This document shows, in pieces, positions 1 through 64,000 of a stretch of DNA of 64,000 bases (position 1 is its first letter; every line of letters begins with the position of its first letter). This stretch comes from Saprospiraceae bacterium (GTDB lineage: Bacteria > Bacteroidota > Bacteroidia > Chitinophagales > Saprospiraceae). A program made the position numbers and the translations under genes. The notes beneath the pieces are model-generated. The model had not been told where the DNA came from and ran no database searches. It saw only the letters and a program-made list of their open reading frames with translations. Where the stretch lies: assembly GCA_019187365.1 (NCBI GenBank), contig JABARE010000001.1, forward strand, positions 124,001-188,000. Reading direction: 5' to 3'.

Positions 1-1
1 G

Positions 2-838
2 CTTGTCCTGCCAAAGGGGAAGAAAGTGAGGGTTCGCATTACGGCAAGGGATGTGTTGCACAATTTTTATTTGCCGCACTTCCGCGTTAAGATGGATGCA
101 GTGCCCGGGATTCCAACCTATTTCATATTCACCCCCGTCAAAACCACAGATGAATTCCGGCAGGAATTGAGGAAGTACCCCGAATACCAAATGCCGTCCG
201 ATCCTGCAGACCCAAATAGTAAATTAAAATGGGAGACATTTAATTATGAGCTGGCCTGCGCAGAGCTATGCGGGAAAGGTCACTACAGCATGCGTAGGGT
301 AGTCCGGGTGGTTTCGCCAGAAGAATGGGAAGTATGGAACGCATCTCAGAAATCCCATTACTTAACCAATGTGCGCCACTCAGATGATGATCCCTTCAAA
401 GGTCAGCCGCTGGAATCCGAAGCGCTCCTAAAGGCAGCTGCCCTTAAGGACATGCTTGCAAATGCATTCAAAAGTGGAAGTGCAGATGATGCTGCCCGGA
501 CGTTGCAGCTTGACAACGTCTATTTCGAAACAGGATCCGCTGCATTGAATAAAATCTCCGACCATGCATTGGAAATCTTATACCAGGCATTTGTGGATTA
601 CCCGAATCTTTCAGTCGAGATCAGTGGTCACACCGATAGCACGGGCGACGCAAATGCCAACATCTCTCTTTCTGAAGAGCGGGCAGTTGCTGTGAAATCT
701 TTTTTGACCGGGCGTGGAATCGCCGGAAGCCGTATTGCAACCAAAGGCTTGGGACCGAATCGTCCCGTGGCGGAGAACGATACGGAAGAAGGAAGACGCC
801 GTAACCGACGCATCGAGTTTAAAATTTTGAAATTTTAA
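2..838 (+). CDS. coxB: Cytochrome c oxidase subunit II fused to an OmpA domain (5' partial)
   Basis: The electron-accepting subunit of the terminal oxidase, cut by the left window edge: the reading frame is open back to base 2. Counting from the internal GTG at 26, the CuA ligand set is visible: H12, then C78, E80, C82, H86 and M89 in the motif CAELCGKGH. A linker of about 65 residues follows. Residues about 160-270 form a complete OmpA-type peptidoglycan-binding domain, with GHTD (D204), LSEER (R219) and the terminal NRRIEF. The missing N-terminus should hold the two membrane helices. The CuA domain normally faces the periplasm, so the OmpA domain would lie there too and could tether the oxidase to peptidoglycan; that tethering is inference. 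No stop or frame change separates the two domains, so they are one protein. First gene seen of a cox operon; coxA begins 12 nt downstream. Confidence 0.93.
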   Translation, partial: LVLPKGKKVRVRITARDVLHNFYLPHFRVKMDAVPGIPTYFIFTPVKTTDEFRQELRKYPEYQMPSDPADPNSKLKWETFNYELACAELCGKGHYSMRRVVRVVSPEEWEVWNASQKSHYLTNVRHSDDDPFKGQPLESEALLKAAALKDMLANAFKSGSADDAARTLQLDNVYFETGSAALNKISDHALEILYQAFVDYPNLSVEISGHTDSTGDANANISLSEERAVAVKSFLTGRGIAGSRIATKGLGPNRPVAENDTEEGRRRNRRIEFKILKF

Positions 839-850
839 AGAATTACACCC

Positions 851-2701
851 ATGTCAGTTGTTCAACAAAAAAATAAAGAGACCGATCCGTTGATCCGGGA
901 TTTGGGTCACGACGACCATTTTCACGCACATCATCATGGGGATAAGTATCAGACGAATTTTCTGACGACCTACATCTTTTCGCAAGACCATAAAATGATT
1001 GCCCGCCAATACCTCATTACGGGAATCGTTTGGGCCATTGTGGGGGCGTTGATGTCGCTGGTGTTTCGCATACAGTTAGCCTATCCCGATGCGGACGTTT
1101 CCTGGCTAAAACCCTTCCTTGGAAAGTGGATTACCCTGGGCACCGGTGGGGTGGGACGTCTTGATCCGGAATTCTATTACGCCCTGGTCACCATGCACGG
1201 AACCATTCTCGTCTTTTTTGTTCTGACGGCCGGATTGAGCGGTACCTTCAGCAACCTGCTAATCCCGATGCAGATCGGAGCGCGAGACATGGCATCGCCG
1301 TTCTTAAACATGCTCTCTTACTGGTTCTTTTTCCTCTCCTCGCTGGTGATGATGTACAGCTTGTTTGTCAGCACCGGACCTTTTTCGGGTGGGTGGACAG
1401 CCTATCCTCCTCTAAGCGCTCTTCCCCAGGCTTCATCCGGCAGTGGAGCCGGGTTGACTTTGTGGCTTGTTTCACTGGTCCTCTTTGTGGTTTCCATCCT
1501 CCTCGGGGGACTCAATTACATCACCACGGTTTTAAACCTTCGCACTCAGGGAATGACGATGTGGCGTCTTCCCCTTACGGTTTGGGCGTTCCTGGTTACG
1601 GCAATCATTGCCCTGCTTTCGTTTCCTGTTCTTGCTTCAGGATTCTTTTTACTCATATTCGACCGTAGTCTCGGTACGAGTTTTTATCTCTCCGACATTT
1701 TTATCAATGGACAGGCACTCGATCGCATTGGCGGAAGCCCCATCCTGTTCCAGCACTTGTTTTGGTTTTTAGGACACCCTGAGGTTTATATCATCATTCT
1801 TCCCGCAATGGGAATAGTTTCCGAGGTCATGTCGGTCCATGCGCGCAAACCAATTTTTGGCTATCGGGCCATGGTCTACTCCATGCTTTCCATCGGATTC
1901 CTTTCCTTTATCGTCTGGGCTCACCACATGTTCATGTCTGGTGTGAACCCATTCCTGTCTAACTTCTTCGTCATCTTTACGTTGATCATTGCTGTGCCAT
2001 CTGCCGTCAAAGTGTTTAACTGGCTTACGACTCTTTACGGTGGGAATCTGCGATTGAACACTCAAATGCTGTTTTGCATTGGCTTTGTTTCTATGTTCAT
2101 TTCCGGAGGGTTGACCGGTATTTTTCTTGGGAATTCCACCATCGACATTCAGCAACACGATACATATTTTGTAGTAGCTCACTTCCATGTTGTTATGGGC
2201 GTTGCTGCTTTCTTTGGGATGTTTGCCGGCGTTTACAACTGGTTTCCAAAATTATTTGGCCGATTTATGAACGATTCACTCGGGAAGATCCATTTCTGGC
2301 TGACCATCATCGGAGCCTATGCCGTTTTTGGCCCCATGCACTACATCGGTCTGGGTGGTGTGCCCCGCAGGTATTACCGCTTTGATAATTTTGACGCCTT
2401 CCGCGATTTCGACGACCTCAACCAGTTTATTACCATAGCCGCCATTGTAACGTTCTTTGCACAGTTGCTTTTTGTGGTAAACTTCTTCTGGAGTATTTGG
2501 AAGGGAAGGAAGCTGACCGAGAAAAATCCATACGGCTCAAATTCTCTGGAGTGGACAACTCCGGTTAAAACGATCCATGGCAACTGGCCAGATAAATTGC
2601 CGGTTGTTCAGCGATGGGCATATGACTACGGTAAGGACGGAAAGGAGTTTATTCAGCAGCATAAGCCGATGGCAGAAGGCGAGGAGGATAGCAGTCATTG
2701 A
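851..2701 (+). CDS. coxA: Cytochrome c oxidase subunit I
   Basis: Catalytic heme-copper oxidase subunit that reduces oxygen at heme a3/CuB and pumps protons in the inner membrane. At 616 residues it has the usual length with twelve or more hydrophobic segments. Diagnostic motifs are in order: TMHGT with the low-spin heme ligand (H116), FLGHPEVY with the CuB histidine and cross-linked tyrosine (about residue 310), WAHHMF with the CuB histidine pair, and HDTYFVVAHFHVV with the heme ligands. The N-terminus carries a histidine-rich stretch (HDDHFHAHHHGD, residues 20-31), which is common in Bacteroidota subunit I and has no assigned role. It lies between coxB and the farnesyltransferase gene and is surely co-transcribed with them. 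The ATG at 851 leaves a 12-nt gap after coxB. Confidence 0.97.
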   Translation: MSVVQQKNKETDPLIRDLGHDDHFHAHHHGDKYQTNFLTTYIFSQDHKMIARQYLITGIVWAIVGALMSLVFRIQLAYPDADVSWLKPFLGKWITLGTGGVGRLDPEFYYALVTMHGTILVFFVLTAGLSGTFSNLLIPMQIGARDMASPFLNMLSYWFFFLSSLVMMYSLFVSTGPFSGGWTAYPPLSALPQASSGSGAGLTLWLVSLVLFVVSILLGGLNYITTVLNLRTQGMTMWRLPLTVWAFLVTAIIALLSFPVLASGFFLLIFDRSLGTSFYLSDIFINGQALDRIGGSPILFQHLFWFLGHPEVYIIILPAMGIVSEVMSVHARKPIFGYRAMVYSMLSIGFLSFIVWAHHMFMSGVNPFLSNFFVIFTLIIAVPSAVKVFNWLTTLYGGNLRLNTQMLFCIGFVSMFISGGLTGIFLGNSTIDIQQHDTYFVVAHFHVVMGVAAFFGMFAGVYNWFPKLFGRFMNDSLGKIHFWLTIIGAYAVFGPMHYIGLGGVPRRYYRFDNFDAFRDFDDLNQFITIAAIVTFFAQLLFVVNFFWSIWKGRKLTEKNPYGSNSLEWTTPVKTIHGNWPDKLPVVQRWAYDYGKDGKEFIQQHKPMAEGEEDSSH

Positions 2702-2723
2702 CATCACTCTTACGATTTGCAAA

Positions 2724-3614
2724 TTGAATACGACTAAAACTACTGCGTTAAACTATGCCCTCTGGGCTGACCTGGGTTTGCTGGTGAAGTTTAAACTCAG
2801 TCTGATGGTCGTCGTCTCTTCTTTGATGACCTATTGGGTGTTGGCTCAGGGTACTTTTTCCTGGACGGACTTTGCCTTGCTTACTTTCGGAGGACTGTCG
2901 GTCACCTTTGCTGCCAATGCCTTGAATCAGGCGATTGAGCGCGATTACGATAAATTGATGAAGCGGACGGCCATGCGACCAGTCGCTGCAGGGCGGATGT
3001 CTTTTTCAACGGCGATCTTGTTTGCCGGGTTGTTTTGTCTGTTGGGAACATCACTCCTTGCACTGCTCCATCCTGCTGCAGCTTTACTGGGGATGGTCTC
3101 TTTTGTTATGTACGGTTTTGTTTACACCCCACTCAAACGTCATTCGCCCATAGCGATTCCCGTTGGCGCCATTCCAGGCGCATTGCCCGTTCTGATTGGT
3201 GGCGTTGCTGCTACCGGTGGATTCACGCCGGCCGTTGTATGCCTTTTTGCCTTGCAATACCTGTGGCAGTTCCCACATTTTTGGTCAATCGCCTGGCTCG
3301 GTCACAGCGATTATATGCGCGCCGGGTTTCGCCTTATTAATGACGTCAATGGCCGCCCGGATCCAAAATATGGTTTGTATTCTGCAGTGTATGCCCTGCT
3401 AAGCGCCGTTCCGATTACAGCTTACCAACTGCATGCTTCACTTCCCGTGGGGATCTTTATAAGCCTTTGTCTTCTGATCGTCGCATATTCGGTTTTTGCC
3501 TACCAGCTCTATATGCATAATAATGCTGCTGCTGCACGCAGACTGATGTTTGCTTCGTTCTTTTATCTTCCATTGTTATTCGGACTTTTCATCCTGGGGA
3601 CAATCAACGGTTAA
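2724..3614 (+). CDS. ctaB: Protoheme IX farnesyltransferase (heme O synthase)
   Basis: UbiA-family integral membrane prenyltransferase that attaches farnesyl to heme B to make heme O, the precursor of the heme A used by the neighbouring oxidase. The first aspartate-rich motif is seen as NQAIERDYD followed by KLMKRTAMRP. The second region reads INDVNGRPDPKYG. Several hydrophobic helices follow. The frame is open far back into coxA, but the likely start is the TTG at 2724, 22 nt after the coxA stop, because family similarity begins near ALWADLGLLVKFKLS. There is no ATG in frame between the coxA stop and the conserved core. An ATG at 2577 would put 38 codons inside coxA and looks wrong. The heme A synthase gene ctaA is not in this window. 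Confidence 0.93.
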   Translation: MNTTKTTALNYALWADLGLLVKFKLSLMVVVSSLMTYWVLAQGTFSWTDFALLTFGGLSVTFAANALNQAIERDYDKLMKRTAMRPVAAGRMSFSTAILFAGLFCLLGTSLLALLHPAAALLGMVSFVMYGFVYTPLKRHSPIAIPVGAIPGALPVLIGGVAATGGFTPAVVCLFALQYLWQFPHFWSIAWLGHSDYMRAGFRLINDVNGRPDPKYGLYSAVYALLSAVPITAYQLHASLPVGIFISLCLLIVAYSVFAYQLYMHNNAAAARRLMFASFFYLPLLFGLFILGTING

Positions 3615-3617
3615 GAA

Positions 3618-4196
3618 ATGTTTCGGATGGTCGGTAGCACGGGGAGTACAAACAACAGCGAAGTGGCTTTGCGGTTTGCTTTGTGGATTGGCATGGGAGC
3701 GATCGTAATGATGTTTGCAGCTCTTACCAGTGCGTATATAGTGCGAAAGGCTGCAGGAAACTGGTATGAATTTAAACTGCCACTGCAATTTTTTTACAGC
3801 ACGGTGGCTATTGTGACCTCTTCTTTCTTTGCAGAACGCGTCTGCATGGCTTATAAACGCTCAGATCGAAAAAGCTACTTATCGGCTGCTATTATGGTCA
3901 TTTTACTTGGCTGCACATTTGTTGTATTGCAGTTGATGGGATGGCGCGCTCTCACTTCCTCCGGCGTCACCCTTGACCTCAATGTTAGTGGATCTTTTTT
4001 TTACGCTCTCTCAGGTCTGCATCTGATTCATGTGCTTGGTGGTATTGCTGTTTATTGCGCTGGCTGGCTTGTTGTCTCCGACGCAAGGTTTCGATTTACC
4101 CAAAAGGGATGGGTGCGACTGGATCTTGCCCGGCAATACTGGCATTTTATCGGTTTGCTGTGGATTTATCTGCTTATATTTTTAATATTGCAATAG
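3618..4196 (+). CDS. Cytochrome c oxidase subunit III, first copy
   Basis: Integral membrane protein of 192 residues with about five helices and the subunit III pattern: an N-terminal ALRFALWIGM helix, a mid helix SGSFFYALSGLHLIHVLGG and a C-terminal ARQYWHFIGLLWIYLL helix. The HxxHVLGG and WHF elements are characteristic of the family. It begins 3 nt after the ctaB stop and is followed by a second, longer subunit III gene, an arrangement known from Bacteroidota cox operons. Subunit III stabilises the oxidase core and proton uptake. Whether both copies sit in one complex cannot be told from sequence. Confidence 0.9.
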   Translation: MFRMVGSTGSTNNSEVALRFALWIGMGAIVMMFAALTSAYIVRKAAGNWYEFKLPLQFFYSTVAIVTSSFFAERVCMAYKRSDRKSYLSAAIMVILLGCTFVVLQLMGWRALTSSGVTLDLNVSGSFFYALSGLHLIHVLGGIAVYCAGWLVVSDARFRFTQKGWVRLDLARQYWHFIGLLWIYLLIFLILQ

Positions 4197-4206
4197 TTCT
4201 TTGGAC

Positions 4207-5037
4207 ATGATGACAACTGATCAAACACAACAAACTCCAGTCAGCAACTGGGAAGGCGGAAGGGAACCCTTCAAAGCGAGCTACGGAAAGCTGATGATGT
4301 GGTACTTCCTGCTTTCGGATGCCTTTACTTTTGCAGGATTCCTCATTTCCTATGGAGCTCTACGTTTTAGCAGTCCTACATGGCCGGTGCCCGACTTTGT
4401 TTTTTCTTCATTGCCGGGAGGCATTCACCACAAACCGCTCATCTTCGTGACCTTTATGACCTTTGTGCTCATTGTGAGCAGCGTCACCATGGTAAGAGCG
4501 GTCCAGGAGGGCCATCGGTATAATAAGAAGGGGGTCGCCTTATGGATGACCCTGACCATAGTTGGAGGACTCATCTTTTTGGCGTGTCAGGCCTGGGAAT
4601 GGAGCACGCTCATGGGGAAGGAGCACATGACCATCCACGTGAATCCTTTTGGTACCCACATCGAATCCGGCACCTACCTTGACGGTGACGGTCATGATGT
4701 GCAAAAGGGGGATCAATTCACTGCGGGAAAATCTTACCTCATACATAAGCATGGTGATGAATGGGCTCCGCTGCGTTATCAAACTGAAAGTGGTGAGATC
4801 AAACAACAACAATTTGGACCGAAGGCATTTGGGGCATTGTTTTTTTTTATTACTGGTTTTCACGGATTTCACGTCTTTAGTGGTGTTGTCTTTTTGTCAA
4901 TCATCCTTGTGAATGTATTGTCCGGAATTTATGCAAATCGCAAAAACCATTACGAAATGGTTGAAAAAATAGGGCTCTACTGGCACTTTGTTGACCTGGT
5001 ATGGGTTTTCGTTTTCCTGGTATTCTATCTTCTTTAA
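4207..5037 (+). CDS. Cytochrome c oxidase subunit III, second copy with a hydrophilic insertion
   Basis: Second subunit III-type protein, about 276 residues. The N-terminal half has the family helices (KLMMWYFLLSDAFTFAGF). The C-terminal half has FFFITGFHGFHVFSG and EKIGLYWHFVDLVWVFVF with conserved histidines. Between them lies an insertion of about 70 polar residues (roughly residues 138-208), rich in His, Asp, Gly and Lys, in a loop between two helices. Such an inserted loop is seen in Bacteroidota subunit III proteins and its function is not known. Start chosen at ATG 4207 rather than the in-frame TTG at 4201. It sits between the shorter subunit III gene and the subunit IV gene. Confidence 0.93.
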   Translation: MMTTDQTQQTPVSNWEGGREPFKASYGKLMMWYFLLSDAFTFAGFLISYGALRFSSPTWPVPDFVFSSLPGGIHHKPLIFVTFMTFVLIVSSVTMVRAVQEGHRYNKKGVALWMTLTIVGGLIFLACQAWEWSTLMGKEHMTIHVNPFGTHIESGTYLDGDGHDVQKGDQFTAGKSYLIHKHGDEWAPLRYQTESGEIKQQQFGPKAFGALFFFITGFHGFHVFSGVVFLSIILVNVLSGIYANRKNHYEMVEKIGLYWHFVDLVWVFVFLVFYLL

Positions 5038-5058
5038 TCCGGATACAATTTTATTATA

Positions 5059-5541
5059 ATGGCACATATCAATTACGAAGCGGCAAAGAGAGTAGCATAC
5101 AGAGGATTTGTGATTCTCGGTGTTGTAACCATTGTGGAAGTATTCATTGCCTTGCTCGGCAAGGGCTATATCGTCGAAGGCTTTCACCTGTCCAGACCAG
5201 TGATGTACCTCGCAATGATCTGTTTGTCGTTGTACAAGGCCTACTACATCATCTTTGAGTTTATGCACATGCGCTATGAATTGCCAGGACTGGTGCGCAG
5301 CGTTCTGCTTCCTACGATTCTTCTCATTTGGGTAATCATTGCATTCTTCTACGAGGGTGACACCTGGTTCCATTGGCGAAAGTCCGTTCAGGAAATTCCC
5401 GCTGAAATGCAACTGGCCAGGCCTGCGGGAAATGCTGGGCTGATTCCAGTACAGTCCGCAGATTCCACAGAAGCTCAGGAGGCGGTTCCTGCCGACAGTT
5501 CCAGGCCAGCTGGCCAGGTTCAGCCGGGTCATACGCACTGA
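5059..5541 (+). CDS. Cytochrome c oxidase subunit IV-type small membrane protein
   Basis: Prokaryotic COX4-like accessory subunit, 160 residues. Three hydrophobic helices are visible: GFVILGVVTIVEVFIALLG, VMYLAMICLSLYKAYYIIF and SVLLPTILLIWVIIAFFY. The segment KAYYIIFEFMHMRYE is typical of the Bacteroidota version encoded after coxC. The last 45 residues form an unusual tail rich in Ala, Pro, Gln and Ser and ending TH, predicted to be disordered. It lies 21 nt after the second subunit III gene and 3 nt before the SCO-like gene, in the cox operon. It is probably needed for oxidase assembly or stability rather than catalysis. Confidence 0.85.
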   Translation: MAHINYEAAKRVAYRGFVILGVVTIVEVFIALLGKGYIVEGFHLSRPVMYLAMICLSLYKAYYIIFEFMHMRYELPGLVRSVLLPTILLIWVIIAFFYEGDTWFHWRKSVQEIPAEMQLARPAGNAGLIPVQSADSTEAQEAVPADSSRPAGQVQPGHTH

Positions 5542-5544
5542 TCA

Positions 5545-6162
5545 TTGAAAGGAATCCCTAAATTCAATCAAAGCTTGGCCAAAGTCCCGATAAAGCAGTT
5601 AATTGTTTTTATAGTGATCGTTGGTCTTCCACTGACCGCATGGTTCTTCCTTAACAAAGGGAGCCAGATGCGCAAGGAAGCTCTTGAACGACTGCAGCCG
5701 AAGGGGTCAGTTGGCCATTTCCAGATGTCTGTAGACATTGATTCGATTTTCGATGCCGGTATGATGTCTGGAAAGCGCTGGGTAGTGGGAATTCTAGGTC
5801 ACGATTCGATTCGGGGAGTTCAAATGCAGTTTTTCCAGGAACTCCTGAGGCAGGCAGGAAATGAATTTCCTATGCATGTTTTTACCATTGCTGCTATTGC
5901 CCCAGGCGAAAGGATTGAAGGGCTTTCCGTGGCGATGGGTTTTCCCTCAACGCCCTTCTGGATAAAAGCCTATCTCGCCTCCATTCACGTTTTCCCTTTT
6001 GCGCAGGGAGCCTTTGAGGTTCCCAATGCCTATTCCGATAGAGACATTTTAATTTTTGTAGATGAAAAGGGCAGGATCCGTAACTATTACTCCCTTGAGG
6101 ATGAATTTGATCGCAAGCAGGCAGTACGTGACTTGCCGATTTTTTATGCTTTAAAAAATTAA
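5545..6162 (+). CDS. SCO1/SenC-like membrane-anchored thioredoxin-fold protein lacking the copper cysteines
   Basis: Protein of 205 residues with one N-terminal membrane anchor (LIVFIVIVGLPLTAWFFL) and an extracytoplasmic domain that looks thioredoxin-like: a strand (KRWVVGILGH), a helix (VQMQFFQELLRQAG), a strand (MHVFTIAAI), and near the end DILIFVDEKGRIRNYYSLED, which resembles the SCO strand-turn before the copper-ligand His region. A true SCO1 protein has CxxxC after the first strand. Here that place reads GHDSIRG and the protein has no cysteine at all. The position in the operon agrees with SCO. A copper-chaperone role by the usual ligands is therefore unlikely. Start is TTG 5545, 3 nt after the previous stop; no ATG is available nearby. 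Confidence 0.65.
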   Translation: MKGIPKFNQSLAKVPIKQLIVFIVIVGLPLTAWFFLNKGSQMRKEALERLQPKGSVGHFQMSVDIDSIFDAGMMSGKRWVVGILGHDSIRGVQMQFFQELLRQAGNEFPMHVFTIAAIAPGERIEGLSVAMGFPSTPFWIKAYLASIHVFPFAQGAFEVPNAYSDRDILIFVDEKGRIRNYYSLEDEFDRKQAVRDLPIFYALKN

Positions 6163-6163
6163 C

Positions 6164-6703
6164 ATGCCCTGGAGTGCAAAGGCGATACGGCGGTTCAACC
6201 TTGCTGCAGGTGTTATCAGCACTTTAGCCCTTGTGGTCGTGGCCTCTATGAGGCGGATCCATTTTGAAACCTCTATTGACTTTAGTTTTCTGCCTGCGAT
6301 CCATTCCTCTCTGAACGCATTATGCGCTGGGGTGCTGCTGATGGCCATATACCAAATAAAACATGGGAAAGTGAGTGCTCACAAACGTCTTATGACGCTT
6401 GCTTTGATCTTGTCTGCATGTTTTTTAGTGTCCTACGTGGTCTACCATACGACGGCTTCTGAGGTCCGGTTTTGTCGTGAGGGGTGGATTAGACCTGTAT
6501 ATTTCACCTTGCTCATTACACACGTGGTTTTGGCTGCGGCGGTGTTTCCAATGATCCTGTTTACCTATGTGCGCGGGTTGACCCTCCAGGTTGAGGCACA
6601 TCGCCGCCTGGCGAAATACACTTTTCCCATTTGGCTTTACGTTTGCGTTTCCGGGCCAATTTGCTATTTGCTTTTGCGGCCCTGTTTTGTAGTTAACCTA
6701 TGA
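6164..6703 (+). CDS. DUF420 family membrane protein (CtaM-like oxidase maturation factor)
   Basis: Protein of 179 residues with five predicted membrane helices and conserved helix histidines: AIHSSLNALCAG, SYVVYHTT, LLITHVVLAAAVFP and the basic loop EAHRRLAKYTFPIWLYVCVSG. This is the DUF420 pattern. A DUF420 member (CtaM) in Firmicutes is known to be needed for maturation of aa3-type oxidases, and the operon position here fits that. It starts 1 nt after the SCO-like gene and overlaps the next gene by 4 nt (ATGA), implying translational coupling. The family assignment is firm; the maturation role is inferred. Confidence 0.85.
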   Translation: MPWSAKAIRRFNLAAGVISTLALVVVASMRRIHFETSIDFSFLPAIHSSLNALCAGVLLMAIYQIKHGKVSAHKRLMTLALILSACFLVSYVVYHTTASEVRFCREGWIRPVYFTLLITHVVLAAAVFPMILFTYVRGLTLQVEAHRRLAKYTFPIWLYVCVSGPICYLLLRPCFVVNL

Positions 6704-6942
6704 CCAATATGGCAAATCGCGCATTCATCAAGATAATAGGCATTTCCTTGTTGCTGATGAACGCTACGGCAATGGTGGCACAATGCCCCATGTGCCGAAT
6801 GGCCGCGGAAAGTAATTTGCAGGCTGGTGGTACAGCAGGCAAGGGGTTGAACGCTGGGATACTTTATCTCCTGGCCATCCCTTATCTGCTCGTTGGGGTC
6901 ATTGCATTTCTTTGGAAAAGGCGTCAGAACAGCATGCGCTGA
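6700..6942 (+). CDS. Small CPMC-motif membrane protein at the end of the cox operon
   Basis: Protein of 80 residues: a hydrophobic N-terminal signal segment ending near MVAQ, then CPMCRMAAESN, then a glycine-rich stretch (GGTAGKGLNAG) and a C-terminal membrane helix (LYLLAIPYLLVGVIAFLW) followed by basic residues. I do not know a named family. Similar short proteins with CxMC and GLNAGILYL are found after cox genes in many Bacteroidota. The CPMC pair and methionines suggest copper or thiol chemistry, but that is inference. It overlaps DUF420 by 4 nt. A second in-frame ATG at 6709 could be the real start. Confidence 0.75.
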   Translation: MTNMANRAFIKIIGISLLLMNATAMVAQCPMCRMAAESNLQAGGTAGKGLNAGILYLLAIPYLLVGVIAFLWKRRQNSMR

Positions 6943-7013
6943 ATCAGATTTCCACTGTAAGGCTCAACGTTACATTGGAACTTAAGGGCAAATTTTAGCT
7001 CGGAACAAAATAA

Positions 7014-7044
7014 AACAGCCGGCCAGCACTGCTGACCGGCTGTT
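7014..7044. terminator. Bidirectional hairpin terminator between cox operon and a convergent gene
   Basis: The arms AACAGCCGG (7014-7022) and CCGGCTGTT (7036-7044) are perfect complements. The inner stem CCAGC/GCTGA extends it with one mismatch. A-rich sequence precedes the hairpin and the T of the other arm follows it. It lies 70 nt after the last cox-operon gene and 20 nt after the stop of the gene on the other strand, so it can serve both. Confidence 0.75.
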
Positions 7045-7064
7045 ATGTATCCATGGGATATGTA

Positions 7065-7562
7065 TCAGAAGGTATACCGGATGGCAAGACCTCCGGATTC
7101 CTCCGTAAAGCCATTGCCCCAGCCAATGAACCGGAAGGTGGGAATCCAGTCGGCAGACAGGTTTAACGGAATGTCCTTGAATTTATAATCGAGACCGATG
7201 TTACCGCAAACGCCGAGGAAGAAGCTTCCATCGTTGTCGTTGTCGTAGTAGTCCCAGTCTCCACCCCAGCTTCCGAGGTTGGCTCCAAAGCCCCAATACC
7301 ATCGCAGGCCTTCAACAGACTTGATGTCGCTGTGCTTTTGGTAAAGACCCGTAAGGCTGAAATAACTGTAATCGTAAACCCCGGCACCGTAATTGCGGTA
7401 CAATAAAATGGCTTCAACGGCGGCGTCCTGGTTTAGAAAATGCTTTCCGGTCAGGGCGTAGCCCCAAAAAGCGCGAAGCCCGACGGCCGTTTTGTAGTCC
7501 TGTGCCTTGAGCTGAAAACACGTGGCAAAGAGCGCCACCAATAAGAACATTTTAAGTTTCAT
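7065..7562 (-). CDS. Predicted small outer-membrane beta-barrel protein
   Basis: Protein of 165 residues with a clear signal peptide (MKLKMFLLVALFATCFQLKAQ) and, after it, alternating aromatic/glycine strands (VGLRAFWGYAL, AVEAILLYRNYG, YDYSYFSLTGLY, LRWYWGFGANLG, FFLGVCGNIGLDYKF, GGLAIRYTF) that end in a C-terminal phenylalanine, as in outer-membrane barrels. A loop YDNDNDGSF is acidic and could bind a cation. No specific family is recognised. It is a single-gene unit on the minus strand between the cox terminator and ung, and its role is unknown. Confidence 0.75.
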   Translation of the reverse strand: MKLKMFLLVALFATCFQLKAQDYKTAVGLRAFWGYALTGKHFLNQDAAVEAILLYRNYGAGVYDYSYFSLTGLYQKHSDIKSVEGLRWYWGFGANLGSWGGDWDYYDNDNDGSFFLGVCGNIGLDYKFKDIPLNLSADWIPTFRFIGWGNGFTEESGGLAIRYTF

Positions 7563-7621
7563 GATAAAGTATTTGGGTTATCGCAATGAAGCAAAGGTAT
7601 CCATAATGAGATATTTTACAA

Positions 7622-8296
7622 TTAAAATATTTGCCAGTTGACCTGAGCCTTGCCTTCTCCAATCAAATAGGCATTTGCTTTTTCAAAATGACCGTTGCCT
7701 ATGAATCCGCCCCCGGCGAGGGGGGAGGGGTGCGGGCTTTCCAGAATGAGGTGTTTTGTTGGGTCGATCAGCACTTTCTTGGATTTTGCGAAATTCCCCC
7801 AAAGCATAAAGACGATCCCGCTGCAATGGTCGCCTACCTTTCGAATCACTTCATCGGTGAAGAGATGCCATCCGAGGCTCTTATGGGAATTGGGACTCTT
7901 ATGCACAACCGTCAGGGAAGCATTGAGTAACAGGACCCCTTGTGAAGCCCATGGACTGAGGTCCCCCTGCCTGGGAACCGGGTACCCGAAACTCCGATGA
8001 AGCTCTTTGAATATATTTACGAGGCTGGGTGGCAGGGAAACACCATCAGGAACTGAAAAACAAAGGCCCATTGCTTCGCCGGGGCCGTGGTAAGGATCCT
8101 GCCCCAGGATTACCACCTTCAGCCGGTCCAGTGGGCACGCGTCAAAGGCTTTGAAGATCAAGGGCCCCGGAGGATAAATCACCCTCCCGGATGCCTTCTC
8201 CGCACGAAGCGCTTCCGCCAACCGGGAAAAATAGTCTTTTTGGAATTCTTCCTCTAACAGCTTTTTCCACCCAGGCTCCATTTTTACGTGAATCAT
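7622..8296 (-). CDS. ung: Uracil-DNA glycosylase
   Basis: Family 1 UDG that removes uracil from DNA as the first step of base-excision repair. Motifs: the water-activating loop GQDPYHG with catalytic Asp, LLLNASLTV for uracil recognition, and the DNA-intercalating loop HPSPLA. At 224 residues it has full family length. ATG at 8296. It is transcribed away from the surface-protein gene at 8339, with only 42 nt between the two starts. Confidence 0.97.
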   Translation of the reverse strand: MIHVKMEPGWKKLLEEEFQKDYFSRLAEALRAEKASGRVIYPPGPLIFKAFDACPLDRLKVVILGQDPYHGPGEAMGLCFSVPDGVSLPPSLVNIFKELHRSFGYPVPRQGDLSPWASQGVLLLNASLTVVHKSPNSHKSLGWHLFTDEVIRKVGDHCSGIVFMLWGNFAKSKKVLIDPTKHLILESPHPSPLAGGGFIGNGHFEKANAYLIGEGKAQVNWQIF

Positions 8297-8298
8297 TG

Positions 8299-8306
8299 TA
8301 TTTTTG
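8299..8306 (+). promoter_or_regulatory. Candidate Bacteroidota -7 element for the gene at 8339
   Basis: TATTTTTG matches the Bacteroidota -7 consensus TAnnTTTG. It lies 33 nt before the ATG at 8339, in the short gap to the divergent ung. No clear -33 TTG at normal spacing is seen, so this is only a candidate. Confidence 0.35.
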
Positions 8307-8338
8307 AAAAAATGATCAAACAGCTAATTTAGTGGATT

Positions 8339-10444
8339 ATGAAAAATGGGGTATGCATTCTGGTCATCCTGTCAATGATTTTGCCTGCTATCGTGGTGCA
8401 AGTTGAGGCGCAGCCGGTGAAGCATTGGTCGAAGCTATTTGGCGGCAAAAGTACCGACGTGGCATTCTCGACACTCAACTATAACGATACCACTCTTGCC
8501 TTTGCCGGAAGAAGTTCTTCCGCTGAATTGCCGGGGAGTCGAGGTGCTGACGATTTTCTGCTTGGGGTGTGCAATTCGGACGGGAACCTCTCTCTCCTGA
8601 AAAAATTTGGTGGTCCTTCGGTTGATGAAGCGCATTCCGTAGAAAAAATTCCAAATGGCCTGGTGGTTATGGGGGGATATACCTCCGCCAAGGGAGGCGA
8701 TGTTTCGACGTTCTACGGGCTCACCGACACATGGTTGGCTGCTGTCAACCCGGCCAATGGCAGTCTTGTTTGGGAAAAGACCATTGGCGGGACAAACAAT
8801 GACCAGCTCAACGAACTTTTCTATTTAGAAACCGGCAGACTGTTCTTTGCAGGCCATACAAAATCGGTTGATCGCGACGTGGCGATGGTTCCTACGCGGG
8901 GACTCAACGACGTAATGATCGGTTACGTAAACGAGTCTGGCGAACTCAATAAAATTGCCACCTTTGGTGGTGCGAAAGATGAAACCGCAAAGAAAATGCT
9001 GGCTGCTGAAGCTTTCGGCGGTCAAATGCTTGTTTTTGGCGAGTCAAGTTCAAATGACTTAAATTTTGCGGGCTTGAACCGGGGCAGGCGAGACGTTTTT
9101 GTACTCAAGATCAACAGGAACCTGAATCAGGTGTCGCTAAAAACGCTTGGTGGGCCGGGCGATGAGACGTTTGTCGATGCCCTGCGCCTTCCGGGAAACA
9201 ATTACCTGGTATTCTGTGGCGTCAACATGGCAGGGGGGCAGATCGATTCGTTGAAAGGGGGGAGAGACATATGGGTCGCAAAGATCAACTCATTGGGCGA
9301 CCTCCTCTGGGGCAAGGTCATCGGAGGCAGCAAGGATGACGTCCCGATTGCTGCCGCGTTGCTCCAGGACGGGAACATTCTACTCGCAGTTAATTCCATT
9401 TCAAATGACAAGGACATCAATATTCAGCCATATGGAGGAGGCAGTGATGCATTGTTGATGAAGCTCGACACGAACGCCAATGTGCTGTGGAAAAAATATT
9501 ATGGGGGTACCGAAGGGGACAGCCCCAGTGCCCTGGTCACGGATACTCTGGGCAACTTTTATATGACAGCGTCAACGTTTAGCACCGATTTTGACCTGGA
9601 CAGCTCCAATAAGAATCCTCCAGATGTATGGATGATGCGTTTGTCAGAATGCCGACCCTACTATGGAGATTATGCGACCGAAGTGTGCTACGGAGATACA
9701 GCGATCGTCAACGGAAAAATGTATTATGCTGGCAATGAAAACGGCGTGGACACTCTATTGGCACAGAATTACCTTGGATGCGACAGCATCGTTCGCATTT
9801 CCATTCAATTCATTGAAACGGCAAGGAGCATGTCTTTTGACACCTTGTGCTCAGACAGCTCAAAATTGGTCAATGGGATTTTATTTGACAAGGATCATCT
9901 TCTGGACAGCTTCACGCTGGTTTCGTCCAGAGGATGTGATAGCATTGCGACGCTGCAAATGACCATGCTGCAGCCCATTGAATTGCTGGATACCCTGATC
10001 ATCAGGGATGACGGTACAGGCAAAGGTTGCATCGGCGTCCAGCTGCAGGGGGGATGCGAGCCATTTCAATACAAATGGAGCACCGGCGCCGAAGGAACGT
10101 CCACGCTTTGCAAATTATTTTCAGGCTTCTATTCCCTGACGGTGACGGATTGCCACGCATGCCCTGCCGAATTCAGCTTTTTTGTGGCATCTACCGTTGA
10201 TACCCGCGATCCCATTGGCAAGACATTCCGAACGATCCGCTCCGGGGAAATCCTTGAGCTGTTGTTCGAAGGGGACGGCTTCTGCCAGGGCGAAGTATCT
10301 GATATGACGGGACGCCTCATTGCAAGTTACGAAGGGAGAGGGGAGCGGATTATAGTGGACCTCAGGAGTTTGCCTCCCGGATTGTTCCTGCTCCGTTTCC
10401 GTCAGGAGAGAGGAGCCTCGGGTCAATTGCTGTTCATGCCCTGA
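8339..10444 (+). CDS. Exported repeat protein with SprB-type repeat and T9SS-like sorting tail
   Basis: Protein of 701 residues with an N-terminal signal peptide (to about VEAQ). Residues 30-430 hold about seven repeats of 50-60 residues, each starting with a GG-x(2,3)-D element (FGGKSTD, FGGPSVDE, IGGTNNDQ, FGGAKDET, LGGPGDET, IGGSKDD, YGGTEGD), probably beta-propeller blades. About 440-550 has two units ending GCDSI (YLGCDSIVRI, SRGCDSIATL). A SprB-type repeat follows (GGCEPFQYKWSTGAEGT to YSLTVTD). The last 75 residues resemble a T9SS C-terminal sorting domain (MTGRLIASYEG, LPPGLFLLRF), though shorter than usual. It is most likely a secreted or surface-displayed protein of unknown partner. 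Confidence 0.8.
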   Translation: MKNGVCILVILSMILPAIVVQVEAQPVKHWSKLFGGKSTDVAFSTLNYNDTTLAFAGRSSSAELPGSRGADDFLLGVCNSDGNLSLLKKFGGPSVDEAHSVEKIPNGLVVMGGYTSAKGGDVSTFYGLTDTWLAAVNPANGSLVWEKTIGGTNNDQLNELFYLETGRLFFAGHTKSVDRDVAMVPTRGLNDVMIGYVNESGELNKIATFGGAKDETAKKMLAAEAFGGQMLVFGESSSNDLNFAGLNRGRRDVFVLKINRNLNQVSLKTLGGPGDETFVDALRLPGNNYLVFCGVNMAGGQIDSLKGGRDIWVAKINSLGDLLWGKVIGGSKDDVPIAAALLQDGNILLAVNSISNDKDINIQPYGGGSDALLMKLDTNANVLWKKYYGGTEGDSPSALVTDTLGNFYMTASTFSTDFDLDSSNKNPPDVWMMRLSECRPYYGDYATEVCYGDTAIVNGKMYYAGNENGVDTLLAQNYLGCDSIVRISIQFIETARSMSFDTLCSDSSKLVNGILFDKDHLLDSFTLVSSRGCDSIATLQMTMLQPIELLDTLIIRDDGTGKGCIGVQLQGGCEPFQYKWSTGAEGTSTLCKLFSGFYSLTVTDCHACPAEFSFFVASTVDTRDPIGKTFRTIRSGEILELLFEGDGFCQGEVSDMTGRLIASYEGRGERIIVDLRSLPPGLFLLRFRQERGASGQLLFMP

Positions 10445-10463
10445 GGAGTTGTGCAAAGGGCAC

Positions 10464-10471
10464 TATCTTTG
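10464..10471 (+). promoter_or_regulatory. Candidate -7 element upstream of tRNA-Arg
   Basis: TATCTTTG, followed by GCGG, matches TAnnTTTG. It lies 112 nt before the tRNA, in a 139-nt stretch with no gene. It could drive the tRNA transcript, but the -33 spacing is poor. Confidence 0.35.
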
Positions 10472-10583
10472 CGGCCGGCGGAAGGTGGCAAACAGTTGCC
10501 CTGAAATATTCTTGCCAGTTCTCCTGAAAACCGGGGCCTCACTTGCTTGCCATGGGCAAAGCTTGTCTTGTTCCCGCGAATAG

Positions 10584-10657
10584 GGTCCCGTAGCTCAGCT
10601 GGATAGAGCAACTGCCTTCTAAGCAGTAGGTCTCAGGTTCGAATCCTGACGGGATCA
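10584..10657 (+). tRNA. tRNA-Arg(TCT)
   Basis: A 74-nt cloverleaf. Acceptor GGTCCCG (10584-10590) pairs with CGGGATC (10650-10656) with one G-T wobble. D stem GCTC/GAGC; anticodon stem ACTGC/GCAGT around loop CTTCTAA with anticodon TCT; variable loop AGGTC; T stem TCAGG/CCTGA around TTCGAAT; discriminator A at 10657. The 3' CCA is not encoded (CGA follows). It reads AGA arginine codons. Confidence 0.97.
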
Positions 10658-10725
10658 CGATGTATTGCTTGCGTTCGGGCACGTGTCCGACGTTTGGCCA
10701 AGAAATGAAAAATTATTGATTTGAT

Positions 10726-11460
10726 ATGAATAGATTTGTTTTAACGATTTTTTGCCTGACCATAGCCTTTGCAGGATTTGGACAAGGCCTGTCGAAGGGA
10801 AAAATCCGCATGGCCGTTGAAAAAATATTTCTGAATGGCGAGGAAGCTCCGGCTCAAATGGCCTCCACACTTGGAAATATACAACTGGATATCATTTCTG
10901 ATGGCTTTCGTCAGAAAACCGCCATGACGATGATGATGATGAATACTGTAACTTTTTTTGACTCCAGAACGGACAGCATAAAGATGTATATGGACCTTAT
11001 GGGTAAAAAGTACCTCGTAGAGGACAGCAGGGCAGGATTGCAGAAAGGCGACACCCTCGGCGGAATGCAGAAGGCTGAGGTCAAGACCGTTGAACACAGG
11101 GATGATGTAAAGGAGATCCTGGGCTACCCCTGCTACCGAGTGGACGTCACCATGAAGGCACCAATGGATGGTGAAGATGCACAATCTGAAGCCAACATTG
11201 AAATGAAGCTATACGTTACAGATAAGCTGAAGTTCGACGGCTCGTACGTCACCCAGGGGAAAGAAGCCATCCCCCTGAAGGGAACCCCGCTGGAATACAC
11301 CATGCGCATGGGGGGAGGCAGTTTTTCGATGGAGATGCTGATGGTTGCAAAGGAGATCGGGTTCGAGGTTTCTGCAGATGCTTTTGATCCTCCCGCAGGC
11401 AAGTATAAAGTATACACCATGCAAGCGTTCCAGGAGGAAATGGGCCAAATGAAACGCTAA
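10726..11460 (+). CDS. Exported DUF4412-type protein
   Basis: Protein of 244 residues with a signal peptide (MNRFVLTIFCLTIAFAGFGQ). The rest has the lipoprotein-carrier-like beta-sheet pattern of Bacteroidota DUF4412 proteins: IRMAVEKIFL, a methionine-rich strand MTMMMMN, YMDLMGKKYLVEDSRAG, then ILGYPCYRVDVTM with a conserved Gly-x-x-Cys, and a terminal segment FDPPAGKYKVYTMQAF. The biological role of this family is not established. It is convergent with yajC, with 10 nt between the stops and no obvious terminator. Confidence 0.75.
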   Translation: MNRFVLTIFCLTIAFAGFGQGLSKGKIRMAVEKIFLNGEEAPAQMASTLGNIQLDIISDGFRQKTAMTMMMMNTVTFFDSRTDSIKMYMDLMGKKYLVEDSRAGLQKGDTLGGMQKAEVKTVEHRDDVKEILGYPCYRVDVTMKAPMDGEDAQSEANIEMKLYVTDKLKFDGSYVTQGKEAIPLKGTPLEYTMRMGGGSFSMEMLMVAKEIGFEVSADAFDPPAGKYKVYTMQAFQEEMGQMKR

Positions 11461-11470
11461 ATTCGCACTC

Positions 11471-11755
11471 TTATAACTCGAGTTGGTATTTGTCCCGGAG
11501 CGACTCACTTCCTTCTCTGGAAATGGAGGATTTGAGAATTTTAATAAATGATTTGGAGTCCAACTGCAGTTCGACGACGAGGTCCTCGATTTTTGTAATG
11601 CGACCAACAATACCAGCCTGTGTTACCACCTGGTCGCCCTTTTTGATCTCGGTCAAAAACTTATTCTGGGCTTTTTGCTGACGCGATTTAGGCAGGATAA
11701 AAAAGACGTACATGATTGCAAACAGCACCACGTACAGGATGATCATACTTTGCAT
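11471..11755 (-). CDS. yajC: Preprotein translocase subunit YajC
   Basis: Protein of 94 residues: one N-terminal helix (IILYVVLFAIMYVFFILP) followed by the basic stretch KSRQQKAQNKF and the small beta domain IKKGDQVVTQAGIVGRITKIEDLVVELQLD. This is the YajC accessory subunit of the Sec translocon that works with SecDF in the inner membrane. The GDQVVTQAGIVGRI core is diagnostic. No usual partner gene (secD, nusB) is adjacent here. Confidence 0.93.
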   Translation of the reverse strand: MQSMIILYVVLFAIMYVFFILPKSRQQKAQNKFLTEIKKGDQVVTQAGIVGRITKIEDLVVELQLDSKSFIKILKSSISREGSESLRDKYQLEL

Positions 11756-12164
11756 AAATTTGATTTAATTGAATTGCCAGGCCATTCAGGTCGGCAAAAG
11801 AAAAATCATTCCCCTTTCCCAAATGGCACTCGCCGGATGCAAATCTATCTGATTTGAGCGGATTGGACAAGTCGAAGGGAAAGTCCTGCAATCCGGCGCT
11901 GGAGTCAGTGACTTTCGCTGGGTCCCCGTCCGGAGGGTCCCGGAGGTCGATGATGGACGACGGGAATCGAAGGGTGGTTTACAGTTGAAGGTGCCGCGGG
12001 CCCAACCGGTGAATTTGTCAAATCGATTGATCGACAAGACCTTGCGCAATTCTGCATGAAACTTTCAGCGTGGAATTTTTGTTTTCCATCCGGATCGGCC
12101 TGAGTAGCCAAAATGCGTGCTGTAAGGGGACGTCAATGAATAAATCATTGTATTAAAACATGGG
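11756..12164. other. 409-nt stretch without a recognisable gene
   Basis: Between yajC and aroK. Open frames exist on both strands (for example 11786-12049 minus and about 11850-12050 plus), but their translations are low-complexity, rich in Pro/Ser/Arg, and match no family I know. About 11880-12010 is clearly more GC-rich than its flanks and has short repeats of the type TCCGGAGGGTCCCGGAGG, so a structured RNA is possible. I compared it with RNase P RNA, tmRNA and SRP RNA signature motifs and found no match. The yajC promoter must lie at the left end. Confidence 0.4.
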
Positions 12165-12692
12165 ATGCGACTTCAGAGGGTATTGAGCCTGGTGGGGATG
12201 CCAGGATCCGGGAAAACGGCATTTGCCAGGGCAATAGGCGAGAGATGGGGGTTTGCGATGACTGACCTGGATGAATTGGTCGAGTCGCAGTGCGGCACGT
12301 CGCTGGGATCGCTGAGTTCTTTATATGGCGAGAGGCAATTTCGAGCACTTGAGCGATTCTGTCTGCTCAACGTGCTCAGTGGGAGCCCGGTGGTACTAAG
12401 TACTGGAGGCGGTACCCCTGCACACTTTGATAACATGAACCATCTGCTGGGGAGCTCAGCAGTGATTTACATAGAGCGCAACACGGATTGGGTATCCCGT
12501 CAGCTCGTGGTGCGTCCCCGGGCATTTCTCGATCATGATCTGTCGCCTGGCGATCTGACCGCCAAACTCTTCGCGAATCGCCAGGGTCAATATGCACGGG
12601 CCCACCTGACTCTTCACGCTGATTGCCCTGACCACAAGCGCCTGGATGCTGTTGAGGAATTTTGCAGGAAATTTGCGATCATTGCCGATTGA
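12165..12692 (+). CDS. aroK: Shikimate kinase
   Basis: Phosphorylates shikimate at the 3-hydroxyl in the chorismate pathway. The Walker A is GMPGSGKT (residues 11-18), the shikimate/Mg site is TDLDE (33-37), the substrate loop is STGGGTPA, and the LID arginine lies in VVRPRAFL, with a second arginine in FANRQGQYARAH. At 175 residues it has normal length. The stop is 7 nt before trxB, so the two form a pair on the plus strand. Confidence 0.94.
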   Translation: MRLQRVLSLVGMPGSGKTAFARAIGERWGFAMTDLDELVESQCGTSLGSLSSLYGERQFRALERFCLLNVLSGSPVVLSTGGGTPAHFDNMNHLLGSSAVIYIERNTDWVSRQLVVRPRAFLDHDLSPGDLTAKLFANRQGQYARAHLTLHADCPDHKRLDAVEEFCRKFAIIAD

Positions 12693-12699
12693 ATTCAAT

Positions 12700-13638
12700 A
12701 TGGAACAGAAAATACACAACACAATCATCGTCGGATCGGGACCATCCGGGTATACAGCGGCGATCTATACCGCCCGTGCAAATATGTCTCCTTTGCTGTT
12801 TACCGGAGTCGAGCCCGGAGGGCAGCTGATGATCACCACCGACGTCGAGAATTACCCCGGTTATCCAAATGGCGTGCTCGGTCCTCAGATGATGGATGAT
12901 TTTATGAAGCAGGCTCAGCGCTTTGGCACAGATATCAAATACGAAGTCATTGAAAAGGTCGATTTGAGTGGTCCCGTTCACAAGCTGTGGACAGAAAGCG
13001 GTGAGCTGTTTCTCGCTCATACCGTCATCATTTCGACAGGTGCAAGCGCAAAGTGGCTTGGGCTTGAATCTGAGAAACGCTTGATGAATAAGGGAGTATC
13101 TGCATGTGCCGTATGCGATGGATTCTTTTTTAAAGGCAAAGTTGTTTCGGTTGTTGGTGGAGGCGATACCGCTGTTGAGGAAGCCACCTACCTCTCAAAG
13201 ATGTGTCCTGAAGTTCACTTGTTCGTGCGCAGAGATGTCTTGCGAGCTTCCAAGATCATGCAGGAACGCCTGATGGCAAACCCGGTCATTCGCGTGCATT
13301 GGAACACCGAAATTGAGGAGATTGGCGGAGAGCATGAAGTTACTCACGTCAACGTGATCGACCGCAAAACCGGGAACAAGCAGAGGATCAATTTGAGTGC
13401 CGTTTTTATCGCAATAGGGCACCAGCCCAATTCTACCCCATTCCGTCAATGGCTGGACACCGATGAACAGGGATATATCAAGACCATCGCGGGTTCAACC
13501 AAAACCCGTATAGAAGGTGTTTTTGCCTGCGGTGACGTCCAGGATCGGATATACCGACAGGCCATTACAGCCGCCGGATCGGGCTGCATGGCCGCATTGG
13601 ACGCCGAGCGCTTTTTGGTGGAAAAGGGTCTCCACTGA
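12700..13638 (+). CDS. trxB: Thioredoxin reductase
   Basis: NADPH-dependent FAD disulfide reductase that regenerates thioredoxin in the cytoplasm. FAD motif VGSGPSGYTAA near the N-terminus, redox-active CAVC (residues 136-139), NADPH motif VVGGGDTAVEEA, and C-terminal FAD motif GVFACGDVQD. The start is ATG 12700; the frame is open further upstream into aroK, but those residues are not part of the family. 312 residues. Convergent with dnaG, with a 9-nt gap. Confidence 0.97.
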   Translation: MEQKIHNTIIVGSGPSGYTAAIYTARANMSPLLFTGVEPGGQLMITTDVENYPGYPNGVLGPQMMDDFMKQAQRFGTDIKYEVIEKVDLSGPVHKLWTESGELFLAHTVIISTGASAKWLGLESEKRLMNKGVSACAVCDGFFFKGKVVSVVGGGDTAVEEATYLSKMCPEVHLFVRRDVLRASKIMQERLMANPVIRVHWNTEIEEIGGEHEVTHVNVIDRKTGNKQRINLSAVFIAIGHQPNSTPFRQWLDTDEQGYIKTIAGSTKTRIEGVFACGDVQDRIYRQAITAAGSGCMAALDAERFLVEKGLH

Positions 13639-13647
13639 AGCTAAGCG

Positions 13648-15597
13648 TTATTGGACGATAACCGTGCGCAACATTGCTGCAATTTCGTTGCGTTGAATCA
13701 CGATGTGCTGAAGTGATTTTAATTCGAGTTCCAGTTCTTCTTCGCTGAGCTGAGCATCATGCAATTTCTTTTCGAGCACGGAAATAAACTTGTTGTATTT
13801 CTTGAGCTTAAATCTCAGTATGGCCTGGCGGATGTCTTCCAGGGCATTTTCTTCGGGGTCCTTTTGCGTCAGTAAATAGATGCCCATTTTGTCACTCCAA
13901 TTGCTGCTGTACTCAAATTTACTCATCGTGAATTCCAGCGCCAGGTTGGCGATGTCCTGACTTTCGTGTCCGATAAAATATTGCAGTCCGGGCACTTTCC
14001 CTTCACTGAGTTGGAGTGCAGTCTCTTCAATGACCCGGCGTATGTTGGCATCTTCAAAATAGGGGAGAGTATCTGTAATGTTGTCAATGATGTATTGGGA
14101 AAAGGGGATGATGGGTTCCGTCTCTCGCATGCGGTCACCAAACAACATCAGCACCCGGCAAAGATCTTTTTCCTGAAACGTATCCGACGTATCCGATGCA
14201 GTGTTCTGTTTTGGAGCAACATTGCCCTTGGTAGTAAGATCTGCCAGGACTTCCCTGTCGCGTTCAAGGGCATCCTTCTGCATTCTGAAGGACCGGATCC
14301 TGCGATCCTCCTGAAGGAACCTGTTGCAGCTGTCTATCAGGCTGGGTTCGTCAATTCCGGTTTTATACGAAGTTTCCCGGAGGTAAACGGCCCGTTGAAT
14401 GGGATCGGGTATTTTAGAGATGGAGCGCACGATTTCGCTGGCCACCTGAGCCTTTTTAAGCGGTTCATTCTGAATGCCTTCCATCTCAACTGCGATCCGG
14501 AACATGATGAAATCGACGGATTGTTCATTGAGGAATTTCTGAAAGGCTTCGGTGCCGACTTTTTTTAGGTAGCTGTCAGGATCGTCGCGATCGGGAATCA
14601 GGGCTATTTTAACGTGCATACCCTCCTGCAAAATCATGTCCATTCCCCGGGTGGCGGCTTTTATACCGGCCGGATCCCCATCATACAACAGCAGGATGTT
14701 GGAGGTGATCCGCTTGATGGCGTGGATCTGTTCTTCGGTAAGTGAAGTGCCGGAAGAAGCCACTACATTTTCAATGCCTGCCTGAGACAAAGAGATGACG
14801 TCGGTGTAACCCTCTACCAGGATGCAACGGTTCTGCTCCCGGATGCTGCGGCGCGCCAGATGAAGTCCGTAGAGCGTTTTGCTCTTTTGGTATATCGTCG
14901 ATTCAGGAGAATTGATGTATTTGGCAACCTTGGATTCAGGCGACATGATGCGCCCGGCGAAAGCAATGCACCGGCCTCCCACTGCGTGAATTGGAAAGAT
15001 GACCCGGTCGCGAAAGAAGTCCCGGTCGTGTTCGTTTACAAGTCCCAACATGGAGAGATATTCTCTTTGAAATCCGGCCTGCTGGCTCTTTTTGGAGAAG
15101 GCATCCGGGATGTCAGGAGCAAATCCCAGTTCAAACTTTTTAATGGTTGCGTCGGTGAGCCCGCGGTGTCTGAAATATGCAAGACCAATTGCCTGACCTT
15201 CGTTCGTGTTCCATAGGTTGTTGGCGAAATGATCGAGTGCGAAATGGTTGAGGATGTACAGGCTTTCCCTGAGCTTGTCTTCTTCGGTTGACTCCGGCGA
15301 ACGTTCGGTTTCTTCAAGGCCTATGTGATAGCGCTTGGCCAGCGAGCGGATGGCTTCCGGAAAACTGAGTTGCTCAGCTTCCATCACAAACTGAACGGGA
15401 GTTCCTCCTTTTCCGCATCCAAAACATTTAAAGATGTTCTTCTGGGGAGATACGTAGAAGGAGGGGGTCTTCTCTTTGTGAAAGGGACATAACCCAATGA
15501 GATTTGCTCCCCGCTGGCGAAGGTCGACGTATTCGCGTGCAAGTTCATCGATGCGAGCTGTATCGATGACCTGGTCGATTGATTTGCGACTGATCAT
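13648..15597 (-). CDS. dnaG: DNA primase DnaG
   Basis: Synthesises RNA primers for replication. An N-terminal CHC2 zinc finger (C37, H40, C58, C61) is followed by the catalytic core with the Toprim motif LVEGYTDVIS and the acidic motif LLYDGDPAG, then the RHRGLTD segment. The C-terminal 200 residues form a divergent helicase-interaction domain, as usual for Bacteroidota. 649 residues, ATG at 15597. dapB lies 50 nt upstream on the same strand. Confidence 0.97.
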   Translation of the reverse strand: MISRKSIDQVIDTARIDELAREYVDLRQRGANLIGLCPFHKEKTPSFYVSPQKNIFKCFGCGKGGTPVQFVMEAEQLSFPEAIRSLAKRYHIGLEETERSPESTEEDKLRESLYILNHFALDHFANNLWNTNEGQAIGLAYFRHRGLTDATIKKFELGFAPDIPDAFSKKSQQAGFQREYLSMLGLVNEHDRDFFRDRVIFPIHAVGGRCIAFAGRIMSPESKVAKYINSPESTIYQKSKTLYGLHLARRSIREQNRCILVEGYTDVISLSQAGIENVVASSGTSLTEEQIHAIKRITSNILLLYDGDPAGIKAATRGMDMILQEGMHVKIALIPDRDDPDSYLKKVGTEAFQKFLNEQSVDFIMFRIAVEMEGIQNEPLKKAQVASEIVRSISKIPDPIQRAVYLRETSYKTGIDEPSLIDSCNRFLQEDRRIRSFRMQKDALERDREVLADLTTKGNVAPKQNTASDTSDTFQEKDLCRVLMLFGDRMRETEPIIPFSQYIIDNITDTLPYFEDANIRRVIEETALQLSEGKVPGLQYFIGHESQDIANLALEFTMSKFEYSSNWSDKMGIYLLTQKDPEENALEDIRQAILRFKLKKYNKFISVLEKKLHDAQLSEEELELELKSLQHIVIQRNEIAAMLRTVIVQ

Positions 15598-15647
15598 CTC
15601 CGGATTAAGTGAAGGCGATCATCGAAATGGGTATTTGATATCAGCAT

Positions 15648-16370
15648 TTACCAGTCGTTCAATTGTAAGACATCCTTCATGGTATAAATGCCTTTTTTAT
15701 TCAGTAAGTATTCACACGCCAACACTGCACCGTTTGCAAATCCCTCGCGGGAATGCGCATTATGACGGATCTCGATCTCATCTGTTATCGAATGGTAACG
15801 GACCGCATGGAATCCAACGATTTCCCCTTCGCGCGAGGATATGACCGGCAATGTTCCTGCCTCAGGGCTAGTTTCATCGGACCACTTGTGGTAAGAAGGA
15901 TGGATTGCAAGAATGTCTGCGGTTAGCTGCAACGCAGTTCCACTGGGGGCATCCCGTTTATGAATGTGGTGGGTTTCCCGGACCTCAGCCTGGTAATTCC
16001 CATGGGCACTCATGGCCTGTGCAAGTTTCCGGTTCAGTGCAAAAAACAACTGAACACCTACGCTGAAGTTTGAAGAGTACAGCAATGCACCTCCAAGGCG
16101 ATCGGTCAATTGTTGTATTTCTCCATAACGATCGAGCCATCCAGTAGTTCCACAAACAACCGGAACACCTGCCCGAAGACAGGCTCCCAAATGTTCGACT
16201 GCCGAATCTGGCCGGGTAAATTCTATGGCCATATCTGCCTCAGCCAAACAAGCCGGGAGCTGGTCGCGGTTATTGCTTGAAACGCGGCCACATACTTCGT
16301 GATGCCTGGCGGTGAGTACCCGCTCAATGGCGCGCCCCATCTTGCCATAACCTATGAGGCAAACTTTCAC
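15648..16370 (-). CDS. dapB: 4-hydroxy-tetrahydrodipicolinate reductase
   Basis: Second committed step of lysine/diaminopimelate synthesis. Nucleotide-binding motif CLIGYGKMGRA at the N-terminus, then CGTTGWL, catalytic ETHHIHKRDAPSGTAL with the HH pair and Lys, and VRYHSITDEIEIRHNAHSREGFA. The short form (240 residues) is typical of Bacteroidota. The start codon is GTG at 16370. Divergent from accD across a 147-nt gap. Confidence 0.95.
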   Translation of the reverse strand: MKVCLIGYGKMGRAIERVLTARHHEVCGRVSSNNRDQLPACLAEADMAIEFTRPDSAVEHLGACLRAGVPVVCGTTGWLDRYGEIQQLTDRLGGALLYSSNFSVGVQLFFALNRKLAQAMSAHGNYQAEVRETHHIHKRDAPSGTALQLTADILAIHPSYHKWSDETSPEAGTLPVISSREGEIVGFHAVRYHSITDEIEIRHNAHSREGFANGAVLACEYLLNKKGIYTMKDVLQLNDW

Positions 16371-16446
16371 AAATTATTGATAATTAATATTGTATTAATA
16401 AAAAGTCGACTTGCTTGTTCCAAAATTAAGGCTTTCTTGAAAAATA

Positions 16447-16480
16447 TTGCAGCCCCTTGATGGAAATGTACATAAATTTG
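16447..16480 (+). promoter_or_regulatory. Candidate promoter of accD
   Basis: A TTG at 16447-16449 and TAAATTTG at 16473-16480 are separated by 23 nt, at the long end of the range described for TTG/TAnnTTTG promoters in Bacteroidota. It is 37 nt before the accD ATG. Confidence 0.45.
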
Positions 16481-16517
16481 CTGACCCACATGGGAATCAT
16501 GGCCAAACATTGAATGG

Positions 16518-17375
16518 ATGGGTTGGTTCAAAAGGCTGAAGGAAGGCATATCGACTGCGACAAAAGGGAAGAAGGAGACACCTGACGGCATTTGGTTTAA
16601 ATGCCCTGAGTGTTCTGAAATGTCTACCACACGGACCCTTCGCGAGGCTTTTTACAAATGTCCGAAATGCAACTACCACACCAGGATTGGCTCGGAAAAA
16701 TATTTTGAGATCATTTACGACGGCGATTGGGTGCCTCTTTTCGACAATCTCCACTCGGTTGACTTCCTCCAATTTAAGGATCTTCAATCTTACGAAAAAC
16801 GGCTGGAAGAAGCCAGGCGGAATTCCGGCGTTGGCGATAGCATTTCCGTTGCCGTAGGAAAAGTGAACAAGAGATCACTGGTTACCGCTGCGATGGATTT
16901 TTCATTTATCGGTGGATCCATGGGTTCCGTTATGGGAGAAAAAATCAGCCGTTCGGTTGATTTTTGTCTTATGCACCGTGTTCCGTTACTGATCATTTCA
17001 AAATCCGGAGGAGCCCGGATGATGGAGTCAGCATTTTCTTTGATGCAAATGGCCAAGACCTCTGCCAAGTTGACTCTTTTGGCAAAAGCCCGGATTCCTT
17101 TCATTTCCTTTCTTACCGATCCGACTACAGGCGGGGTCACAGCTTCCTTTGCCATGCTGGGCGATGTCAATTTCTCGGAACCAAATGCTCTTATTGGTTT
17201 CGCCGGCCCCCGTGTGGTTAAAGAGACCATTAAGCGGGAACTTCCGGAAGGATTCCAGCGCTCAGAGTTCCTGCTCGAAAAGGGATTTCTGGATTTTATT
17301 GTCGATCGAAAAGATCTTAAGGCAAGGCTCTCTGATCTACTGGAAATTTTGACGACTGAACCAGCAGAAGGCTGA
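16518..17375 (+). CDS. accD: Acetyl-CoA carboxylase carboxyltransferase subunit beta
   Basis: Transfers the carboxyl group from biotin to acetyl-CoA to give malonyl-CoA, in complex with AccA. An N-terminal C4 zinc ribbon (C29, C32, C48, C51) is followed by the crotonase-fold domain with SKSGGARMMESAFSLMQMAKT and the oxyanion loop region LTDPTTGGVTASFAMLGD. 285 residues, full length. Single gene, convergent with bshC. The short spacer 17376-17441 has no strong hairpin. Confidence 0.96.
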   Translation: MGWFKRLKEGISTATKGKKETPDGIWFKCPECSEMSTTRTLREAFYKCPKCNYHTRIGSEKYFEIIYDGDWVPLFDNLHSVDFLQFKDLQSYEKRLEEARRNSGVGDSISVAVGKVNKRSLVTAAMDFSFIGGSMGSVMGEKISRSVDFCLMHRVPLLIISKSGGARMMESAFSLMQMAKTSAKLTLLAKARIPFISFLTDPTTGGVTASFAMLGDVNFSEPNALIGFAGPRVVKETIKRELPEGFQRSEFLLEKGFLDFIVDRKDLKARLSDLLEILTTEPAEG

Positions 17376-17441
17376 TTGCTATTTTTCTCTTTAAATAAGT
17401 TGTAAAGTCATTTTGTTGAAACAACCTGGGAATGCATGGAG

Positions 17442-19070
17442 TCAATTGTGCTCTTCTAGTAAGAGCAATTGAGGAGGGCTCCCTTCAAAACATTTGACCA
17501 GTTCTTCAACAAAGGTCTTTCCAATTCGAAAATATTGTGGCAAAAAATTTGCATGCCGTTCCTGTAATGTGCTACCTGGAAACAGTTGTTCCCGAATGTT
17601 GCGCAATTGTTGAAGGTCATTCTCATGTTGCGACTTAACGAATTTTGTCTGACGCTGTTCGATGTGACCTATCATCTTTTCCATCTTATGCAGTTCAGCC
17701 TGAATGCTGGTTTGGGTAGAAGCATCGAATCCTCCGGCTGCCTGGCTGATGTCCTCCAATGCTGAGCGCAATTTTACAAACGCACTTTCTGATATGGGTT
17801 GCTCACTTGCCTTTCTGCCAATGTGTTGTTGCTCCAGCTCGTGCAGGGGCATAAGAAACTCCGCAAAGCTGAAACCTGTTCGCATCATTTTTTGCACGAG
17901 CCTGGCATCTGCATAGAAGGCTGAGATTCTACGGAAGATTGCCGGAAGGGGGATGCCAAACTCCTTGAATGTTCCGGAAAGTTGCAGGAAATAATGAATC
18001 TCGGCACCACCGCCCACGAAGGCAACATTGGGGAACAGTAGCTCCTGGTAGATGGGACGAAGCAACACGTTGGGACTAAATTGCCCGGGAGACGTTTCAA
18101 CTTCATTTAGTAACTCGGCAAGCGTCCACTTTTGTGAGTCATCAGCGAGGGAAAAATGATGTTCGTCGAGTCGAATCAATCGCTTTCTTCCGCTTTGGTG
18201 ATGGTAAAACAGATTGAGGTCTCTGGGATTAACCTGAGGTTCGTAGCCGAGCGATTGAAGGGCCTCGGTTCCCAATTTGCAGGATCGTGCGATAACGCCT
18301 TCAGAAATCTCACGGCGCAAAATGGGCCGAAGCACCGCTTTGCAGTTTGGATCATCGGGATTGAAGGGAATCAGACCAAATTCCCCAAATAAAGAGTCAG
18401 TAAACTTAAGGTAGTATTCCCCATAGCTGGCGCTCTGTGCAATCAATTCTCGCTGGGCCGATAGAAAACTGGTTGCGAATGCGTTGTCCCTGAACAAATC
18501 CCCGAGCGAATCAAGCACCGGGAGCAAACCGTGTGTGTCAAGCCTCCCTACGGCCGTTCCGGTGCTTTGCTTCCATTCCAGCTTGTTTTTAAAGACATGA
18601 AGGTGGTTGATTTCTTCAAAATCGTGATCCTCAAGGCCACAAAAGTATACGGGTATAAAATGCAGGGACGGATACTGTAGGCTGAGCTGCCTGCATAGGG
18701 CAATGGTGGTTGCAATCTTGTATAGCCAGAAACCGGGGCCACCCAGCAGGCAAGGTTGGTGGGCGCAGATTACCGTATATGCATTCGGTTCTGCCAGCAA
18801 GCGAATGTTGCTTAGCACGGCTTCAGACGAACCAATTGTGGCGTACTGTTGTAATAGGCACTCAACCAGATTTTGACGTTTGGCGGCATCAGCGGCATTG
18901 TTTATTAGCCTCCGGTCAATTTGGTCGAAAGGATCAGAAGCCCCCGTAAGTGAAATAAAACGGTTGGGCATGAGCCAATAATCCAGGTCAAAGGCGGAAA
19001 AACCCATTGACCGGTTGGGTAATACCTGGGTGGATTGAATATGCAGGGATGCATCCATTGACCCGGGCAA
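17442..19070 (-). CDS. bshC: Bacillithiol biosynthesis cysteine-adding enzyme BshC
   Basis: Adds cysteine to glucosaminyl-malate, the last step of bacillithiol synthesis. Recognised by AHQPCLLGGPGFWLYKIATTI, the segment PVYFCGLEDHDFEEINH, the mid-region NPRDLNLFYH and LRPIYQELLFPNVAFVGGGAEI, and a C-terminal coiled coil (about 440-520). 542 residues. BshA and BshB are not in the window. Start taken at ATG 19070, though ATG 19058 is possible. The start region overlaps the likely promoter of the divergent permease gene. Confidence 0.93.
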   Translation of the reverse strand: MPGSMDASLHIQSTQVLPNRSMGFSAFDLDYWLMPNRFISLTGASDPFDQIDRRLINNAADAAKRQNLVECLLQQYATIGSSEAVLSNIRLLAEPNAYTVICAHQPCLLGGPGFWLYKIATTIALCRQLSLQYPSLHFIPVYFCGLEDHDFEEINHLHVFKNKLEWKQSTGTAVGRLDTHGLLPVLDSLGDLFRDNAFATSFLSAQRELIAQSASYGEYYLKFTDSLFGEFGLIPFNPDDPNCKAVLRPILRREISEGVIARSCKLGTEALQSLGYEPQVNPRDLNLFYHHQSGRKRLIRLDEHHFSLADDSQKWTLAELLNEVETSPGQFSPNVLLRPIYQELLFPNVAFVGGGAEIHYFLQLSGTFKEFGIPLPAIFRRISAFYADARLVQKMMRTGFSFAEFLMPLHELEQQHIGRKASEQPISESAFVKLRSALEDISQAAGGFDASTQTSIQAELHKMEKMIGHIEQRQTKFVKSQHENDLQQLRNIREQLFPGSTLQERHANFLPQYFRIGKTFVEELVKCFEGSPPQLLLLEEHN

Positions 19071-19094
19071 AGGTATTTACTTTTACTTTGTGCC

Positions 19095-20159
19095 ATGGAT
19101 CGAAAGACGCTGGGTTTCATTGCCGGAAAACTGGTGGTTTTGATGACTTCCGTGGTTGCGGTCATTTCGGTGATCAGCGTAATCATCTACCAGGCTCCGG
19201 TAGATCCCGCCAGCCTGCAATTCGGTCAGCGCATGGACTCCCAGGCCCTGGATGCAATGCGGCGGGAGAATTTTTTAGACCAGCCCTATTCCATCCAACT
19301 TGCCCGTTACCTCGAGGACCTGAGCCCGTTACAAGTATTGAAGAGCTCAGACGGGCGCCTGGCACATTACCGTTACCAGACTTTGTGGGCAGGCACTGAC
19401 CGGCTGTTAATTTTAAAACGACCCTGGTTGCGCAGGTCTTATTCGAACGGGGAACCGGTAAGCGCGATGATCGGAGAAGCCTTGCCGGCAACACTGCTGC
19501 TTGGTGCTGCCGCGCTGCTCATTGCTGCGATCTTTGGCCTGGCGCTTGGTATGGTGGCGGCTCTTTTTCGGGATCGTTGGCCCGACCAGTTGATCCTCAG
19601 CGCCACTACTGTGCTTTACAGTGTCCCCGGGTATGTAGCCGCCATATTGCTGGCTTTGGTTTTTGGATACTATCTGCGAGGGTGGACCGGCCTGCCCCTG
19701 CAGGGGTCGGTTTTCGGACTGGATGATTTCGGAAATGACGATCTGCAATGGAATAAACTGGTTTTGCCTTCCCTTGCCCTGGGGCTCAGACCCGTCGCGA
19801 TGATCGTACAGATGACCCGGTCGGCAATGCTGGAAGCCCTTTCTGAACCTTATGCGCGCACGGCCTCTGCATTGGGAATCGTCCGCATGCGGATCTTGTT
19901 TGTGCATGCGTTTCCCAATGCGCTCAATCCCATCCTGACGACATTCAGTGGTTGGATGGCTTCTCTGCTCACAGGAGCTTTTTTCGTTGAATACGTATTT
20001 AATTTCAGGGGATTAGGCGACTTGACCATTCAGGCACTCAGCCAGTTTGACGTTCCGGTAGTTCTGGGATGCTGTGTGGTCACCGTGACCATTTTCATCG
20101 CCATCAACACACTGGCAGATTTGGCTTACCGTTGGGCCGACCCCAGGGTCAGAATTTGA
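19095..20159 (+). CDS. ABC transporter permease, DppB/OppB type (orphan)
   Basis: Inner-membrane permease of a peptide/nickel-type ABC importer, 354 residues. An N-terminal helix is followed by a periplasmic loop of about 110 residues and a BPD_transp_1 domain with the EAA-type loop YARTASALGIVRMRILFVHAFPNALNPI and the terminal FNFRGLGDLTIQAL. No partner permease, ATPase or binding protein is next to it, unlike classical dpp/opp operons. Substrate unknown. A promoter-like TTG at 19058 and TACTTTG at 19084-19090 precede the ATG by a few bases. Its stop overlaps the end of the opposite-strand gene by 11 nt. Confidence 0.87.
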   Translation: MDRKTLGFIAGKLVVLMTSVVAVISVISVIIYQAPVDPASLQFGQRMDSQALDAMRRENFLDQPYSIQLARYLEDLSPLQVLKSSDGRLAHYRYQTLWAGTDRLLILKRPWLRRSYSNGEPVSAMIGEALPATLLLGAAALLIAAIFGLALGMVAALFRDRWPDQLILSATTVLYSVPGYVAAILLALVFGYYLRGWTGLPLQGSVFGLDDFGNDDLQWNKLVLPSLALGLRPVAMIVQMTRSAMLEALSEPYARTASALGIVRMRILFVHAFPNALNPILTTFSGWMASLLTGAFFVEYVFNFRGLGDLTIQALSQFDVPVVLGCCVVTVTIFIAINTLADLAYRWADPRVRI

Positions 20160-20787
20160 TGCTGATTGTGCCGAGCAACCGCGAGGCGCGGTGGTCAAAG
20201 TGTATGCGCTCCCCAAAAAAACGAACGTGCTCACCAAAGGCACTGAAATTTCCTTCATGGCGAATGTCAATGCCTATGAATGAAATGTCAAAACCCAATC
20301 CCGCCTGATAACCAAACGTAGCCGCTCTGAATTTATCGTCGTATCCGTCAATGTCAAACAACTCAGAAGAATTCGCAAAAAAAAAATGACCCACCGGGCC
20401 GGCGTAAAGGCGTACCAGTCCGGCTTTGACTCCAAACAGCAGCGGGAGATCCAGGTATTGATAGCGCTCTGATTTTATGGAATCCACAAGTCCCGGGACC
20501 GAGAAATCGTTGAATTTGTATTCAGCTTTGTTGGAATTAAATATGAGTTCAGGCTGAAAAAAGAATGCGCCAAACCGGAGGCGGACACCGGCACCAAAAT
20601 GATAGCCATAGGAGGCTTTCTCCAAAGATAAACTGAAGCTATCCCGTTTATCCTTGTCTATGATCAGGAAATCTTCTGCCTGAACATCTACGCTATGTAA
20701 GCCCCCTGAAACAAAAAATTCAACCTGCCCGATGCTTTTGAAGGGTAAGATCAGAACCAGTAGGGAAAGGTATCGCATTTTGGACAT
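20149..20787 (-). CDS. Predicted outer-membrane beta-barrel protein (porin-like)
   Basis: About 213 residues with a signal peptide (MRYLSLLVLILPFKSIGQ) and repeated amphipathic strands (FFVSGGLHSVDV, YGYHFGAGVRLRFGAFFFQPELIF, YLDLPLLFGVKAGLVRLYAGPVGHFFF, AATFGYQAGLGFDISFIGIDIRHEG, LLGTISIKF). The PQPELIF-like and YLDLPLL-like strands are typical of the Bacteroidota OMP_b-brl family. It ends in phenylalanine. Start could be 20808, 20787 or 20778; the middle one is used. Tail-to-tail overlap of 11 nt with the ABC permease. Function unknown. Confidence 0.8.
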   Translation of the reverse strand: MSKMRYLSLLVLILPFKSIGQVEFFVSGGLHSVDVQAEDFLIIDKDKRDSFSLSLEKASYGYHFGAGVRLRFGAFFFQPELIFNSNKAEYKFNDFSVPGLVDSIKSERYQYLDLPLLFGVKAGLVRLYAGPVGHFFFANSSELFDIDGYDDKFRAATFGYQAGLGFDISFIGIDIRHEGNFSAFGEHVRFFGERIHFDHRASRLLGTISIKF

Positions 20788-20885
20788 GGGAACTCTATTT
20801 ATTAACAAAAATACGCATATTTAACCTGTTGTATTTTATGGATTTTAATTTTTATGATAAAGTTAACGACCTTTGGACACTTGGA

Positions 20886-21482
20886 ATGAACGTACACGAA
20901 GTTTCCTTTATTGGTTCTTTTCCTACTTTTGCGGCAGTTCCGCTGAGCAAGTTCCCTGAGATTTGTTTCTGGGGAAGGTCGAATGTTGGAAAGAGCAGCC
21001 TGGTCAATCTGCTTTGTAATCGAAAAGAACTGGCCAAGGTGTCGGGAAGCCCCGGAAAAACACGCGCTTTTGTCCAATACCTGGTTGATGATCACCTGCT
21101 TTTTATGGATCTTCCGGGTTATGGATATGCGCGGGTCTCTAAAAAGGAGATTGCACGGTGGACTGCTGAAACAGAAAAGTACCTGAAGCAGCGAAAAAAT
21201 CTCTTTTTACTCTTTCTGCTCGTTGACGCTTCAATTGATCCGCAGCAGATTGACCTGGACAAAATGCGATTTTTAGGAGAGATCGAAGTCCCATTCTACC
21301 TTGTGCTTACCAAAACGGACAAATGCGGTATCGGACAACTTGCAGACTTCCGACAAAAACTAACGGATCAAATGCTCCAAGACTGGAATGAAGTTCCTCC
21401 TATGATCGGGGTAAGTGCAAAAAAGAACCAGGGAAGACAGGAAATATTTTCCGCTTTAGGTACATTGTTGGACGCTTCATAG
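20886..21482 (+). CDS. engB: Ribosome-biogenesis GTPase YsxC/EngB
   Basis: TRAFAC GTPase needed for large-subunit ribosome assembly. G1 GRSNVGKSSLVN, G2 GKTR, G3 MDLPGYGYA, G4 LTKTDK, G5 ISAK-like GVSAKKN. Start placed at ATG 20886 (MNVHEVSFIG), giving 198 residues, the usual family length; the frame is open 57 nt further upstream but those residues have no family counterpart. The acyltransferase gene follows 19 nt downstream on the same strand. Confidence 0.95.
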   Translation: MNVHEVSFIGSFPTFAAVPLSKFPEICFWGRSNVGKSSLVNLLCNRKELAKVSGSPGKTRAFVQYLVDDHLLFMDLPGYGYARVSKKEIARWTAETEKYLKQRKNLFLLFLLVDASIDPQQIDLDKMRFLGEIEVPFYLVLTKTDKCGIGQLADFRQKLTDQMLQDWNEVPPMIGVSAKKNQGRQEIFSALGTLLDAS

Positions 21483-21501
21483 CCTGCCGAATCGTCTGAA
21501 C

Positions 21502-23211
21502 ATGCAAGCACCTTACAACTACCAAAAATTCCAGCAACTGGTTCCGGACATGGAGAACTGGCCGGTATACAGATTCTTTTCAGGTAAAAAGGAGTTTTTG
21601 CTTAAGCTAAGGGCTGATGTAATGGAGCAACTGTCGGCGCTCAGCAAGGAGGAGCTGGACCAGGTTGTTGCGCGGACCCTCTATCTCGAAAAACAAAGGG
21701 TGAAAAACAGTGCCTGGAAGGTGGATCCTCCAAATGAAATGCAGTATTATCGCAAAATCCAGGCGGAATACAATACAAATCACCTGCTTCCTGATCCTCA
21801 TCCTGGAAATCTCGATACCGCATCGCGTCTGGTAAACAGATTCAGCGCTGAAATCTTTGGCCACTTCAATTCTAAAACCTTTTCGCTTGCCAGAAAGCTC
21901 AGTGATTTCTTTTTTCACCTCATGTTGTTCCCGTTTTCGCTTTCTTCTCTCTTTGGTTTGAAAAGAATGCACTTGAGGAATCAGGAGTCAATCATGCTCA
22001 ATGGCCATCTCGAAGAGGTGCGACAATTGTTTTTGAAACATACCGTCGTTCTCGTTCCCACGCATTCCAGCAATTTGGATTCCATGTTGCTCGGTTATGC
22101 ACTTGACCTGGCCGCCGGGTTACCTGCGTTTTCTTATGGCGCCGGTCTGAACCTGTACGATAGTGAGTTTTTTGCATTTTTTATGAACCGGCTGGGCGCC
22201 TACCGGGTTGACCGCCGCAAGAAAAACAGCATCTATCTTCATACGCTGACCTCCTACTCGAAGCTATCAATTTTTGATGGAGTCAATACAATATTTTTTC
22301 CCGGTGGCACGAGGTCGCGCTCCGGAGAAATCGAATCCAAGCTGAAACTTGGATTATTGGGATCATTGATTCAGGCGCAGCGAATGCTTGTCGAGAGGGG
22401 AGAGGAACGCAAAATTGTCATCGTTCCGATGGTGATAAATTATGAGTCGGTTCTTGAGGCCAGAGCACTTATTTTTCAGCATCTTGCAAATACCGGTCAG
22501 GAGAAATTTACTTCCCGGGGAAGAAAGCCGGGTCTTATTTCTTACTGGAGGTTTATGGGCAGATTTTTAAAACAGTCATCCGGTATTTATTTGAGCTTTG
22601 GAAAGCCAATGGACGTGTTTGGAAACTATTTTGACCAAAGCGGAAATAGTATGGACGGAAAATCTCATCCGGTAAATCTGAGAGACTATTTTCGCAACAA
22701 TGGTTCTATCGTCCGGGACGAGCAACGCGAAATGATCTATACGCGCGAACTTGGTGAGAAAATTGCCCAGGCATACAAGCAATGTAATTTTATCATTCCC
22801 GCACATCTTGTTGCACATGCTGCTTTTCTCATGCTGGCCCGTGTGAATTCTCATATGGATGTTTATGCATTGGCGCAATTGCCGGAAGAGGAGTACCGTT
22901 TTCCTGCGAAGGACTTTACCGCTATATGCACGCAACTCCGTGATTTGCTGATTCATCGTGCAGAGCGGGGTGAGTTGATTTACCCTCTTGAGCTGGAAGG
23001 CCCTATTGACAGGGTGGTCGAAAAGGGAGTTCATACTCTGGGTTGTTACCACCTCAGGCGGGTTTTGTTGACAGTAGGGCAGAGTCACTATGCGAGTGAA
23101 GACTTTCCCTGCCTGATCTATTATTCAAACCGACTGCAGTGTTATGATTTAAAGGACGAGCTGGATTGGTCTGTTCTTGGTGAAGATCTTCCGTCAAAAC
23201 TGCTGAAATAA
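21502..23211 (+). CDS. Glycerol-3-phosphate acyltransferase-like protein (PlsC/PlsB fold)
   Basis: Protein of 569 residues with a central acyltransferase domain. Motif I is THSSNLDS (HX4D), motif II region is AYRVDRRKKN, motif III is FFPGGTRSRSGE, and motif IV is VIVPMVINYE. An N-terminal extension of about 150 residues and a C-terminal helical part of about 200 residues make it much longer than a PlsC enzyme and closer to PlsB-type GPATs. It probably acylates glycerol-3-phosphate or a lyso-lipid at the inner membrane. It heads a tight run with the exonuclease, selU and selD (14-nt gap to the next gene). Confidence 0.82.
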   Translation: MQAPYNYQKFQQLVPDMENWPVYRFFSGKKEFLLKLRADVMEQLSALSKEELDQVVARTLYLEKQRVKNSAWKVDPPNEMQYYRKIQAEYNTNHLLPDPHPGNLDTASRLVNRFSAEIFGHFNSKTFSLARKLSDFFFHLMLFPFSLSSLFGLKRMHLRNQESIMLNGHLEEVRQLFLKHTVVLVPTHSSNLDSMLLGYALDLAAGLPAFSYGAGLNLYDSEFFAFFMNRLGAYRVDRRKKNSIYLHTLTSYSKLSIFDGVNTIFFPGGTRSRSGEIESKLKLGLLGSLIQAQRMLVERGEERKIVIVPMVINYESVLEARALIFQHLANTGQEKFTSRGRKPGLISYWRFMGRFLKQSSGIYLSFGKPMDVFGNYFDQSGNSMDGKSHPVNLRDYFRNNGSIVRDEQREMIYTRELGEKIAQAYKQCNFIIPAHLVAHAAFLMLARVNSHMDVYALAQLPEEEYRFPAKDFTAICTQLRDLLIHRAERGELIYPLELEGPIDRVVEKGVHTLGCYHLRRVLLTVGQSHYASEDFPCLIYYSNRLQCYDLKDELDWSVLGEDLPSKLLK

Positions 23212-23225
23212 AGTTTTTAGTACAA

Positions 23226-23783
23226 ATGGGTTTTGTTATCCTCGATTTGGAAGCTACCTGCTGGAAGCCGGATCAACCCGGTCGCGAACAAGAGGTCATT
23301 GAAATTGGCGCGTGTTTGTTGAATCCTCTTTGTGAAATCGATTCCCGGTTTTCCAAGTTGATTAAACCTGAAAAGTTTCCTTTCCTTTCTACATATTGCG
23401 TAAGCCTTACGGGGATTTCTCAGGAGGAGATCAACCGATCAAGGACATTTGACGTGGTCTGGCACGAATTCCTCGATTGGATCGATGAGCATGCAGATGA
23501 TTCCATTGGGATCTTTTGTTGGGGCAAATACGACCGCGAATTGTTGCTGAATTCCTGTTACAAATATGGATTGCCTGCAGATTGCCTGAATTCTTATTCT
23601 GATCTCAAACAGGCCTATGCCTACATGAAGGGTTTGTCTAAACAGGTCGGTCTTGACCGGGCGCTTACAATGGAAGGGATTAGCTTCGAAGGGAACCGGC
23701 ACCGTGCATTGCCGGATGCTTACAACCTTAGCAAATTGTTTGTCAAATATTTCGATGAATTTCTGAATGGAAGACGTCGCTAA
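23226..23783 (+). CDS. DEDDh 3'-5' exonuclease (ERI1/KapD-like)
   Basis: Protein of 185 residues with all DEDDh catalytic elements: DLEATCW (ExoI: D and E), the ExoII region FCWGKYDREL (D), and ExoIII HRALPDAYN (H and D, five apart). The DLEATCW form and the length fit the ERI1/KapD branch of exonucleases, which trim RNA or single strands. Substrate unknown. The last 17 nt overlap the start of selU, so they are probably co-translated; functional linkage to tRNA modification is possible but unproven. Confidence 0.87.
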   Translation: MGFVILDLEATCWKPDQPGREQEVIEIGACLLNPLCEIDSRFSKLIKPEKFPFLSTYCVSLTGISQEEINRSRTFDVVWHEFLDWIDEHADDSIGIFCWGKYDRELLLNSCYKYGLPADCLNSYSDLKQAYAYMKGLSKQVGLDRALTMEGISFEGNRHRALPDAYNLSKLFVKYFDEFLNGRRR

Positions 23784-24840
23784 CCCTGCTATCCCACGGA
23801 TCACCCCGAGCGATGATTGTTCTGCTGCTGGTTGGCTAGCAAGAGGTTATGCGCTGTTGGATGTCCGGTCGCCTTCGGAATATGCCAGAGGTCATATGCC
23901 CGGGGCCCTAAATATGCCCTTGTTTGATGACGAGGAGCGGGCCGCTGTCGGAACTTGCTACAAGCAAAAGGGAAGACAAAAGGCCATTTTAATGGGTTTG
24001 GATTTCATAGGCCCCAGGATGAGTAAGATGGTCAGCTATGCGAAGAAATTCGAATCCCCTCTGCTCCTGTATTGTTGGAGAGGTGGAATGCGAAGCGCTT
24101 CCGTTGCGTGGCTTCTTCATTTTGCCGGAATGGATGTTACGGTCATCAATGGCGGATATAAGGCCTATAGAAAACGGGTTCATGATTATTTTGAACAGTG
24201 TACCCTGAATTTGCTCATACTCGGGGGCAGGACGGGCACTGGCAAAACGGTTCTTTTGCGTATGCTCGGCGATAGGGGAGAGTCGGTCATTGACCTCGAA
24301 CAGATTGCTTGCCACAAGGGATCTGCTTTCGGTTGGATCGGTGAGTCTAAACAACCCTCCAGCGAAATGTTTGAAAACCTGCTTTTTGAACAGATGAACA
24401 AGCTTGTCCAGCATCATCCCTATGCGTGGATTGAAAATGAAAGTCGCTCCGTAGGGAGCAATTTTATACCTCTCCCGTTGTGGGAGCGTATGAAACAGTC
24501 TTTGCTGGTCAATATTTCACGGGACGACGCTTACCGTTTGCAACATCTGCTTAGATGCTACGACCAAAAGGATGCCGACGCTTTGGTGATCTCTTTTGAG
24601 AAAATAGCTAAAAGGCTTGGGTTGCAGTCTGCAGCAAAGGCCATCAGCCTTGTAAAGGAAGGAAAGCTTGAGCTTGCTGCAAAAATCGCCTTGGATTATT
24701 ATGATAAGTGCTACGATTACAATCTTGAAAACAATGCGAGTCCGGAAATTGTCAATATGGATTTTTATAAATGTTCAGATGATGAGGTTGCTCGTGCGCT
24801 CATTGAATTTAGAAAACTGAGGTATGGGCAAAGAGATTAG
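23767..24840 (+). CDS. selU: tRNA 2-selenouridine synthase
   Basis: Converts 2-thiouridine at tRNA wobble position 34 to 2-selenouridine using selenophosphate. An N-terminal rhodanese domain carries DVRSPSEYARGHMPGA and the catalytic cysteine in YCWRGGMRS (C103). A P-loop domain follows with LGGRTGTGKTVLL and later WIENESRSVG. 357 residues, full length. It overlaps the exonuclease gene by 17 nt upstream and selD by 17 nt downstream, so selenophosphate maker and user are coupled. Confidence 0.95.
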   Translation: MEDVANPAIPRITPSDDCSAAGWLARGYALLDVRSPSEYARGHMPGALNMPLFDDEERAAVGTCYKQKGRQKAILMGLDFIGPRMSKMVSYAKKFESPLLLYCWRGGMRSASVAWLLHFAGMDVTVINGGYKAYRKRVHDYFEQCTLNLLILGGRTGTGKTVLLRMLGDRGESVIDLEQIACHKGSAFGWIGESKQPSSEMFENLLFEQMNKLVQHHPYAWIENESRSVGSNFIPLPLWERMKQSLLVNISRDDAYRLQHLLRCYDQKDADALVISFEKIAKRLGLQSAAKAISLVKEGKLELAAKIALDYYDKCYDYNLENNASPEIVNMDFYKCSDDEVARALIEFRKLRYGQRD

Positions 24841-25891
24841 GGAAAGCATCCGTTTAACGGCATATAGCCACGGTTCCGGGTGTGGCTGCAAACTGTCGCC
24901 AGGGGTACTCGATTCTATTTTGAAGAGGGATCTCAAGGTTCCTTCAAATTCTTTCCCTGGTTTGCTCATCGGGTACGATCTATGTGATGACGCTGCGGTA
25001 TTTGACCTCGGAGATGGCACGGGTTTGGTGAGCACAACTGATTTTTTTATGCCCATCGTAGACGATGCGTTTGATTTTGGCTGTATCGCGTCGGTGAATG
25101 CCCTGAGCGATGTATATGCCATGGGAGGCAGCCCGCTGATGGCGCTTGGGATGCTCGGATGGCCCATCGACAAATTGCCGGCTGACTGCGCTGCAGAGGT
25201 GATTGAAGGCGCAAGGGCGATCTGCCGCGAGGCTGGCATTCCTTTGGCAGGAGGCCATTCCATTGACTGTCCTGAACCCATATTCGGGCTTGCTGTGAGC
25301 GGTAGGGTGTCTCTACAACATTTGAAAACAAATGCCTCTGGCAGGCCTGGCGATGTGTTGTTCCTGACCAAGGGCCTTGGGATTGGCATTTTGACCACCG
25401 CTGGGAAAAGGGGTGTTCTATTGCCTGAACACGCCTCCTCGGCCAAAAAGAGTATGCTCAGGCTCAATGACATCGGAACCATGCTGGGAAAGCTCTCCTG
25501 CGTCCACGCAATGACGGATATTACCGGATTTGGTTTGTGCGGACACCTTTTGGAACTGTGCTCAGCCTCTGGATGCAATGCCACAATATATTATGATAAG
25601 TTGCCTCTCGTCGACCAGGCTGTTTTTGAATACATCGGAAAGGGGGCTGTTCCAGGTGGCACTGGCCGAAATTGGTCGAGCTACGGTCATCGCATTGCAC
25701 TGGAAGAGCCGGGTATGAAGGAACTCGTAGCCGATCCCCAAACCAGCGGTGGTTTGCTCATTGCAGTCGACCCTGCCTCTGTTGAAGAACTCGCTGATAT
25801 TTTGCAGGAGAGGGGGCTGTATCACAAGCCGGTTGGCATGCTTGAAGCGATGTCGGGCAATGGACGAGTCGCTGTACGCGCAAGCAAGTAG
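24824..25891 (+). CDS. selD: Selenide, water dikinase (selenophosphate synthase)
   Basis: Makes selenophosphate from selenide and ATP. The N-terminal catalytic segment is SHGSGCGCKLSP with a cysteine (C20, codon TGT) at the position that is Sec or Cys in the family, followed by K23. AIRS-type core with CDDAAVF, VNALSDVYAMGGSPLMALG and AGGHSID, then DITGFGLCGHLLE and DPQTSGGLL. 355 residues. In this window its only visible client is selU; no selA, selB or Sec tRNA was found. Confidence 0.95.
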   Translation: MGKEIRESIRLTAYSHGSGCGCKLSPGVLDSILKRDLKVPSNSFPGLLIGYDLCDDAAVFDLGDGTGLVSTTDFFMPIVDDAFDFGCIASVNALSDVYAMGGSPLMALGMLGWPIDKLPADCAAEVIEGARAICREAGIPLAGGHSIDCPEPIFGLAVSGRVSLQHLKTNASGRPGDVLFLTKGLGIGILTTAGKRGVLLPEHASSAKKSMLRLNDIGTMLGKLSCVHAMTDITGFGLCGHLLELCSASGCNATIYYDKLPLVDQAVFEYIGKGAVPGGTGRNWSSYGHRIALEEPGMKELVADPQTSGGLLIAVDPASVEELADILQERGLYHKPVGMLEAMSGNGRVAVRASK

Positions 25892-26372
25892 GTTCAGCCT
25901 GAACGGCGATTTCTTTATGAGAAGTGTGTTTGTGCATTGAGGGTAACAACTCAAACTTTATATTAACATAATATAAATTATGGGATAACAGAACTGGAAT
26001 TAGACCTCAAATGCAGAGGTGGAATTATACACTACAAAATAATTTAGCCGGAAAGCCTTGATTTTATTGAATTGACTTGGAGCCATCAGGAAAAATCCGT
26101 CTTCGTAGTGTATAGTATATACATTACCTGGCATGGTTGCTCAATATCTATAGAAAGGAAATTCTACGAAGGGATATTACCAGATTCCATTTTGAAATTG
26201 GTAGGCAAAATGCTTGATGCTTGCCATAATAGCGATTCTGCTTTTTTGCAAGGGAATGCAGCCAGGATATTTCTTTAACAGGACTTTTTCTGTGAATCAA
26301 TGACCATTCCCGCCAAAACGGATTATGCTCTTCTGAGCATCGATGCTGGTGCTTTCGTCGTATATTTGTAAC
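25892..26372. other. 480-nt gap with a weak hairpin, AT-rich stretch and one doubtful small frame
   Basis: It starts right after selD with the palindrome GTTCAG-C-CTGAAC (25892-25904), a weak candidate terminator without a T tract. An AT-rich stretch (25950-25985) follows. The frame at 26072-26278 is listed separately. Just before the next gene, TATATTTG (26361-26368) matches the TAnnTTTG promoter element but lies only 4 nt before the chosen ATG, which would make a nearly leaderless transcript. Nothing else is recognised. Confidence 0.4.
26072..26278 (+). CDS. Doubtful small hypothetical protein or gene remnant
   Basis: A frame of 68 codons from TTG 26072, open back to a stop at 26045. The composition looks protein-like (FVVYSIYITWHGCSISIE, DSILKLVGKMLDAC), with no signal peptide or known motif. 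There is no ATG start. It could be a small gene, the end of a decayed gene, or chance. I recognise no family. Confidence 0.22.
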   Translation: MTWSHQEKSVFVVYSIYITWHGCSISIERKFYEGILPDSILKLVGKMLDACHNSDSAFLQGNAARIFL

Positions 26373-27005
26373 ATGGCGTTACTGGATTGGCTAAAATCTG
26401 TTTTTTCACGGAATTCGTCAAAATCCGACCGTGGAATGGACAAAGGGGAGGATCCGGACGTATGGGCTCGGATCAAGCATCCCGAAGCTGGTTTGCCCGA
26501 GAAATCCAGCTCCGAAATGGAAGAGGATATGAATGTTCCGAAAAGACCAATTGGAGAGCGTGCGGTCGATTTTGTCGAAGGAACGGTGGAAGAAGTAAAG
26601 GAACAGGGGACCAGGCTATGGAACGAGCTTTCTGAGCAGGCGCGCCAGGTCGACGAGGCTACGAAGCCCCTGCGAGATAAACTTGCACAAAAGGCCGACG
26701 AGGTCGTAGACCGCGTTGATGACTTTATTGACAAGACTTTGGAAAAGGCAAAGGACCTTGAGCGCAAAGAGGCGGAAGACAACACCGACAAGGACGGCGA
26801 CGGGATTGCGGACACCCTACCCGATTTTGGAAAGAAATTGGGCGAAAAACACAGCGATTTTTTTGATAAGGCGGAGAAGTGGCTCGACCAACAGGAAGGC
26901 AGTCGCGGCGATTCCGGGCATGCTCCTGATCCTGGATCGACCAGCGGCAGGAAAATCGAACCGCTCGAATTGCCCAAAGATCCGGCTGAGGACTCGCCTG
27001 CTTAG
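26373..27005 (+). CDS. LEA-like amphipathic-helix protein with a calcium-type DxDxDG motif
   Basis: About 210 residues, highly charged, with no signal peptide. It begins with a short amphipathic segment MALLDWLKSVFSRN. From about residue 60 to 145 it is a long charged helix (VEGTVEEVKEQG, EQARQVDEATKPLRDKLAQKADEVVDRVDDF, KTLEKAKDLE) like apolipoprotein or LEA-type proteins. The segment DKDGDGIADTLPDF matches a thrombospondin type 3/EF-hand-like calcium loop. The tail is Pro/Ser/Gly-rich. Start placed at ATG 26373 because the next gene shares this N-terminus; ATG 26343 is also in frame. It forms a pair with 27049-27552. Function unknown; stress protection or membrane association is possible. 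Confidence 0.7.
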   Translation: MALLDWLKSVFSRNSSKSDRGMDKGEDPDVWARIKHPEAGLPEKSSSEMEEDMNVPKRPIGERAVDFVEGTVEEVKEQGTRLWNELSEQARQVDEATKPLRDKLAQKADEVVDRVDDFIDKTLEKAKDLERKEAEDNTDKDGDGIADTLPDFGKKLGEKHSDFFDKAEKWLDQQEGSRGDSGHAPDPGSTSGRKIEPLELPKDPAEDSPA

Positions 27006-27048
27006 TCTTATTATTTTTTAAATACCTGAAATTCAAATCATTAACAAT

Positions 27049-27552
27049 ATGGCCATCACTGATTTTTTTAAACGACTTTTTGGAAAGACAAAGGCCAGGA
27101 CAGAGGAGTTCCTGGATAAGGCGGAGGACATCGCCGAGCGGAAGTGGGAGCAGTTGGAAGACAAGGGCGAGGCACTGGCCGAAAAGACTAAGGATTGGGC
27201 TGAAGACAAGGCTGAATCGTTGAAGCACAAGGCCAGCGAGACCGTCGACCGGATCAAATCATCAGAGACCTATCAGAAGGCCGAAGATGCATTAGATCAA
27301 ACCGTCGATGCAGCTCGAGACCTGGGCCATGGGTTGGTTGAGAATTTTCAGGAATTTGGCCACAAAGTTGCAGACGCCGTTTCAGATCTGCGAAGCGATA
27401 AGGAACCAGAAGAGCCTGCTAAGGGCCTGGCTTCGTCGGAAACTGCTCCGGTCAGTGATACGGAGAAAAATGCGGAGAATGGTGGAGAAGCTGCAACTTC
27501 AACAGACACGAGCGGCAACCAGTCTGGTGAAAGCGGTCCGCCTGCAGCTTGA
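27049..27552 (+). CDS. LEA-like amphipathic-helix protein, second of a pair
   Basis: Protein of 167 residues. The N-terminus MAITDFFKRLFGKT matches the start of the preceding protein in pattern (hydrophobic-aromatic-K-x-x-F). Residues 15-125 are almost all charged helix with Ala/Glu/Lys repeats (EEFLDKAEDIAERKWEQLEDKGEA, KTKDWAEDKAESLKHKASETVDRIK), as in LEA group 3 or YtxH-like proteins. The last 45 residues are disordered (Ser/Thr/Glu/Gly/Pro). No signal peptide, no cysteine. It lies 43 nt after its partner and 14 nt before a lipoprotein gene. Function unknown. Confidence 0.72.
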   Translation: MAITDFFKRLFGKTKARTEEFLDKAEDIAERKWEQLEDKGEALAEKTKDWAEDKAESLKHKASETVDRIKSSETYQKAEDALDQTVDAARDLGHGLVENFQEFGHKVADAVSDLRSDKEPEEPAKGLASSETAPVSDTEKNAENGGEAATSTDTSGNQSGESGPPAA

Positions 27553-27566
27553 CAAATTTGGTGAAT

Positions 27567-27971
27567 ATGGTTCGACTGGCTTGCGTTTTGGCACCGTTCG
27601 CCCTTGCTACGGTTCATCTTTTGTCGTGCGCGAATAATTCCGGAAAGGCTAAGGGCTCTTCTGATGAATTTTACGTCGATAAAAACTGGATTGAAGTACA
27701 TTTTCACCGTTCCATGCCTACCGGAAAGCTCGTTGAGCTTCGGGAAAGGTTAAGCCAGTATGGCATTCAGTTAAAGTATCTGGCCATACAGCGCGATACG
27801 CTCAAAAACATTACTAAGTTCCAGATTGAGGTCCACGATGGAAGGGGAAGCATTGCCCGTTCCACTACGGAGTTCTTGGACGAGATTCCATATGGCATCC
27901 GGGTGAAAAGGGATGATCCGACGAGTGCCCACTTTAAGGTCGGGCCGCTTTACAAGCGGCGGGGCGAATAA
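27567..27971 (+). CDS. Hypothetical lipoprotein
   Basis: About 134 residues from ATG 27567. The N-terminus (VRLACVLAPFALATVHLLSC) ends in a lipobox LLSC, so this is probably an acylated lipoprotein. The mature part has a small alpha/beta pattern (WIEVHFHRSM, LVELRERLSQYGIQLKYLAIQRD, ITKFQIEVHDGRG). I recognise no family. It follows the two LEA-like genes on the same strand. Near its 3' end an inverted repeat GCCGCTT-TAC-AAGCGGC (27944-27960) precedes the stop and could form a strong hairpin. Confidence 0.65.
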   Translation: MVRLACVLAPFALATVHLLSCANNSGKAKGSSDEFYVDKNWIEVHFHRSMPTGKLVELRERLSQYGIQLKYLAIQRDTLKNITKFQIEVHDGRGSIARSTTEFLDEIPYGIRVKRDDPTSAHFKVGPLYKRRGE

Positions 27972-28026
27972 GGCCGGACCATTTTGCAAAGAGTCTAAAG
28001 CATAAGATAAATGTTGCCCGCAGGCT

Positions 28027-28545
28027 TCAGAGCAATTTCTCCAGGTTTGCAGGGCTGTAATTGAGGGATTTCAGCACCTTGCGGTCTTCCTGCCGGTAAA
28101 CCAGAAAGAGATTTTGTTTGGCAACAATTTCAGAGACGACATTCCTTTCGCGAAGGTACTTTTCCTGAGTTGCCTTGGCTTCCTCCAGGGTGTTGCAAGC
28201 TTTGCTCATGTTGGATCGCTGGACCTCTTCGAATAGCTCGCCAAAACGGGATCCGAGTCCGAATTCGTGAATGGCTCCGGATAAAACGTATTGCAGGTCG
28301 CAAAAAGCATCTACCACAGCAACAAGATCCTTCTGTTCGATGGCTTCGCGCAGTTCGCGCAATTCCTCTTCGAGCAGGGAGAGCCGCAACCGGCAACGCG
28401 AATCGTCGGGTATCTGTGGGTTCTCCAGGATGGGTAGGTCAAAAAGCTGGTGAAACGCCCCTACCCCATTCAGCGCTTTAGCCTCTTCAAATGCTTCCAT
28501 GCTGATCGGCAGATTCTTTCCATCGTTTTGTCCAATAACTGACAT
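28027..28545 (-). CDS. MazG/PRA-PH-like nucleotide pyrophosphohydrolase
   Basis: Protein of 172 residues with the all-alpha NTP-PPase pattern: first acidic helix LLEEELRELREAI (ExxE) and second acidic helix VVDAFCDLQYVLSGAI (DxxxD), which together bind Mg. It probably hydrolyses a nucleoside triphosphate or related compound to the monophosphate and pyrophosphate; substrate unknown. It follows the TPR gene (stop to start 11 nt) on the minus strand. Confidence 0.8.
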   Translation of the reverse strand: MSVIGQNDGKNLPISMEAFEEAKALNGVGAFHQLFDLPILENPQIPDDSRCRLRLSLLEEELRELREAIEQKDLVAVVDAFCDLQYVLSGAIHEFGLGSRFGELFEEVQRSNMSKACNTLEEAKATQEKYLRERNVVSEIVAKQNLFLVYRQEDRKVLKSLNYSPANLEKLL

Positions 28546-28556
28546 CGGTAAGCTTA

Positions 28557-29852
28557 TTATTCCCCGCCAAGCGCTTCGAGTTTTGCTTTGTATGCATTTG
28601 ACTTATCAAACTCTGATTTCTTAGCGTAAATCTCCTTGAGTGCTATCAGGGTATTTTTGTCTTTTGGTTCGAGACTTTCCGCTTTTTCAAAATACGGTAG
28701 GGCTTTATCGAAATAAATGGCCATCTCTGCCTTCAGATCGTTGTATTTTTTGGTGCCCTCTTTAGTGTAGTTTGAACTTAGTTTATTGGCTTCTTTTGAA
28801 ATTAATGCGGCACGATTGTAATAAAGGGCTCCGAGACTGTACTGGGTATTGAAATCCTTTTCGTTGATCGCAACGGCTTGCAGGTAGTATTTTTCTGCAT
28901 TGGCGTAATGTTCATAACCGAATTCCATTTGTCCGGCATCCCATGCAGACTGGCAGAGGTTGTCGTAAACGTTTCCCAAAGTCGTATATACAGAAACGTT
29001 GTTTGGCTCCCTTTCAATGGCCAATTTCAGTTTGTCGACAAGCACATTTAATTTGCCCTGCTTGAGGAAATGATTGATCTCAGTGAATAGCAGCGAAGTT
29101 TCATTGGGGAATCGTTCCCGACCTTCATTGAGTAAACCTTCCGATTTTGCAGAATCCGTAAGTACATAGTACTGATACAAGCCTTCGTAAACAAAAGGCT
29201 CATTGTATTTTGCCGCGCGCAGTTCTTCCAAATAGGGAGCTGCTTCGTCGGGCATTTTAGCATTGACGGCACAGGCTGCAGCAAGATACTTCTGCTTTTG
29301 ACGGTCTTCCTCATTGGGGAATACGCTCTTGATGCCACCTGCTGTGATCATTTCATCGGCAGTTACCACTGCCGCAAACTGTTTGTACGCTGACGCAAAG
29401 TCCCCACCCTCATAGGCATTCAATCCATAGTTGTTGAGCGATTTCGACGCTTCGGCCATTGCGTTGAGCGCTTCTTTGGTTTCGTGAGATTTCGTAGAGA
29501 ATTGCTTTGCCTTTAGGAGCGCTTCAAATGCAATAATGGCTGCATCCGGATATTTTACGGGGTATCGTTTGCCAAATTGCTGGGCGATGAGCATGGAATC
29601 ACCTTCAAGCGCACAAATGGCATTGTATACCCTGCCAACGACACTCCAGGTTCTAAATTGGTTTGCAACACTTTCATCCGGACTGGCCTGATCGATCAAT
29701 GTTTTTGCTTCCCAAAGGCGATCGACGTTGCCGGTTGGGTCGATGTAGTAACTGGCCAATTTGCTGTCCGCTTTTTTGACCATTTTCGCTGCTTCCTGGC
29801 TGAAAGCGTTCGCCGCAACGAAAACGGAGAGAAAGGCAATGATGGTTTTCAT
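28557..29852 (-). CDS. Exported TPR-repeat protein
   Basis: Protein of 431 residues with a signal peptide (MKTIIAFLSVFVAANAFSQ) and mostly helical repeats of about 34 residues. Clear TPR-like units are ALEGGDFASAYKQFAAVV-type segments near residue 150, NVSVYTTLGNVYDNL near 280, YYLQAVAINEKDFNTQYSLGALY near 330, and a last unit ALPYFEKAESLEPKDKNTLIALKEIY. It is probably periplasmic and scaffolds a complex; partner unknown. It lies between gyrA (upstream, same strand) and the pyrophosphohydrolase. Confidence 0.8.
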   Translation of the reverse strand: MKTIIAFLSVFVAANAFSQEAAKMVKKADSKLASYYIDPTGNVDRLWEAKTLIDQASPDESVANQFRTWSVVGRVYNAICALEGDSMLIAQQFGKRYPVKYPDAAIIAFEALLKAKQFSTKSHETKEALNAMAEASKSLNNYGLNAYEGGDFASAYKQFAAVVTADEMITAGGIKSVFPNEEDRQKQKYLAAACAVNAKMPDEAAPYLEELRAAKYNEPFVYEGLYQYYVLTDSAKSEGLLNEGRERFPNETSLLFTEINHFLKQGKLNVLVDKLKLAIEREPNNVSVYTTLGNVYDNLCQSAWDAGQMEFGYEHYANAEKYYLQAVAINEKDFNTQYSLGALYYNRAALISKEANKLSSNYTKEGTKKYNDLKAEMAIYFDKALPYFEKAESLEPKDKNTLIALKEIYAKKSEFDKSNAYKAKLEALGGE

Positions 29853-29935
29853 GGCTGGAATTTTGACATATTAACTATGAGTGGCTCGCATTAATTCTCT
29901 GATCAAATGCTTATTTAGTTAAGGGAAAGCTAAAG

Positions 29936-32452
29936 TTATTCATCGTCATCGGCCGAATCAGCAGGCGAAAGATATGGTGCTGGGTCCAGGGTATCGGCAG
30001 GGTCATCCTCCTCCCGGTCAATAACGGTGACGTCGGCGATTTCGTCGCCTTCATCGAGACGTATCAGGCGAACTCCCTGGGTCGCTCGCCCCATGGTGCG
30101 CAATTCTACTGCCTCCATTCGGATCATGACGCCCTGGGTAGTTGTTATCATGAGATCCTGGGTGTCGTTCACATTTTTGATGGCAACCAGCTCCCCGGTT
30201 TTTTCCGTGAGTTTCAAGGTGCGCACACCCTTTCCACCCCGGTTGGTGACGCTGTAATCTTCCAGCGCAGTGCGCTTGCCGTTGCCCTTTTCAGACACTA
30301 CCAGAATGGTTGTGGCTGCATCGTGGGCGTCGACGCAAACCATGCCGACGACCCAATCAGCATCTTCATCCAGCCGTATCGCTCGAACTCCGGCGGCATT
30401 GCGTCCCATCGTCCTAACCTTGGATTCAGAAAAGCGGATTGCCCTACCCTTTCTATTTGCAATGACGACTTCATTGAGGCCATTGGTAAGCTTAGCTTCG
30501 ACGAGCTGGTCGCCATCGTGAATGTTGATGGCGATGATCCCATTGGCCCTCGGTCGGCTAAAATCGACCAAACTGCTTTTTTTGATGATGCCATTTTTAG
30601 TACAAAGCAGTATAAAATGGGATTCGAGGAACGGCTTGTCTTCCAGATCTTCAACGTTGATATAGGCCCTTACGCGGTCTTCTTGAGGAAGATTTAGCAG
30701 GTTCAGAATGGAGCGGCCGGTACTGACTTTGCTCGCTTCCGGAATTTCATAAACGCGTAACCAGTAACATTTTCCCAATTCTGTGAAGAGAAGCAGGTAG
30801 TTGTGATTGCTGGCAACAAACATGTGTTCAATGAAATCTTCTTCCCGCGTTTTGCTACCGGTAGAACCCCTGCCACCTCGGCTCTGGGTGCGGTATTCGC
30901 TGACCTTTGTGCGTTTTATGTAACCGAGATGGGTGATGGTGACCACGACCTGGTCGTTGGCGATCATGTCTTCGATGTTGATGTCCCCATCGACCTGGGT
31001 GATCTCGGTTTTCCGCTTGTCTCCGAATTTATCTTTTACAGTAGTCAGCTCCTGCCGGATAATATCCCTCTGCAGCGATTCGTTGGCAAGGATTTTTTCA
31101 AGCCGATCGATTTCCGCAAGCAGTTGTTGGTATTCTTCCTTGATTTTGTCGCGTTCCAACCCGGTCAAACGCTGGAGACGCATTTCGAGTATGGCCTTAG
31201 CCTGGATTTCAGAGAGCTGAAATTGCGACATCAATCCAGATTTCGCATCATCCACGGTAGCGGAGGCCCGAATCAAGGCGATCACTTCGTCGAGGTGGTC
31301 CAGGGCAATGAGCAGGCCTTCGAGAATGTGTGCGCGCTCACGGGCATTTTTTAATTCAAATTGCGTGCGGCGCACAATGACTTTAATGCGGAACGCAATG
31401 AATTCTGAAATGAGGGCACGAAGGCCAAGGCTCATGGGGCGGCCGTTCACCAGGGCTATGTTGTTGATGCCGATGCTCGTCTGCAGCGAAGTGTATTTGT
31501 AAAGATTGCTCAGCACAACGCTCGACATAGCGTCCTTCTTAAGTTCGACGACGACCCGGATGCCGTCGCGGTCAGACTCGTCCCGGATGTCGCTGATGCC
31601 CGAAATCCTCTCTTCGTTTACGAGGTCAGCCATTTTTTGTATCATCATGGCTTTGTTGACCTGGTATGGGACCTCGGAGATGAGAATGACTTCCCGGTTG
31701 TCGATGACCTGGATTTCTGCTTTGCCGCGCAAAAGTATCTTGCCCTTGCCGTTTTCATAGGCATCGCGGATGCCGGTGACGCCATATATCGTTCCCCCTG
31801 TCGGAAAGTCCGGACCGGGCAAATGCATCATGAGTTCATCAAGATCGATCGCTGGATTGTCCAGCATGGCAATTGTGGCATTACAGACTTCGGTGAGGTT
31901 GTGCGGCAGCATGTTGGTGGCCATACCGACGGCGATTCCGGAAGAACCGTTGATCAGCAGATTTGGAATCTTGGCCGGCAGGACAGAAGGTTCCTCCAGG
32001 CTGTCGTCGAAATTCAGCCTCCAGTCTACGGTGTCCTTATCTATGTCATCCAACAATTCGTCGGAAATTCTGGAGAGCCGGGCCTCAGTGTAACGCATGG
32101 CTGCCGGGCTATCGCCGTCCATCGACCCGAAATTGCCCTGTCCGTCTACCAGGGGGTAGCGCATGGACCAGTCCTGAGCCATGCGGACCATGGCATCGTA
32201 AACTGAGCCGTCACCATGCGGATGGTACTTTCCAAGGACTTCCCCGACGATCCTGGCCGACTTTTTAAAGGGTTTGTTGTAAGGGAGACCGAGTTCGTGC
32301 ATTCCGTACATGACCCTCCGGTGCACCGGCTTGAGCCCGTCCCTGACGTCAGGAAGGGCCCGCGCTACGATTACGGACATCGAATAGTCGATGTACGAAT
32401 TTCGCAGCAACTCCTCGATGTTTACCGGGATGATCTTATCATTTTCCTGCAT
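29936..32452 (-). CDS. gyrA: DNA gyrase subunit A
   Basis: Breaks and rejoins DNA in the gyrase tetramer with GyrB. N-terminal [26 protein letters not shown]; the catalytic Tyr lies in [10 protein letters not shown]. The C-terminal beta-pinwheel carries the GyrA box QSRGGRG, which separates it from ParC, and an acidic tail ([10 protein letters not shown] to DDDE). 838 residues, full length. In the quinolone-resistance region the sequence reads [10 protein letters not shown], so the position of E. coli Ser83 is Gly. ATG at 32452. Confidence 0.97.
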
Positions 32453-32480
32453 TGATTCCTAATGTGGGTTTATGAGGCCG

Positions 32481-32488
32481 CAAAGTTA
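32481..32488 (-). promoter_or_regulatory. Candidate -7 promoter element of gyrA
   Basis: On the minus strand, TAACTTTG followed by CGGCC matches TAnnTTTG, 28 nt before the gyrA ATG. A clear -33 TTG at 17-23 nt is not seen. The same octamer precedes ubiE and the DUF4956 gene. Confidence 0.45.
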
Positions 32489-32580
32489 CGAAACCCATTG
32501 CTTTTCATCTGCGTAAATTGTTAAAAAATACAATTTAAATATTAGATATTCAATCATTTATAAATGACACTTAACTGGAA

Positions 32581-33369
32581 TTGGCATGTGCAGCCACACC
32601 TTGGCCGGGCCTTCCTAACTTTGCGCAAACAAATCGCCTGACGCAGGTCAAACCATACAGCCCTACCGGATCTAAAAAGGACCAGGTCACCCGGATGTTC
32701 GACCGCATTTCGGGTAGTTATGACTTCCTCAACAGTCTGCTTTCCCTGGGTGTCGACCGCTATTGGCGATCTCGCCTGATCAGGGGGCTGCCTTTTGAAG
32801 GGAGGAGCGACGTGAATTTTTTAGACGTTGCCGCCGGGACCGGAGCTTTGTCGATTGCCGCAGCCAGAGCCTTCCCCAATGCCCGGATCTGCGCAGTGGA
32901 CCTGTCGAAAGGCATGCTCCAGCAAGCGGAAGGCATCTTTAAAAGGAGGAAGCTTGACAAGCGGATCTCCACCTGCTGGGCAGATGCCGAGGCCCTCCCC
33001 TTTCCCGACCAGCATTTTGATGCAGTTTTTATTGCTTTCGGCGTAAGGAATTTTGAACATTTATCCCTTGGACTGGCTGAGATGAAGCGGGTTTTGAAAT
33101 CGGGTGGCACCCTTCACATTTTAGAGTTTTCGCGGCCAACCAAATTTCCTTTCAAACAGTTGTTTGCCTTTTATTTTCGCTATGTGCTGCCACGGATTGG
33201 GAACTGGTGGTCTCGCGACCCGCGGGCTTATGCCTACCTGTTCGAATCGGTACAACATTTTCCTGATTATCAGCGTTTCACACAGATTATGGCAGAAGCT
33301 GGCCTGAATGACTGCCAATTCAATCCCCTGACTTTCGGAATATGCACCCTTTACACCGGTACCAAATAA
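32581..33369 (+). CDS. ubiE: Demethylmenaquinone methyltransferase
   Basis: Methylates demethylmenaquinone in the last step of menaquinone synthesis. SAM-dependent fold with FLDVAAGTGALSIAAA (motif I), CAVDLSKGMLQQA (motif II), ADAEALPFPDQHFDAVFIAFGVRN, and the terminal family signature FQPTFGICTLYTGTK-like end. The start is uncertain: no ATG exists before the conserved SKKDQVTRMFDRISGSYDFLN. TTG 32581 gives 262 residues, but the strong promoter-like TAACTTTG at 32616 lies inside that extension, so a start near CTG 32638 is possible. It overlaps porT by 28 nt. Confidence 0.92.
   Translation: MACAATPWPGLPNFAQTNRLTQVKPYSPTGSKKDQVTRMFDRISGSYDFLNSLLSLGVDRYWRSRLIRGLPFEGRSDVNFLDVAAGTGALSIAAARAFPNARICAVDLSKGMLQQAEGIFKRRKLDKRISTCWADAEALPFPDQHFDAVFIAFGVRNFEHLSLGLAEMKRVLKSGGTLHILEFSRPTKFPFKQLFAFYFRYVLPRIGNWWSRDPRAYAYLFESVQHFPDYQRFTQIMAEAGLNDCQFNPLTFGICTLYTGTK
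32616..32623 (+). promoter_or_regulatory. Candidate -7 promoter element of the ubiE-porT pair
   Basis: CC-TAACTTTG-CGC has the typical Bacteroidota form. It lies inside the 5' extension of the ubiE frame, which argues for a later ubiE start. No good -33 TTG at the expected distance. Confidence 0.4.
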
Positions 33370-34058
33370 GCCTCTTCCTGCTGGGAACGCTGTGCCTTTC
33401 TTCCGTGTGGGGCCAGGAAAGAACGGGAAGTTACCATTACAACTCTTTCAAAAACAAGAAGCATTACTTTGGCTTAACCCTGGGTTACAACTCAAGCGGC
33501 TTTAAAATCGAACACTCGCGCAGGTTCATCAACAATGAATTGTACCGTTGGAATGAAGGGGTGAGCAACCCGGGCCTGACATTGAGTATGATCACGAACT
33601 TTAAGCTTGGAAATCACTTCGATTTCAGGATGCTGCCTTCCATCGCTTTGTCATACAGAACGTTGTCCTACCAGGAACTCAACAGCGCGGTAGAGCGCAA
33701 AGAACGGATTGAATCTGTATTCGGGGAACTCCCCCTACTGCTCCGTTTTACCAGTATGCCTTACCGCGACAAGCGAGTGTTCTTTCTGGCTGGTGTGAAA
33801 TATTCCTATGATTTTTCATCCAATAGCCGATCAGACAAGAATTTTTTTAAGATCATACGCATCTCCCCACATGATTTTCAGTTTGAGGTGGGTGCGGGCA
33901 TTCAGCTTTATCTGAGGTATTTCATTTTTTCTCCGGAAATCAAATTTTCTCATGGTTTAAATAACGTGTTGATCTATGATGCCACGCTCCCGGAATCGAC
34001 GATCATTGAGAAATTGTTTTCGAAAAGTTTTACGATTTCTTTCCATTTTGAGGGCTGA
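33342..34058 (+). CDS. porT: Type IX secretion protein PorT/SprT
   Basis: Outer-membrane beta-barrel of 238 residues with a signal peptide ending in VWGQ. Family features are FGLTLGYNSSGFKIEHSRRF near the N-terminus, FRMLPSIALSYRTLSYQ, FGELPLLLRFTSMPYRDKRVFFLAGVKYSYDFSSNS, and a final YLRYFIFSPEIKFSHGLNNVL strand region. PorT/SprT is essential for T9SS function in Porphyromonas and Flavobacterium. The ubiE-porT adjacency is conserved in Bacteroidota, which supports the call. It is tail-to-tail with the next gene, overlapping by 29 nt. Confidence 0.9.
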   Translation: MHPLHRYQISLFLLGTLCLSSVWGQERTGSYHYNSFKNKKHYFGLTLGYNSSGFKIEHSRRFINNELYRWNEGVSNPGLTLSMITNFKLGNHFDFRMLPSIALSYRTLSYQELNSAVERKERIESVFGELPLLLRFTSMPYRDKRVFFLAGVKYSYDFSSNSRSDKNFFKIIRISPHDFQFEVGAGIQLYLRYFIFSPEIKFSHGLNNVLIYDATLPESTIIEKLFSKSFTISFHFEG

Positions 34059-34632
34059 GCCAGGTCTCGCGCTCTATGATGCAATCAAAAAAAAACTCGC
34101 AGACCAGTGCACCAAGTAGAATTTCTTTTTCTACCAAGGTAGGAACCACAGTGGTGAGGTCGCCTGGAAAGGACAGCTTGGAATTTGTGCGTTTCAGAAC
34201 TTTTTCAATTCCCTCAAGGGAAGTGTAAACTTCCAGCCAACGGTGATTGATCATTTCGCTGACCTGGCCGATAACCCTTTGCGGCAGGATTGTCTTGCTT
34301 TCCGAAAGTTGTTCGTAACACCACTCGGCAAATTCCCCATAGGAGTTGGTGAAAAACTTATCCCAGTTGATGAATAAAAGATAGTCTGCAACGATGTCGC
34401 TGGCAACAGGAGCATACTTTCCCGCCGTGGGGTGAAAATTCCGGTTCAGTTCAAGGATCGACGGATGCTGGCTGGCAAAATGGTCAATTGCCCGGTGAAA
34501 CCGCGCTCCTTCAGCAGCAGCAGCGGTTAGGGTTCGCCTCTCCTGGGCGTTGCAAAGATCGAACGCAAAATTGCCGGGAACGAGCGATTTGAGTTCCGGG
34601 TAGTTCAGTGCCAGATGAAAAAGGTAGTTCAA
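34030..34632 (-). CDS. Acyl carrier protein phosphodiesterase-like protein
   Basis: Protein of 200 residues of the ACP-PDE (AcpH, DUF479) family, HD-type metal hydrolases. N-terminal MNYLFHLALNYPELKSLVPGNF, then FHRAIDHFASQHPSI with metal-binding His/Asp, then GKYAPVASDIVADYLLFINWDKF. These match the family order GNF, HRxID, DxxxDyxL. It would remove the 4'-phosphopantetheine of ACP, though members may have other substrates. It lies between porT and ychF. Confidence 0.85.
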   Translation of the reverse strand: MNYLFHLALNYPELKSLVPGNFAFDLCNAQERRTLTAAAAEGARFHRAIDHFASQHPSILELNRNFHPTAGKYAPVASDIVADYLLFINWDKFFTNSYGEFAEWCYEQLSESKTILPQRVIGQVSEMINHRWLEVYTSLEGIEKVLKRTNSKLSFPGDLTTVVPTLVEKEILLGALVCEFFFDCIIERETWLSPQNGKKS

Positions 34633-34707
34633 AGGTGACAGCAGTTTTGGAGATGACCTACCAAAGTGACTAATTTTTCTATTTTTGCGCTCTAATAAAA
34701 ATCCGCC

Positions 34708-35799
34708 ATGGGCTTACAATGTGGGATCGTCGGATTGCCTAACGTAGGAAAGTCGACTTTGTTCAATGCTTTGACTTCGGCAGGTGCGCTGGCAGCAAAT
34801 TATCCTTTCGCAACAAAAGATCCCAATATCGGCGTGATTACCGTCCAGGATCCACGCCTCTTAAAACTTGCGGAGCTGGTGCATCCGCAGCGCACGGTGC
34901 CGACAACGGTTGATATCGTCGATATTGCCGGATTGATCCGGGGCGCTTCCAAGGGAGAGGGTTTAGGAAATCAGTTTCTCGCCAACATAAGGGAAGTTGA
35001 TGCAATCCTGCACGTGGTCAGGGCATTTGACAACGACAACGTCGTGCACGTCGACGGCAAGGTAGATCCGGTTCGCGATAAAGAAATTGTCGATACAGAA
35101 CTCATCTTGAAGGACCTGGAAACCCTCGAAAGGCGAATGGACCGGCTTCGCAAACAATCCAAAAGCGGAGACAAGGAAGTTTTGCGCGAATTGTCGGCGT
35201 TGGAGGCAATTTATAAGCATCTCGAGTCTGGCAAACCCGCGAGATCTTTCTCTGGAGAGGGTGGCGAATTGGCCATCGCCAACGCCCAGCTGCTCACCGG
35301 GAAGCCTGTGCTCTACATCTGCAACGTCGATGAGGCGGCCATTCATACCGGAAACGCCCATACAGCAGCATTTCAAGCGGCAATTGATGAGGAAAAGGGA
35401 ACAATGCTGCTGATCTGTGCTGGCATTGAAGCTGAAATCTCGGAGTTGCCTGAAAGCGAACGCACAGCATTTTTTGAGGCCATGGGTCTTGACGAGCCGG
35501 GAACTCATAAAATTACCCGTGCGGCCTACGACCTTCTACAGTTGATCACCTACTTCACAGCGGGCGAAAAGGAAGTGAGGGCCTGGACCGTTTTGCGTGG
35601 TGCGAAAGCTCCTCAGGCGGCTGGCGTGATCCACTCCGATTTTGAAAAGGGTTTTATCCGGGCCGAGGTGATAAAATACAACGACTTTACCCAGTTGGGA
35701 TCCGAAGCGGCTGCAAGGGCTGCCGGAAAATTATCTACAGAAGGAAAGGATTACGTCGTGCAAGATGGGGACGTCATGCATTTTCTTTTTAACGTCTGA
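34708..35799 (+). CDS. ychF: Redox-regulated ATPase YchF
   Basis: OBG-family P-loop protein that hydrolyses ATP and associates with ribosomes. G1 GLPNVGKSTLFN (9-20), NYPFATKDPNIG, DIAGLIRGASKGEGLGNQFLANIREVDAI, and NVDE in place of NKxD at G4, the change that gives ATP specificity. The C-terminal TGS domain has TYFTAGEKEVRAWTVLRGAKAPQAAGVIHSDFEKGFI. 363 residues. A promoter-like TATTTTTG lies at 34680-34687, 20 nt before the ATG. Confidence 0.97.
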   Translation: MGLQCGIVGLPNVGKSTLFNALTSAGALAANYPFATKDPNIGVITVQDPRLLKLAELVHPQRTVPTTVDIVDIAGLIRGASKGEGLGNQFLANIREVDAILHVVRAFDNDNVVHVDGKVDPVRDKEIVDTELILKDLETLERRMDRLRKQSKSGDKEVLRELSALEAIYKHLESGKPARSFSGEGGELAIANAQLLTGKPVLYICNVDEAAIHTGNAHTAAFQAAIDEEKGTMLLICAGIEAEISELPESERTAFFEAMGLDEPGTHKITRAAYDLLQLITYFTAGEKEVRAWTVLRGAKAPQAAGVIHSDFEKGFIRAEVIKYNDFTQLGSEAAARAAGKLSTEGKDYVVQDGDVMHFLFNV

Positions 35800-35811
35800 C
35801 GCTCTGTTTCG

Positions 35812-36711
35812 TTAGTTATTATTTTTTGCTTTGCGCACAATATAGATCTGGCTGCTGTATATGGGCGTAGCGCTCAAAAATGCAAAGATATTTGAAATGA
35901 GACCCCGCATAAAGCCGCGCAGTACTGGTAATGACCTCTTTCTGTTCCGTTCGCTGAGCATAGAAACGTAGAATGCATCGAAATACATGGGGAGGACCTT
36001 AATAATTTCAAAATGGGTGTCCTTCATCAACTTTTCAAACGCGTCGGGCGTAAAATGGAACAAGTGGCGCGGAACGTCGTAGCCTGCCCAGGCACTGGCA
36101 TAATAGAGGGCATCATGCGATGCGGGATTCGGCAAGGCGACCAGGACAAGTCCATCGTCTTTTAACAGCTGACTCACCTGTTCCATCCTTTTTCGGGGTT
36201 CTGGTACATGCTCCAGAACGTGCCACATTGAAATGATGTCGAATGTTTTGCGATCGTATTTTGCCAAAGAGACTTCATCTTCAACATCAATTCCAAACTG
36301 TACCCTGGATGCTTCGCGGGTCCTTGAATCGGGTTCCATCCCTGTTACCTCATAGCCGGATTTCTTGCAGGCATTGAGAAAGTGACCTGCTCCGCTACCG
36401 ATATCGAGCAGGCGACCTGTCCTTTTGTGTTTGCGGATGATTCTGACCTTGCTGCGTAAAGTAAACGCTCTGACGAGTTTGTACAGCTTATTAATGAGCC
36501 CTTTTGAAGTATTGCTATGGGAAATGTACTGCCCAGATGCATAAAAGCCTGAAAGCGCATTGTCATCGGGACGTGGGTTCGTGATAATGAGTGCACAGTG
36601 AGCGCATCGTTCCAGGGTGAATGCCAAGCCGCTATGGGTGTGATCAGTACAGTCAAATAGTTTAACAAAGCGCTCTCCATTGCATATGGGGCAATTGGTT
36701 AAAGTAAACAT
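35812..36711 (-). CDS. Class I SAM-dependent methyltransferase with N-terminal zinc ribbon
   Basis: Protein of 299 residues. Zinc-ribbon cysteines CPIC and CAHC lie at the N-terminus, then FYASGQYISH, then a Methyltransf_23 type core: GRLLDIGSGAGHFLNAC (motif I), VTGMEPD (motif II), FDIISMWHVLEHVPEP (motif III-IV) and LVLVALPNPASHDALYYASAWAGYDVPRHLFHF. The last part has two hydrophobic segments. This architecture is common in surface-polysaccharide loci. Substrate unknown. No sugar gene is near. Confidence 0.85.
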   Translation of the reverse strand: MFTLTNCPICNGERFVKLFDCTDHTHSGLAFTLERCAHCALIITNPRPDDNALSGFYASGQYISHSNTSKGLINKLYKLVRAFTLRSKVRIIRKHKRTGRLLDIGSGAGHFLNACKKSGYEVTGMEPDSRTREASRVQFGIDVEDEVSLAKYDRKTFDIISMWHVLEHVPEPRKRMEQVSQLLKDDGLVLVALPNPASHDALYYASAWAGYDVPRHLFHFTPDAFEKLMKDTHFEIIKVLPMYFDAFYVSMLSERNRKRSLPVLRGFMRGLISNIFAFLSATPIYSSQIYIVRKAKNNN

Positions 36712-36795
36712 AGGAGGAAAATAATTACGAATGCAAAAATAGGATGACGGGTCCTTGAGTAAAATATTTGAAGAGGATGTATTCCTTCCACTGAG

Positions 36796-36811
36796 CCCTA
36801 TTTCAATAGGG
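36796..36811 (-). terminator. Short hairpin across the stop codon of the first adhesin gene
   Basis: CCCTAT-TTCA-ATAGGG (6-bp stem, 4-nt loop) spans the TAG stop of the adhesin gene at 36798-36800. No T tract follows, so it is a weak terminator or mRNA 3'-end structure at best. Confidence 0.3.
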
Positions 36812-39800
36812 TGATGTTGCCGATCTTAACGTGTTGTTCCTGCTCAAGGCAACTGAATTTTAGTAAGTAGCCGAAGACATCGGGCGATAACTTTTTGTTT
36901 TTGAAAGTTCCATCCCAGCAGAAGGTGGGATCTGTTGTTGTGAAAACCTGCTCGCCCCACCGCGAGTGAATGATCAGCTCCACTCTGGCCAGCGTACCTG
37001 CGCGGGAGCGTATGCATAACTCGTCATTTTTGGAATCCCCATTGGGGGAAAAGGCATTTGGCAGGAATACTGCGTCCGGGCATGTTTGAACAGACACCTG
37101 GCCATCAGCCGTTGCGGTACAACCGTTTTCATCCGTTACGGTTACGGTATAGCGGGTTGTTTTTAATGGGCGTGCAATGGGATTGTATATGGTGTCATTG
37201 TTGAGGCTCCCATCCTTTGGCTCCCAGTTATAATGCCATCCGGGTTTGTAGGTCGCAGTAAGTTGTGTTTCCTGCCCAACGACCACTATATCAGGATCAA
37301 CAGAGACCTGTAATTCCGATGCCGGGTCACTCAACTCTACGGTATGATAAAAAGTCCAGACACAGCCCTCTGCATTGGCAATCGTTACAGAGAATCGAGT
37401 TTCGCCTGATATAATTGCCAATATGGTGCTGTCGTGCAGGTCGCCCAGAATGATTGCACCGGGCTGCCATTCGTAGGTATAACTTCCATACGGCTCGGTC
37501 TGAGCTGCGAGACGCACCGTATCACCCAGGCACACGACATCAGGTCCGGTGATCGAGCCCTTTAGCTCGTAGAGCTCGATGTGCATGGTGTCAGAGGCGG
37601 AACATCCGTAAGCATCGTACACTTTTAATATATATTCTCCTGATGCTTCAATATCAATTTTAAGGACGGGCCCATCAGCAAGAAGCTTTCCTTCCAGGGT
37701 GCACCAACTGTACTTGACATCAGGAGGATGGGCAATGCCCGTAATTTGCAAGCTTCCCTTAGCACACAATATGGTATCCCTGCCGGCATTGGCAAAAAGG
37801 GCCGGAGCCACCAACACGTATACACTGTCCATTGCCGCACAGGAGTCTGGATAATCCGGATCTCGTACTGTAACATAATACCAGCGGCTGATGTCCGTAT
37901 TACAAAGTGGGTTGTGTGAATGCACATCGCTGAGTCCTTCAGGAGGGCTCCACGTATACAGCAGTTTCGGATTTCCACCCGGGTTTAGCGCAACGGTGTC
38001 TCCCGGGCAAAGGAATAAACTGTCGCTTAATTGAATTTTCAAATCGACAACGATGACCACTTGTTCCGCAAATCGCTGGCATATCGTGTCAGATTTCACC
38101 CGGATGGTGTATTTTCCTGGTTTCAAATACAAATATTTCCCGGATTGGCTCGTCGAACTACCAACCCCATCGCCGAAATCCCAAAGAATTCTGCCAAGGG
38201 CATTTGTGCTGTACCCTACTTCAAGCGAACCGCATTCGTTCGCGATTTTAATTTCGGGTATAGGATGATCGATGGATACCAATTTTATGCTGTCGGTAAT
38301 TGAGCAGTTATTTTCATCCCAGGCTGTAAAGACCAACCAATAAACTCCGGCATGAACGGGGTATGCCCAAATGGCTTTCTGGTTCTTGTCGCCGTGAAGG
38401 ATTGGATGGTCGTTCCACCTGATGCGGACGGAATCATTTGGTGAAGCAGTCTGAACGGTAATTTGAACGCTGTCGCCTGCACACAAAGAATACTCTTTTT
38501 GAAATTTCAACTCAACTTTCCTGTATTTGACTAGGATGGAAGCTGTATCCTGACATTCCGTACTGTCTCCAGCCATCACATAAAAGCGTGTATTTTCGCT
38601 GATCCGGGTTGAAAACACGGAATCAGATGATAGAATATTATGGAAGTCTGGGGCTTTGGACCATTTAAAAATATTTGTGGAATCAGAAGAAGCTCTAAGG
38701 GTAACATATCCATCACAACTCACGCTATCTCCCGTTAAAAGGAGATTCACGTTGTTTCGAACCACCACGAGAATTGCTGCCTCAAGACTGCAAGGCCCTT
38801 CGCTGATTGTAACGCGGTAAGTCGTCGTTTTCGATGGTCGCGCCAGAGGATTAGAAGGGTCACTCAGATCCAGCCCTTCGGTTGGCTGCCAGTTATAGCT
38901 TAAACCGGGTTTCGAGGATTTGACCAGACGCACGGAATCGCCTATGCACAGTTGATGCTCATCGCCGTTAAACTCTATGTCTATCAGCGGGATTTCTAAC
39001 GAACGTTTAATACTGTCCGCACATCCAAATTCATCTTTTATTCTTAAAAATATTTCGTATTTTCCACGTTCCTTGAAGAATAAGGTGGTGTCGCCGCCAG
39101 TAATTTGAATCGTACCTTGGGGGGCTGAGACCGTCCACCAGTGTTCCAATATTGAATACCTTGCAGAAGATAAATCTTCCAGTTTAAGTGATGCCACAGA
39201 ATCGCAGGATACTTCAAATTTGAAATTCGCATCGAGTTGTGGGTCTATGACGGTGACATTTAAGAAGGCTGTATCAATACACGATAAGTTTTTAACGATG
39301 AGGGCCACCTGGTAAGTCCCCGGCTTGGAGTAGATAAATGCAGGATCTCTCATCTGTGAGCGTAGCGAGCGATCGTTGATCCAGTCAAAATACCATAAGT
39401 ATTCTGAGCCACCCATGCTTTCATTGCGAAATGCAATGCTCAGTCCGTCGCAAAGGTCCGAGGAGAGGGTAAACGCGGCAGTTGGCATGGTGCCGCATGC
39501 GACTACATTGATCTCAAAGTCCCTGTACACAGTTGAGAGCAGTTTCCCTCCCCGGTAATCTGAAACACAGATGCCTACCAGGTATTGACCGGGCGTGTTG
39601 GGCATAAGCTGTATGAGGCCTGAAACTGGATCGATCGCGAGAAGGCTGCCGTTTAAGTTTCCCAAACCATTTCCCGTTTTCCATAACAATTGCGTGTAAG
39701 GTGGCGTGTCCGGTCGTCCTGCTGGGTCGTCAAATGTTTTGCCCTGATACGGCGTGTAAAGGGAGTACACAAGGGAATCACCAGAACCGTCGGGGTCTGT

Positions 39801-40412
39801 GGCGGCATGGCCAAAGGTGAAAGGTGCTCCGAGGCATGTATAAATGGGGGGGAAGTCTCCAAACTGAGGCGAATTGTTGGCAAGCGGAGTAACGTTTGCT
39901 ATGAGCGTCATGCCGGTCTGGGCAGGTTGTTCGATGTTATCCAGCGTTTTGTTGCGGCAACAACGCTGGTAAACGAGGAGGTATCCTCGCTCGTCGAACG
40001 GGATGAAAACGGTATCGATGTAGGTGCTTTGGTGTACACAAACCGGAGTGTATCCGGAGGGGCATATTGTATCTATGCGCTCGAAGAGCGTGTCGTCATT
40101 CATGCGTTGAAACCGAAAGGTGCCGTCATTTCCGACGCGAAAGGCCTTTTCCTTGTCCTCGTCGTTGTAAAATACTCCAATGATGGCCGGATTGTCGAAG
40201 GGAACGGTGTCAGAGCCATGGATGCAGTCTCTTCTTACCACGAGTTTGATTTCGTAGCGGTTGTTTCCGAGGTAGCGGTAAGTAAGTTGGCCACCGACGA
40301 TGTGCGAGGCGAGGATATCCGTGAATGCAGACAGGATGATTGTCAGAGCAAGAATGGTTCTCAACACTATGATGCGTCCGAACGACGGATTATTCTTGTA
40401 CCAATATGGCAT
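36798..40412 (-). CDS. PKD-repeat surface protein with T9SS type B sorting domain (copy 1)
   Basis: About 1,204 residues. Signal peptide (LRTILALTIILSAFTDILA) then the conserved block SHIVGGQLTYRYLG, VVRRDCIHGS and LVYQRCCRNKTLDNI. Residues about 190-320 form a cadherin/Ig-like block (FGHAATDPDGSGDSLVYSLY). Several PKD-like domains (YLWYFDWI, ILWDFGDGVG) and MUC/Ig-like repeats (YNWQPTEGLDLSDPSNPLA, YTWSPPEGLSDVHSHNPL) follow. The end is a gliding-motility-associated type B CTD: FLPNAFSPNGDSKND, IHSRWGEQVF, CWDGTFKNK, GYLLKFSC. ATG 40412 (MPYWYK) is chosen because copy 2 starts MLTWYK; ATG 40424 overlaps the upstream stop (TAATG). It is the last gene of the porP-porE-adhesin unit. Confidence 0.9.
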   Translation of the reverse strand: MPYWYKNNPSFGRIIVLRTILALTIILSAFTDILASHIVGGQLTYRYLGNNRYEIKLVVRRDCIHGSDTVPFDNPAIIGVFYNDEDKEKAFRVGNDGTFRFQRMNDDTLFERIDTICPSGYTPVCVHQSTYIDTVFIPFDERGYLLVYQRCCRNKTLDNIEQPAQTGMTLIANVTPLANNSPQFGDFPPIYTCLGAPFTFGHAATDPDGSGDSLVYSLYTPYQGKTFDDPAGRPDTPPYTQLLWKTGNGLGNLNGSLLAIDPVSGLIQLMPNTPGQYLVGICVSDYRGGKLLSTVYRDFEINVVACGTMPTAAFTLSSDLCDGLSIAFRNESMGGSEYLWYFDWINDRSLRSQMRDPAFIYSKPGTYQVALIVKNLSCIDTAFLNVTVIDPQLDANFKFEVSCDSVASLKLEDLSSARYSILEHWWTVSAPQGTIQITGGDTTLFFKERGKYEIFLRIKDEFGCADSIKRSLEIPLIDIEFNGDEHQLCIGDSVRLVKSSKPGLSYNWQPTEGLDLSDPSNPLARPSKTTTYRVTISEGPCSLEAAILVVVRNNVNLLLTGDSVSCDGYVTLRASSDSTNIFKWSKAPDFHNILSSDSVFSTRISENTRFYVMAGDSTECQDTASILVKYRKVELKFQKEYSLCAGDSVQITVQTASPNDSVRIRWNDHPILHGDKNQKAIWAYPVHAGVYWLVFTAWDENNCSITDSIKLVSIDHPIPEIKIANECGSLEVGYSTNALGRILWDFGDGVGSSTSQSGKYLYLKPGKYTIRVKSDTICQRFAEQVVIVVDLKIQLSDSLFLCPGDTVALNPGGNPKLLYTWSPPEGLSDVHSHNPLCNTDISRWYYVTVRDPDYPDSCAAMDSVYVLVAPALFANAGRDTILCAKGSLQITGIAHPPDVKYSWCTLEGKLLADGPVLKIDIEASGEYILKVYDAYGCSASDTMHIELYELKGSITGPDVVCLGDTVRLAAQTEPYGSYTYEWQPGAIILGDLHDSTILAIISGETRFSVTIANAEGCVWTFYHTVELSDPASELQVSVDPDIVVVGQETQLTATYKPGWHYNWEPKDGSLNNDTIYNPIARPLKTTRYTVTVTDENGCTATADGQVSVQTCPDAVFLPNAFSPNGDSKNDELCIRSRAGTLARVELIIHSRWGEQVFTTTDPTFCWDGTFKNKKLSPDVFGYLLKFSCLEQEQHVKIGNITLLK

Positions 40413-40423
40413 TCTACCCTGCA

Positions 40424-42844
40424 TTATTCCTGGATTTCGATGATCTCGACGCGACGTTCACGGGAAGCGCCGACCGTATACACCGAGCGAAGATCCTTTT
40501 TCTGGTCGCTGATGCCATCTGGGGCTTTGGTTTCTCCAAAAGGCTTTTCGCTGATCTTTAGCTTGCCCAGCCTGATGTACTTTCGGAGTGCACCGTTGCG
40601 ATATGCCAGAAATTCGCTGTAAACGCTGTGAATTCTCCTCTGCGATAAATTGTAGTTATACGTCGAATTAGCAAGAGGAGAAGCAAAGCCTTTTAGGAAG
40701 ATTTCGTAGTTTTTTCCTCGCCGTAGATCGGCCTCCAGTGCCACGAGGAATCGATCAAATTTTTGCTTTCCGGCACGAAGCTCAAATTCAAAAAAGTTTT
40801 GCATGGTGTCGCTCACCGGAAGGCTGTCGAATAATTCGAGCTCGTTGGAAATTGCAATAAACTTGCCTTTCCTTCGGAAATAGTTTGAGAAACTCATTCC
40901 GTAGCCAATGGTTGATACGGTGTCAAGGGTTCTCGGATTTGGCCGGTCATTGTCAAAATACAATGCGATCGGCAGCATGCTATACAATAAGTTAGGAAGA
41001 TACAGTTTCTTGTTTTGCGTCCCCTTAACCCCACAATCAATGGTAATGATGGTGTCAACTTTTCCGTAACCGGGTCTTTCAGCAGTAATTATATACTTGC
41101 GGCAGGGAACGATGTCTAGCCGTTTCGTACTGATGTCATGCGCCGAAAACAGAGTATCCAAACCTCCTTCCATGTCGCGCACCCTGATCTGGACACTGTC
41201 GAGAAGGGTCTGGGATTGTTTTCCGTAACTTACAATCTCGAGTGCGACATCTGCCGGTTTAAGGAATAATTTTTTAGTAATAGACTGGTATTGGCCGGGT
41301 TTGCCGGAATAAAAAGTTGCCGAATCTCCTGTGAATTCAGATTTAGAAGCCACGAGCTTATAATTTCGACCGTTGAGGATGTCGAAAGAATGATCAGTAC
41401 CATCCGTCAGCACTACAATTACAGGTAAACTCAGGGTATCGTCCAGATCAATCAGCGAAAGCGTGCAACCGCTCAGTGGCAATTGTGTGAAGTAATGAAG
41501 GGTCGAAACGTGTAACTTCAACAAGCTGGGGTATGCGTTTACTTTAAATATGTCGAGGCAGCAAGCCTCGGTGACGTCGTCGAGGAAAAGTGATCCGCTG
41601 CGATTGGATGCCAGGTGCCCTGTGGTGTCTGCGGCGGTCAACCCGTAGTAGAGCTCATCAAAACTGGTATTGACCGGTTGACCCATATTTACGGGCTTGG
41701 AGAAACCCGCTGCATGCTGGTATGCCGAGAACACATCGAATCCGCCAAATCCCAAGTGCCCTTTTGAGGAAAAAAAGAGTTTATTTGCAGCACCATGAAA
41801 ATAAGGAGTCATCTCGTCTGCTTCCGTATTGATCTGGGAGCAGTTTACCGGTTCTGAGAATTGCCCCACGGGATCAATTTCCGAATACCAGATATCAAAG
41901 CCTCCCCTGCCCCCTCTTCGGTTCGATGCAAAATATAGCCTGGCATTGGATCCCTGGCTGGCGGCAGCATAATTGGGTTGAGTCGTGCTCGCGCTATCCA
42001 GATTGATGGGAGCAGGCAATTTAACTCCGGAACCCCAGTGCCCGCTTGAATCTAAATGGCTCACGTAGATATCGCAGCGCTTGTCATAATCGTCTATGTC
42101 ATCGCACAAGGTATAGTAAACCACCCTGCCATCCGGACTGAACGAGGAATGTGCAGCGGAGCGGTTGACTTCGTTCAATGTATCCTTGAATAACCGGTCG
42201 GCGCTTAAGCTGGTGTCAGAAACGAGAATCGAAGCGAGATATCTTTTAGGAATGACAGGGTTGCGAACATTCTCAAAGCGAAGAGAAGAAAAATAGAGGC
42301 TGTCACCATGTATGGCGGGTGCAAAATCTGAAAATGAGGTATTGACCGGAAAGTCCAACCGGACGACCTTTTGGTTCGTGTCTTTTTCTGTGCTGTTGGC
42401 CAGTGCCCACTGCGCAGCGCGCAACTCCCTTTCCGCTTGCAGGGAATGTTGTAAGCTATCGGAGGAATAGCTCGTCAGGTACTGCTGGAATGCAATGATG
42501 GCGCGGGCGTAATCTCCCTGGACCCTGCGCATCTGCCCTAGATGAAATGCTGCATTTGGATAGATCTCGCGCGCATCTCCCGCAGTTACCTGTTCAAACA
42601 GATCACCTGCGATCCGGTAAGCGCCCAAGCCCATACCAGCCATGGCTGCTCTATAGACATAATCATAATTACCGGGCTCGAACTCCATTGCTTCGCGGTA
42701 CTTTGCATAAGCATCGTAGAAGTTTTTGCTATGCATGGATTTCTCAGCAACTTCCAGAATTGAACGAAGCGATTGTGCTTGTAAATAACTCGTGGAAAAG
42801 CCCATCGAAGCGACGATCCAACCGATCTGAATGATTTTCTTCAT
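40424..42844 (-). CDS. PorE-like TPR/PD40/OmpA-family protein (copy 1)
   Basis: Protein of 806 residues with a signal peptide (to about YLQAQ). Domain order: TPR-like helices (30-140), PD40/WD40-type propeller blades (160-430, with YFASNRRGGRGGFDIWYS, FFSSKGHLGFGGFDVF and HLASNRSGS), the motif ACCLDIFKV, a region of small beta domains (440-620) similar to carboxypeptidase-regulatory folds, and an OmpA-like C-terminus (690-806: LKGFASPLANSTYNYNLSQRR, RERRVEI). This is the PorE layout of the T9SS, but without an obvious lipobox. In the OmpA part the usual GHTD Asp is replaced (GFAS). It overlaps the adhesin start and lies 7 nt after porP. Confidence 0.86.
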   Translation of the reverse strand: MKKIIQIGWIVASMGFSTSYLQAQSLRSILEVAEKSMHSKNFYDAYAKYREAMEFEPGNYDYVYRAAMAGMGLGAYRIAGDLFEQVTAGDAREIYPNAAFHLGQMRRVQGDYARAIIAFQQYLTSYSSDSLQHSLQAERELRAAQWALANSTEKDTNQKVVRLDFPVNTSFSDFAPAIHGDSLYFSSLRFENVRNPVIPKRYLASILVSDTSLSADRLFKDTLNEVNRSAAHSSFSPDGRVVYYTLCDDIDDYDKRCDIYVSHLDSSGHWGSGVKLPAPINLDSASTTQPNYAAASQGSNARLYFASNRRGGRGGFDIWYSEIDPVGQFSEPVNCSQINTEADEMTPYFHGAANKLFFSSKGHLGFGGFDVFSAYQHAAGFSKPVNMGQPVNTSFDELYYGLTAADTTGHLASNRSGSLFLDDVTEACCLDIFKVNAYPSLLKLHVSTLHYFTQLPLSGCTLSLIDLDDTLSLPVIVVLTDGTDHSFDILNGRNYKLVASKSEFTGDSATFYSGKPGQYQSITKKLFLKPADVALEIVSYGKQSQTLLDSVQIRVRDMEGGLDTLFSAHDISTKRLDIVPCRKYIITAERPGYGKVDTIITIDCGVKGTQNKKLYLPNLLYSMLPIALYFDNDRPNPRTLDTVSTIGYGMSFSNYFRRKGKFIAISNELELFDSLPVSDTMQNFFEFELRAGKQKFDRFLVALEADLRRGKNYEIFLKGFASPLANSTYNYNLSQRRIHSVYSEFLAYRNGALRKYIRLGKLKISEKPFGETKAPDGISDQKKDLRSVYTVGASRERRVEIIEIQE

Positions 42845-42851
42845 CGTTCAA

Positions 42852-43877
42852 TTAGAAAACCGGGCAGGATTTGAGTTGTATAAGTGGACGCGATTTGGCG
42901 AAAACATGCGTCAGGCTGAATTCCGGACCTCCCCGGCCATCGACGGCTTGTTCAAAAGGCGAGTTGGTAATGTCGTAACTTACTCCTCCATACCATTCTT
43001 TGAATCTCACGCCGAGTTTGGGAATGATGGCATCGCCGTTTCGAAGCGAGCACCCAAGGTAAAGGTCAAGCTCCTTCCCCCTTTGCCGGTTGAGGTAAAT
43101 TCGCAGGTAGGCGCCGAAAAGCAACTCTTCAAAACTCAGCTGGCGCTGGTACAGACCGTGCGCCATGAGATCGAAAGACTCAGCGATTTGAATGCTTGGA
43201 AGCGCCTGGAACGAGAGGCGAACCGGGAGTCGGATGCTCAGAGACTGATCAAAAAACTGCTGGTTGGGCTGGTTGAGGTGGAAAGCGGCAACCCCAAGGT
43301 CTATGCGGGTGCGGTTGGACTTTTGCCACCGATACGTGAAGCCTGCACTGAGGTCGGGAAATAAGTTTGTGTTCTTTTCGAACAATTCTCCAGATGGAAG
43401 ACTCGGATCGAAAACGTTTCCGTTCCACTGTGCGTCCCAGGTGAGTTCGTCGGGTTTAAAACGGCGGTGAGCCAAAGCTGCCATGACTCCGGCAGAGACC
43501 AGGTTATGGGTGTTGACCGGATAGGCATATGAGACGGCCAGACCGAGTTGGGCCAAACCGAGTTTAGAATCTCCTGCCTGGTCGTAGGCAAATTGCAGGC
43601 CTGCGTTCCAAATTCCCTTTTGGGTCCATTTTTTAGGGTAAATCTTGTATTCAAACGACCCTGCAAGGGTCAGAAAGTTGCCGGCGTTGTTGGTAAACCA
43701 CTGCTTGCGGAAATTGAGATTGAGGCGCTGGTCACCTTTGAAAAGACCTGTAGTGGAAGGATTGTACAGCAAGGGCGCAGTGTAGAACTGGGAATGGTGA
43801 ATGTCCTGAGCCCCTGCCCTGAAGATGGCAAGTGCAAAAATCCCCACTACAGACAGAAACCCAATGCGTTTTGTCAT
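42852..43877 (-). CDS. PorP/SprF family T9SS outer-membrane protein (copy 1)
   Basis: Protein of 341 residues: signal peptide (to RAGA), then the PorP/SprF start QDIHHSQFYTAPLLYNPSTTGLF, the FRKQWFT segment, a run of barrel strands (GLAVSYAYPVN, LSAGFTYRWQ, LDLGVAAFHLNQPNQQFF, LPVRLSF) and the last strands LGVRFKEWYGGVSYDITNSPF. It ends in CPVF, as the second copy ends in CPLY. SprF is needed for export or attachment of SprB in F. johnsoniae and is encoded next to it; here the neighbour is the type B surface protein two genes on. Confidence 0.92.
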   Translation of the reverse strand: MTKRIGFLSVVGIFALAIFRAGAQDIHHSQFYTAPLLYNPSTTGLFKGDQRLNLNFRKQWFTNNAGNFLTLAGSFEYKIYPKKWTQKGIWNAGLQFAYDQAGDSKLGLAQLGLAVSYAYPVNTHNLVSAGVMAALAHRRFKPDELTWDAQWNGNVFDPSLPSGELFEKNTNLFPDLSAGFTYRWQKSNRTRIDLGVAAFHLNQPNQQFFDQSLSIRLPVRLSFQALPSIQIAESFDLMAHGLYQRQLSFEELLFGAYLRIYLNRQRGKELDLYLGCSLRNGDAIIPKLGVRFKEWYGGVSYDITNSPFEQAVDGRGGPEFSLTHVFAKSRPLIQLKSCPVF

Positions 43878-44256
43878 GCGATGTACTTTCCGATCTCAGC
43901 GCATAATGCCTTGTCTATCAATATTATACGCTTGAGTTAAAAATCAAGCTCGACGGTTACAACCGCCGGAATGCTCCGTCAGAACTTCACAAATATAACA
44001 CTTAACAATAATTAGTTCAACACTGAGCTAGGCTACCTCAAAAATCGTCATGTTGGTGCCAGAAAGAAAGGGGCTGCCACTCTTCATTCCTTATGGGTGG
44101 GCATGGAAGAATTTAGGAAATTAGGACGGGGCGTAGCGATGGAAGCTGTGTGGAGCAATAAATGACTGAACCGTAACAAAGTATTGCATAGCGAAATTCA
44201 TTGAGTGCAAAAGTCTTTGCGGTAAGAATGGCGCAAAGGAGCCATTCGAGGTGCCC
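43878..44256. other. 379-nt intergenic region between the two T9SS modules
   Basis: It holds the promoter of module 1 (at the left, before porP copy 1) and the 3' flank of module 2. The left half is AT-rich. No gene-like frame, tRNA or repeat was seen. An inverted repeat at 44226-44247 is described separately. Confidence 0.5.
44226..44247 (-). terminator. Candidate terminator hairpin after the second adhesin gene
   Basis: GAATGGC and GCCATTC (7-bp perfect stem, 8-nt loop), 10 nt after the stop of the adhesin gene on the minus strand. The following bases have no strong T tract, so efficiency is doubtful. Confidence 0.35.
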
Positions 44257-47200
44257 TCAACGCAACAAAGTCACATTTCCTTTTTGAGCATATTTTTGGC
44301 CGTCGGTACAGGTTGCTACGAAGTAATAACCGTAGACATCGGCGGGAACGCTGGAACCTTTGAAGGTCCCGTCCCACCATTTCTGGATGTCTTTGGTTTC
44401 AAAGACCTTTTCGCCCCAACGATCGTAAACATACATCTCCACCGACTCCAGAAAATTGCTCCGGATGCGCAAAATGTCGTTTTCGCCGTCACCGTTGGGG
44501 CTGAAAATATTTGGCAGATAGACGTCTTCTTCGTTGCATTTGGGTAGAACGACGATTACCGATACGTCTGCAACCCCTTTGCACCCATCCTTGTTGATGG
44601 CTGTGACCTGGTAAAGAATGGATCTTTGCGGATTGGCTATGGGATCCGGGCACATCGTGCAACTGAGGTTGGTTGGTATGACCCAGGTATAATCCTGATG
44701 GCCAGGTGTTACGTTCAATTGTGTGGACTGGCCGAGGTAGATCTTGGGAGGGTCAGCCCAGGCTTCCAGGGGTGGATTGAACTGGCTGATGTTGACCAGG
44801 AAGGTGTCGCTGTAGGCACAGCCATACTCATTCACAAAGTTGAGCTGGTATATCGTTGTATCGCGCGGGCGGATTTTGATCCATGGACGATTCTGATCCG
44901 TGACAATGCTGTTGTTGCTGGCCGTCCACCTAAAGGTGTACTGGTGTGCATTTAGGTTAATAAACTCGATCGTCCCGTCCTGGTTGGCACAACGCAAGCG
45001 ATCTCCCTCTATGCGGTACTGAGGATGAGATGTAATGACGCGAAAGGAATCTACGTCTCCACATCCGTATTTGTCGGTAGCATAAGCAAATACCCATCCT
45101 GAGTCGGGGAATACCTGCTCCAGCTGGTAGCCCCTTCCGAGCAGTATCCCAATTTGATCTGTCCACTCAATGCTCGGAACAACCGTATCGGTAGTCGCTT
45201 TTAGCAACAGGGTATCTGTATAGCAAAGTATGGTATCTGAGTTTACCTGTAGGCCAATGGCAGGAGGCACAAAGACGGTCACTTCCCGGTCGATAAAACA
45301 ATCGGGAATGTCTTTGTCGAAAACGCGGACCTTGTAAGTTTTAGTTGATGATACCGTTGCCGTAGGATTGGGTGAAGCCGGATCGTCGAGTCCTTCTGCC
45401 GGGGTCCACGAGTAATTGTAGTTAACATTGGCATTCGGATTGAGTGGGACCGGCTTCCCGTTACAGCTTACCACGCGGTCTTGCAATTCGACCATGATCA
45501 GGCCAATGTCAAGGATGCTGTCAAGTTCATTGGAACATTCAGAATTCACCGTTAGCCGCACGGTATATCTTCCTGGCTTGGCGTAGAAATGAACCGGGCT
45601 CATTTCTGAAGAGGATTCGTTATCGCCGAAGTCCCACATGTAATTCCCCGGGGCACTCTCATTTGTAAAACTGACAAGAGTATTGTCGCAGTTTTTTTCT
45701 ACCCTGAAACCCACATCAGGCTTGCATACTGAGCGCACCATGACCGTATCGGAATCTGTGCATAGGTACTGGTTTATGGCGGTTACCATCACTGGGAAAT
45801 CTCCGCAATCGGGGAGCACTATTTTCACTTTTTCACTTCCCTGCCCTTCCAATATGAAACTTCCTGGCTCCCACTGATAAAGAATATTTTGGCCAGGTAC
45901 ATGGTTGACGACGTTCAGTTCAAAGCTGTCCTGCTGGCAAATCCGGGCAGAATCCAGCGCTGGATTAAAGCGGACTTGCCGGTTGTATACGATGATGCTG
46001 TCGCCACCTGGGCAGTTGAATGCGCTTTTGCCCCGGACGTAAAAAATGGCGCTGTCGCGAACGGTAGCTTTAAGCTTGAAGTCGCCACTGCCGAGTATGT
46101 TGGAAAAATCTGACCTATCTGACCATTCGATTGTAGATTCTACGCCGCCATTGGCCTGGAGCTCAATCTCTTCACTGCAGAGGACGGTGTCGGCAGCAAT
46201 TTGTAAGTTTAGCAGGGTGCTCACCATTACATACACAGAATCTTCGATGGTGCAGTTTCCGTCCGTCAGTACGAGCCGATACCAGGTATCCCGGGTTGGA
46301 GTCGCCAGAGGGTCCGGGCAGTCAGCGCAGTTTAGACCTTCAGATGGAGACCATTGATAAGAAAACCGGCTGTCCGGGTTGAGGATAAGACGTGTTGATT
46401 CCCCTATGCAAATGGGGATCTTATCTAATACAAATTCTGGTTTTAGGCGGTGCAACACAAAGTCCTGCTCAAAGTAGGCTTCACACCCGCCCTCAGAATG
46501 CACAGTCAGACTTATGGTGACGGTGCCAGTATCCTGGAATACGAATTTCGGATGCCGTTGAGTGGAAGTGACTATTTTGTTGTTTAACCGGGCACTCCAG
46601 TTCCAGGTATCTATATTTAAGAGTGAATCGGTGGAGAGATCAGAAAGAGCGAGTTCAATGCTATCGCGACAAGCTTCGTAGCTCGCCTGAAACCGGGCTT
46701 TCAAATACCCTTCGCCGTATATGAAAATATCCTTATAGTTTGTGTCAATGCATTCTTTGGCGCGATTTGCAACGAGGGCTACTCGATATTTGCCAGGCCC
46801 CGGGAAGGTGAATTCCGGATGGGTTTCCTTTGAAATGTAGGTTGTATCCGGAAAATTGAAGAGCCAGGTGTAATCCCTTGCATTGATGCTGTTGTTTGTA
46901 AATCGGACAGTTGAATCCCCGACGCAAAGAACCGTATTGTCGGCTTCGAAATTGCTCACGGGATTGGTCGTGCAGAATCGCACGTTGTATTGAAAATCCC
47001 GGCGAACACGAGACAGCAGTTTGCCGTTGCGGTATTCGGAAATGCAAATGCCTACGAGGTATTGACCAATGGCATTCGGCTGGCCAGTGAGCAGACCGGT
47101 GTATTCGTCAATTCTCAAAGGTGGTGTTCCACCCAGCAGGTCATTTAGTCCGAAAGGAGCTTTGTACTGTACTTCGGGAAAGGGATACTTTGGGCGGCTT

Positions 47201-47868
47201 GGCTTGGAATTGGATGTGTCGGCACCGGCATATGGAACACACAATGAATAAACGATCGAATCGCCTTCGGCGTCGGTTGCGCTTTGATCGGAAACGATCG
47301 GTCTGTCGCCACAAATGTAAATGGGAGGAAAGGGCTTGAATTTGGGAGACGAATTGCAATACCTGAGCGCATCTTCCGAGATCACCACACTGTAAGTGGC
47401 TCCAATGAGCTCAGGATCCGTGATGTTGGTGATGGTTTTGTTCCGGCAGCACCGCTGGTAGGCCAGGATGTAGCCGCCTTTGATAAAAGGCAATTCAACT
47501 TTGCCACGATAGGTTGTTGTGTGGACGCACACATCGCCTCCGACGACCTCGCATTCTGTTTTTAAAATTTCATTGAGAGTATCATCCCTGCGAAACTCCA
47601 AAAGCAACAAACTAAAATCGCTGCGGGTCCGGATGATGGAACCTTCGCCGTCAAATATGCCGATATGGGCCGGGTCGTCGAATTCAGCTTCAGGACTTCC
47701 ATTAAAACAATCCCGCCGGAGGGTAAGGGTGATTTCATAAACCTGCCCGCCCAAACATCGGTATGTCATTTCCCCCCCGACGATGTGGCTTGCATCGGCT
47801 TCGCCTGACCAAAGAAACGTGGTGAGCAATACCAACGCTTTAGATGCATATTTATACCATGTAAGCAT
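44257..47868 (-). CDS. PKD-repeat surface protein with T9SS type B sorting domain (copy 2)
   Basis: About 1,203 residues, paralogue of 36798-40412 over its full length. Signal peptide, then SHIVGGEMTYRCLGG, LTLRRDCFNGSPEAEFDDP, LAYQRCCRNKTITNI, FPPIYICGDRPIVSDQSATDAEGDSIVYSLC. PKD domains (YTWLFNFPDT, YMWDFGDNES) and Ig-like repeats with YQWSPSEGLNCADCPDPLA and YSWTPAEGLDDPASPNP follow. It ends in the type B CTD YLPNIFSPNGDGENDILRI, YVYDRWGEKVFET, WWDGTFKGS, GYYFVATC. Start at ATG 47868 (MLTWYK, matching MPYWYK of copy 1); the earlier ATG 47907 lies inside the upstream gene. Probably an exported adhesin or motility protein. A role in gliding is not proven by the domain name. Confidence 0.9.
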   Translation of the reverse strand: MLTWYKYASKALVLLTTFLWSGEADASHIVGGEMTYRCLGGQVYEITLTLRRDCFNGSPEAEFDDPAHIGIFDGEGSIIRTRSDFSLLLLEFRRDDTLNEILKTECEVVGGDVCVHTTTYRGKVELPFIKGGYILAYQRCCRNKTITNITDPELIGATYSVVISEDALRYCNSSPKFKPFPPIYICGDRPIVSDQSATDAEGDSIVYSLCVPYAGADTSNSKPSRPKYPFPEVQYKAPFGLNDLLGGTPPLRIDEYTGLLTGQPNAIGQYLVGICISEYRNGKLLSRVRRDFQYNVRFCTTNPVSNFEADNTVLCVGDSTVRFTNNSINARDYTWLFNFPDTTYISKETHPEFTFPGPGKYRVALVANRAKECIDTNYKDIFIYGEGYLKARFQASYEACRDSIELALSDLSTDSLLNIDTWNWSARLNNKIVTSTQRHPKFVFQDTGTVTISLTVHSEGGCEAYFEQDFVLHRLKPEFVLDKIPICIGESTRLILNPDSRFSYQWSPSEGLNCADCPDPLATPTRDTWYRLVLTDGNCTIEDSVYVMVSTLLNLQIAADTVLCSEEIELQANGGVESTIEWSDRSDFSNILGSGDFKLKATVRDSAIFYVRGKSAFNCPGGDSIIVYNRQVRFNPALDSARICQQDSFELNVVNHVPGQNILYQWEPGSFILEGQGSEKVKIVLPDCGDFPVMVTAINQYLCTDSDTVMVRSVCKPDVGFRVEKNCDNTLVSFTNESAPGNYMWDFGDNESSSEMSPVHFYAKPGRYTVRLTVNSECSNELDSILDIGLIMVELQDRVVSCNGKPVPLNPNANVNYNYSWTPAEGLDDPASPNPTATVSSTKTYKVRVFDKDIPDCFIDREVTVFVPPAIGLQVNSDTILCYTDTLLLKATTDTVVPSIEWTDQIGILLGRGYQLEQVFPDSGWVFAYATDKYGCGDVDSFRVITSHPQYRIEGDRLRCANQDGTIEFINLNAHQYTFRWTASNNSIVTDQNRPWIKIRPRDTTIYQLNFVNEYGCAYSDTFLVNISQFNPPLEAWADPPKIYLGQSTQLNVTPGHQDYTWVIPTNLSCTMCPDPIANPQRSILYQVTAINKDGCKGVADVSVIVVLPKCNEEDVYLPNIFSPNGDGENDILRIRSNFLESVEMYVYDRWGEKVFETKDIQKWWDGTFKGSSVPADVYGYYFVATCTDGQKYAQKGNVTLLR

Positions 47869-47887
47869 TGGCAGTATTTTCTGTAAG

Positions 47888-50347
47888 TTATTGGTTGACA
47901 TTCTCATCTACTCCTTTTAAAATTTCCAAAATTTCCACACGACGTTCATAAGCTGCTTTGAGGCTGTACACGGAATTTCTCGTATCCAAAAGGTCGTCGC
48001 TCACATCAGATGATGCTTTGGATTCGCCAAACGGTATTTCCTTGATTTGAAATTCCCCTCCGGAGATGTAGTCGTGGAACACTTGGCCGCTGTAGCGGTC
48101 AAACTCATTTCTTACACTGGTCACACGCCGGGAGGACAACAATTGGTTGTAATCGGTTTTCGCGCGGGGCGATGCATAGCCCTTCAAAAAAATATCGATT
48201 TCGTGACCTTCCTCCAAAATGATGATCAGCTTTTCCATAAAGACAACCAGCTTTTCGGCATTGGATTTTACGCTCTGCTCAAAAAAAGTATCGATTTCCC
48301 GAACGGCTTTATCGCGAGCTGAGACGCGCAATCCACGTGTGAATTCATCAATGTAAGTCGCCTTGCGCGAATAGTAATCTTTGTAGATATCCAGAAAGCC
48401 AACACTGGTACTGTCAGATTCTGAACGGGGATCCGGCATGTCGTTTTCGAAGAATAAGCGTATGGGCAGCAGTTTGCGCAATTCGGCTATTGCCGTAAGT
48501 TCCAGGTACAAGTTGCGCTTAAGAATGGGCTCAAGCGCAGTTTCAAGAGGGGTAATGAGGATTTCTGCACTTTCGTATTTCGGTTTGTGTGCTCGCAGAG
48601 AATAGTTTTTGCCCTTCGGAACTACGAAATTAAAATCGTTTGTGTCAGCGTTGGTGACCTTTGCCATCAGAGTGTCTGCGTCGAGATCCCATAACTCAAC
48701 AGTGGCGCCCTTTAAAATGGCATTGGTCGTGCGCTCAAACGTGTGGGCATTGAGGTTTTTAAGTTCGGTCAGGTATAGCTGGCGGGTAATTTCTTCCAGG
48801 TTATCCAGGTCTTCCGTGCTGCAATATGTTGTGTCGGGCAACCATCCGGGTTTACTGCCTATCATACGATATTTGCGTTCTACTACTACCCTGGTGGGAT
48901 AGTCTGCTACGCTATCCTGTTGACCTGAATACACGGCGGAATCGCCTTCGGTGATGTCCTCAATCTGCAACCTGACTCCAAAAAGTGCGGATGAATCATA
49001 ACGGTCCAGCGTTCGGACGAGCAGATTCAGGGTCGCCGGCGTGAACTTGATTTTGTATATGTCGTAGCAGCAGGCCTGGAGTGATTCATCCAAAAACTGG
49101 GAGGCGGGTTTATTGGAAACGAGATATCCCTTGTGGCGTCCATCGTCTTCTTTGTAGTAGAGGTCGTCATAACTGCTGTTGATAGAAGGCCCTGCGTTGA
49201 TGATCTGGTTGGCTTCCTTGCCCCGGTAGGCATAGCGGTAAACGTCGTACCCGCCAAAACCGATATGCCCGTCACTGCTGAAATACAACGTTTGTGACTT
49301 TCTGTTGTAATGGGGACTGACTTCATTGTCCCGGGTATTGATGAATTCCAGATTCTCGGCCATCGAGGGAAATTCACCATCGCTTATCAAGGTGGAGTAA
49401 AGATCAAACCCGCCTTTTCCTCCGGGCCGGTTGCTGACAAAATACAATTTGTCAAGCCCGGTTTCCGGATCAATGCTCGCGTGTGGTTGGGTTGAAGAGT
49501 ATTTTGCCAAGTTCACGGGTTCCGGTAATTTAATGCGTGGTCCCCAGGCGCCTTGATCATTCTTGAATTTTACATAAATCTGGCAGTGCAGCCGGTCGAT
49601 TCCTTCCTCGTAGCTGCAAATGGAAAAATACACCTTTGTGCCATCGGGACTAAAAGATGGATGCACCATGTGCACTCCTTCCTCAACAAAATCTTTGTCG
49701 ATCGCCAATGGTTGTAACTTGTTTTCATCGTATTTGAGAATGGTGCCCGAGTTACGCTGAACTATTTCACCCTTCTGCTTCGGTTCAAAAACGTTTTGGG
49801 AAGAAATATACAACTCTCCGTTTGCAAAAACAGGATTGAATTCATTCTGGGGAGAGTTAACCCTTTCGTCAAGTCTTTTTAGCGCAATCAGAGGATCTTT
49901 GTTTTTGAGCTGTTTTTTGGCCCAGTGTATGGAGGCAATCCTGGTCTCTATTCGCTTGCGCATTTCCGGATCTTCATCCATATTGACCTGGAAGGATTTA
50001 TAATATACCAGTGCTTCTCCGTAAAATCCTTGCCTGAAAAGCGCTTCACCCAAATAGTATTCTACCAAGGGGTGTCTTTGAACAATATCCTTGTTTACAA
50101 TGAATTTGTAATGGCGAGCGGCCTGGGCGAAAGCATTCAACTGTAACGCGGCATAACCTGCCAACATGTGCAGTGAATCGCTCTCCTGTTTATAACTGAG
50201 AGCAATGTTCAGATCGTGGTAGGCAGCGTAGTAATCCTCTCTGGCCAGGTAGCCCGCAATGCTCTGCTGGTATTGCTTGAAGGATTGCCCATACACAGAA
50301 AGCAGGGAAAACAAACTTATAATCGAGGTGTGGATCAGCGTTCTCAT
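47888..50347 (-). CDS. PorE-like TPR/PD40/OmpA-family protein (copy 2)
   Basis: Protein of 819 residues, same architecture as 40424-42844. Signal peptide (to VYGQ), TPR helices to about 145, PD40 blades (YFVSNRPGGKGGFDLYS, YFSSDGHIGFGGYDVYRYA, YLVSNKPAS), then ACCYDIYKI, small beta domains, and the OmpA-like C-terminus with LKGYASPRAKTDYNQLLSSRR and YERRVEI. As in copy 1 the OmpA Asp of GHTD is absent (GYAS). It lies 9 nt after porP copy 2 and 19 nt before the adhesin. It is probably the periplasmic/peptidoglycan partner of the PorP barrel. Confidence 0.86.
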   Translation of the reverse strand: MRTLIHTSIISLFSLLSVYGQSFKQYQQSIAGYLAREDYYAAYHDLNIALSYKQESDSLHMLAGYAALQLNAFAQAARHYKFIVNKDIVQRHPLVEYYLGEALFRQGFYGEALVYYKSFQVNMDEDPEMRKRIETRIASIHWAKKQLKNKDPLIALKRLDERVNSPQNEFNPVFANGELYISSQNVFEPKQKGEIVQRNSGTILKYDENKLQPLAIDKDFVEEGVHMVHPSFSPDGTKVYFSICSYEEGIDRLHCQIYVKFKNDQGAWGPRIKLPEPVNLAKYSSTQPHASIDPETGLDKLYFVSNRPGGKGGFDLYSTLISDGEFPSMAENLEFINTRDNEVSPHYNRKSQTLYFSSDGHIGFGGYDVYRYAYRGKEANQIINAGPSINSSYDDLYYKEDDGRHKGYLVSNKPASQFLDESLQACCYDIYKIKFTPATLNLLVRTLDRYDSSALFGVRLQIEDITEGDSAVYSGQQDSVADYPTRVVVERKYRMIGSKPGWLPDTTYCSTEDLDNLEEITRQLYLTELKNLNAHTFERTTNAILKGATVELWDLDADTLMAKVTNADTNDFNFVVPKGKNYSLRAHKPKYESAEILITPLETALEPILKRNLYLELTAIAELRKLLPIRLFFENDMPDPRSESDSTSVGFLDIYKDYYSRKATYIDEFTRGLRVSARDKAVREIDTFFEQSVKSNAEKLVVFMEKLIIILEEGHEIDIFLKGYASPRAKTDYNQLLSSRRVTSVRNEFDRYSGQVFHDYISGGEFQIKEIPFGESKASSDVSDDLLDTRNSVYSLKAAYERRVEILEILKGVDENVNQ

Positions 50348-50356
50348 TTTCTGGAT

Positions 50357-51373
50357 TTAGTAAAGTGGACATTTTTTATAAATGCCCACGGGGTCTACAA
50401 TCCTGAACAAATACTGCACGCCGAGTTCCAGTCCGCCTCGCTGATTGGTTGCAGTACGGAAACCGGAAGTGTTGACGTCGTAACTGGCCAGTGCCAGCCA
50501 GTTTTTATACTGGAAGCCCAACATGGGGTAAAAAGCATCATCCAGTCGGATGCCGCATCCCGCCAGCAAATTCAGCCGGATTCCGGGATTGCGGTCGAGG
50601 TAAAAGCGGAGCAAGGCACTCCCGGTGCGCTCACGATATGGTTTTTGCTCCTGGTACTGACCAAACAATTCGATGTCCATGACTTTGCCAATGCCAATGC
50701 TCAGGGCCGCATGATAAACGGGGCGAACAGGAAGCCCAGTGGTTGCATAATTGGGACCATAAAACTGCTGCTTTGGTTGAAGGAGGTGAAAGAAGGCACC
50801 CCCAATTTCGAGGTAAGTTCTGCCGGATCGCGAATAGCGATACGTCAATCCTGCGGCAAGATCTGCATAAAAACTGCCCGTAACTTCAAAGTTCTCCCTG
50901 GATGGCAGGTCCTTTTTGTATTTCTCCCCGTCCCACTGGTTATCCCATTTTAACTTTTCTTCCGACAGTCGCCGCTGTCCAATCGACGGGCTTATCCCAA
51001 TGCGGAATCGGTGTTCCTTATTGATTGAAAAGCCGTAATTTAGGGATGCATTCAAAGAGGTCAGACTCAACTTTGAATCCCCCGCCTTGTCGTAATCCAG
51101 GCCGATCCCAACTCCGATAAAATCCTTGCCAGCACCAAGTTTGAGCGGACTGTCGTAATATAGACTCATGCTCAAGTAGGGAACCGGTACGGTATTCCAT
51201 TGACTGCGGTAGCTGGCGGTTACGCGGTGCTTACCGTGATACGCTCCTGCATGAGCAGGATTTTGCCCCTGGTAGTGCAGAAAATTCTGTGAGTAGTGGA
51301 TGTCTTGTGAGAGAAGGGTCCCCGCAAACGACAGCCAAACTGCAATTATATTATACGCATGCCTCTTTAGCAT
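50357..51373 (-). CDS. PorP/SprF family T9SS outer-membrane protein (copy 2)
   Basis: Protein of 338 residues. Signal peptide (to LLSQ), then DIHYSQNFLHYQGQNPAHAGAYHGKHRVTASYRSQW, the classical PorP/SprF N-terminus, then strands LYYDSPLK, LNASLNYGFSIN, FYADLAAGLTYRYS, LEIGGAFFHLLQPKQQFYG, LPVRPVYHAALSIG and the last strands LGFQYKNWLALASYDVNTSGF. It ends with KKCPLY. First gene of the second module; the 229 nt upstream must hold the promoter of the whole unit. Confidence 0.92.
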   Translation of the reverse strand: MLKRHAYNIIAVWLSFAGTLLSQDIHYSQNFLHYQGQNPAHAGAYHGKHRVTASYRSQWNTVPVPYLSMSLYYDSPLKLGAGKDFIGVGIGLDYDKAGDSKLSLTSLNASLNYGFSINKEHRFRIGISPSIGQRRLSEEKLKWDNQWDGEKYKKDLPSRENFEVTGSFYADLAAGLTYRYSRSGRTYLEIGGAFFHLLQPKQQFYGPNYATTGLPVRPVYHAALSIGIGKVMDIELFGQYQEQKPYRERTGSALLRFYLDRNPGIRLNLLAGCGIRLDDAFYPMLGFQYKNWLALASYDVNTSGFRTATNQRGGLELGVQYLFRIVDPVGIYKKCPLY

Positions 51374-51602
51374 ATGCCTTAATCGGTTTTACAAAATAAA
51401 AGGAAGGTGAATGTTGAAAATGCGGAAACGCCTGGGATTTCCCAAAAGATGAGCAATTTTAGAGAGTTTTTTGCAAATATTCAAACGTTGACCGGATATT
51501 TTTTGCAATATATTAAAAAATATTTTAATATTTTGAAATATTGTCTTGACATTTTACTCCTTAGAAGGTCGTTTGGCGTTTGTTTTATGCTGAAATTGTG
51601 GC

Positions 51603-53087
51603 ATGTTGCCCGTTTACCCTACTCCAACGACGCGATTATGGGACGCATACACTATTGATAATGAGCCGATTACTTCGTATGGGCTCATGGAGAGGGCAGC
51701 TTGCGCCTGCTTCCGAACCATTTCTGGGCGATTCGGACATGAACATGGCTTTGTCATTTGTTGTGGCAACGGAAACAATGGCGGAGACGGTCTGGTCATT
51801 GCCCGCCATTTGCACCAGGAAGGCTGCCGGGTAATCGTTTGCAATGTACCATGCCGGGCCACCCCTACCCCTGAAAACGCTTATGCCCTCAATCTTCTTG
51901 TTTCTGCCGGATTTTCACACTTCGTTACAATTGACGAATTGACTGATCTGCTTGCCAGTGGAATGGCCTGGTTGGTGGTTGACGCCATTTTAGGGTCTGG
52001 CCTGCAAAGGCCGCCGGAAGGAGAAATCCTTAGAGTCATTCAAGTCTTGAACGCCTCTCGGGCCAAGGTGATCGCTATCGATATGCCCTCTGGGATGTTT
52101 GCCGACGTGCAGACCACCCATGAACACATCCGTGCAGACTTTACGCTTAGTCTGCAAGCTCCCAAGCTTGCTCAACTGGTCGACCCGGAAGGGGCTTCCT
52201 GTGGACAGACAGAAATGATCCCGATTGGTTTGATGGAAGATTTTTATAAAGTGCATGTTCCGGAAGACTGGTATATCGGGTTAACTGACATCAGAGCGCT
52301 ACATCGGCCCAGGAACGGCTTTTCATCCAAACATCAGTTTGGACATCTCTTGTGTATAGGAGGGTCAAGGGGCATGGCGGGGGCCATTATTCTGGCATCC
52401 CGCGCAGCGATTCGCATGGGCGCCGGGCGCTGCACCATAGCCGGCGAGCAGGATAGTCGTTTCATTGTGCAAACGGCCGTTCCGGAAGCCATGTTTGTCG
52501 AAGTTGAAGGAATCGAATTCAGCAAATATCAGTCGATCGCACTGGGGCCAGGCCTCGGAATATCACCTTTCGCCTCCGGCCTGGTACACAGATGCATTCA
52601 GGATTTTAGAGGGCCTTTGGTCCTCGATGCAGATGCCCTGAATTGTGTGGCCAGAGAGAAAACGACTGAACTTTTGGGAAAGAATTGCATAATCACCCCA
52701 CATAAAGCAGAGTTTGACAGGCTTTTTGGCGCTCACTCATCGGATTTTGAGCGGCTGGACACTGCCAAAAGACGAGCTGTGGAACTGGGTTGTACCATAG
52801 TTTTTAAATCGCATCATACGGCGGTCGTCTCGGCGAGGGGAACGCGTTATTTCAATAGCTCCGGTAATGCAGGGCTAGCTAAAGGCGGCACAGGCGATGT
52901 ACTGTGCGGTATGATCGCTTCGCTCTGCTCCCAGGGTTATGAGTCCTCCGAAGCTTGCCGGCTGGCCGTTTTCTTGCATGGGCATTGTGCTGACCTTCTT
53001 GCAGAAAATATGGCGTTAGAAGGCATTGGACCTCTCGATTTGATCGATCAGCTGCCCGTGGCGTTTAAAGGGATCTTGGCAGAATGA
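51603..53087 (+). CDS. nnr: Bifunctional NAD(P)HX epimerase/dehydratase
   Basis: Repairs hydrated NAD(P)H. The N-terminal half is the YjeF/NAXE epimerase domain (CCGNGNNGGDGLVIARHL, VVDAILGSG, AIDMPSGMFADV); the C-terminal half is the ribokinase-like dehydratase (HLLCIGGSRGMAGAI, ALGPGLGISPFA, LVLDADALNCV, NSSGNAGLAKGGTGDVLCGMI). 494 residues, as usual for the fusion. The 229-nt AT-rich region before it (51374-51602) separates it from the divergent porP gene. It overlaps the sirtuin gene by 4 nt (ATGA). Confidence 0.95.
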   Translation: MLPVYPTPTTRLWDAYTIDNEPITSYGLMERAACACFRTISGRFGHEHGFVICCGNGNNGGDGLVIARHLHQEGCRVIVCNVPCRATPTPENAYALNLLVSAGFSHFVTIDELTDLLASGMAWLVVDAILGSGLQRPPEGEILRVIQVLNASRAKVIAIDMPSGMFADVQTTHEHIRADFTLSLQAPKLAQLVDPEGASCGQTEMIPIGLMEDFYKVHVPEDWYIGLTDIRALHRPRNGFSSKHQFGHLLCIGGSRGMAGAIILASRAAIRMGAGRCTIAGEQDSRFIVQTAVPEAMFVEVEGIEFSKYQSIALGPGLGISPFASGLVHRCIQDFRGPLVLDADALNCVAREKTTELLGKNCIITPHKAEFDRLFGAHSSDFERLDTAKRRAVELGCTIVFKSHHTAVVSARGTRYFNSSGNAGLAKGGTGDVLCGMIASLCSQGYESSEACRLAVFLHGHCADLLAENMALEGIGPLDLIDQLPVAFKGILAE

Positions 53088-53797
53088 AAAGAATCGCCGT
53101 ACTGACGGGTGCCGGGATTAGCGCAGAGAGCGGGATTCAAACGTTCCGCGATGCAAACGGTTTGTGGGAAGGTCACCGGATCGAAGAGGTCGCAACGCCC
53201 GGGGCCTTCGAAAGGAATCCCGGTCAGGTGCTGGCATTTTATAACCAGCGTAGGCACCAACTCCAACAATGTGTTCCAAATGCCGCCCACAGGATCCTGG
53301 CTGAGTTTGAGGCCGCATTCAGCATACGCATCATAACCCAAAATGTCGACGACTTGCACGAACGCGCCGGGAGCTGCCATGTCTTGCATCTACACGGCGA
53401 ATTGCTAAAAGTCCGAAGTACGGGTTACCCGGAACTGGTTTATCCGTGGACGAGGGACCTGGTTATCGGGGATTGCTGTGAGCGGGGCTGCCAACTCAGG
53501 CCTCACATCGTGTGGTTTGGAGAAGAGGTGCCCAATATCGGGGAAGCGGGGGCAATTGTCGCCAGCGCGAATGCGCTCATCGTCATCGGAACATCGCTTC
53601 AGGTCAACCCTGCGGCCGGACTTTTGCACTATGCCCAACCGGAAGCAGAGATCATTTACATCGACCCCAGGCCTGGAAATCTCCGTGAAATGGGGATAGA
53701 TGCTCCTGTGCGCATTTTGAGCATGGGAGCGTGTGATGGGATGGAACTGCTGAAAAGGGAATGGTTGGTCAAAGGAAGTCCTAACCCCATGTCCTAA
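53084..53797 (+). CDS. cobB: Sirtuin NAD-dependent deacylase (SIRT5/CobB type)
   Basis: Protein of 237 residues: GAGISAESGIQTFRD (NAD site), the Y53-x-x-R56 pair in FYNQRRHQL that marks desuccinylase/demalonylase specificity, TQNVDDLHERAG, the catalytic histidine in LHLHGEL (H104), HIVWFGEEVPN, VIGTSLQVNPAAG. The zinc module lacks the normal CxxC-CxxC; only CCERGC is present. It removes acyl groups from lysines and uses NAD. It overlaps nnr by 4 nt, so NAD repair and NAD use are co-expressed. The stop overlaps the opposite-strand receptor gene by 4 nt. Confidence 0.92.
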   Translation: MKRIAVLTGAGISAESGIQTFRDANGLWEGHRIEEVATPGAFERNPGQVLAFYNQRRHQLQQCVPNAAHRILAEFEAAFSIRIITQNVDDLHERAGSCHVLHLHGELLKVRSTGYPELVYPWTRDLVIGDCCERGCQLRPHIVWFGEEVPNIGEAGAIVASANALIVIGTSLQVNPAAGLLHYAQPEAEIIYIDPRPGNLREMGIDAPVRILSMGACDGMELLKREWLVKGSPNPMS

Positions 53798-56685
53798 CGA
53801 TAGCGCATTCCGGGCGATCCTGGCATCTCTTCTGCCGGATTGCGGGATGTAGGTTTTTTACCTGTATTGAAGTTTCGTATGTTGTAAGTGAAACTCGCCA
53901 TTATAAAGCGCTGCAGGGCGTTGCTGTAAACGTCTTCCACGTACAACTCGTTTATGTTCCGAACATAGCGCTGATTCTGATCGAAAAGATCGTTTACACC
54001 AATGGAAAATTCTCCACGCTCATTTTTAAGGAACTTGACACCAAGGGCCATGTTGACAAGGATGATGTTTTCATTGTAGCCTTCCTGCAGGCTGCTGTTG
54101 ATCAGGTAGCTTCCATCGGTGCGAAGGACCATGCGCCTGAACATTTGAAGTTGAAAGCGGAATTTTCCTTCGTAGAGCATGTATTGATCCTTGGCTTGCT
54201 GGTTCTCGTAGGCGTTGAACGAAGGTCGGAACTGAAGGTTAAAATCGACTTTTTCGCTGATGTTGCTGCTAATGGATAGCCCTCCTCCAAAATTATGTGT
54301 TAATGAATTGATGCGGGTTTCATCAATTTGGCCAGGTACATCACCATATGTATAAGAAAGATCAAGGGAAATTACGGATTTGATGGCAACGAGTGGAAAA
54401 CTATAAGTAAGAAATGAGCGAATCTGCAAAGCATCCCCCATATTTTGTGGGGTAGATAGTTGCGCACCCGGAGTGAGGTTAAGGGTATTGAAGATGCTGT
54501 GATCCCGGCTGTTGATGAATATACGGTTGGCCACGTAGTCCTCTGTCAGACTCAGCCAGACCGAGCCGAAGAACATAGAGGATTTATTGAGGGATGCATT
54601 GTAGCGAAGACTCCAGGAGTGCTGGATCGATTGCTTTAATGAGGGGTTCCCGATAAACAATTGAGAGGGGTTCGAGTTGTTGAGCACTCCTTGTAACTGT
54701 TCCGCCCCCGGAAGTTGAGCGCGCGTCCTGAAGTGCGTCATGAGCGATCTCTTGGCATCAAAAGTATACCTGCCAAAGAAGGAGGGGAGTAAACTAAAAT
54801 ATTGGTTTGACCGGGATTCGCTTATGGGAAATTTTTGTGCACTTTCCAGTTGCGCGTCCTGCCACAATAACCTTGCCGATAGATTAAGTTTGCTAGGAAT
54901 GTTCCACCGGTATCCGAAGCCATATTGACGGATGGGGATTTTGGTATAAAATTCATTGCTCAGTTCGGAATTTAAGACCGGTGGCGAGGCGGGGTCCGCA
55001 GGAACATCGTAAGTATTTATTACGGTCTCTTCGCGAGCCTGTTGATATTTCGCTACAAACAATAACGAATGATCCCCATTCAGTGGCTCTGTGTATTCAG
55101 CATTCACCTCCCATTCGTTCTTATCATAGCTGTTGTCACCCCGCTGCTCAATGGTATCGATCAGCACGATGCCTGATTCGAGGGATTTTACCAGGGAACT
55201 CTGTCCAGGGGTGGAGTTTTTGGGGGCCGTGTTGGTGTACCAGTCTACAGAGGCGGTCCTCCCCTGCTTTCTGAATTTGTGCCGAACCAGAAGGTTGTTG
55301 GAAAAGTTAAAGCCTTCCGAATTGGTATTGAGTCCATTGTCGGAAGCATTGAGCAGATTGGCACCCTGCGTGGTCTTGGTCAGCAGCAAGGCTGCATTTC
55401 TGTTGCTTTGAGCGGTGAACCTGGGCCGGAGTTGGATGGAGTTCATGCTGTCCAGGGTGATGTCTATGCGTGCGTTAATCCGGTGATTTTGGTTTTTTGG
55501 TGCGCTGCTTGTGTTTTCCTCGTAGACCTGGGAAAGCCCTTCCCCAGCAAAATAGTTGCGGGTGCTATTGGATTTAATATCGTTTTTCGTGTCGTTCAGA
55601 AAATACGAGGCATTGACTCGCAACCATTTGCCGAATGCATCGGAATAGTTCAAACCAAATGCATGGGTTTGAGCAATTCCACCGCTGGTCGGCACAAGAA
55701 AATCTCCGGCCCCTCCCTGGCCGGGACGAAATTCACGTCCTCCTCCGCTGCGGTTGCGGCCCGATGAAGTTCCAAGTACCCCTAAAATATCGTCTGTGGA
55801 GAAATTTTGAACGTTGATGTTATTTGACATCCCTATGATGCTGATCCGCCGGTCTCCATTAAAGTAATTGACGTTTCCGCCCGACTGAAAGCGGTCATCG
55901 GATCCAACGCCAGCGTAGAGCTTTCCGAACTGGCCGTTGTTCATGCCGCTGCGGGTAACAATATTTATGGTCTTAACGGTATTCCCGTCGTTGACGCCGG
56001 TGAACTGGCTTTGTTCGCTGAGTTGGTCGAAAATCTGAACTTTGTCAATGATCTCTGCCGGTAAACTTTTAAGCGAGAGGTTCGGGTCTGTTCCAAAAAA
56101 GGGCTTGCCGTCAACAAGTACCTGTTTTACCTCCTCATTCTGCGCTTTAATCGTGCCGTTGTCTCGCGATACGGTTGGCATTTTCTCCAGCAAATCTCCA
56201 GCAGTCGCATCCCTTGCAACTTTGAATGCAGAGGCATCAAAAGATATCGTATCCTCACTCAGCTTTCCGTGGAGCCTGACATCCTTCACAGTAACCTCTT
56301 TGAGCAATGTTGATGACTGCACCAACCGGATGGTTCCGAGGTCAATGAACGCATCGACAGATATGATCCTTTCCAAACGTTCATAACCGGTAAAGGAAAT
56401 GGTCAACCTGTAGCCTCCTCTCATGATGTCCGGAAAAATGAAAGTACCCTGGGGGGTTGTTTGAGCACTTTTGTAAAAGCTCCCCGATTCATTCAGCAGC
56501 ACCAAGGGCAATGAGGGTATGGGGGCACCACTCTCGTCGGCAATCTGTCCCACCAAGGAGTGCTGAGAGCTTGCGCTGAAGCCCACCAGCATCATTATGA
56601 TCAATATGATTCCGCGACGAAATAGTTTAAAAAAGGCCAAGTCTGCAGGCGACATGCCTGATGCCATCGTTTTCTTGTTCGTCAT
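53794..56685 (-). CDS. TonB-dependent-receptor-like outer-membrane protein with CarboxypepD domain
   Basis: About 963 residues. Signal peptide region IILIIMMLVGFSASSQ, then a CarboxypepD_reg-like domain (LVGQIADESGAPIPSLPLVLLN), a plug domain (GDLLEKMPTVSRDNGTIKAQ, VLVDGKPFFGTDP, LKSLPAEIIDKVQIFDQLS, GNTVKTINIVTRSG) and a large beta-barrel ending FNTGKKPTSRNPAEEMPG. The IFDQLSEQSQFTGVNDGN motif is typical of a Bacteroidota OMP_b-brl subgroup. The barrel is N/Q/S-rich. Start at ATG 56685; an earlier ATG 56778 adds a non-family stretch. Cargo unknown; it follows the TolC/HlyD/CotH genes. Confidence 0.88.
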   Translation of the reverse strand: MTNKKTMASGMSPADLAFFKLFRRGIILIIMMLVGFSASSQHSLVGQIADESGAPIPSLPLVLLNESGSFYKSAQTTPQGTFIFPDIMRGGYRLTISFTGYERLERIISVDAFIDLGTIRLVQSSTLLKEVTVKDVRLHGKLSEDTISFDASAFKVARDATAGDLLEKMPTVSRDNGTIKAQNEEVKQVLVDGKPFFGTDPNLSLKSLPAEIIDKVQIFDQLSEQSQFTGVNDGNTVKTINIVTRSGMNNGQFGKLYAGVGSDDRFQSGGNVNYFNGDRRISIIGMSNNINVQNFSTDDILGVLGTSSGRNRSGGGREFRPGQGGAGDFLVPTSGGIAQTHAFGLNYSDAFGKWLRVNASYFLNDTKNDIKSNSTRNYFAGEGLSQVYEENTSSAPKNQNHRINARIDITLDSMNSIQLRPRFTAQSNRNAALLLTKTTQGANLLNASDNGLNTNSEGFNFSNNLLVRHKFRKQGRTASVDWYTNTAPKNSTPGQSSLVKSLESGIVLIDTIEQRGDNSYDKNEWEVNAEYTEPLNGDHSLLFVAKYQQAREETVINTYDVPADPASPPVLNSELSNEFYTKIPIRQYGFGYRWNIPSKLNLSARLLWQDAQLESAQKFPISESRSNQYFSLLPSFFGRYTFDAKRSLMTHFRTRAQLPGAEQLQGVLNNSNPSQLFIGNPSLKQSIQHSWSLRYNASLNKSSMFFGSVWLSLTEDYVANRIFINSRDHSIFNTLNLTPGAQLSTPQNMGDALQIRSFLTYSFPLVAIKSVISLDLSYTYGDVPGQIDETRINSLTHNFGGGLSISSNISEKVDFNLQFRPSFNAYENQQAKDQYMLYEGKFRFQLQMFRRMVLRTDGSYLINSSLQEGYNENIILVNMALGVKFLKNERGEFSIGVNDLFDQNQRYVRNINELYVEDVYSNALQRFIMASFTYNIRNFNTGKKPTSRNPAEEMPGSPGMRYR

Positions 56686-56824
56686 AGTGTACAGCGTTGA
56701 GCTGGAGCGAGAGAACGGATAGAAATTTATGCATCTTGCAGCGTCGTAGGTAAACAAGGTATATTTCATTTTATGCAACTCAGCAAGGGCATTTAGCTAT
56801 ATTCCGATTTTACGCCGGGTTATC

Positions 56825-58078
56825 TTACAATTGACTGAAGGGAATGGTAAAGTAATCGAGAACGCCATGAGAGACCATTACTCCTGATTTATAGAGGTAC
56901 TTCAGGTAGGACCTGAGCAATTGATAATACCTCTTCACCTGTTTTTCCTTTTGACGCTCCAACATTTCCGCAAGTTCAATAACGGATGCAGGCTCCAAAA
57001 TGTTTGCAGTTAACAATTTCTCAACAATGGATGAGTTGGCATACTGGTTGATGGTCTGGTCCAGACTTTTGTATTCGACTGAAGTTGACAGAATTTCCCG
57101 TCGCAGCATCTCCAGTTCCAGCTCCAATTCCCGTTGTTGCATTATGCCTTCCAATCCAATATGGAGGGTATCGGCGCGGGCAATTGCAGTCCGACGACCT
57201 TTATTGTAAAACGCCGGTAAACGCAATCCAATACCAAGGGATGCGCGTTCTTCAAACAATTCTTCTGAGCGGGGGCTGTACTTGATCTGGACAAAATCGA
57301 GAATCTGACGGTCTTCAGCCATGCGCATTTGATGTGCAATGCTTGATCTTTGCATTTTTGCATCAAGGGTCTTTGATTGTACTCTTGTGGTAATAGAGTC
57401 GCTAATAAATTGTGCAATCGCTTCAACTTGCGGAAGGTGTGGCCTTTTCACGGCACGATCGAAGGATACGCCCGTAATTTGATGGAGTGCATTTAACTCC
57501 GATGCAAGGGCATTGCGTTGTGCTGAAACTTCTGCGCGGTCGATGTCCAATTGGAGGAGTTCCTTTGAAACCGCCGGTTTATCCGTGATTTTCAGTGCAA
57601 GGATGTTGCGAAGCTTATCGATCAATTTAACCCGGGTCTCAGAGATTGAATCTGTTTCAACGAGTTCCCAGAACCTGGAAACGTTAAGGTATCTTTGGTA
57701 GAGCATTTGTGCTTCCCATGCTGTCACTTCGAGATGCAGTAACTCTTGATTTTTTTGATTCAGCTGCTCTTGAAAATGTTTGTTTCCGAACTCATTTAGT
57801 CCAAGTCGCATCGTGTATTCCTGACGATCAAGTTGAAACCGGTTTGTCTCTGTGCGGAGTTCGATCTGTCTTACGATGGGTTTTGCCATCGAATGCCCAC
57901 GGTACAGCTCGTCAAGCGACAATAGAAAAGCATCAATGTCCTGATCGGAACGAATCAGCAAATATTCGCGAAAAGGGTTTTGGGATAACGCATTCAATTG
58001 GAGGAACACCACGAACATAATAAAAACGACTCGGGGAGCTAACCCGCTGGATGGTATGCTGAAGTGATTTGAAAGCAT
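56825..58078 (-). CDS. TolC-like outer-membrane efflux protein
   Basis: About 417 residues with a signal segment (PRVVFIMFVVFLQLNALSQ) and long coiled-coil helices typical of outer-membrane efflux proteins (QLNQKNQELLHLEVTAWEAQML, LLQLDIDRAEVSAQRNALASELN, LELELEMLRREILSTSVEYKSLDQTINQY). A glycine-containing strand pair (LGIGLRLPAFYNKG) is seen as in TolC proteins. The ending is longer than usual. Start at ATG 58078, directly after the HlyD stop; 24 earlier codons in frame would overlap HlyD. It forms the export partner of the HlyD gene. Confidence 0.68.
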   Translation of the reverse strand: MLSNHFSIPSSGLAPRVVFIMFVVFLQLNALSQNPFREYLLIRSDQDIDAFLLSLDELYRGHSMAKPIVRQIELRTETNRFQLDRQEYTMRLGLNEFGNKHFQEQLNQKNQELLHLEVTAWEAQMLYQRYLNVSRFWELVETDSISETRVKLIDKLRNILALKITDKPAVSKELLQLDIDRAEVSAQRNALASELNALHQITGVSFDRAVKRPHLPQVEAIAQFISDSITTRVQSKTLDAKMQRSSIAHQMRMAEDRQILDFVQIKYSPRSEELFEERASLGIGLRLPAFYNKGRRTAIARADTLHIGLEGIMQQRELELELEMLRREILSTSVEYKSLDQTINQYANSSIVEKLLTANILEPASVIELAEMLERQKEKQVKRYYQLLRSYLKYLYKSGVMVSHGVLDYFTIPFSQL

Positions 58079-58079
58079 A

Positions 58080-59069
58080 CTAGAACGAAATCTTAACCCG
58101 TTCACCTTGCAGAAAGGGATTGTCTGGTGGCAATTGTACCTGCACCTCACGGCCCCATACCCGTGCTTCAGGAAATTTTTTGAGCCGTTCAGGATAACTG
58201 GTGATCCTCGTTCCCAGCGAGGAAACGACCCCGCGATATCGCAAATTGTCGAGATTCAGGCTTTCGACCCATAGGCTATCGCCAACCTTTAATAAAGTGA
58301 GTTGCCTGTCGCCAATGAAAAATACTGCTGTGTTGGGATGCTCTTCATACAATTTCACCAAAGGAGTAAATGCCTCCACTTTGTCGTCCGCTCCAACGTC
58401 CATTTGCCCAATCATCCCGTTGTCGCTGCTGATGAGCACGAGTTCGGCCTCGCTGTTTCTGAGGTCACTTAGTTCAGCGGATAATTTTTCAATGCGGTGG
58501 TTTGCAAGTGCCTCTGCGCTTGAACGATCCCTTGCATTTTGAGCCATTGCGATTTCAACTTCTGCCAAATTCTGAGCAAATTCATCTCTAATATGTTTGG
58601 CATCCTGCACGTTCCGGTTGGCGAGGGGTATGTCTGTTTCGGAGCCCACAGCGATGGCTGTTGCTGCAGAAATCAGAGCCTCATTTTCTTCAAGTTTAGC
58701 CAGCTCAAAATCGCGTTTCGATTCAAGCTGTTTCTTCTTTGTGCGAAGCTGCTCCGCTTCGGTCGCGAGCGTAGCTTTGTCGAATTGAAGTTTGAGGCGA
58801 ACCTCTTGCTGCTCATATGTAATATTGCGCTCTCGCATTTTCATGTCCAGCCTGCGCAGGGTGAGGATCGTATCGCCGGATTTTACAAATTCCCCTGTTT
58901 GCCTGAATGTATGCAGGATCTCAACGGGAAAGTCGAAGTTGAATGTTTTTACTGGGTTTTCAGCAATTCCATAAAAACTTGTCGCATGACTCAAACGATA
59001 TTTGATCAGAGGAATGGCCAGCAGAGCGATTGCAAATGTAAAAAGGTACAGGGGGTGGATCCTTTTCAT
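58080..59069 (-). CDS. HlyD-family periplasmic adaptor protein
   Basis: About 329 residues from ATG 59069. One N-terminal membrane helix (LYLFTFAIALLAIPLIKY), then a barrel-sandwich half motif (ILHTFRQTGEFVKSGDTILTL), a long coiled coil (RERNITYEQQEVRLKLQ to about residue 180), a second half motif (LVLISSDNGMIGQMDVGADDKVEAFTPLVKLYE) and a beta-barrel part (LKVGDSLWVESLNLDNLRYRGVVSSLG). No ABC or RND partner gene is present in the window, only the TolC-like gene next to it. Confidence 0.83.
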   Translation of the reverse strand: MKRIHPLYLFTFAIALLAIPLIKYRLSHATSFYGIAENPVKTFNFDFPVEILHTFRQTGEFVKSGDTILTLRRLDMKMRERNITYEQQEVRLKLQFDKATLATEAEQLRTKKKQLESKRDFELAKLEENEALISAATAIAVGSETDIPLANRNVQDAKHIRDEFAQNLAEVEIAMAQNARDRSSAEALANHRIEKLSAELSDLRNSEAELVLISSDNGMIGQMDVGADDKVEAFTPLVKLYEEHPNTAVFFIGDRQLTLLKVGDSLWVESLNLDNLRYRGVVSSLGTRITSYPERLKKFPEARVWGREVQVQLPPDNPFLQGERVKISF

Positions 59070-59076
59070 GAGCGCA

Positions 59077-61410
59077 TCAGTCTGTTCTGGAAATGACCAG
59101 TTTGTAATTGCTTCCTTCTGTTCTGAAGATGTAAAAACCAGCGCGAAGGCCGTCGAGCGCAATGGTGTCCCCCGATTTTGCCAAACCTTTGATCAGTAAA
59201 TGTCCTGTCCCATCCCAGATCTCAAATTCTCTGGTTGTTTGATCGGCAAATGCCAGTCTCAACCAATGAGAGGCGGGATTGGGATAGAAGGAAACATTAA
59301 GCCTGGGACCTGCGTCTTCGGTTACATCCGGGTCGTTGTTTTTGTTAAACGTGTGATTTTGGGAAACAAAGGGTCCACTGCCGTTGGGTCTCCGGGCATA
59401 GGCGATGTCATCCTGTTGCTCTCCAAATAAAACGGAATTGACGAGCTTTTGCTCTGCATCGAGTAGCAGAATTTCCTCTCCCGAAGCAGAGAGTTTGAAG
59501 TTCGCATGTAACCCCTGTTGCTTGCCGTCCTCATCGGCCCAAACGATTAAATAGGACTTGGGACTCATTATGGTTCCGTCAGGAATCCTGTATTTGTCCA
59601 GGTTTGCCCTGCTGTCGGTAAGGACCCACTGGCTCACATCGACCGAGCGGTCGGAACCGTTGTACAATTCGATCCAGTCGTCATATTCTCCGTCCTGATC
59701 GAATACAGTGGTTTTATTTGCGGCCATCAGCTCGTTCAGGACAATGTCACCTGCCGAGGAAGCTTCGATCTGTACCCGATAAAAATAAACGTCGTGCTCC
59801 GCCCCTTCTGGAAAAAAGGTCGTGGTACCTGCCGCATTGTTTGCTTCGCAGGAGACGTAGTAGCGAACGTATTGATTTGCTGCCTGACCTGGAATCTCAC
59901 CCCCATAAACGCCGTCTCCATATTCGCCGTCCTGGTGCGCACCATCGTCGAACATGGGCGTTTTTAAAAAATGGCCATCCAGCGCGGCCGAATGGTGAAG
60001 GAAAAGTGATTTTACATTGGCTTCTTTTGGGACGGTCGCGCTCACCCAAACGGGCTGCAGGGGTTCCGGATCCGACCATGCTACGCCGCCGGAAGCATGC
60101 TGAACCGAGGTGATGTCTACCCCCGATTGCTTGAATTCGGTTTGGGCAAGGACGAATGCACGCCGTTCGCGCATCCAGTTGATGAGGACTTGTCGCTCAT
60201 CGGTAAAAGCCTGGTAGGTCATCAGCTTTTTGGGATCCGATTGGACTGTGGTGTCGATGAGTGTGTAAAGAGCGTTGATTGAATGGACAAAATGACTGCT
60301 GTCAAGTGCATGGTTGAAAAAGGTGCGAAGATGCGCAAGGTAGCGCTGGCGCATGGCGGGTACTTTAAAAAGCCGGTTGCACAGAGGATACCTGGCGTCG
60401 TTCTCTTTCATAAAAATCGACCACCTCGAGGTAAGCCCTTTCATCACGGAATTAGCATCGTATTCCAGGGGGATCAATCGTCCGGCATCTTTCTGAAAAA
60501 TTGCGTAGTAATCCATACCCCCCTTGTTGACGTAGCTGTCGTCGTCTCCAAAAAGCGTTTCCTTTGCGAGAAACCAAAGCGCGCGATCAACGTCCAAAAT
60601 ACTATCCAGACCATTTTCCATTCGGTCCTGAGGTAGATTGTTCAGTGCATCGACAGCCCGCACGAGATCATCCCATGGGTTATCCAGCGTTGTCTTTTTA
60701 AGTGTGTAATGTGGCTTGTACAATGCGGTGTCGGCACCCAGGTAGTTCAATGTTGAAGTCCCTGCACCAAACCCGCCTCCGGGTTGACCCTGACCGGGAG
60801 GAACCGTTCGCTCACAGCGCCATCTCGTTCCTTCATTGCTCAAAAACCATTCTTTTACATAATCGCCATCGAGCGCCTGTACACAGGGATATAGCCCCCA
60901 GTCTTCATTTTGAAGAAATAAACGAACGTAGTTCGCCTTCAGCGAAGGACAAAACGGCCGGGTCAGGTGTTCGTACAGAACCTCCCGGATAAAGCTGTTG
61001 TCTTCGTAGGAGTTATTCAGGTTTATGGTTTCATATCCCTCAATGTCCTGATTTGCATCTTCGAAATCCATCGTGATGTTGAATGACTTTTTCTGTGAAG
61101 TTACCCGCTGATAGGAGGTCTGACCTTTGAAACGTACGCCGACGTTTGGGTAACTCTTTCCCTCCGATTTGAGGGTGGCTGGGATGTCTATCTTGGATTT
61201 GTAATTTTGGGTGAGCAGATTCCAGAAATCAGCTTGTTCGAATTCGAGTCTTATTTCGCGGATGGCATCCAGACTGTAAAAGCCTTCAACAGGTTTGGTT
61301 CCGGCGACCAATCTTCTGCCATCGTCGGAAATGTGCATCTCTGGCGGGAGTGATTGGGCAAATAAGCCGCTAAGTATGAGATAGGGACCGAGGATAAAGT
61401 GTTTTTTCAT
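59077..61410 (-). CDS. T9SS-exported CotH kinase-family protein with lamin-tail domain
   Basis: About 777 residues. Signal peptide (MKKHFILGPYLILSGLFAQ), then a CotH kinase-like domain (residues about 40-430: VGVRFKGQTSYQR, FNITMDFED, NLNNSYEDNSFIREVLYEHL, LEYDANSVMKGL). A beta-rich linker follows. At about 590-700 is a lamin-tail domain (VLNELMAANKTTVFDQDGEYDDWIELYNGSDRS). The end is a T9SS type A sorting domain (SFYPNPASHWLRLAF, LRAGFYIFR). CotH proteins are protein kinases in Bacillus spores; here it would be extracellular, and kinase activity is unproven. ATG 61410 chosen; it lies 10 nt after the DUF4956 stop. Confidence 0.9.
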   Translation of the reverse strand: MKKHFILGPYLILSGLFAQSLPPEMHISDDGRRLVAGTKPVEGFYSLDAIREIRLEFEQADFWNLLTQNYKSKIDIPATLKSEGKSYPNVGVRFKGQTSYQRVTSQKKSFNITMDFEDANQDIEGYETINLNNSYEDNSFIREVLYEHLTRPFCPSLKANYVRLFLQNEDWGLYPCVQALDGDYVKEWFLSNEGTRWRCERTVPPGQGQPGGGFGAGTSTLNYLGADTALYKPHYTLKKTTLDNPWDDLVRAVDALNNLPQDRMENGLDSILDVDRALWFLAKETLFGDDDSYVNKGGMDYYAIFQKDAGRLIPLEYDANSVMKGLTSRWSIFMKENDARYPLCNRLFKVPAMRQRYLAHLRTFFNHALDSSHFVHSINALYTLIDTTVQSDPKKLMTYQAFTDERQVLINWMRERRAFVLAQTEFKQSGVDITSVQHASGGVAWSDPEPLQPVWVSATVPKEANVKSLFLHHSAALDGHFLKTPMFDDGAHQDGEYGDGVYGGEIPGQAANQYVRYYVSCEANNAAGTTTFFPEGAEHDVYFYRVQIEASSAGDIVLNELMAANKTTVFDQDGEYDDWIELYNGSDRSVDVSQWVLTDSRANLDKYRIPDGTIMSPKSYLIVWADEDGKQQGLHANFKLSASGEEILLLDAEQKLVNSVLFGEQQDDIAYARRPNGSGPFVSQNHTFNKNNDPDVTEDAGPRLNVSFYPNPASHWLRLAFADQTTREFEIWDGTGHLLIKGLAKSGDTIALDGLRAGFYIFRTEGSNYKLVISRTD

Positions 61411-61420
61411 AGCGGGATGG

Positions 61421-62113
61421 TCAGATGATTTGTTCTGAATCTCTTTGGGTGATGCGGATTGACTGCGGAGGAATGCTTTCGGCAAGGGTTTCCCATAGCG
61501 ACCGGAGTGAGTTTGGCTCCGGTTCAGTAAATTCCCATGTGCAGGTGGTGCGCAAAGAACTACCTGCATAAACCATTTCTTTTCTCACGAGGTTTGCCTG
61601 AATACCATGTTCTTTAAGGATTTCATTTATCCTCAATTCACCGGTCTGGGTTGCATCGTCAAATTGCAGGCGGAGCCTGCTGATTTTCCGGGTATGAACA
61701 TTCATTGGGGAGAAGGACAACACCGCCGCCACTGCGCAGAAAAAGAGGATCCCGTAAATGGCCACGTTGAAGGCGAAAACGCCGCAGGCAATCCCACCGC
61801 CCAACGCAGCGAATAGAAACACAATGTTGCGTGGCTGGAAGATATTCGTCCGGAACCGTATAATGGCCATTATGCCAAGCATGCCCAGTCCGCGGCCTAT
61901 GCTATCGCCAATAACAATAGTGACTATACAGGCCATGATCGAGCCCAGGATCATAGCCTGCTGAAAATGCCCCGGAGCCGAGTTGTGCTTCGATGTTCTT
62001 TCGTAGGTGAATGCTACCAGAACGGAAAGGGCGAAGCTCACCAAAAACGCATAGAGCAGAGACAGCGGTGATGGATTTTCAGCATTGATATCCGTAAGGG
62101 AGAAATCGAACAT
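61421..62113 (-). CDS. DUF4956 membrane protein
   Basis: Protein of 230 residues with four or five helices (LLYAFLVSFALSVLVAFTYE, AMILGSIMACIVTIVIGDSIG, LGMLGIMAIIRFRTN, IVFLFAALGGGIACGVFAF, ILFFCAVAAVLSF) and a cytoplasmic C-terminal alpha/beta domain. The segment LGMLGIMAIIRFRT is the DUF4956 hallmark. This family usually sits beside VTC/polyphosphate-polymerase and CotH genes; here CotH follows it but no VTC gene is present. First gene of the operon. Confidence 0.87.
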   Translation of the reverse strand: MFDFSLTDINAENPSPLSLLYAFLVSFALSVLVAFTYERTSKHNSAPGHFQQAMILGSIMACIVTIVIGDSIGRGLGMLGIMAIIRFRTNIFQPRNIVFLFAALGGGIACGVFAFNVAIYGILFFCAVAAVLSFSPMNVHTRKISRLRLQFDDATQTGELRINEILKEHGIQANLVRKEMVYAGSSLRTTCTWEFTEPEPNSLRSLWETLAESIPPQSIRITQRDSEQII

Positions 62114-62164
62114 TTGAAACTTGGACGGGTGGAAGCGATGGGTCTTTTATCCTGTATTTGACCC

Positions 62165-62172
62165 CAAAGTTA
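62165..62172 (-). promoter_or_regulatory. Candidate -7 promoter element of the DUF4956-CotH operon
   Basis: On the minus strand, TAACTTTG-GGG matches TAnnTTTG, 51 nt before the DUF4956 ATG. The same octamer lies before gyrA and ubiE. Confidence 0.4.
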
Positions 62173-62278
62173 AACATTCGTTTAATTTATGTTAAGGATA
62201 TATTCCAACCGTTACCCGGATCGGTGTTAATTGCGGCGGCGCAAGCTCGATTGAACCCTTGAAATTTCGGGCGAATTG

Positions 62279-64000
62279 TTAGCCCTGGCAGGATATACAA
62301 CCCTCGTCCATGTTACATACCAACCCCGTTGTTTGGGGGGCATCCAGCTCAGTGGCGGAGAGCATTTCCCGGACTTCATTTTGAAGATCTGCGGAGGGGA
62401 CGGTTCCGGAAATCATCTCGACGGTCTCTTCCGCGAGGCGATCCTGTTTAGAAACAAATTTCTGTTGATGCTTCTCGCTGAGGGTGAATTTAATGGGATC
62501 TACCGCAGACTTGGTCCGGAGGTAATACATCCCTGTTTTTAGTCCCTTTTTCCAGGCGTAAAAATGCATGGATCCCACTTTATTGGGGGAGGCGCTTTCG
62601 AGAAACAGGTTCAGGCTCTGGCTTTGGCAGATGAAGGCTCCGCGATCGGCTGCCATGTCGATGAGGGACTTCTGGCTAATTTCCCAGACTGTTTTGTATA
62701 GAGCCTTTAAATCGGAAGGGATGGCGTCTATTTGTTGTATCGAACCGTTGTGGAACATCAGAAGTTCCTTCATTTCCTGGTTCCAAAGATTGCGCTCAAC
62801 CAGGTCAGCGAGCAGGTGTTTGTTGACCACAATGTAATCCCCGGACAGGGTGCGGCGCGTGTAAAGGTTTGAGGTATAGGGTTCGAAGCACTCGTTGTTG
62901 CCGAGAACCTGGGATGTACTTGCTGTAGGCATGGGGGCCAGCAGCAAACTGTTTCTGATACCATGCTCGATCACCTGGCTGCGTAGAGCCGCCCAGTCCC
63001 AGCGACCAGATTGAGGTAGGACACCCCACATGTCAAACTGAAACAGCCCCTGGCTCATCGGCGATCCGGGAAAACTTTCGTAAGGACCAAAGCGTTTGGC
63101 CAGTTCACAGCTTTCACTGACAGCGGCGTAGTAAATGGTTTCGAATATATCGCGGTTGAGCGTTCTTGCCTCTTCGCTGTCGAATGGCATTCTTAGCAGA
63201 ATGAACGCATCGGCAAGACCCTGCACGCCAATGCCAATGGGCCGATGCCGGAAATTTGACCTGCGAGCTTCCTCGATGGGATAATAATTGATGTCGATGA
63301 TCCGGTTGAGGTTGCGTGTGACGACGCGGGTAACTTCTGCCAGTTTGTCGTGGTCGAAGCCGTTTTCCGTTACGTACTTGGGCAGGGAAAGCGAAGCGAG
63401 GTTGCACACCGCGACTTCATCGGGCGAAGTAAATTCTATGATTTCTGTGCACAAATTGGAAGAGCGAATGGTGCCCAGATTTTTTTGGTTTGATTTTTCG
63501 TTGCAGGCGTCTTTAAAGAGAATGTATGGGTTCCCCGTCTCAATCTGGCTTTGGCAGATCTGGAGCCAAAGGTCCTGCGCTCGCAGGGTTTTGCGTGCTT
63601 TCCCTTCGGCTTCGTATTGTTCGTATAGGGTTCGGAATGCAGTCCCGTACGAATCGCACAGTCCCGGGGACTCATTCGGGCAAAACAGAGACCAGTTTCC
63701 GTCGTTGACAACCCGCTCCATGAACAGGTCGGATATCCACAAGGCATAAAAGAGATCTCTTGCGCGCATCTCCTCTTTGCCATGGTTTTTCTTGAGCTCC
63801 AAAAAGTCTTCGATATCGGCATGCCAGGGTTCGAGGTAGACCGCGAAAGCGCCTTTGCGCTTGCCGCCACCCTGGTCTACGTACCTGGCAGTGTCGTTGA
63901 ATACGCGCAGCATTGGGATGATGCCATTCGAACTGCCACCAGTTCCTTTGATGTAACTGCCTTTCGCTCGGATGTTGTGTATGCTCAGACCAATGCCGCC
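62279..64000 (-). CDS. nrdA: Ribonucleoside-diphosphate reductase large subunit (5' partial)
   Basis: Class I ribonucleotide reductase alpha chain, cut by the right edge: the frame stays open to 64000 ([21 protein letters not shown] is readable there). The loop containing [12 protein letters not shown], the catalytic region SSNLCTEI with active-site Cys, Asn and Glu, [12 protein letters not shown], the effector region [15 protein letters not shown], and [18 protein letters not shown] are all present. The tail ends [12 protein letters not shown] with the redox-relay cysteines. The first part with the ATP cone is missing. 574 codons are in the window. The nrdB gene is not seen. Confidence 0.96.

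Follow-up and report, generated by a model that had tools for sequence, protein, structure and literature searches.

Tandem PorP/PorE-like/type B adhesin modules in a Saprospiraceae bacterium and a cysteine pattern suggesting a covalently locked anchor

Two adjacent three-gene modules in a Saprospiraceae genome each encode a PorP/SprF-type barrel, a PorE-like protein and a type B adhesin of the T9SS. Both units carry a lone cysteine in the C-terminal tail of the barrel and a vicinal cysteine pair in the PorE-like protein, and this pattern, read from the sequences, suggests a covalent lock between barrel and anchor. The modules lie in the window, the whole stretch of 64,000 nucleotides that was analysed. 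The triplet of PorP, PorE-like protein and type B adhesin is almost certainly a known kind of module, the idea of which has already been published; the part that seems to be new is the cysteine pattern. Assignment of the window genes to this class of anchoring module, based on sequence, family membership and published work on homologues, is held with high confidence.

In the proposed mechanism, the type B CTD would mark the adhesin for export through the T9SS translocon, after which the PorP/SprF-type barrel of the same unit would hold it. The periplasmic C-terminal tail of PorP would bind the PorE-like protein by docking on its propeller, and the PorE-like protein would tie the barrel to the cell wall. 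The lone tail cysteine would then attack, or exchange with, the vicinal pair in the last propeller blade, creating an inter-protein disulfide. The outcome would be a disulfide-locked static anchor, a mirror image of the link in which SprF contributes a CxC motif and GldK a single cysteine. Taken as a whole, with export, holding by PorP, the wall link through the PorE-like protein, the disulfide and an origin as old tandem paralogues, this explanation appears likely to us; for the disulfide between the PorP tail and the PorE-like pair, considered by itself, the chances are about even.

The first-pass annotation had described two neighbouring minus-strand units in the order porP, porE-like, adhesin, and all six reading frames are present (Table 1). 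Its description of the spacing, with the genes of a unit overlapping or within 20 nt of each other and 379 nt between units, also agrees with the sequence: porP and the porE-like gene are separated by 9 nt in unit B and 7 nt in unit A, while the porE-like gene and the adhesin gene overlap by 20 nt and 1 nt, respectively. Because of these short gaps and overlaps, the genes of each unit are likely co-transcribed. In the gap between the units, a promoter search returned a single weak match (TTGAAC-17-TATATT, 44020-43992), no more than expected by chance, and TAnnTTTG motifs across the window occur at chance level. The sole Rfam gathering-level match in the window is a tRNA gene at 10584-10657.

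Table 1. Features of the two modules, in window coordinates
Feature	Position	Strand	Description and evidence
porP/sprF-like gene, unit B	50357..51373	-	338 aa; ORF, BLASTP, family HMMs, AF2 strands, fold matches
PorE-like gene, unit B	47888..50347	-	819 aa; BLASTP, HMMs, AF2
Adhesin gene, unit B	44257..47907	-	1,216 aa; SHIVGG N-terminal domain, PKD repeats, type B CTD
porP/sprF-like gene, unit A	42852..43877	-	341 aa; ORF, BLASTP, family HMMs
PorE-like gene, unit A	40424..42844	-	806 aa; BLASTP, HMMs
Adhesin gene, unit A	36798..40424	-	1,208 aa; SHIVGG N-terminal domain, PKD and Ig-like repeats, type B CTD
Type B CTD, adhesin B	44260..44517	-	Residues 1131-1216; TIGR04131
Type B CTD, adhesin A	36807..37064	-	Residues 1121-1206; TIGR04131
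Codon for PorP B Cys335	50369..50371	-	C-terminal tail KKCPLY-COOH; ORF, family alignment
Codon for PorP A Cys338	42864..42866	-	C-terminal tail LKSCPVF-COOH; ORF, family alignment
Codons for PorE-like B Cys426-Cys427	49067..49072	-	Vicinal pair (QACCYDIY), last propeller blade; alignments
Codons for PorE-like A Cys428-Cys429	41558..41563	-	Vicinal pair (EACCLDIF); alignments
Gap between units A and B	43878..44256	-	379 nt

The relatedness of the matching members, also claimed at first pass, is confirmed by pairwise BLASTP, with identities far above chance for the PorPs (36%, 8e-70), the PorE-like proteins (31%, 9e-113) and the adhesins (34% across 1,212 columns, E=0.0). Both PorPs belong to the PorP/SprF family, scoring 132.6 and 123.1 bits with TIGR03519 (cut-off 90.55) and 108.2 and 95.5 bits with PF11751 (PorP_SprF; cut-off 22.3). 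A sequence search for a solved homologue of PorP found none. The AF2 model of the unit B protein contains 14 strands of at least 7 residues, which predicts a FadL-like outer-membrane barrel, and Foldseek matched this model to FadL and to the T9SS chain 8gl6_F (PorV-type fold). Each window PorP has a single tail cysteine instead of the twin CxC of SprF, and each is predicted to be the shuttle and anchor of its own type B adhesin. Profile searches of the whole genome returned nine matches for PF11751 and 27 for the type B CTD; the majority of type B proteins therefore lack a PorP of their own. One further PorP in this genome (L003:9182-10309, contig C13 of G000) ends in CPNF and has no adjoining PorE-like gene; any partner would be unlinked.

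The PorE-like proteins follow the domain order TPR, propeller, CRD and OmpA-like domain, according to AF2 secondary structure and HMM matches, with an extra beta domain and a long helical insert. In unit B, this gives a signal peptide, a TPR region, a beta-propeller, two beta domains and an OmpA-like domain carrying the helical insert. The NCBIfam model T9SS_PorE scores 149.9 and 142.2 bits over the N-terminal 400 residues only, far below its cut-off of 600; together, T9SS_PorE and CHU_0125_OmpA match the N-terminal half only, at 142-171 bits against cut-offs of 600-620. Searches for solved homologues yielded only weak TPR and OmpA-like matches. The first-pass label of PorE-like is correct, with one amendment: the OmpA-like domain at the C-terminus is of a divergent type with GxASP, and neither window protein has a Pfam OmpA match. 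In P. gingivalis PorE, peptidoglycan is contacted by Asp576, Asn584 and Arg591 (PMC7192894). The window proteins keep the Asn and Arg and have Ser at the position aligned with Asp576 (GFASP, GYASP), so that the Asp-Asn-Arg combination is incomplete. Ser occupies this column in 43/43 window-type proteins of the family alignment; a regex count made separately recognised 22 of these proteins, every one with Ser, and did not match the other 21. A crude lipobox pattern was found in 0/43 family PorE-like proteins. Because of the aligned Ser and the missing lipobox, these proteins are termed PorE-like and are not classed as PorE, and their peptidoglycan binding is putative rather than established. 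Lipid anchoring was also considered as an alternative to the disulfide and set aside, as few proteins of any group show a lipobox pattern, which leaves it without discriminating power.

Both adhesins exceed the TIGR04131 cut-off of 35 bits for the type B CTD, adhesin A with 39.4 and adhesin B with 55.2 bits; they also match CHU_C above its cut-off and contain PKD and, in adhesin A, Ig-like domains. Their N-terminal SHIVGG domain, which includes the QRCCRN motif, has no Pfam or NCBIfam match of its own. Most adhesins encoded after a family PorP-PorE pair have this domain, and at L051, L055 and L102 a single such pair precedes a run of at least two SHIVGG adhesin genes.

The arrangement extends well beyond the window. 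A family sample of 40 loci found by whole-protein similarity, together with the window, provided 43 PorP-PorE pairs. PorP directly precedes PorE in 43/43, and 42 of the pairs are followed by an adhesin with SHIVGG and/or a type B CTD, the exception being L085, where the contig ends ~2.5 kb away. The expectation that the three-gene module would recur in other genomes is therefore borne out in 41 sampled family loci, including the window, with invariant adjacency. Named relatives are mostly Saprospiraceae, and a PorE-like relative of unit B occurs in 61/61 sampled family genomes. A third PorP-PorE-like pair in the window genome (L005:7164-10494, contig C11 of G000) has the PorP tail CPRF and the PorE motif TCCDDIY; no type B adhesin was found directly beside it.

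The tandem pair is also shared. Two PorE-like copies lie ~7.3 kb apart in the genus relatives G044, G474, G495, G571 and G573 and ~7 kb apart in G469, and they are on different contigs in G528. L046 and L090 have two copies each, and each window unit clusters with one of the two in the tree. The presence of the tandem in at least five genus relatives indicates that the A/B split is old, and a common origin of both units was not rejected by the AU test (p 0.35 for PorE, 0.08 for PorP). The earlier wording of duplicated and diverged units is accordingly acceptable, and we propose that units A and B arose long ago as tandem paralogues and that each has a barrel, an anchor and an adhesin to itself.

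Within the family, the PorP tail reads Cys-Pro-x-aromatic/aliphatic-COOH. Its cysteine is present in 43/43 PorPs and is among 22 near-invariant columns of proteins whose mean identity is 38%. On the PorE-like side (unit A numbering), C247 and C257 are each found in 42/43, and the vicinal C428 and C429 in 40/43 and 43/43. Four loci (L075, L076, L078 and L096) have CxC instead of the vicinal pair, together with the PorP tails CPTC or CPMC, and five further loci have a more widely spaced PorE pair.

The pattern was then followed through 193 PorP-PorE pairs from three sets: family, named, and phylum and order loci. One of the two seed patterns of the named set contained CC, so this set is partly biased toward CC; the phylum and order loci were collected via PF11751 and via the cysteine-less PorE of L126. 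The PorE pair was scored by alignment columns, and in 57 added pairs by the CC columns and reading of the sequences; in L282, the pair is present as TCC in the raw sequence despite an alignment artefact. Both cysteine features occur in 139 pairs, neither in 47, the PorE pair alone in seven and the tail cysteine alone in none. The tail cysteine occupies the fourth-last position in 130 of the 139 and is the only cysteine of the mature PorP in 93, with the mature start estimated by pattern. The number of cysteines in the PorE loop is 0, 2 or 3 and never one across the first 136 pairs, a count that excludes the 57 added. The association between tail cysteine and PorE pair was perfect in those first 136 and was broken by the added order-level loci. 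On the tree, the PorE pair changes three times and the tail cysteine four times, and all three PorE changes fall where the tail cysteine is absent. An independent-pairs test of the association had too few events to reach significance. The association rests on three to four evolutionary events; what stays is a one-way dependence, in that there is no tail cysteine without the PorE pair.

The PorE CC is retained in seven pairs whose PorP has no tail cysteine (tails LFNPRF/Y and LFAPRF), six in one supported clade plus L249. That Chitinophagales clade, with LFNPRF/Y tails (L260, L264, L268, L270, L274, L280 and L281), has lost the tail cysteine, and 6/7 of its members have kept the PorE CC, which L270 has lost. 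PorPs with no adjoining PorE have a cysteine in their last 20 residues in 12/29 cases. PorE-like genes with the pair and no PorP beside them include five that are complete or near-complete, among them L114 with its uncertain upstream ORF, plus L253 and L258. In Flavobacteriia-type loci, 42/42 PorE-linked PorPs lack the tail cysteine, and most end in the conserved cysteine-less C-terminal peptide x-P-R-F-F (L166-L217), which may mark a docking site. No description of the tail cysteine and PorE pair pattern was found in the open-licence PMC literature, preprints excluded.

The covalent lock is favoured by the dependence itself, with 0/139 tail cysteines occurring without the PorE pair, and by the SprF-GldK precedent. 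The PorP shuttle of Saprospiraceae and many other Bacteroidota, but not that of the sampled Flavobacteriia-type pairs, may then be covalently locked to a PorE-like wall anchor, a generalisation that we regard as evenly poised. A less probable, still appreciable alternative is a non-covalent module of PorP, PorE-like protein and adhesin, in which the PorE pair forms an internal disulfide closing the last blade and the PorP cysteine is kept for other reasons, such as packing into a pocket. Flavobacteriia-type modules work without either cysteine feature, with xPRFF tails in most, and the seven pairs that keep CC without the tail cysteine point the same way. Against it, a lone invariant cysteine is unusual in an exported protein, and the one-way dependence would be left over.

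Structure prediction bears on the same choice. Two AF2 folds of a read-through fusion of unit B PorP and PorE (TAA read as Gly) gave confident domains, with pTM of 0.56 and 0.67; the output consisted of per-residue confidence and secondary structure, with no coordinates. The CC loop of PorE is ordered and the PorP tail is disordered and undocked (pLDDT 35-40), which would fit the non-covalent arrangement; in this construct, the free C-terminus is blocked and most alignment rows are unpaired. Of the check suggested at first pass, confident folding of the PorP and PorE-like domains was obtained, whereas an interface was not demonstrated by a fusion without a free C-terminus.

It is improbable that the tail cysteine is instead bonded to the GldK/PorK track as in SprF, which would make the adhesins mobile. 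The SprF-GldK disulfide is a direct precedent (PMC12635249), and the window genome has a GldKLMN-type locus whose candidate GldK contains three cysteines outside the lipobox. However, the tail cysteine tracks the PorE pair, the window PorPs have a single cysteine where SprF has CxC, and the PorE-linked shuttles of F. johnsoniae are read as static (PMC12618676). Furthermore, GldK Cys343 is reported as invariant (PMC12635249), yet all the Flavobacteriia-type PorE-linked PorPs surveyed lack the tail cysteine. Formation of PorP homodimers and adhesin clusters, which one cysteine per barrel would allow, is very improbable, as it leaves unexplained why the tail cysteine never occurs without the PorE pair.

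The way in which type B T9SS proteins are retained at the cell surface is under active study; a non-covalent PorE-PorP model and the gliding-track disulfides are already published. If the covalent lock is true, disulfides would serve two purposes in one barrel family, moving adhesins in the case of SprF-GldK and fixing them in that of PorP-PorE, and the partner that carries the cysteine pair would differ between the two. Additionally, the combination of tail cysteine and PorE pair would provide a sequence rule predicting covalently anchored modules.

In homologous systems, type B proteins are exported and anchored through PorP/SprF (PMC12635249), and the first-pass proposal of a self-contained three-gene anchoring module is supported by two published examples. 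In P. gingivalis, PorE, PorP and PG1035 form one complex, with direct PorE-PorP and PorP-PG1035 contacts (PMC9143113). The window modules likewise combine a PorP-type barrel, a protein with TPR, propeller, CRD and OmpA-like domains, and a type B CTD protein. However, P. gingivalis PorE is a lipoprotein that binds peptidoglycan via Asp576, Asn584 and Arg591, whereas the window proteins have no evident lipobox and carry Ser at the first of these positions; PG1035 is ~50 kDa, while the window adhesins have ~1,210 residues. In F. johnsoniae, five operons contain a PorE homolog, a type B substrate and an SprF-like shuttle and are read as static anchors; the substrate Fjoh_3952 appears static, and static foci are reported for triplet operons (PMC12618676). 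These operons (e.g. Fjoh_3952-3951-3950) hold the same three gene types in one operon. In the sampled Flavobacteriia-type loci, the adhesin gene usually comes first, followed by PorP and PorE; the tails are xPRFF and PorE lacks the cysteine pair. In the window, by contrast, PorP is followed by PorE and then by the adhesin, the tails are CPx[FY] and the PorE-like proteins have a vicinal pair. The third comparison is with the SprB-SprF-GldK gliding system of F. johnsoniae, in which the C-terminal tail cysteine of SprF is disulfide-bonded to GldK (PMC12635249). There, the bond is demonstrated, whereas for the window PorP and PorE-like proteins we infer it. Both systems use a PorP/SprF-family barrel with a cysteine in its periplasmic C-terminal tail and a periplasmic partner cysteine. 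They differ in that SprF has CxC and GldK one cysteine, while the window PorP has one cysteine and its partner a vicinal pair, and in that the window partner is predicted to be a static anchor and not a moving track.
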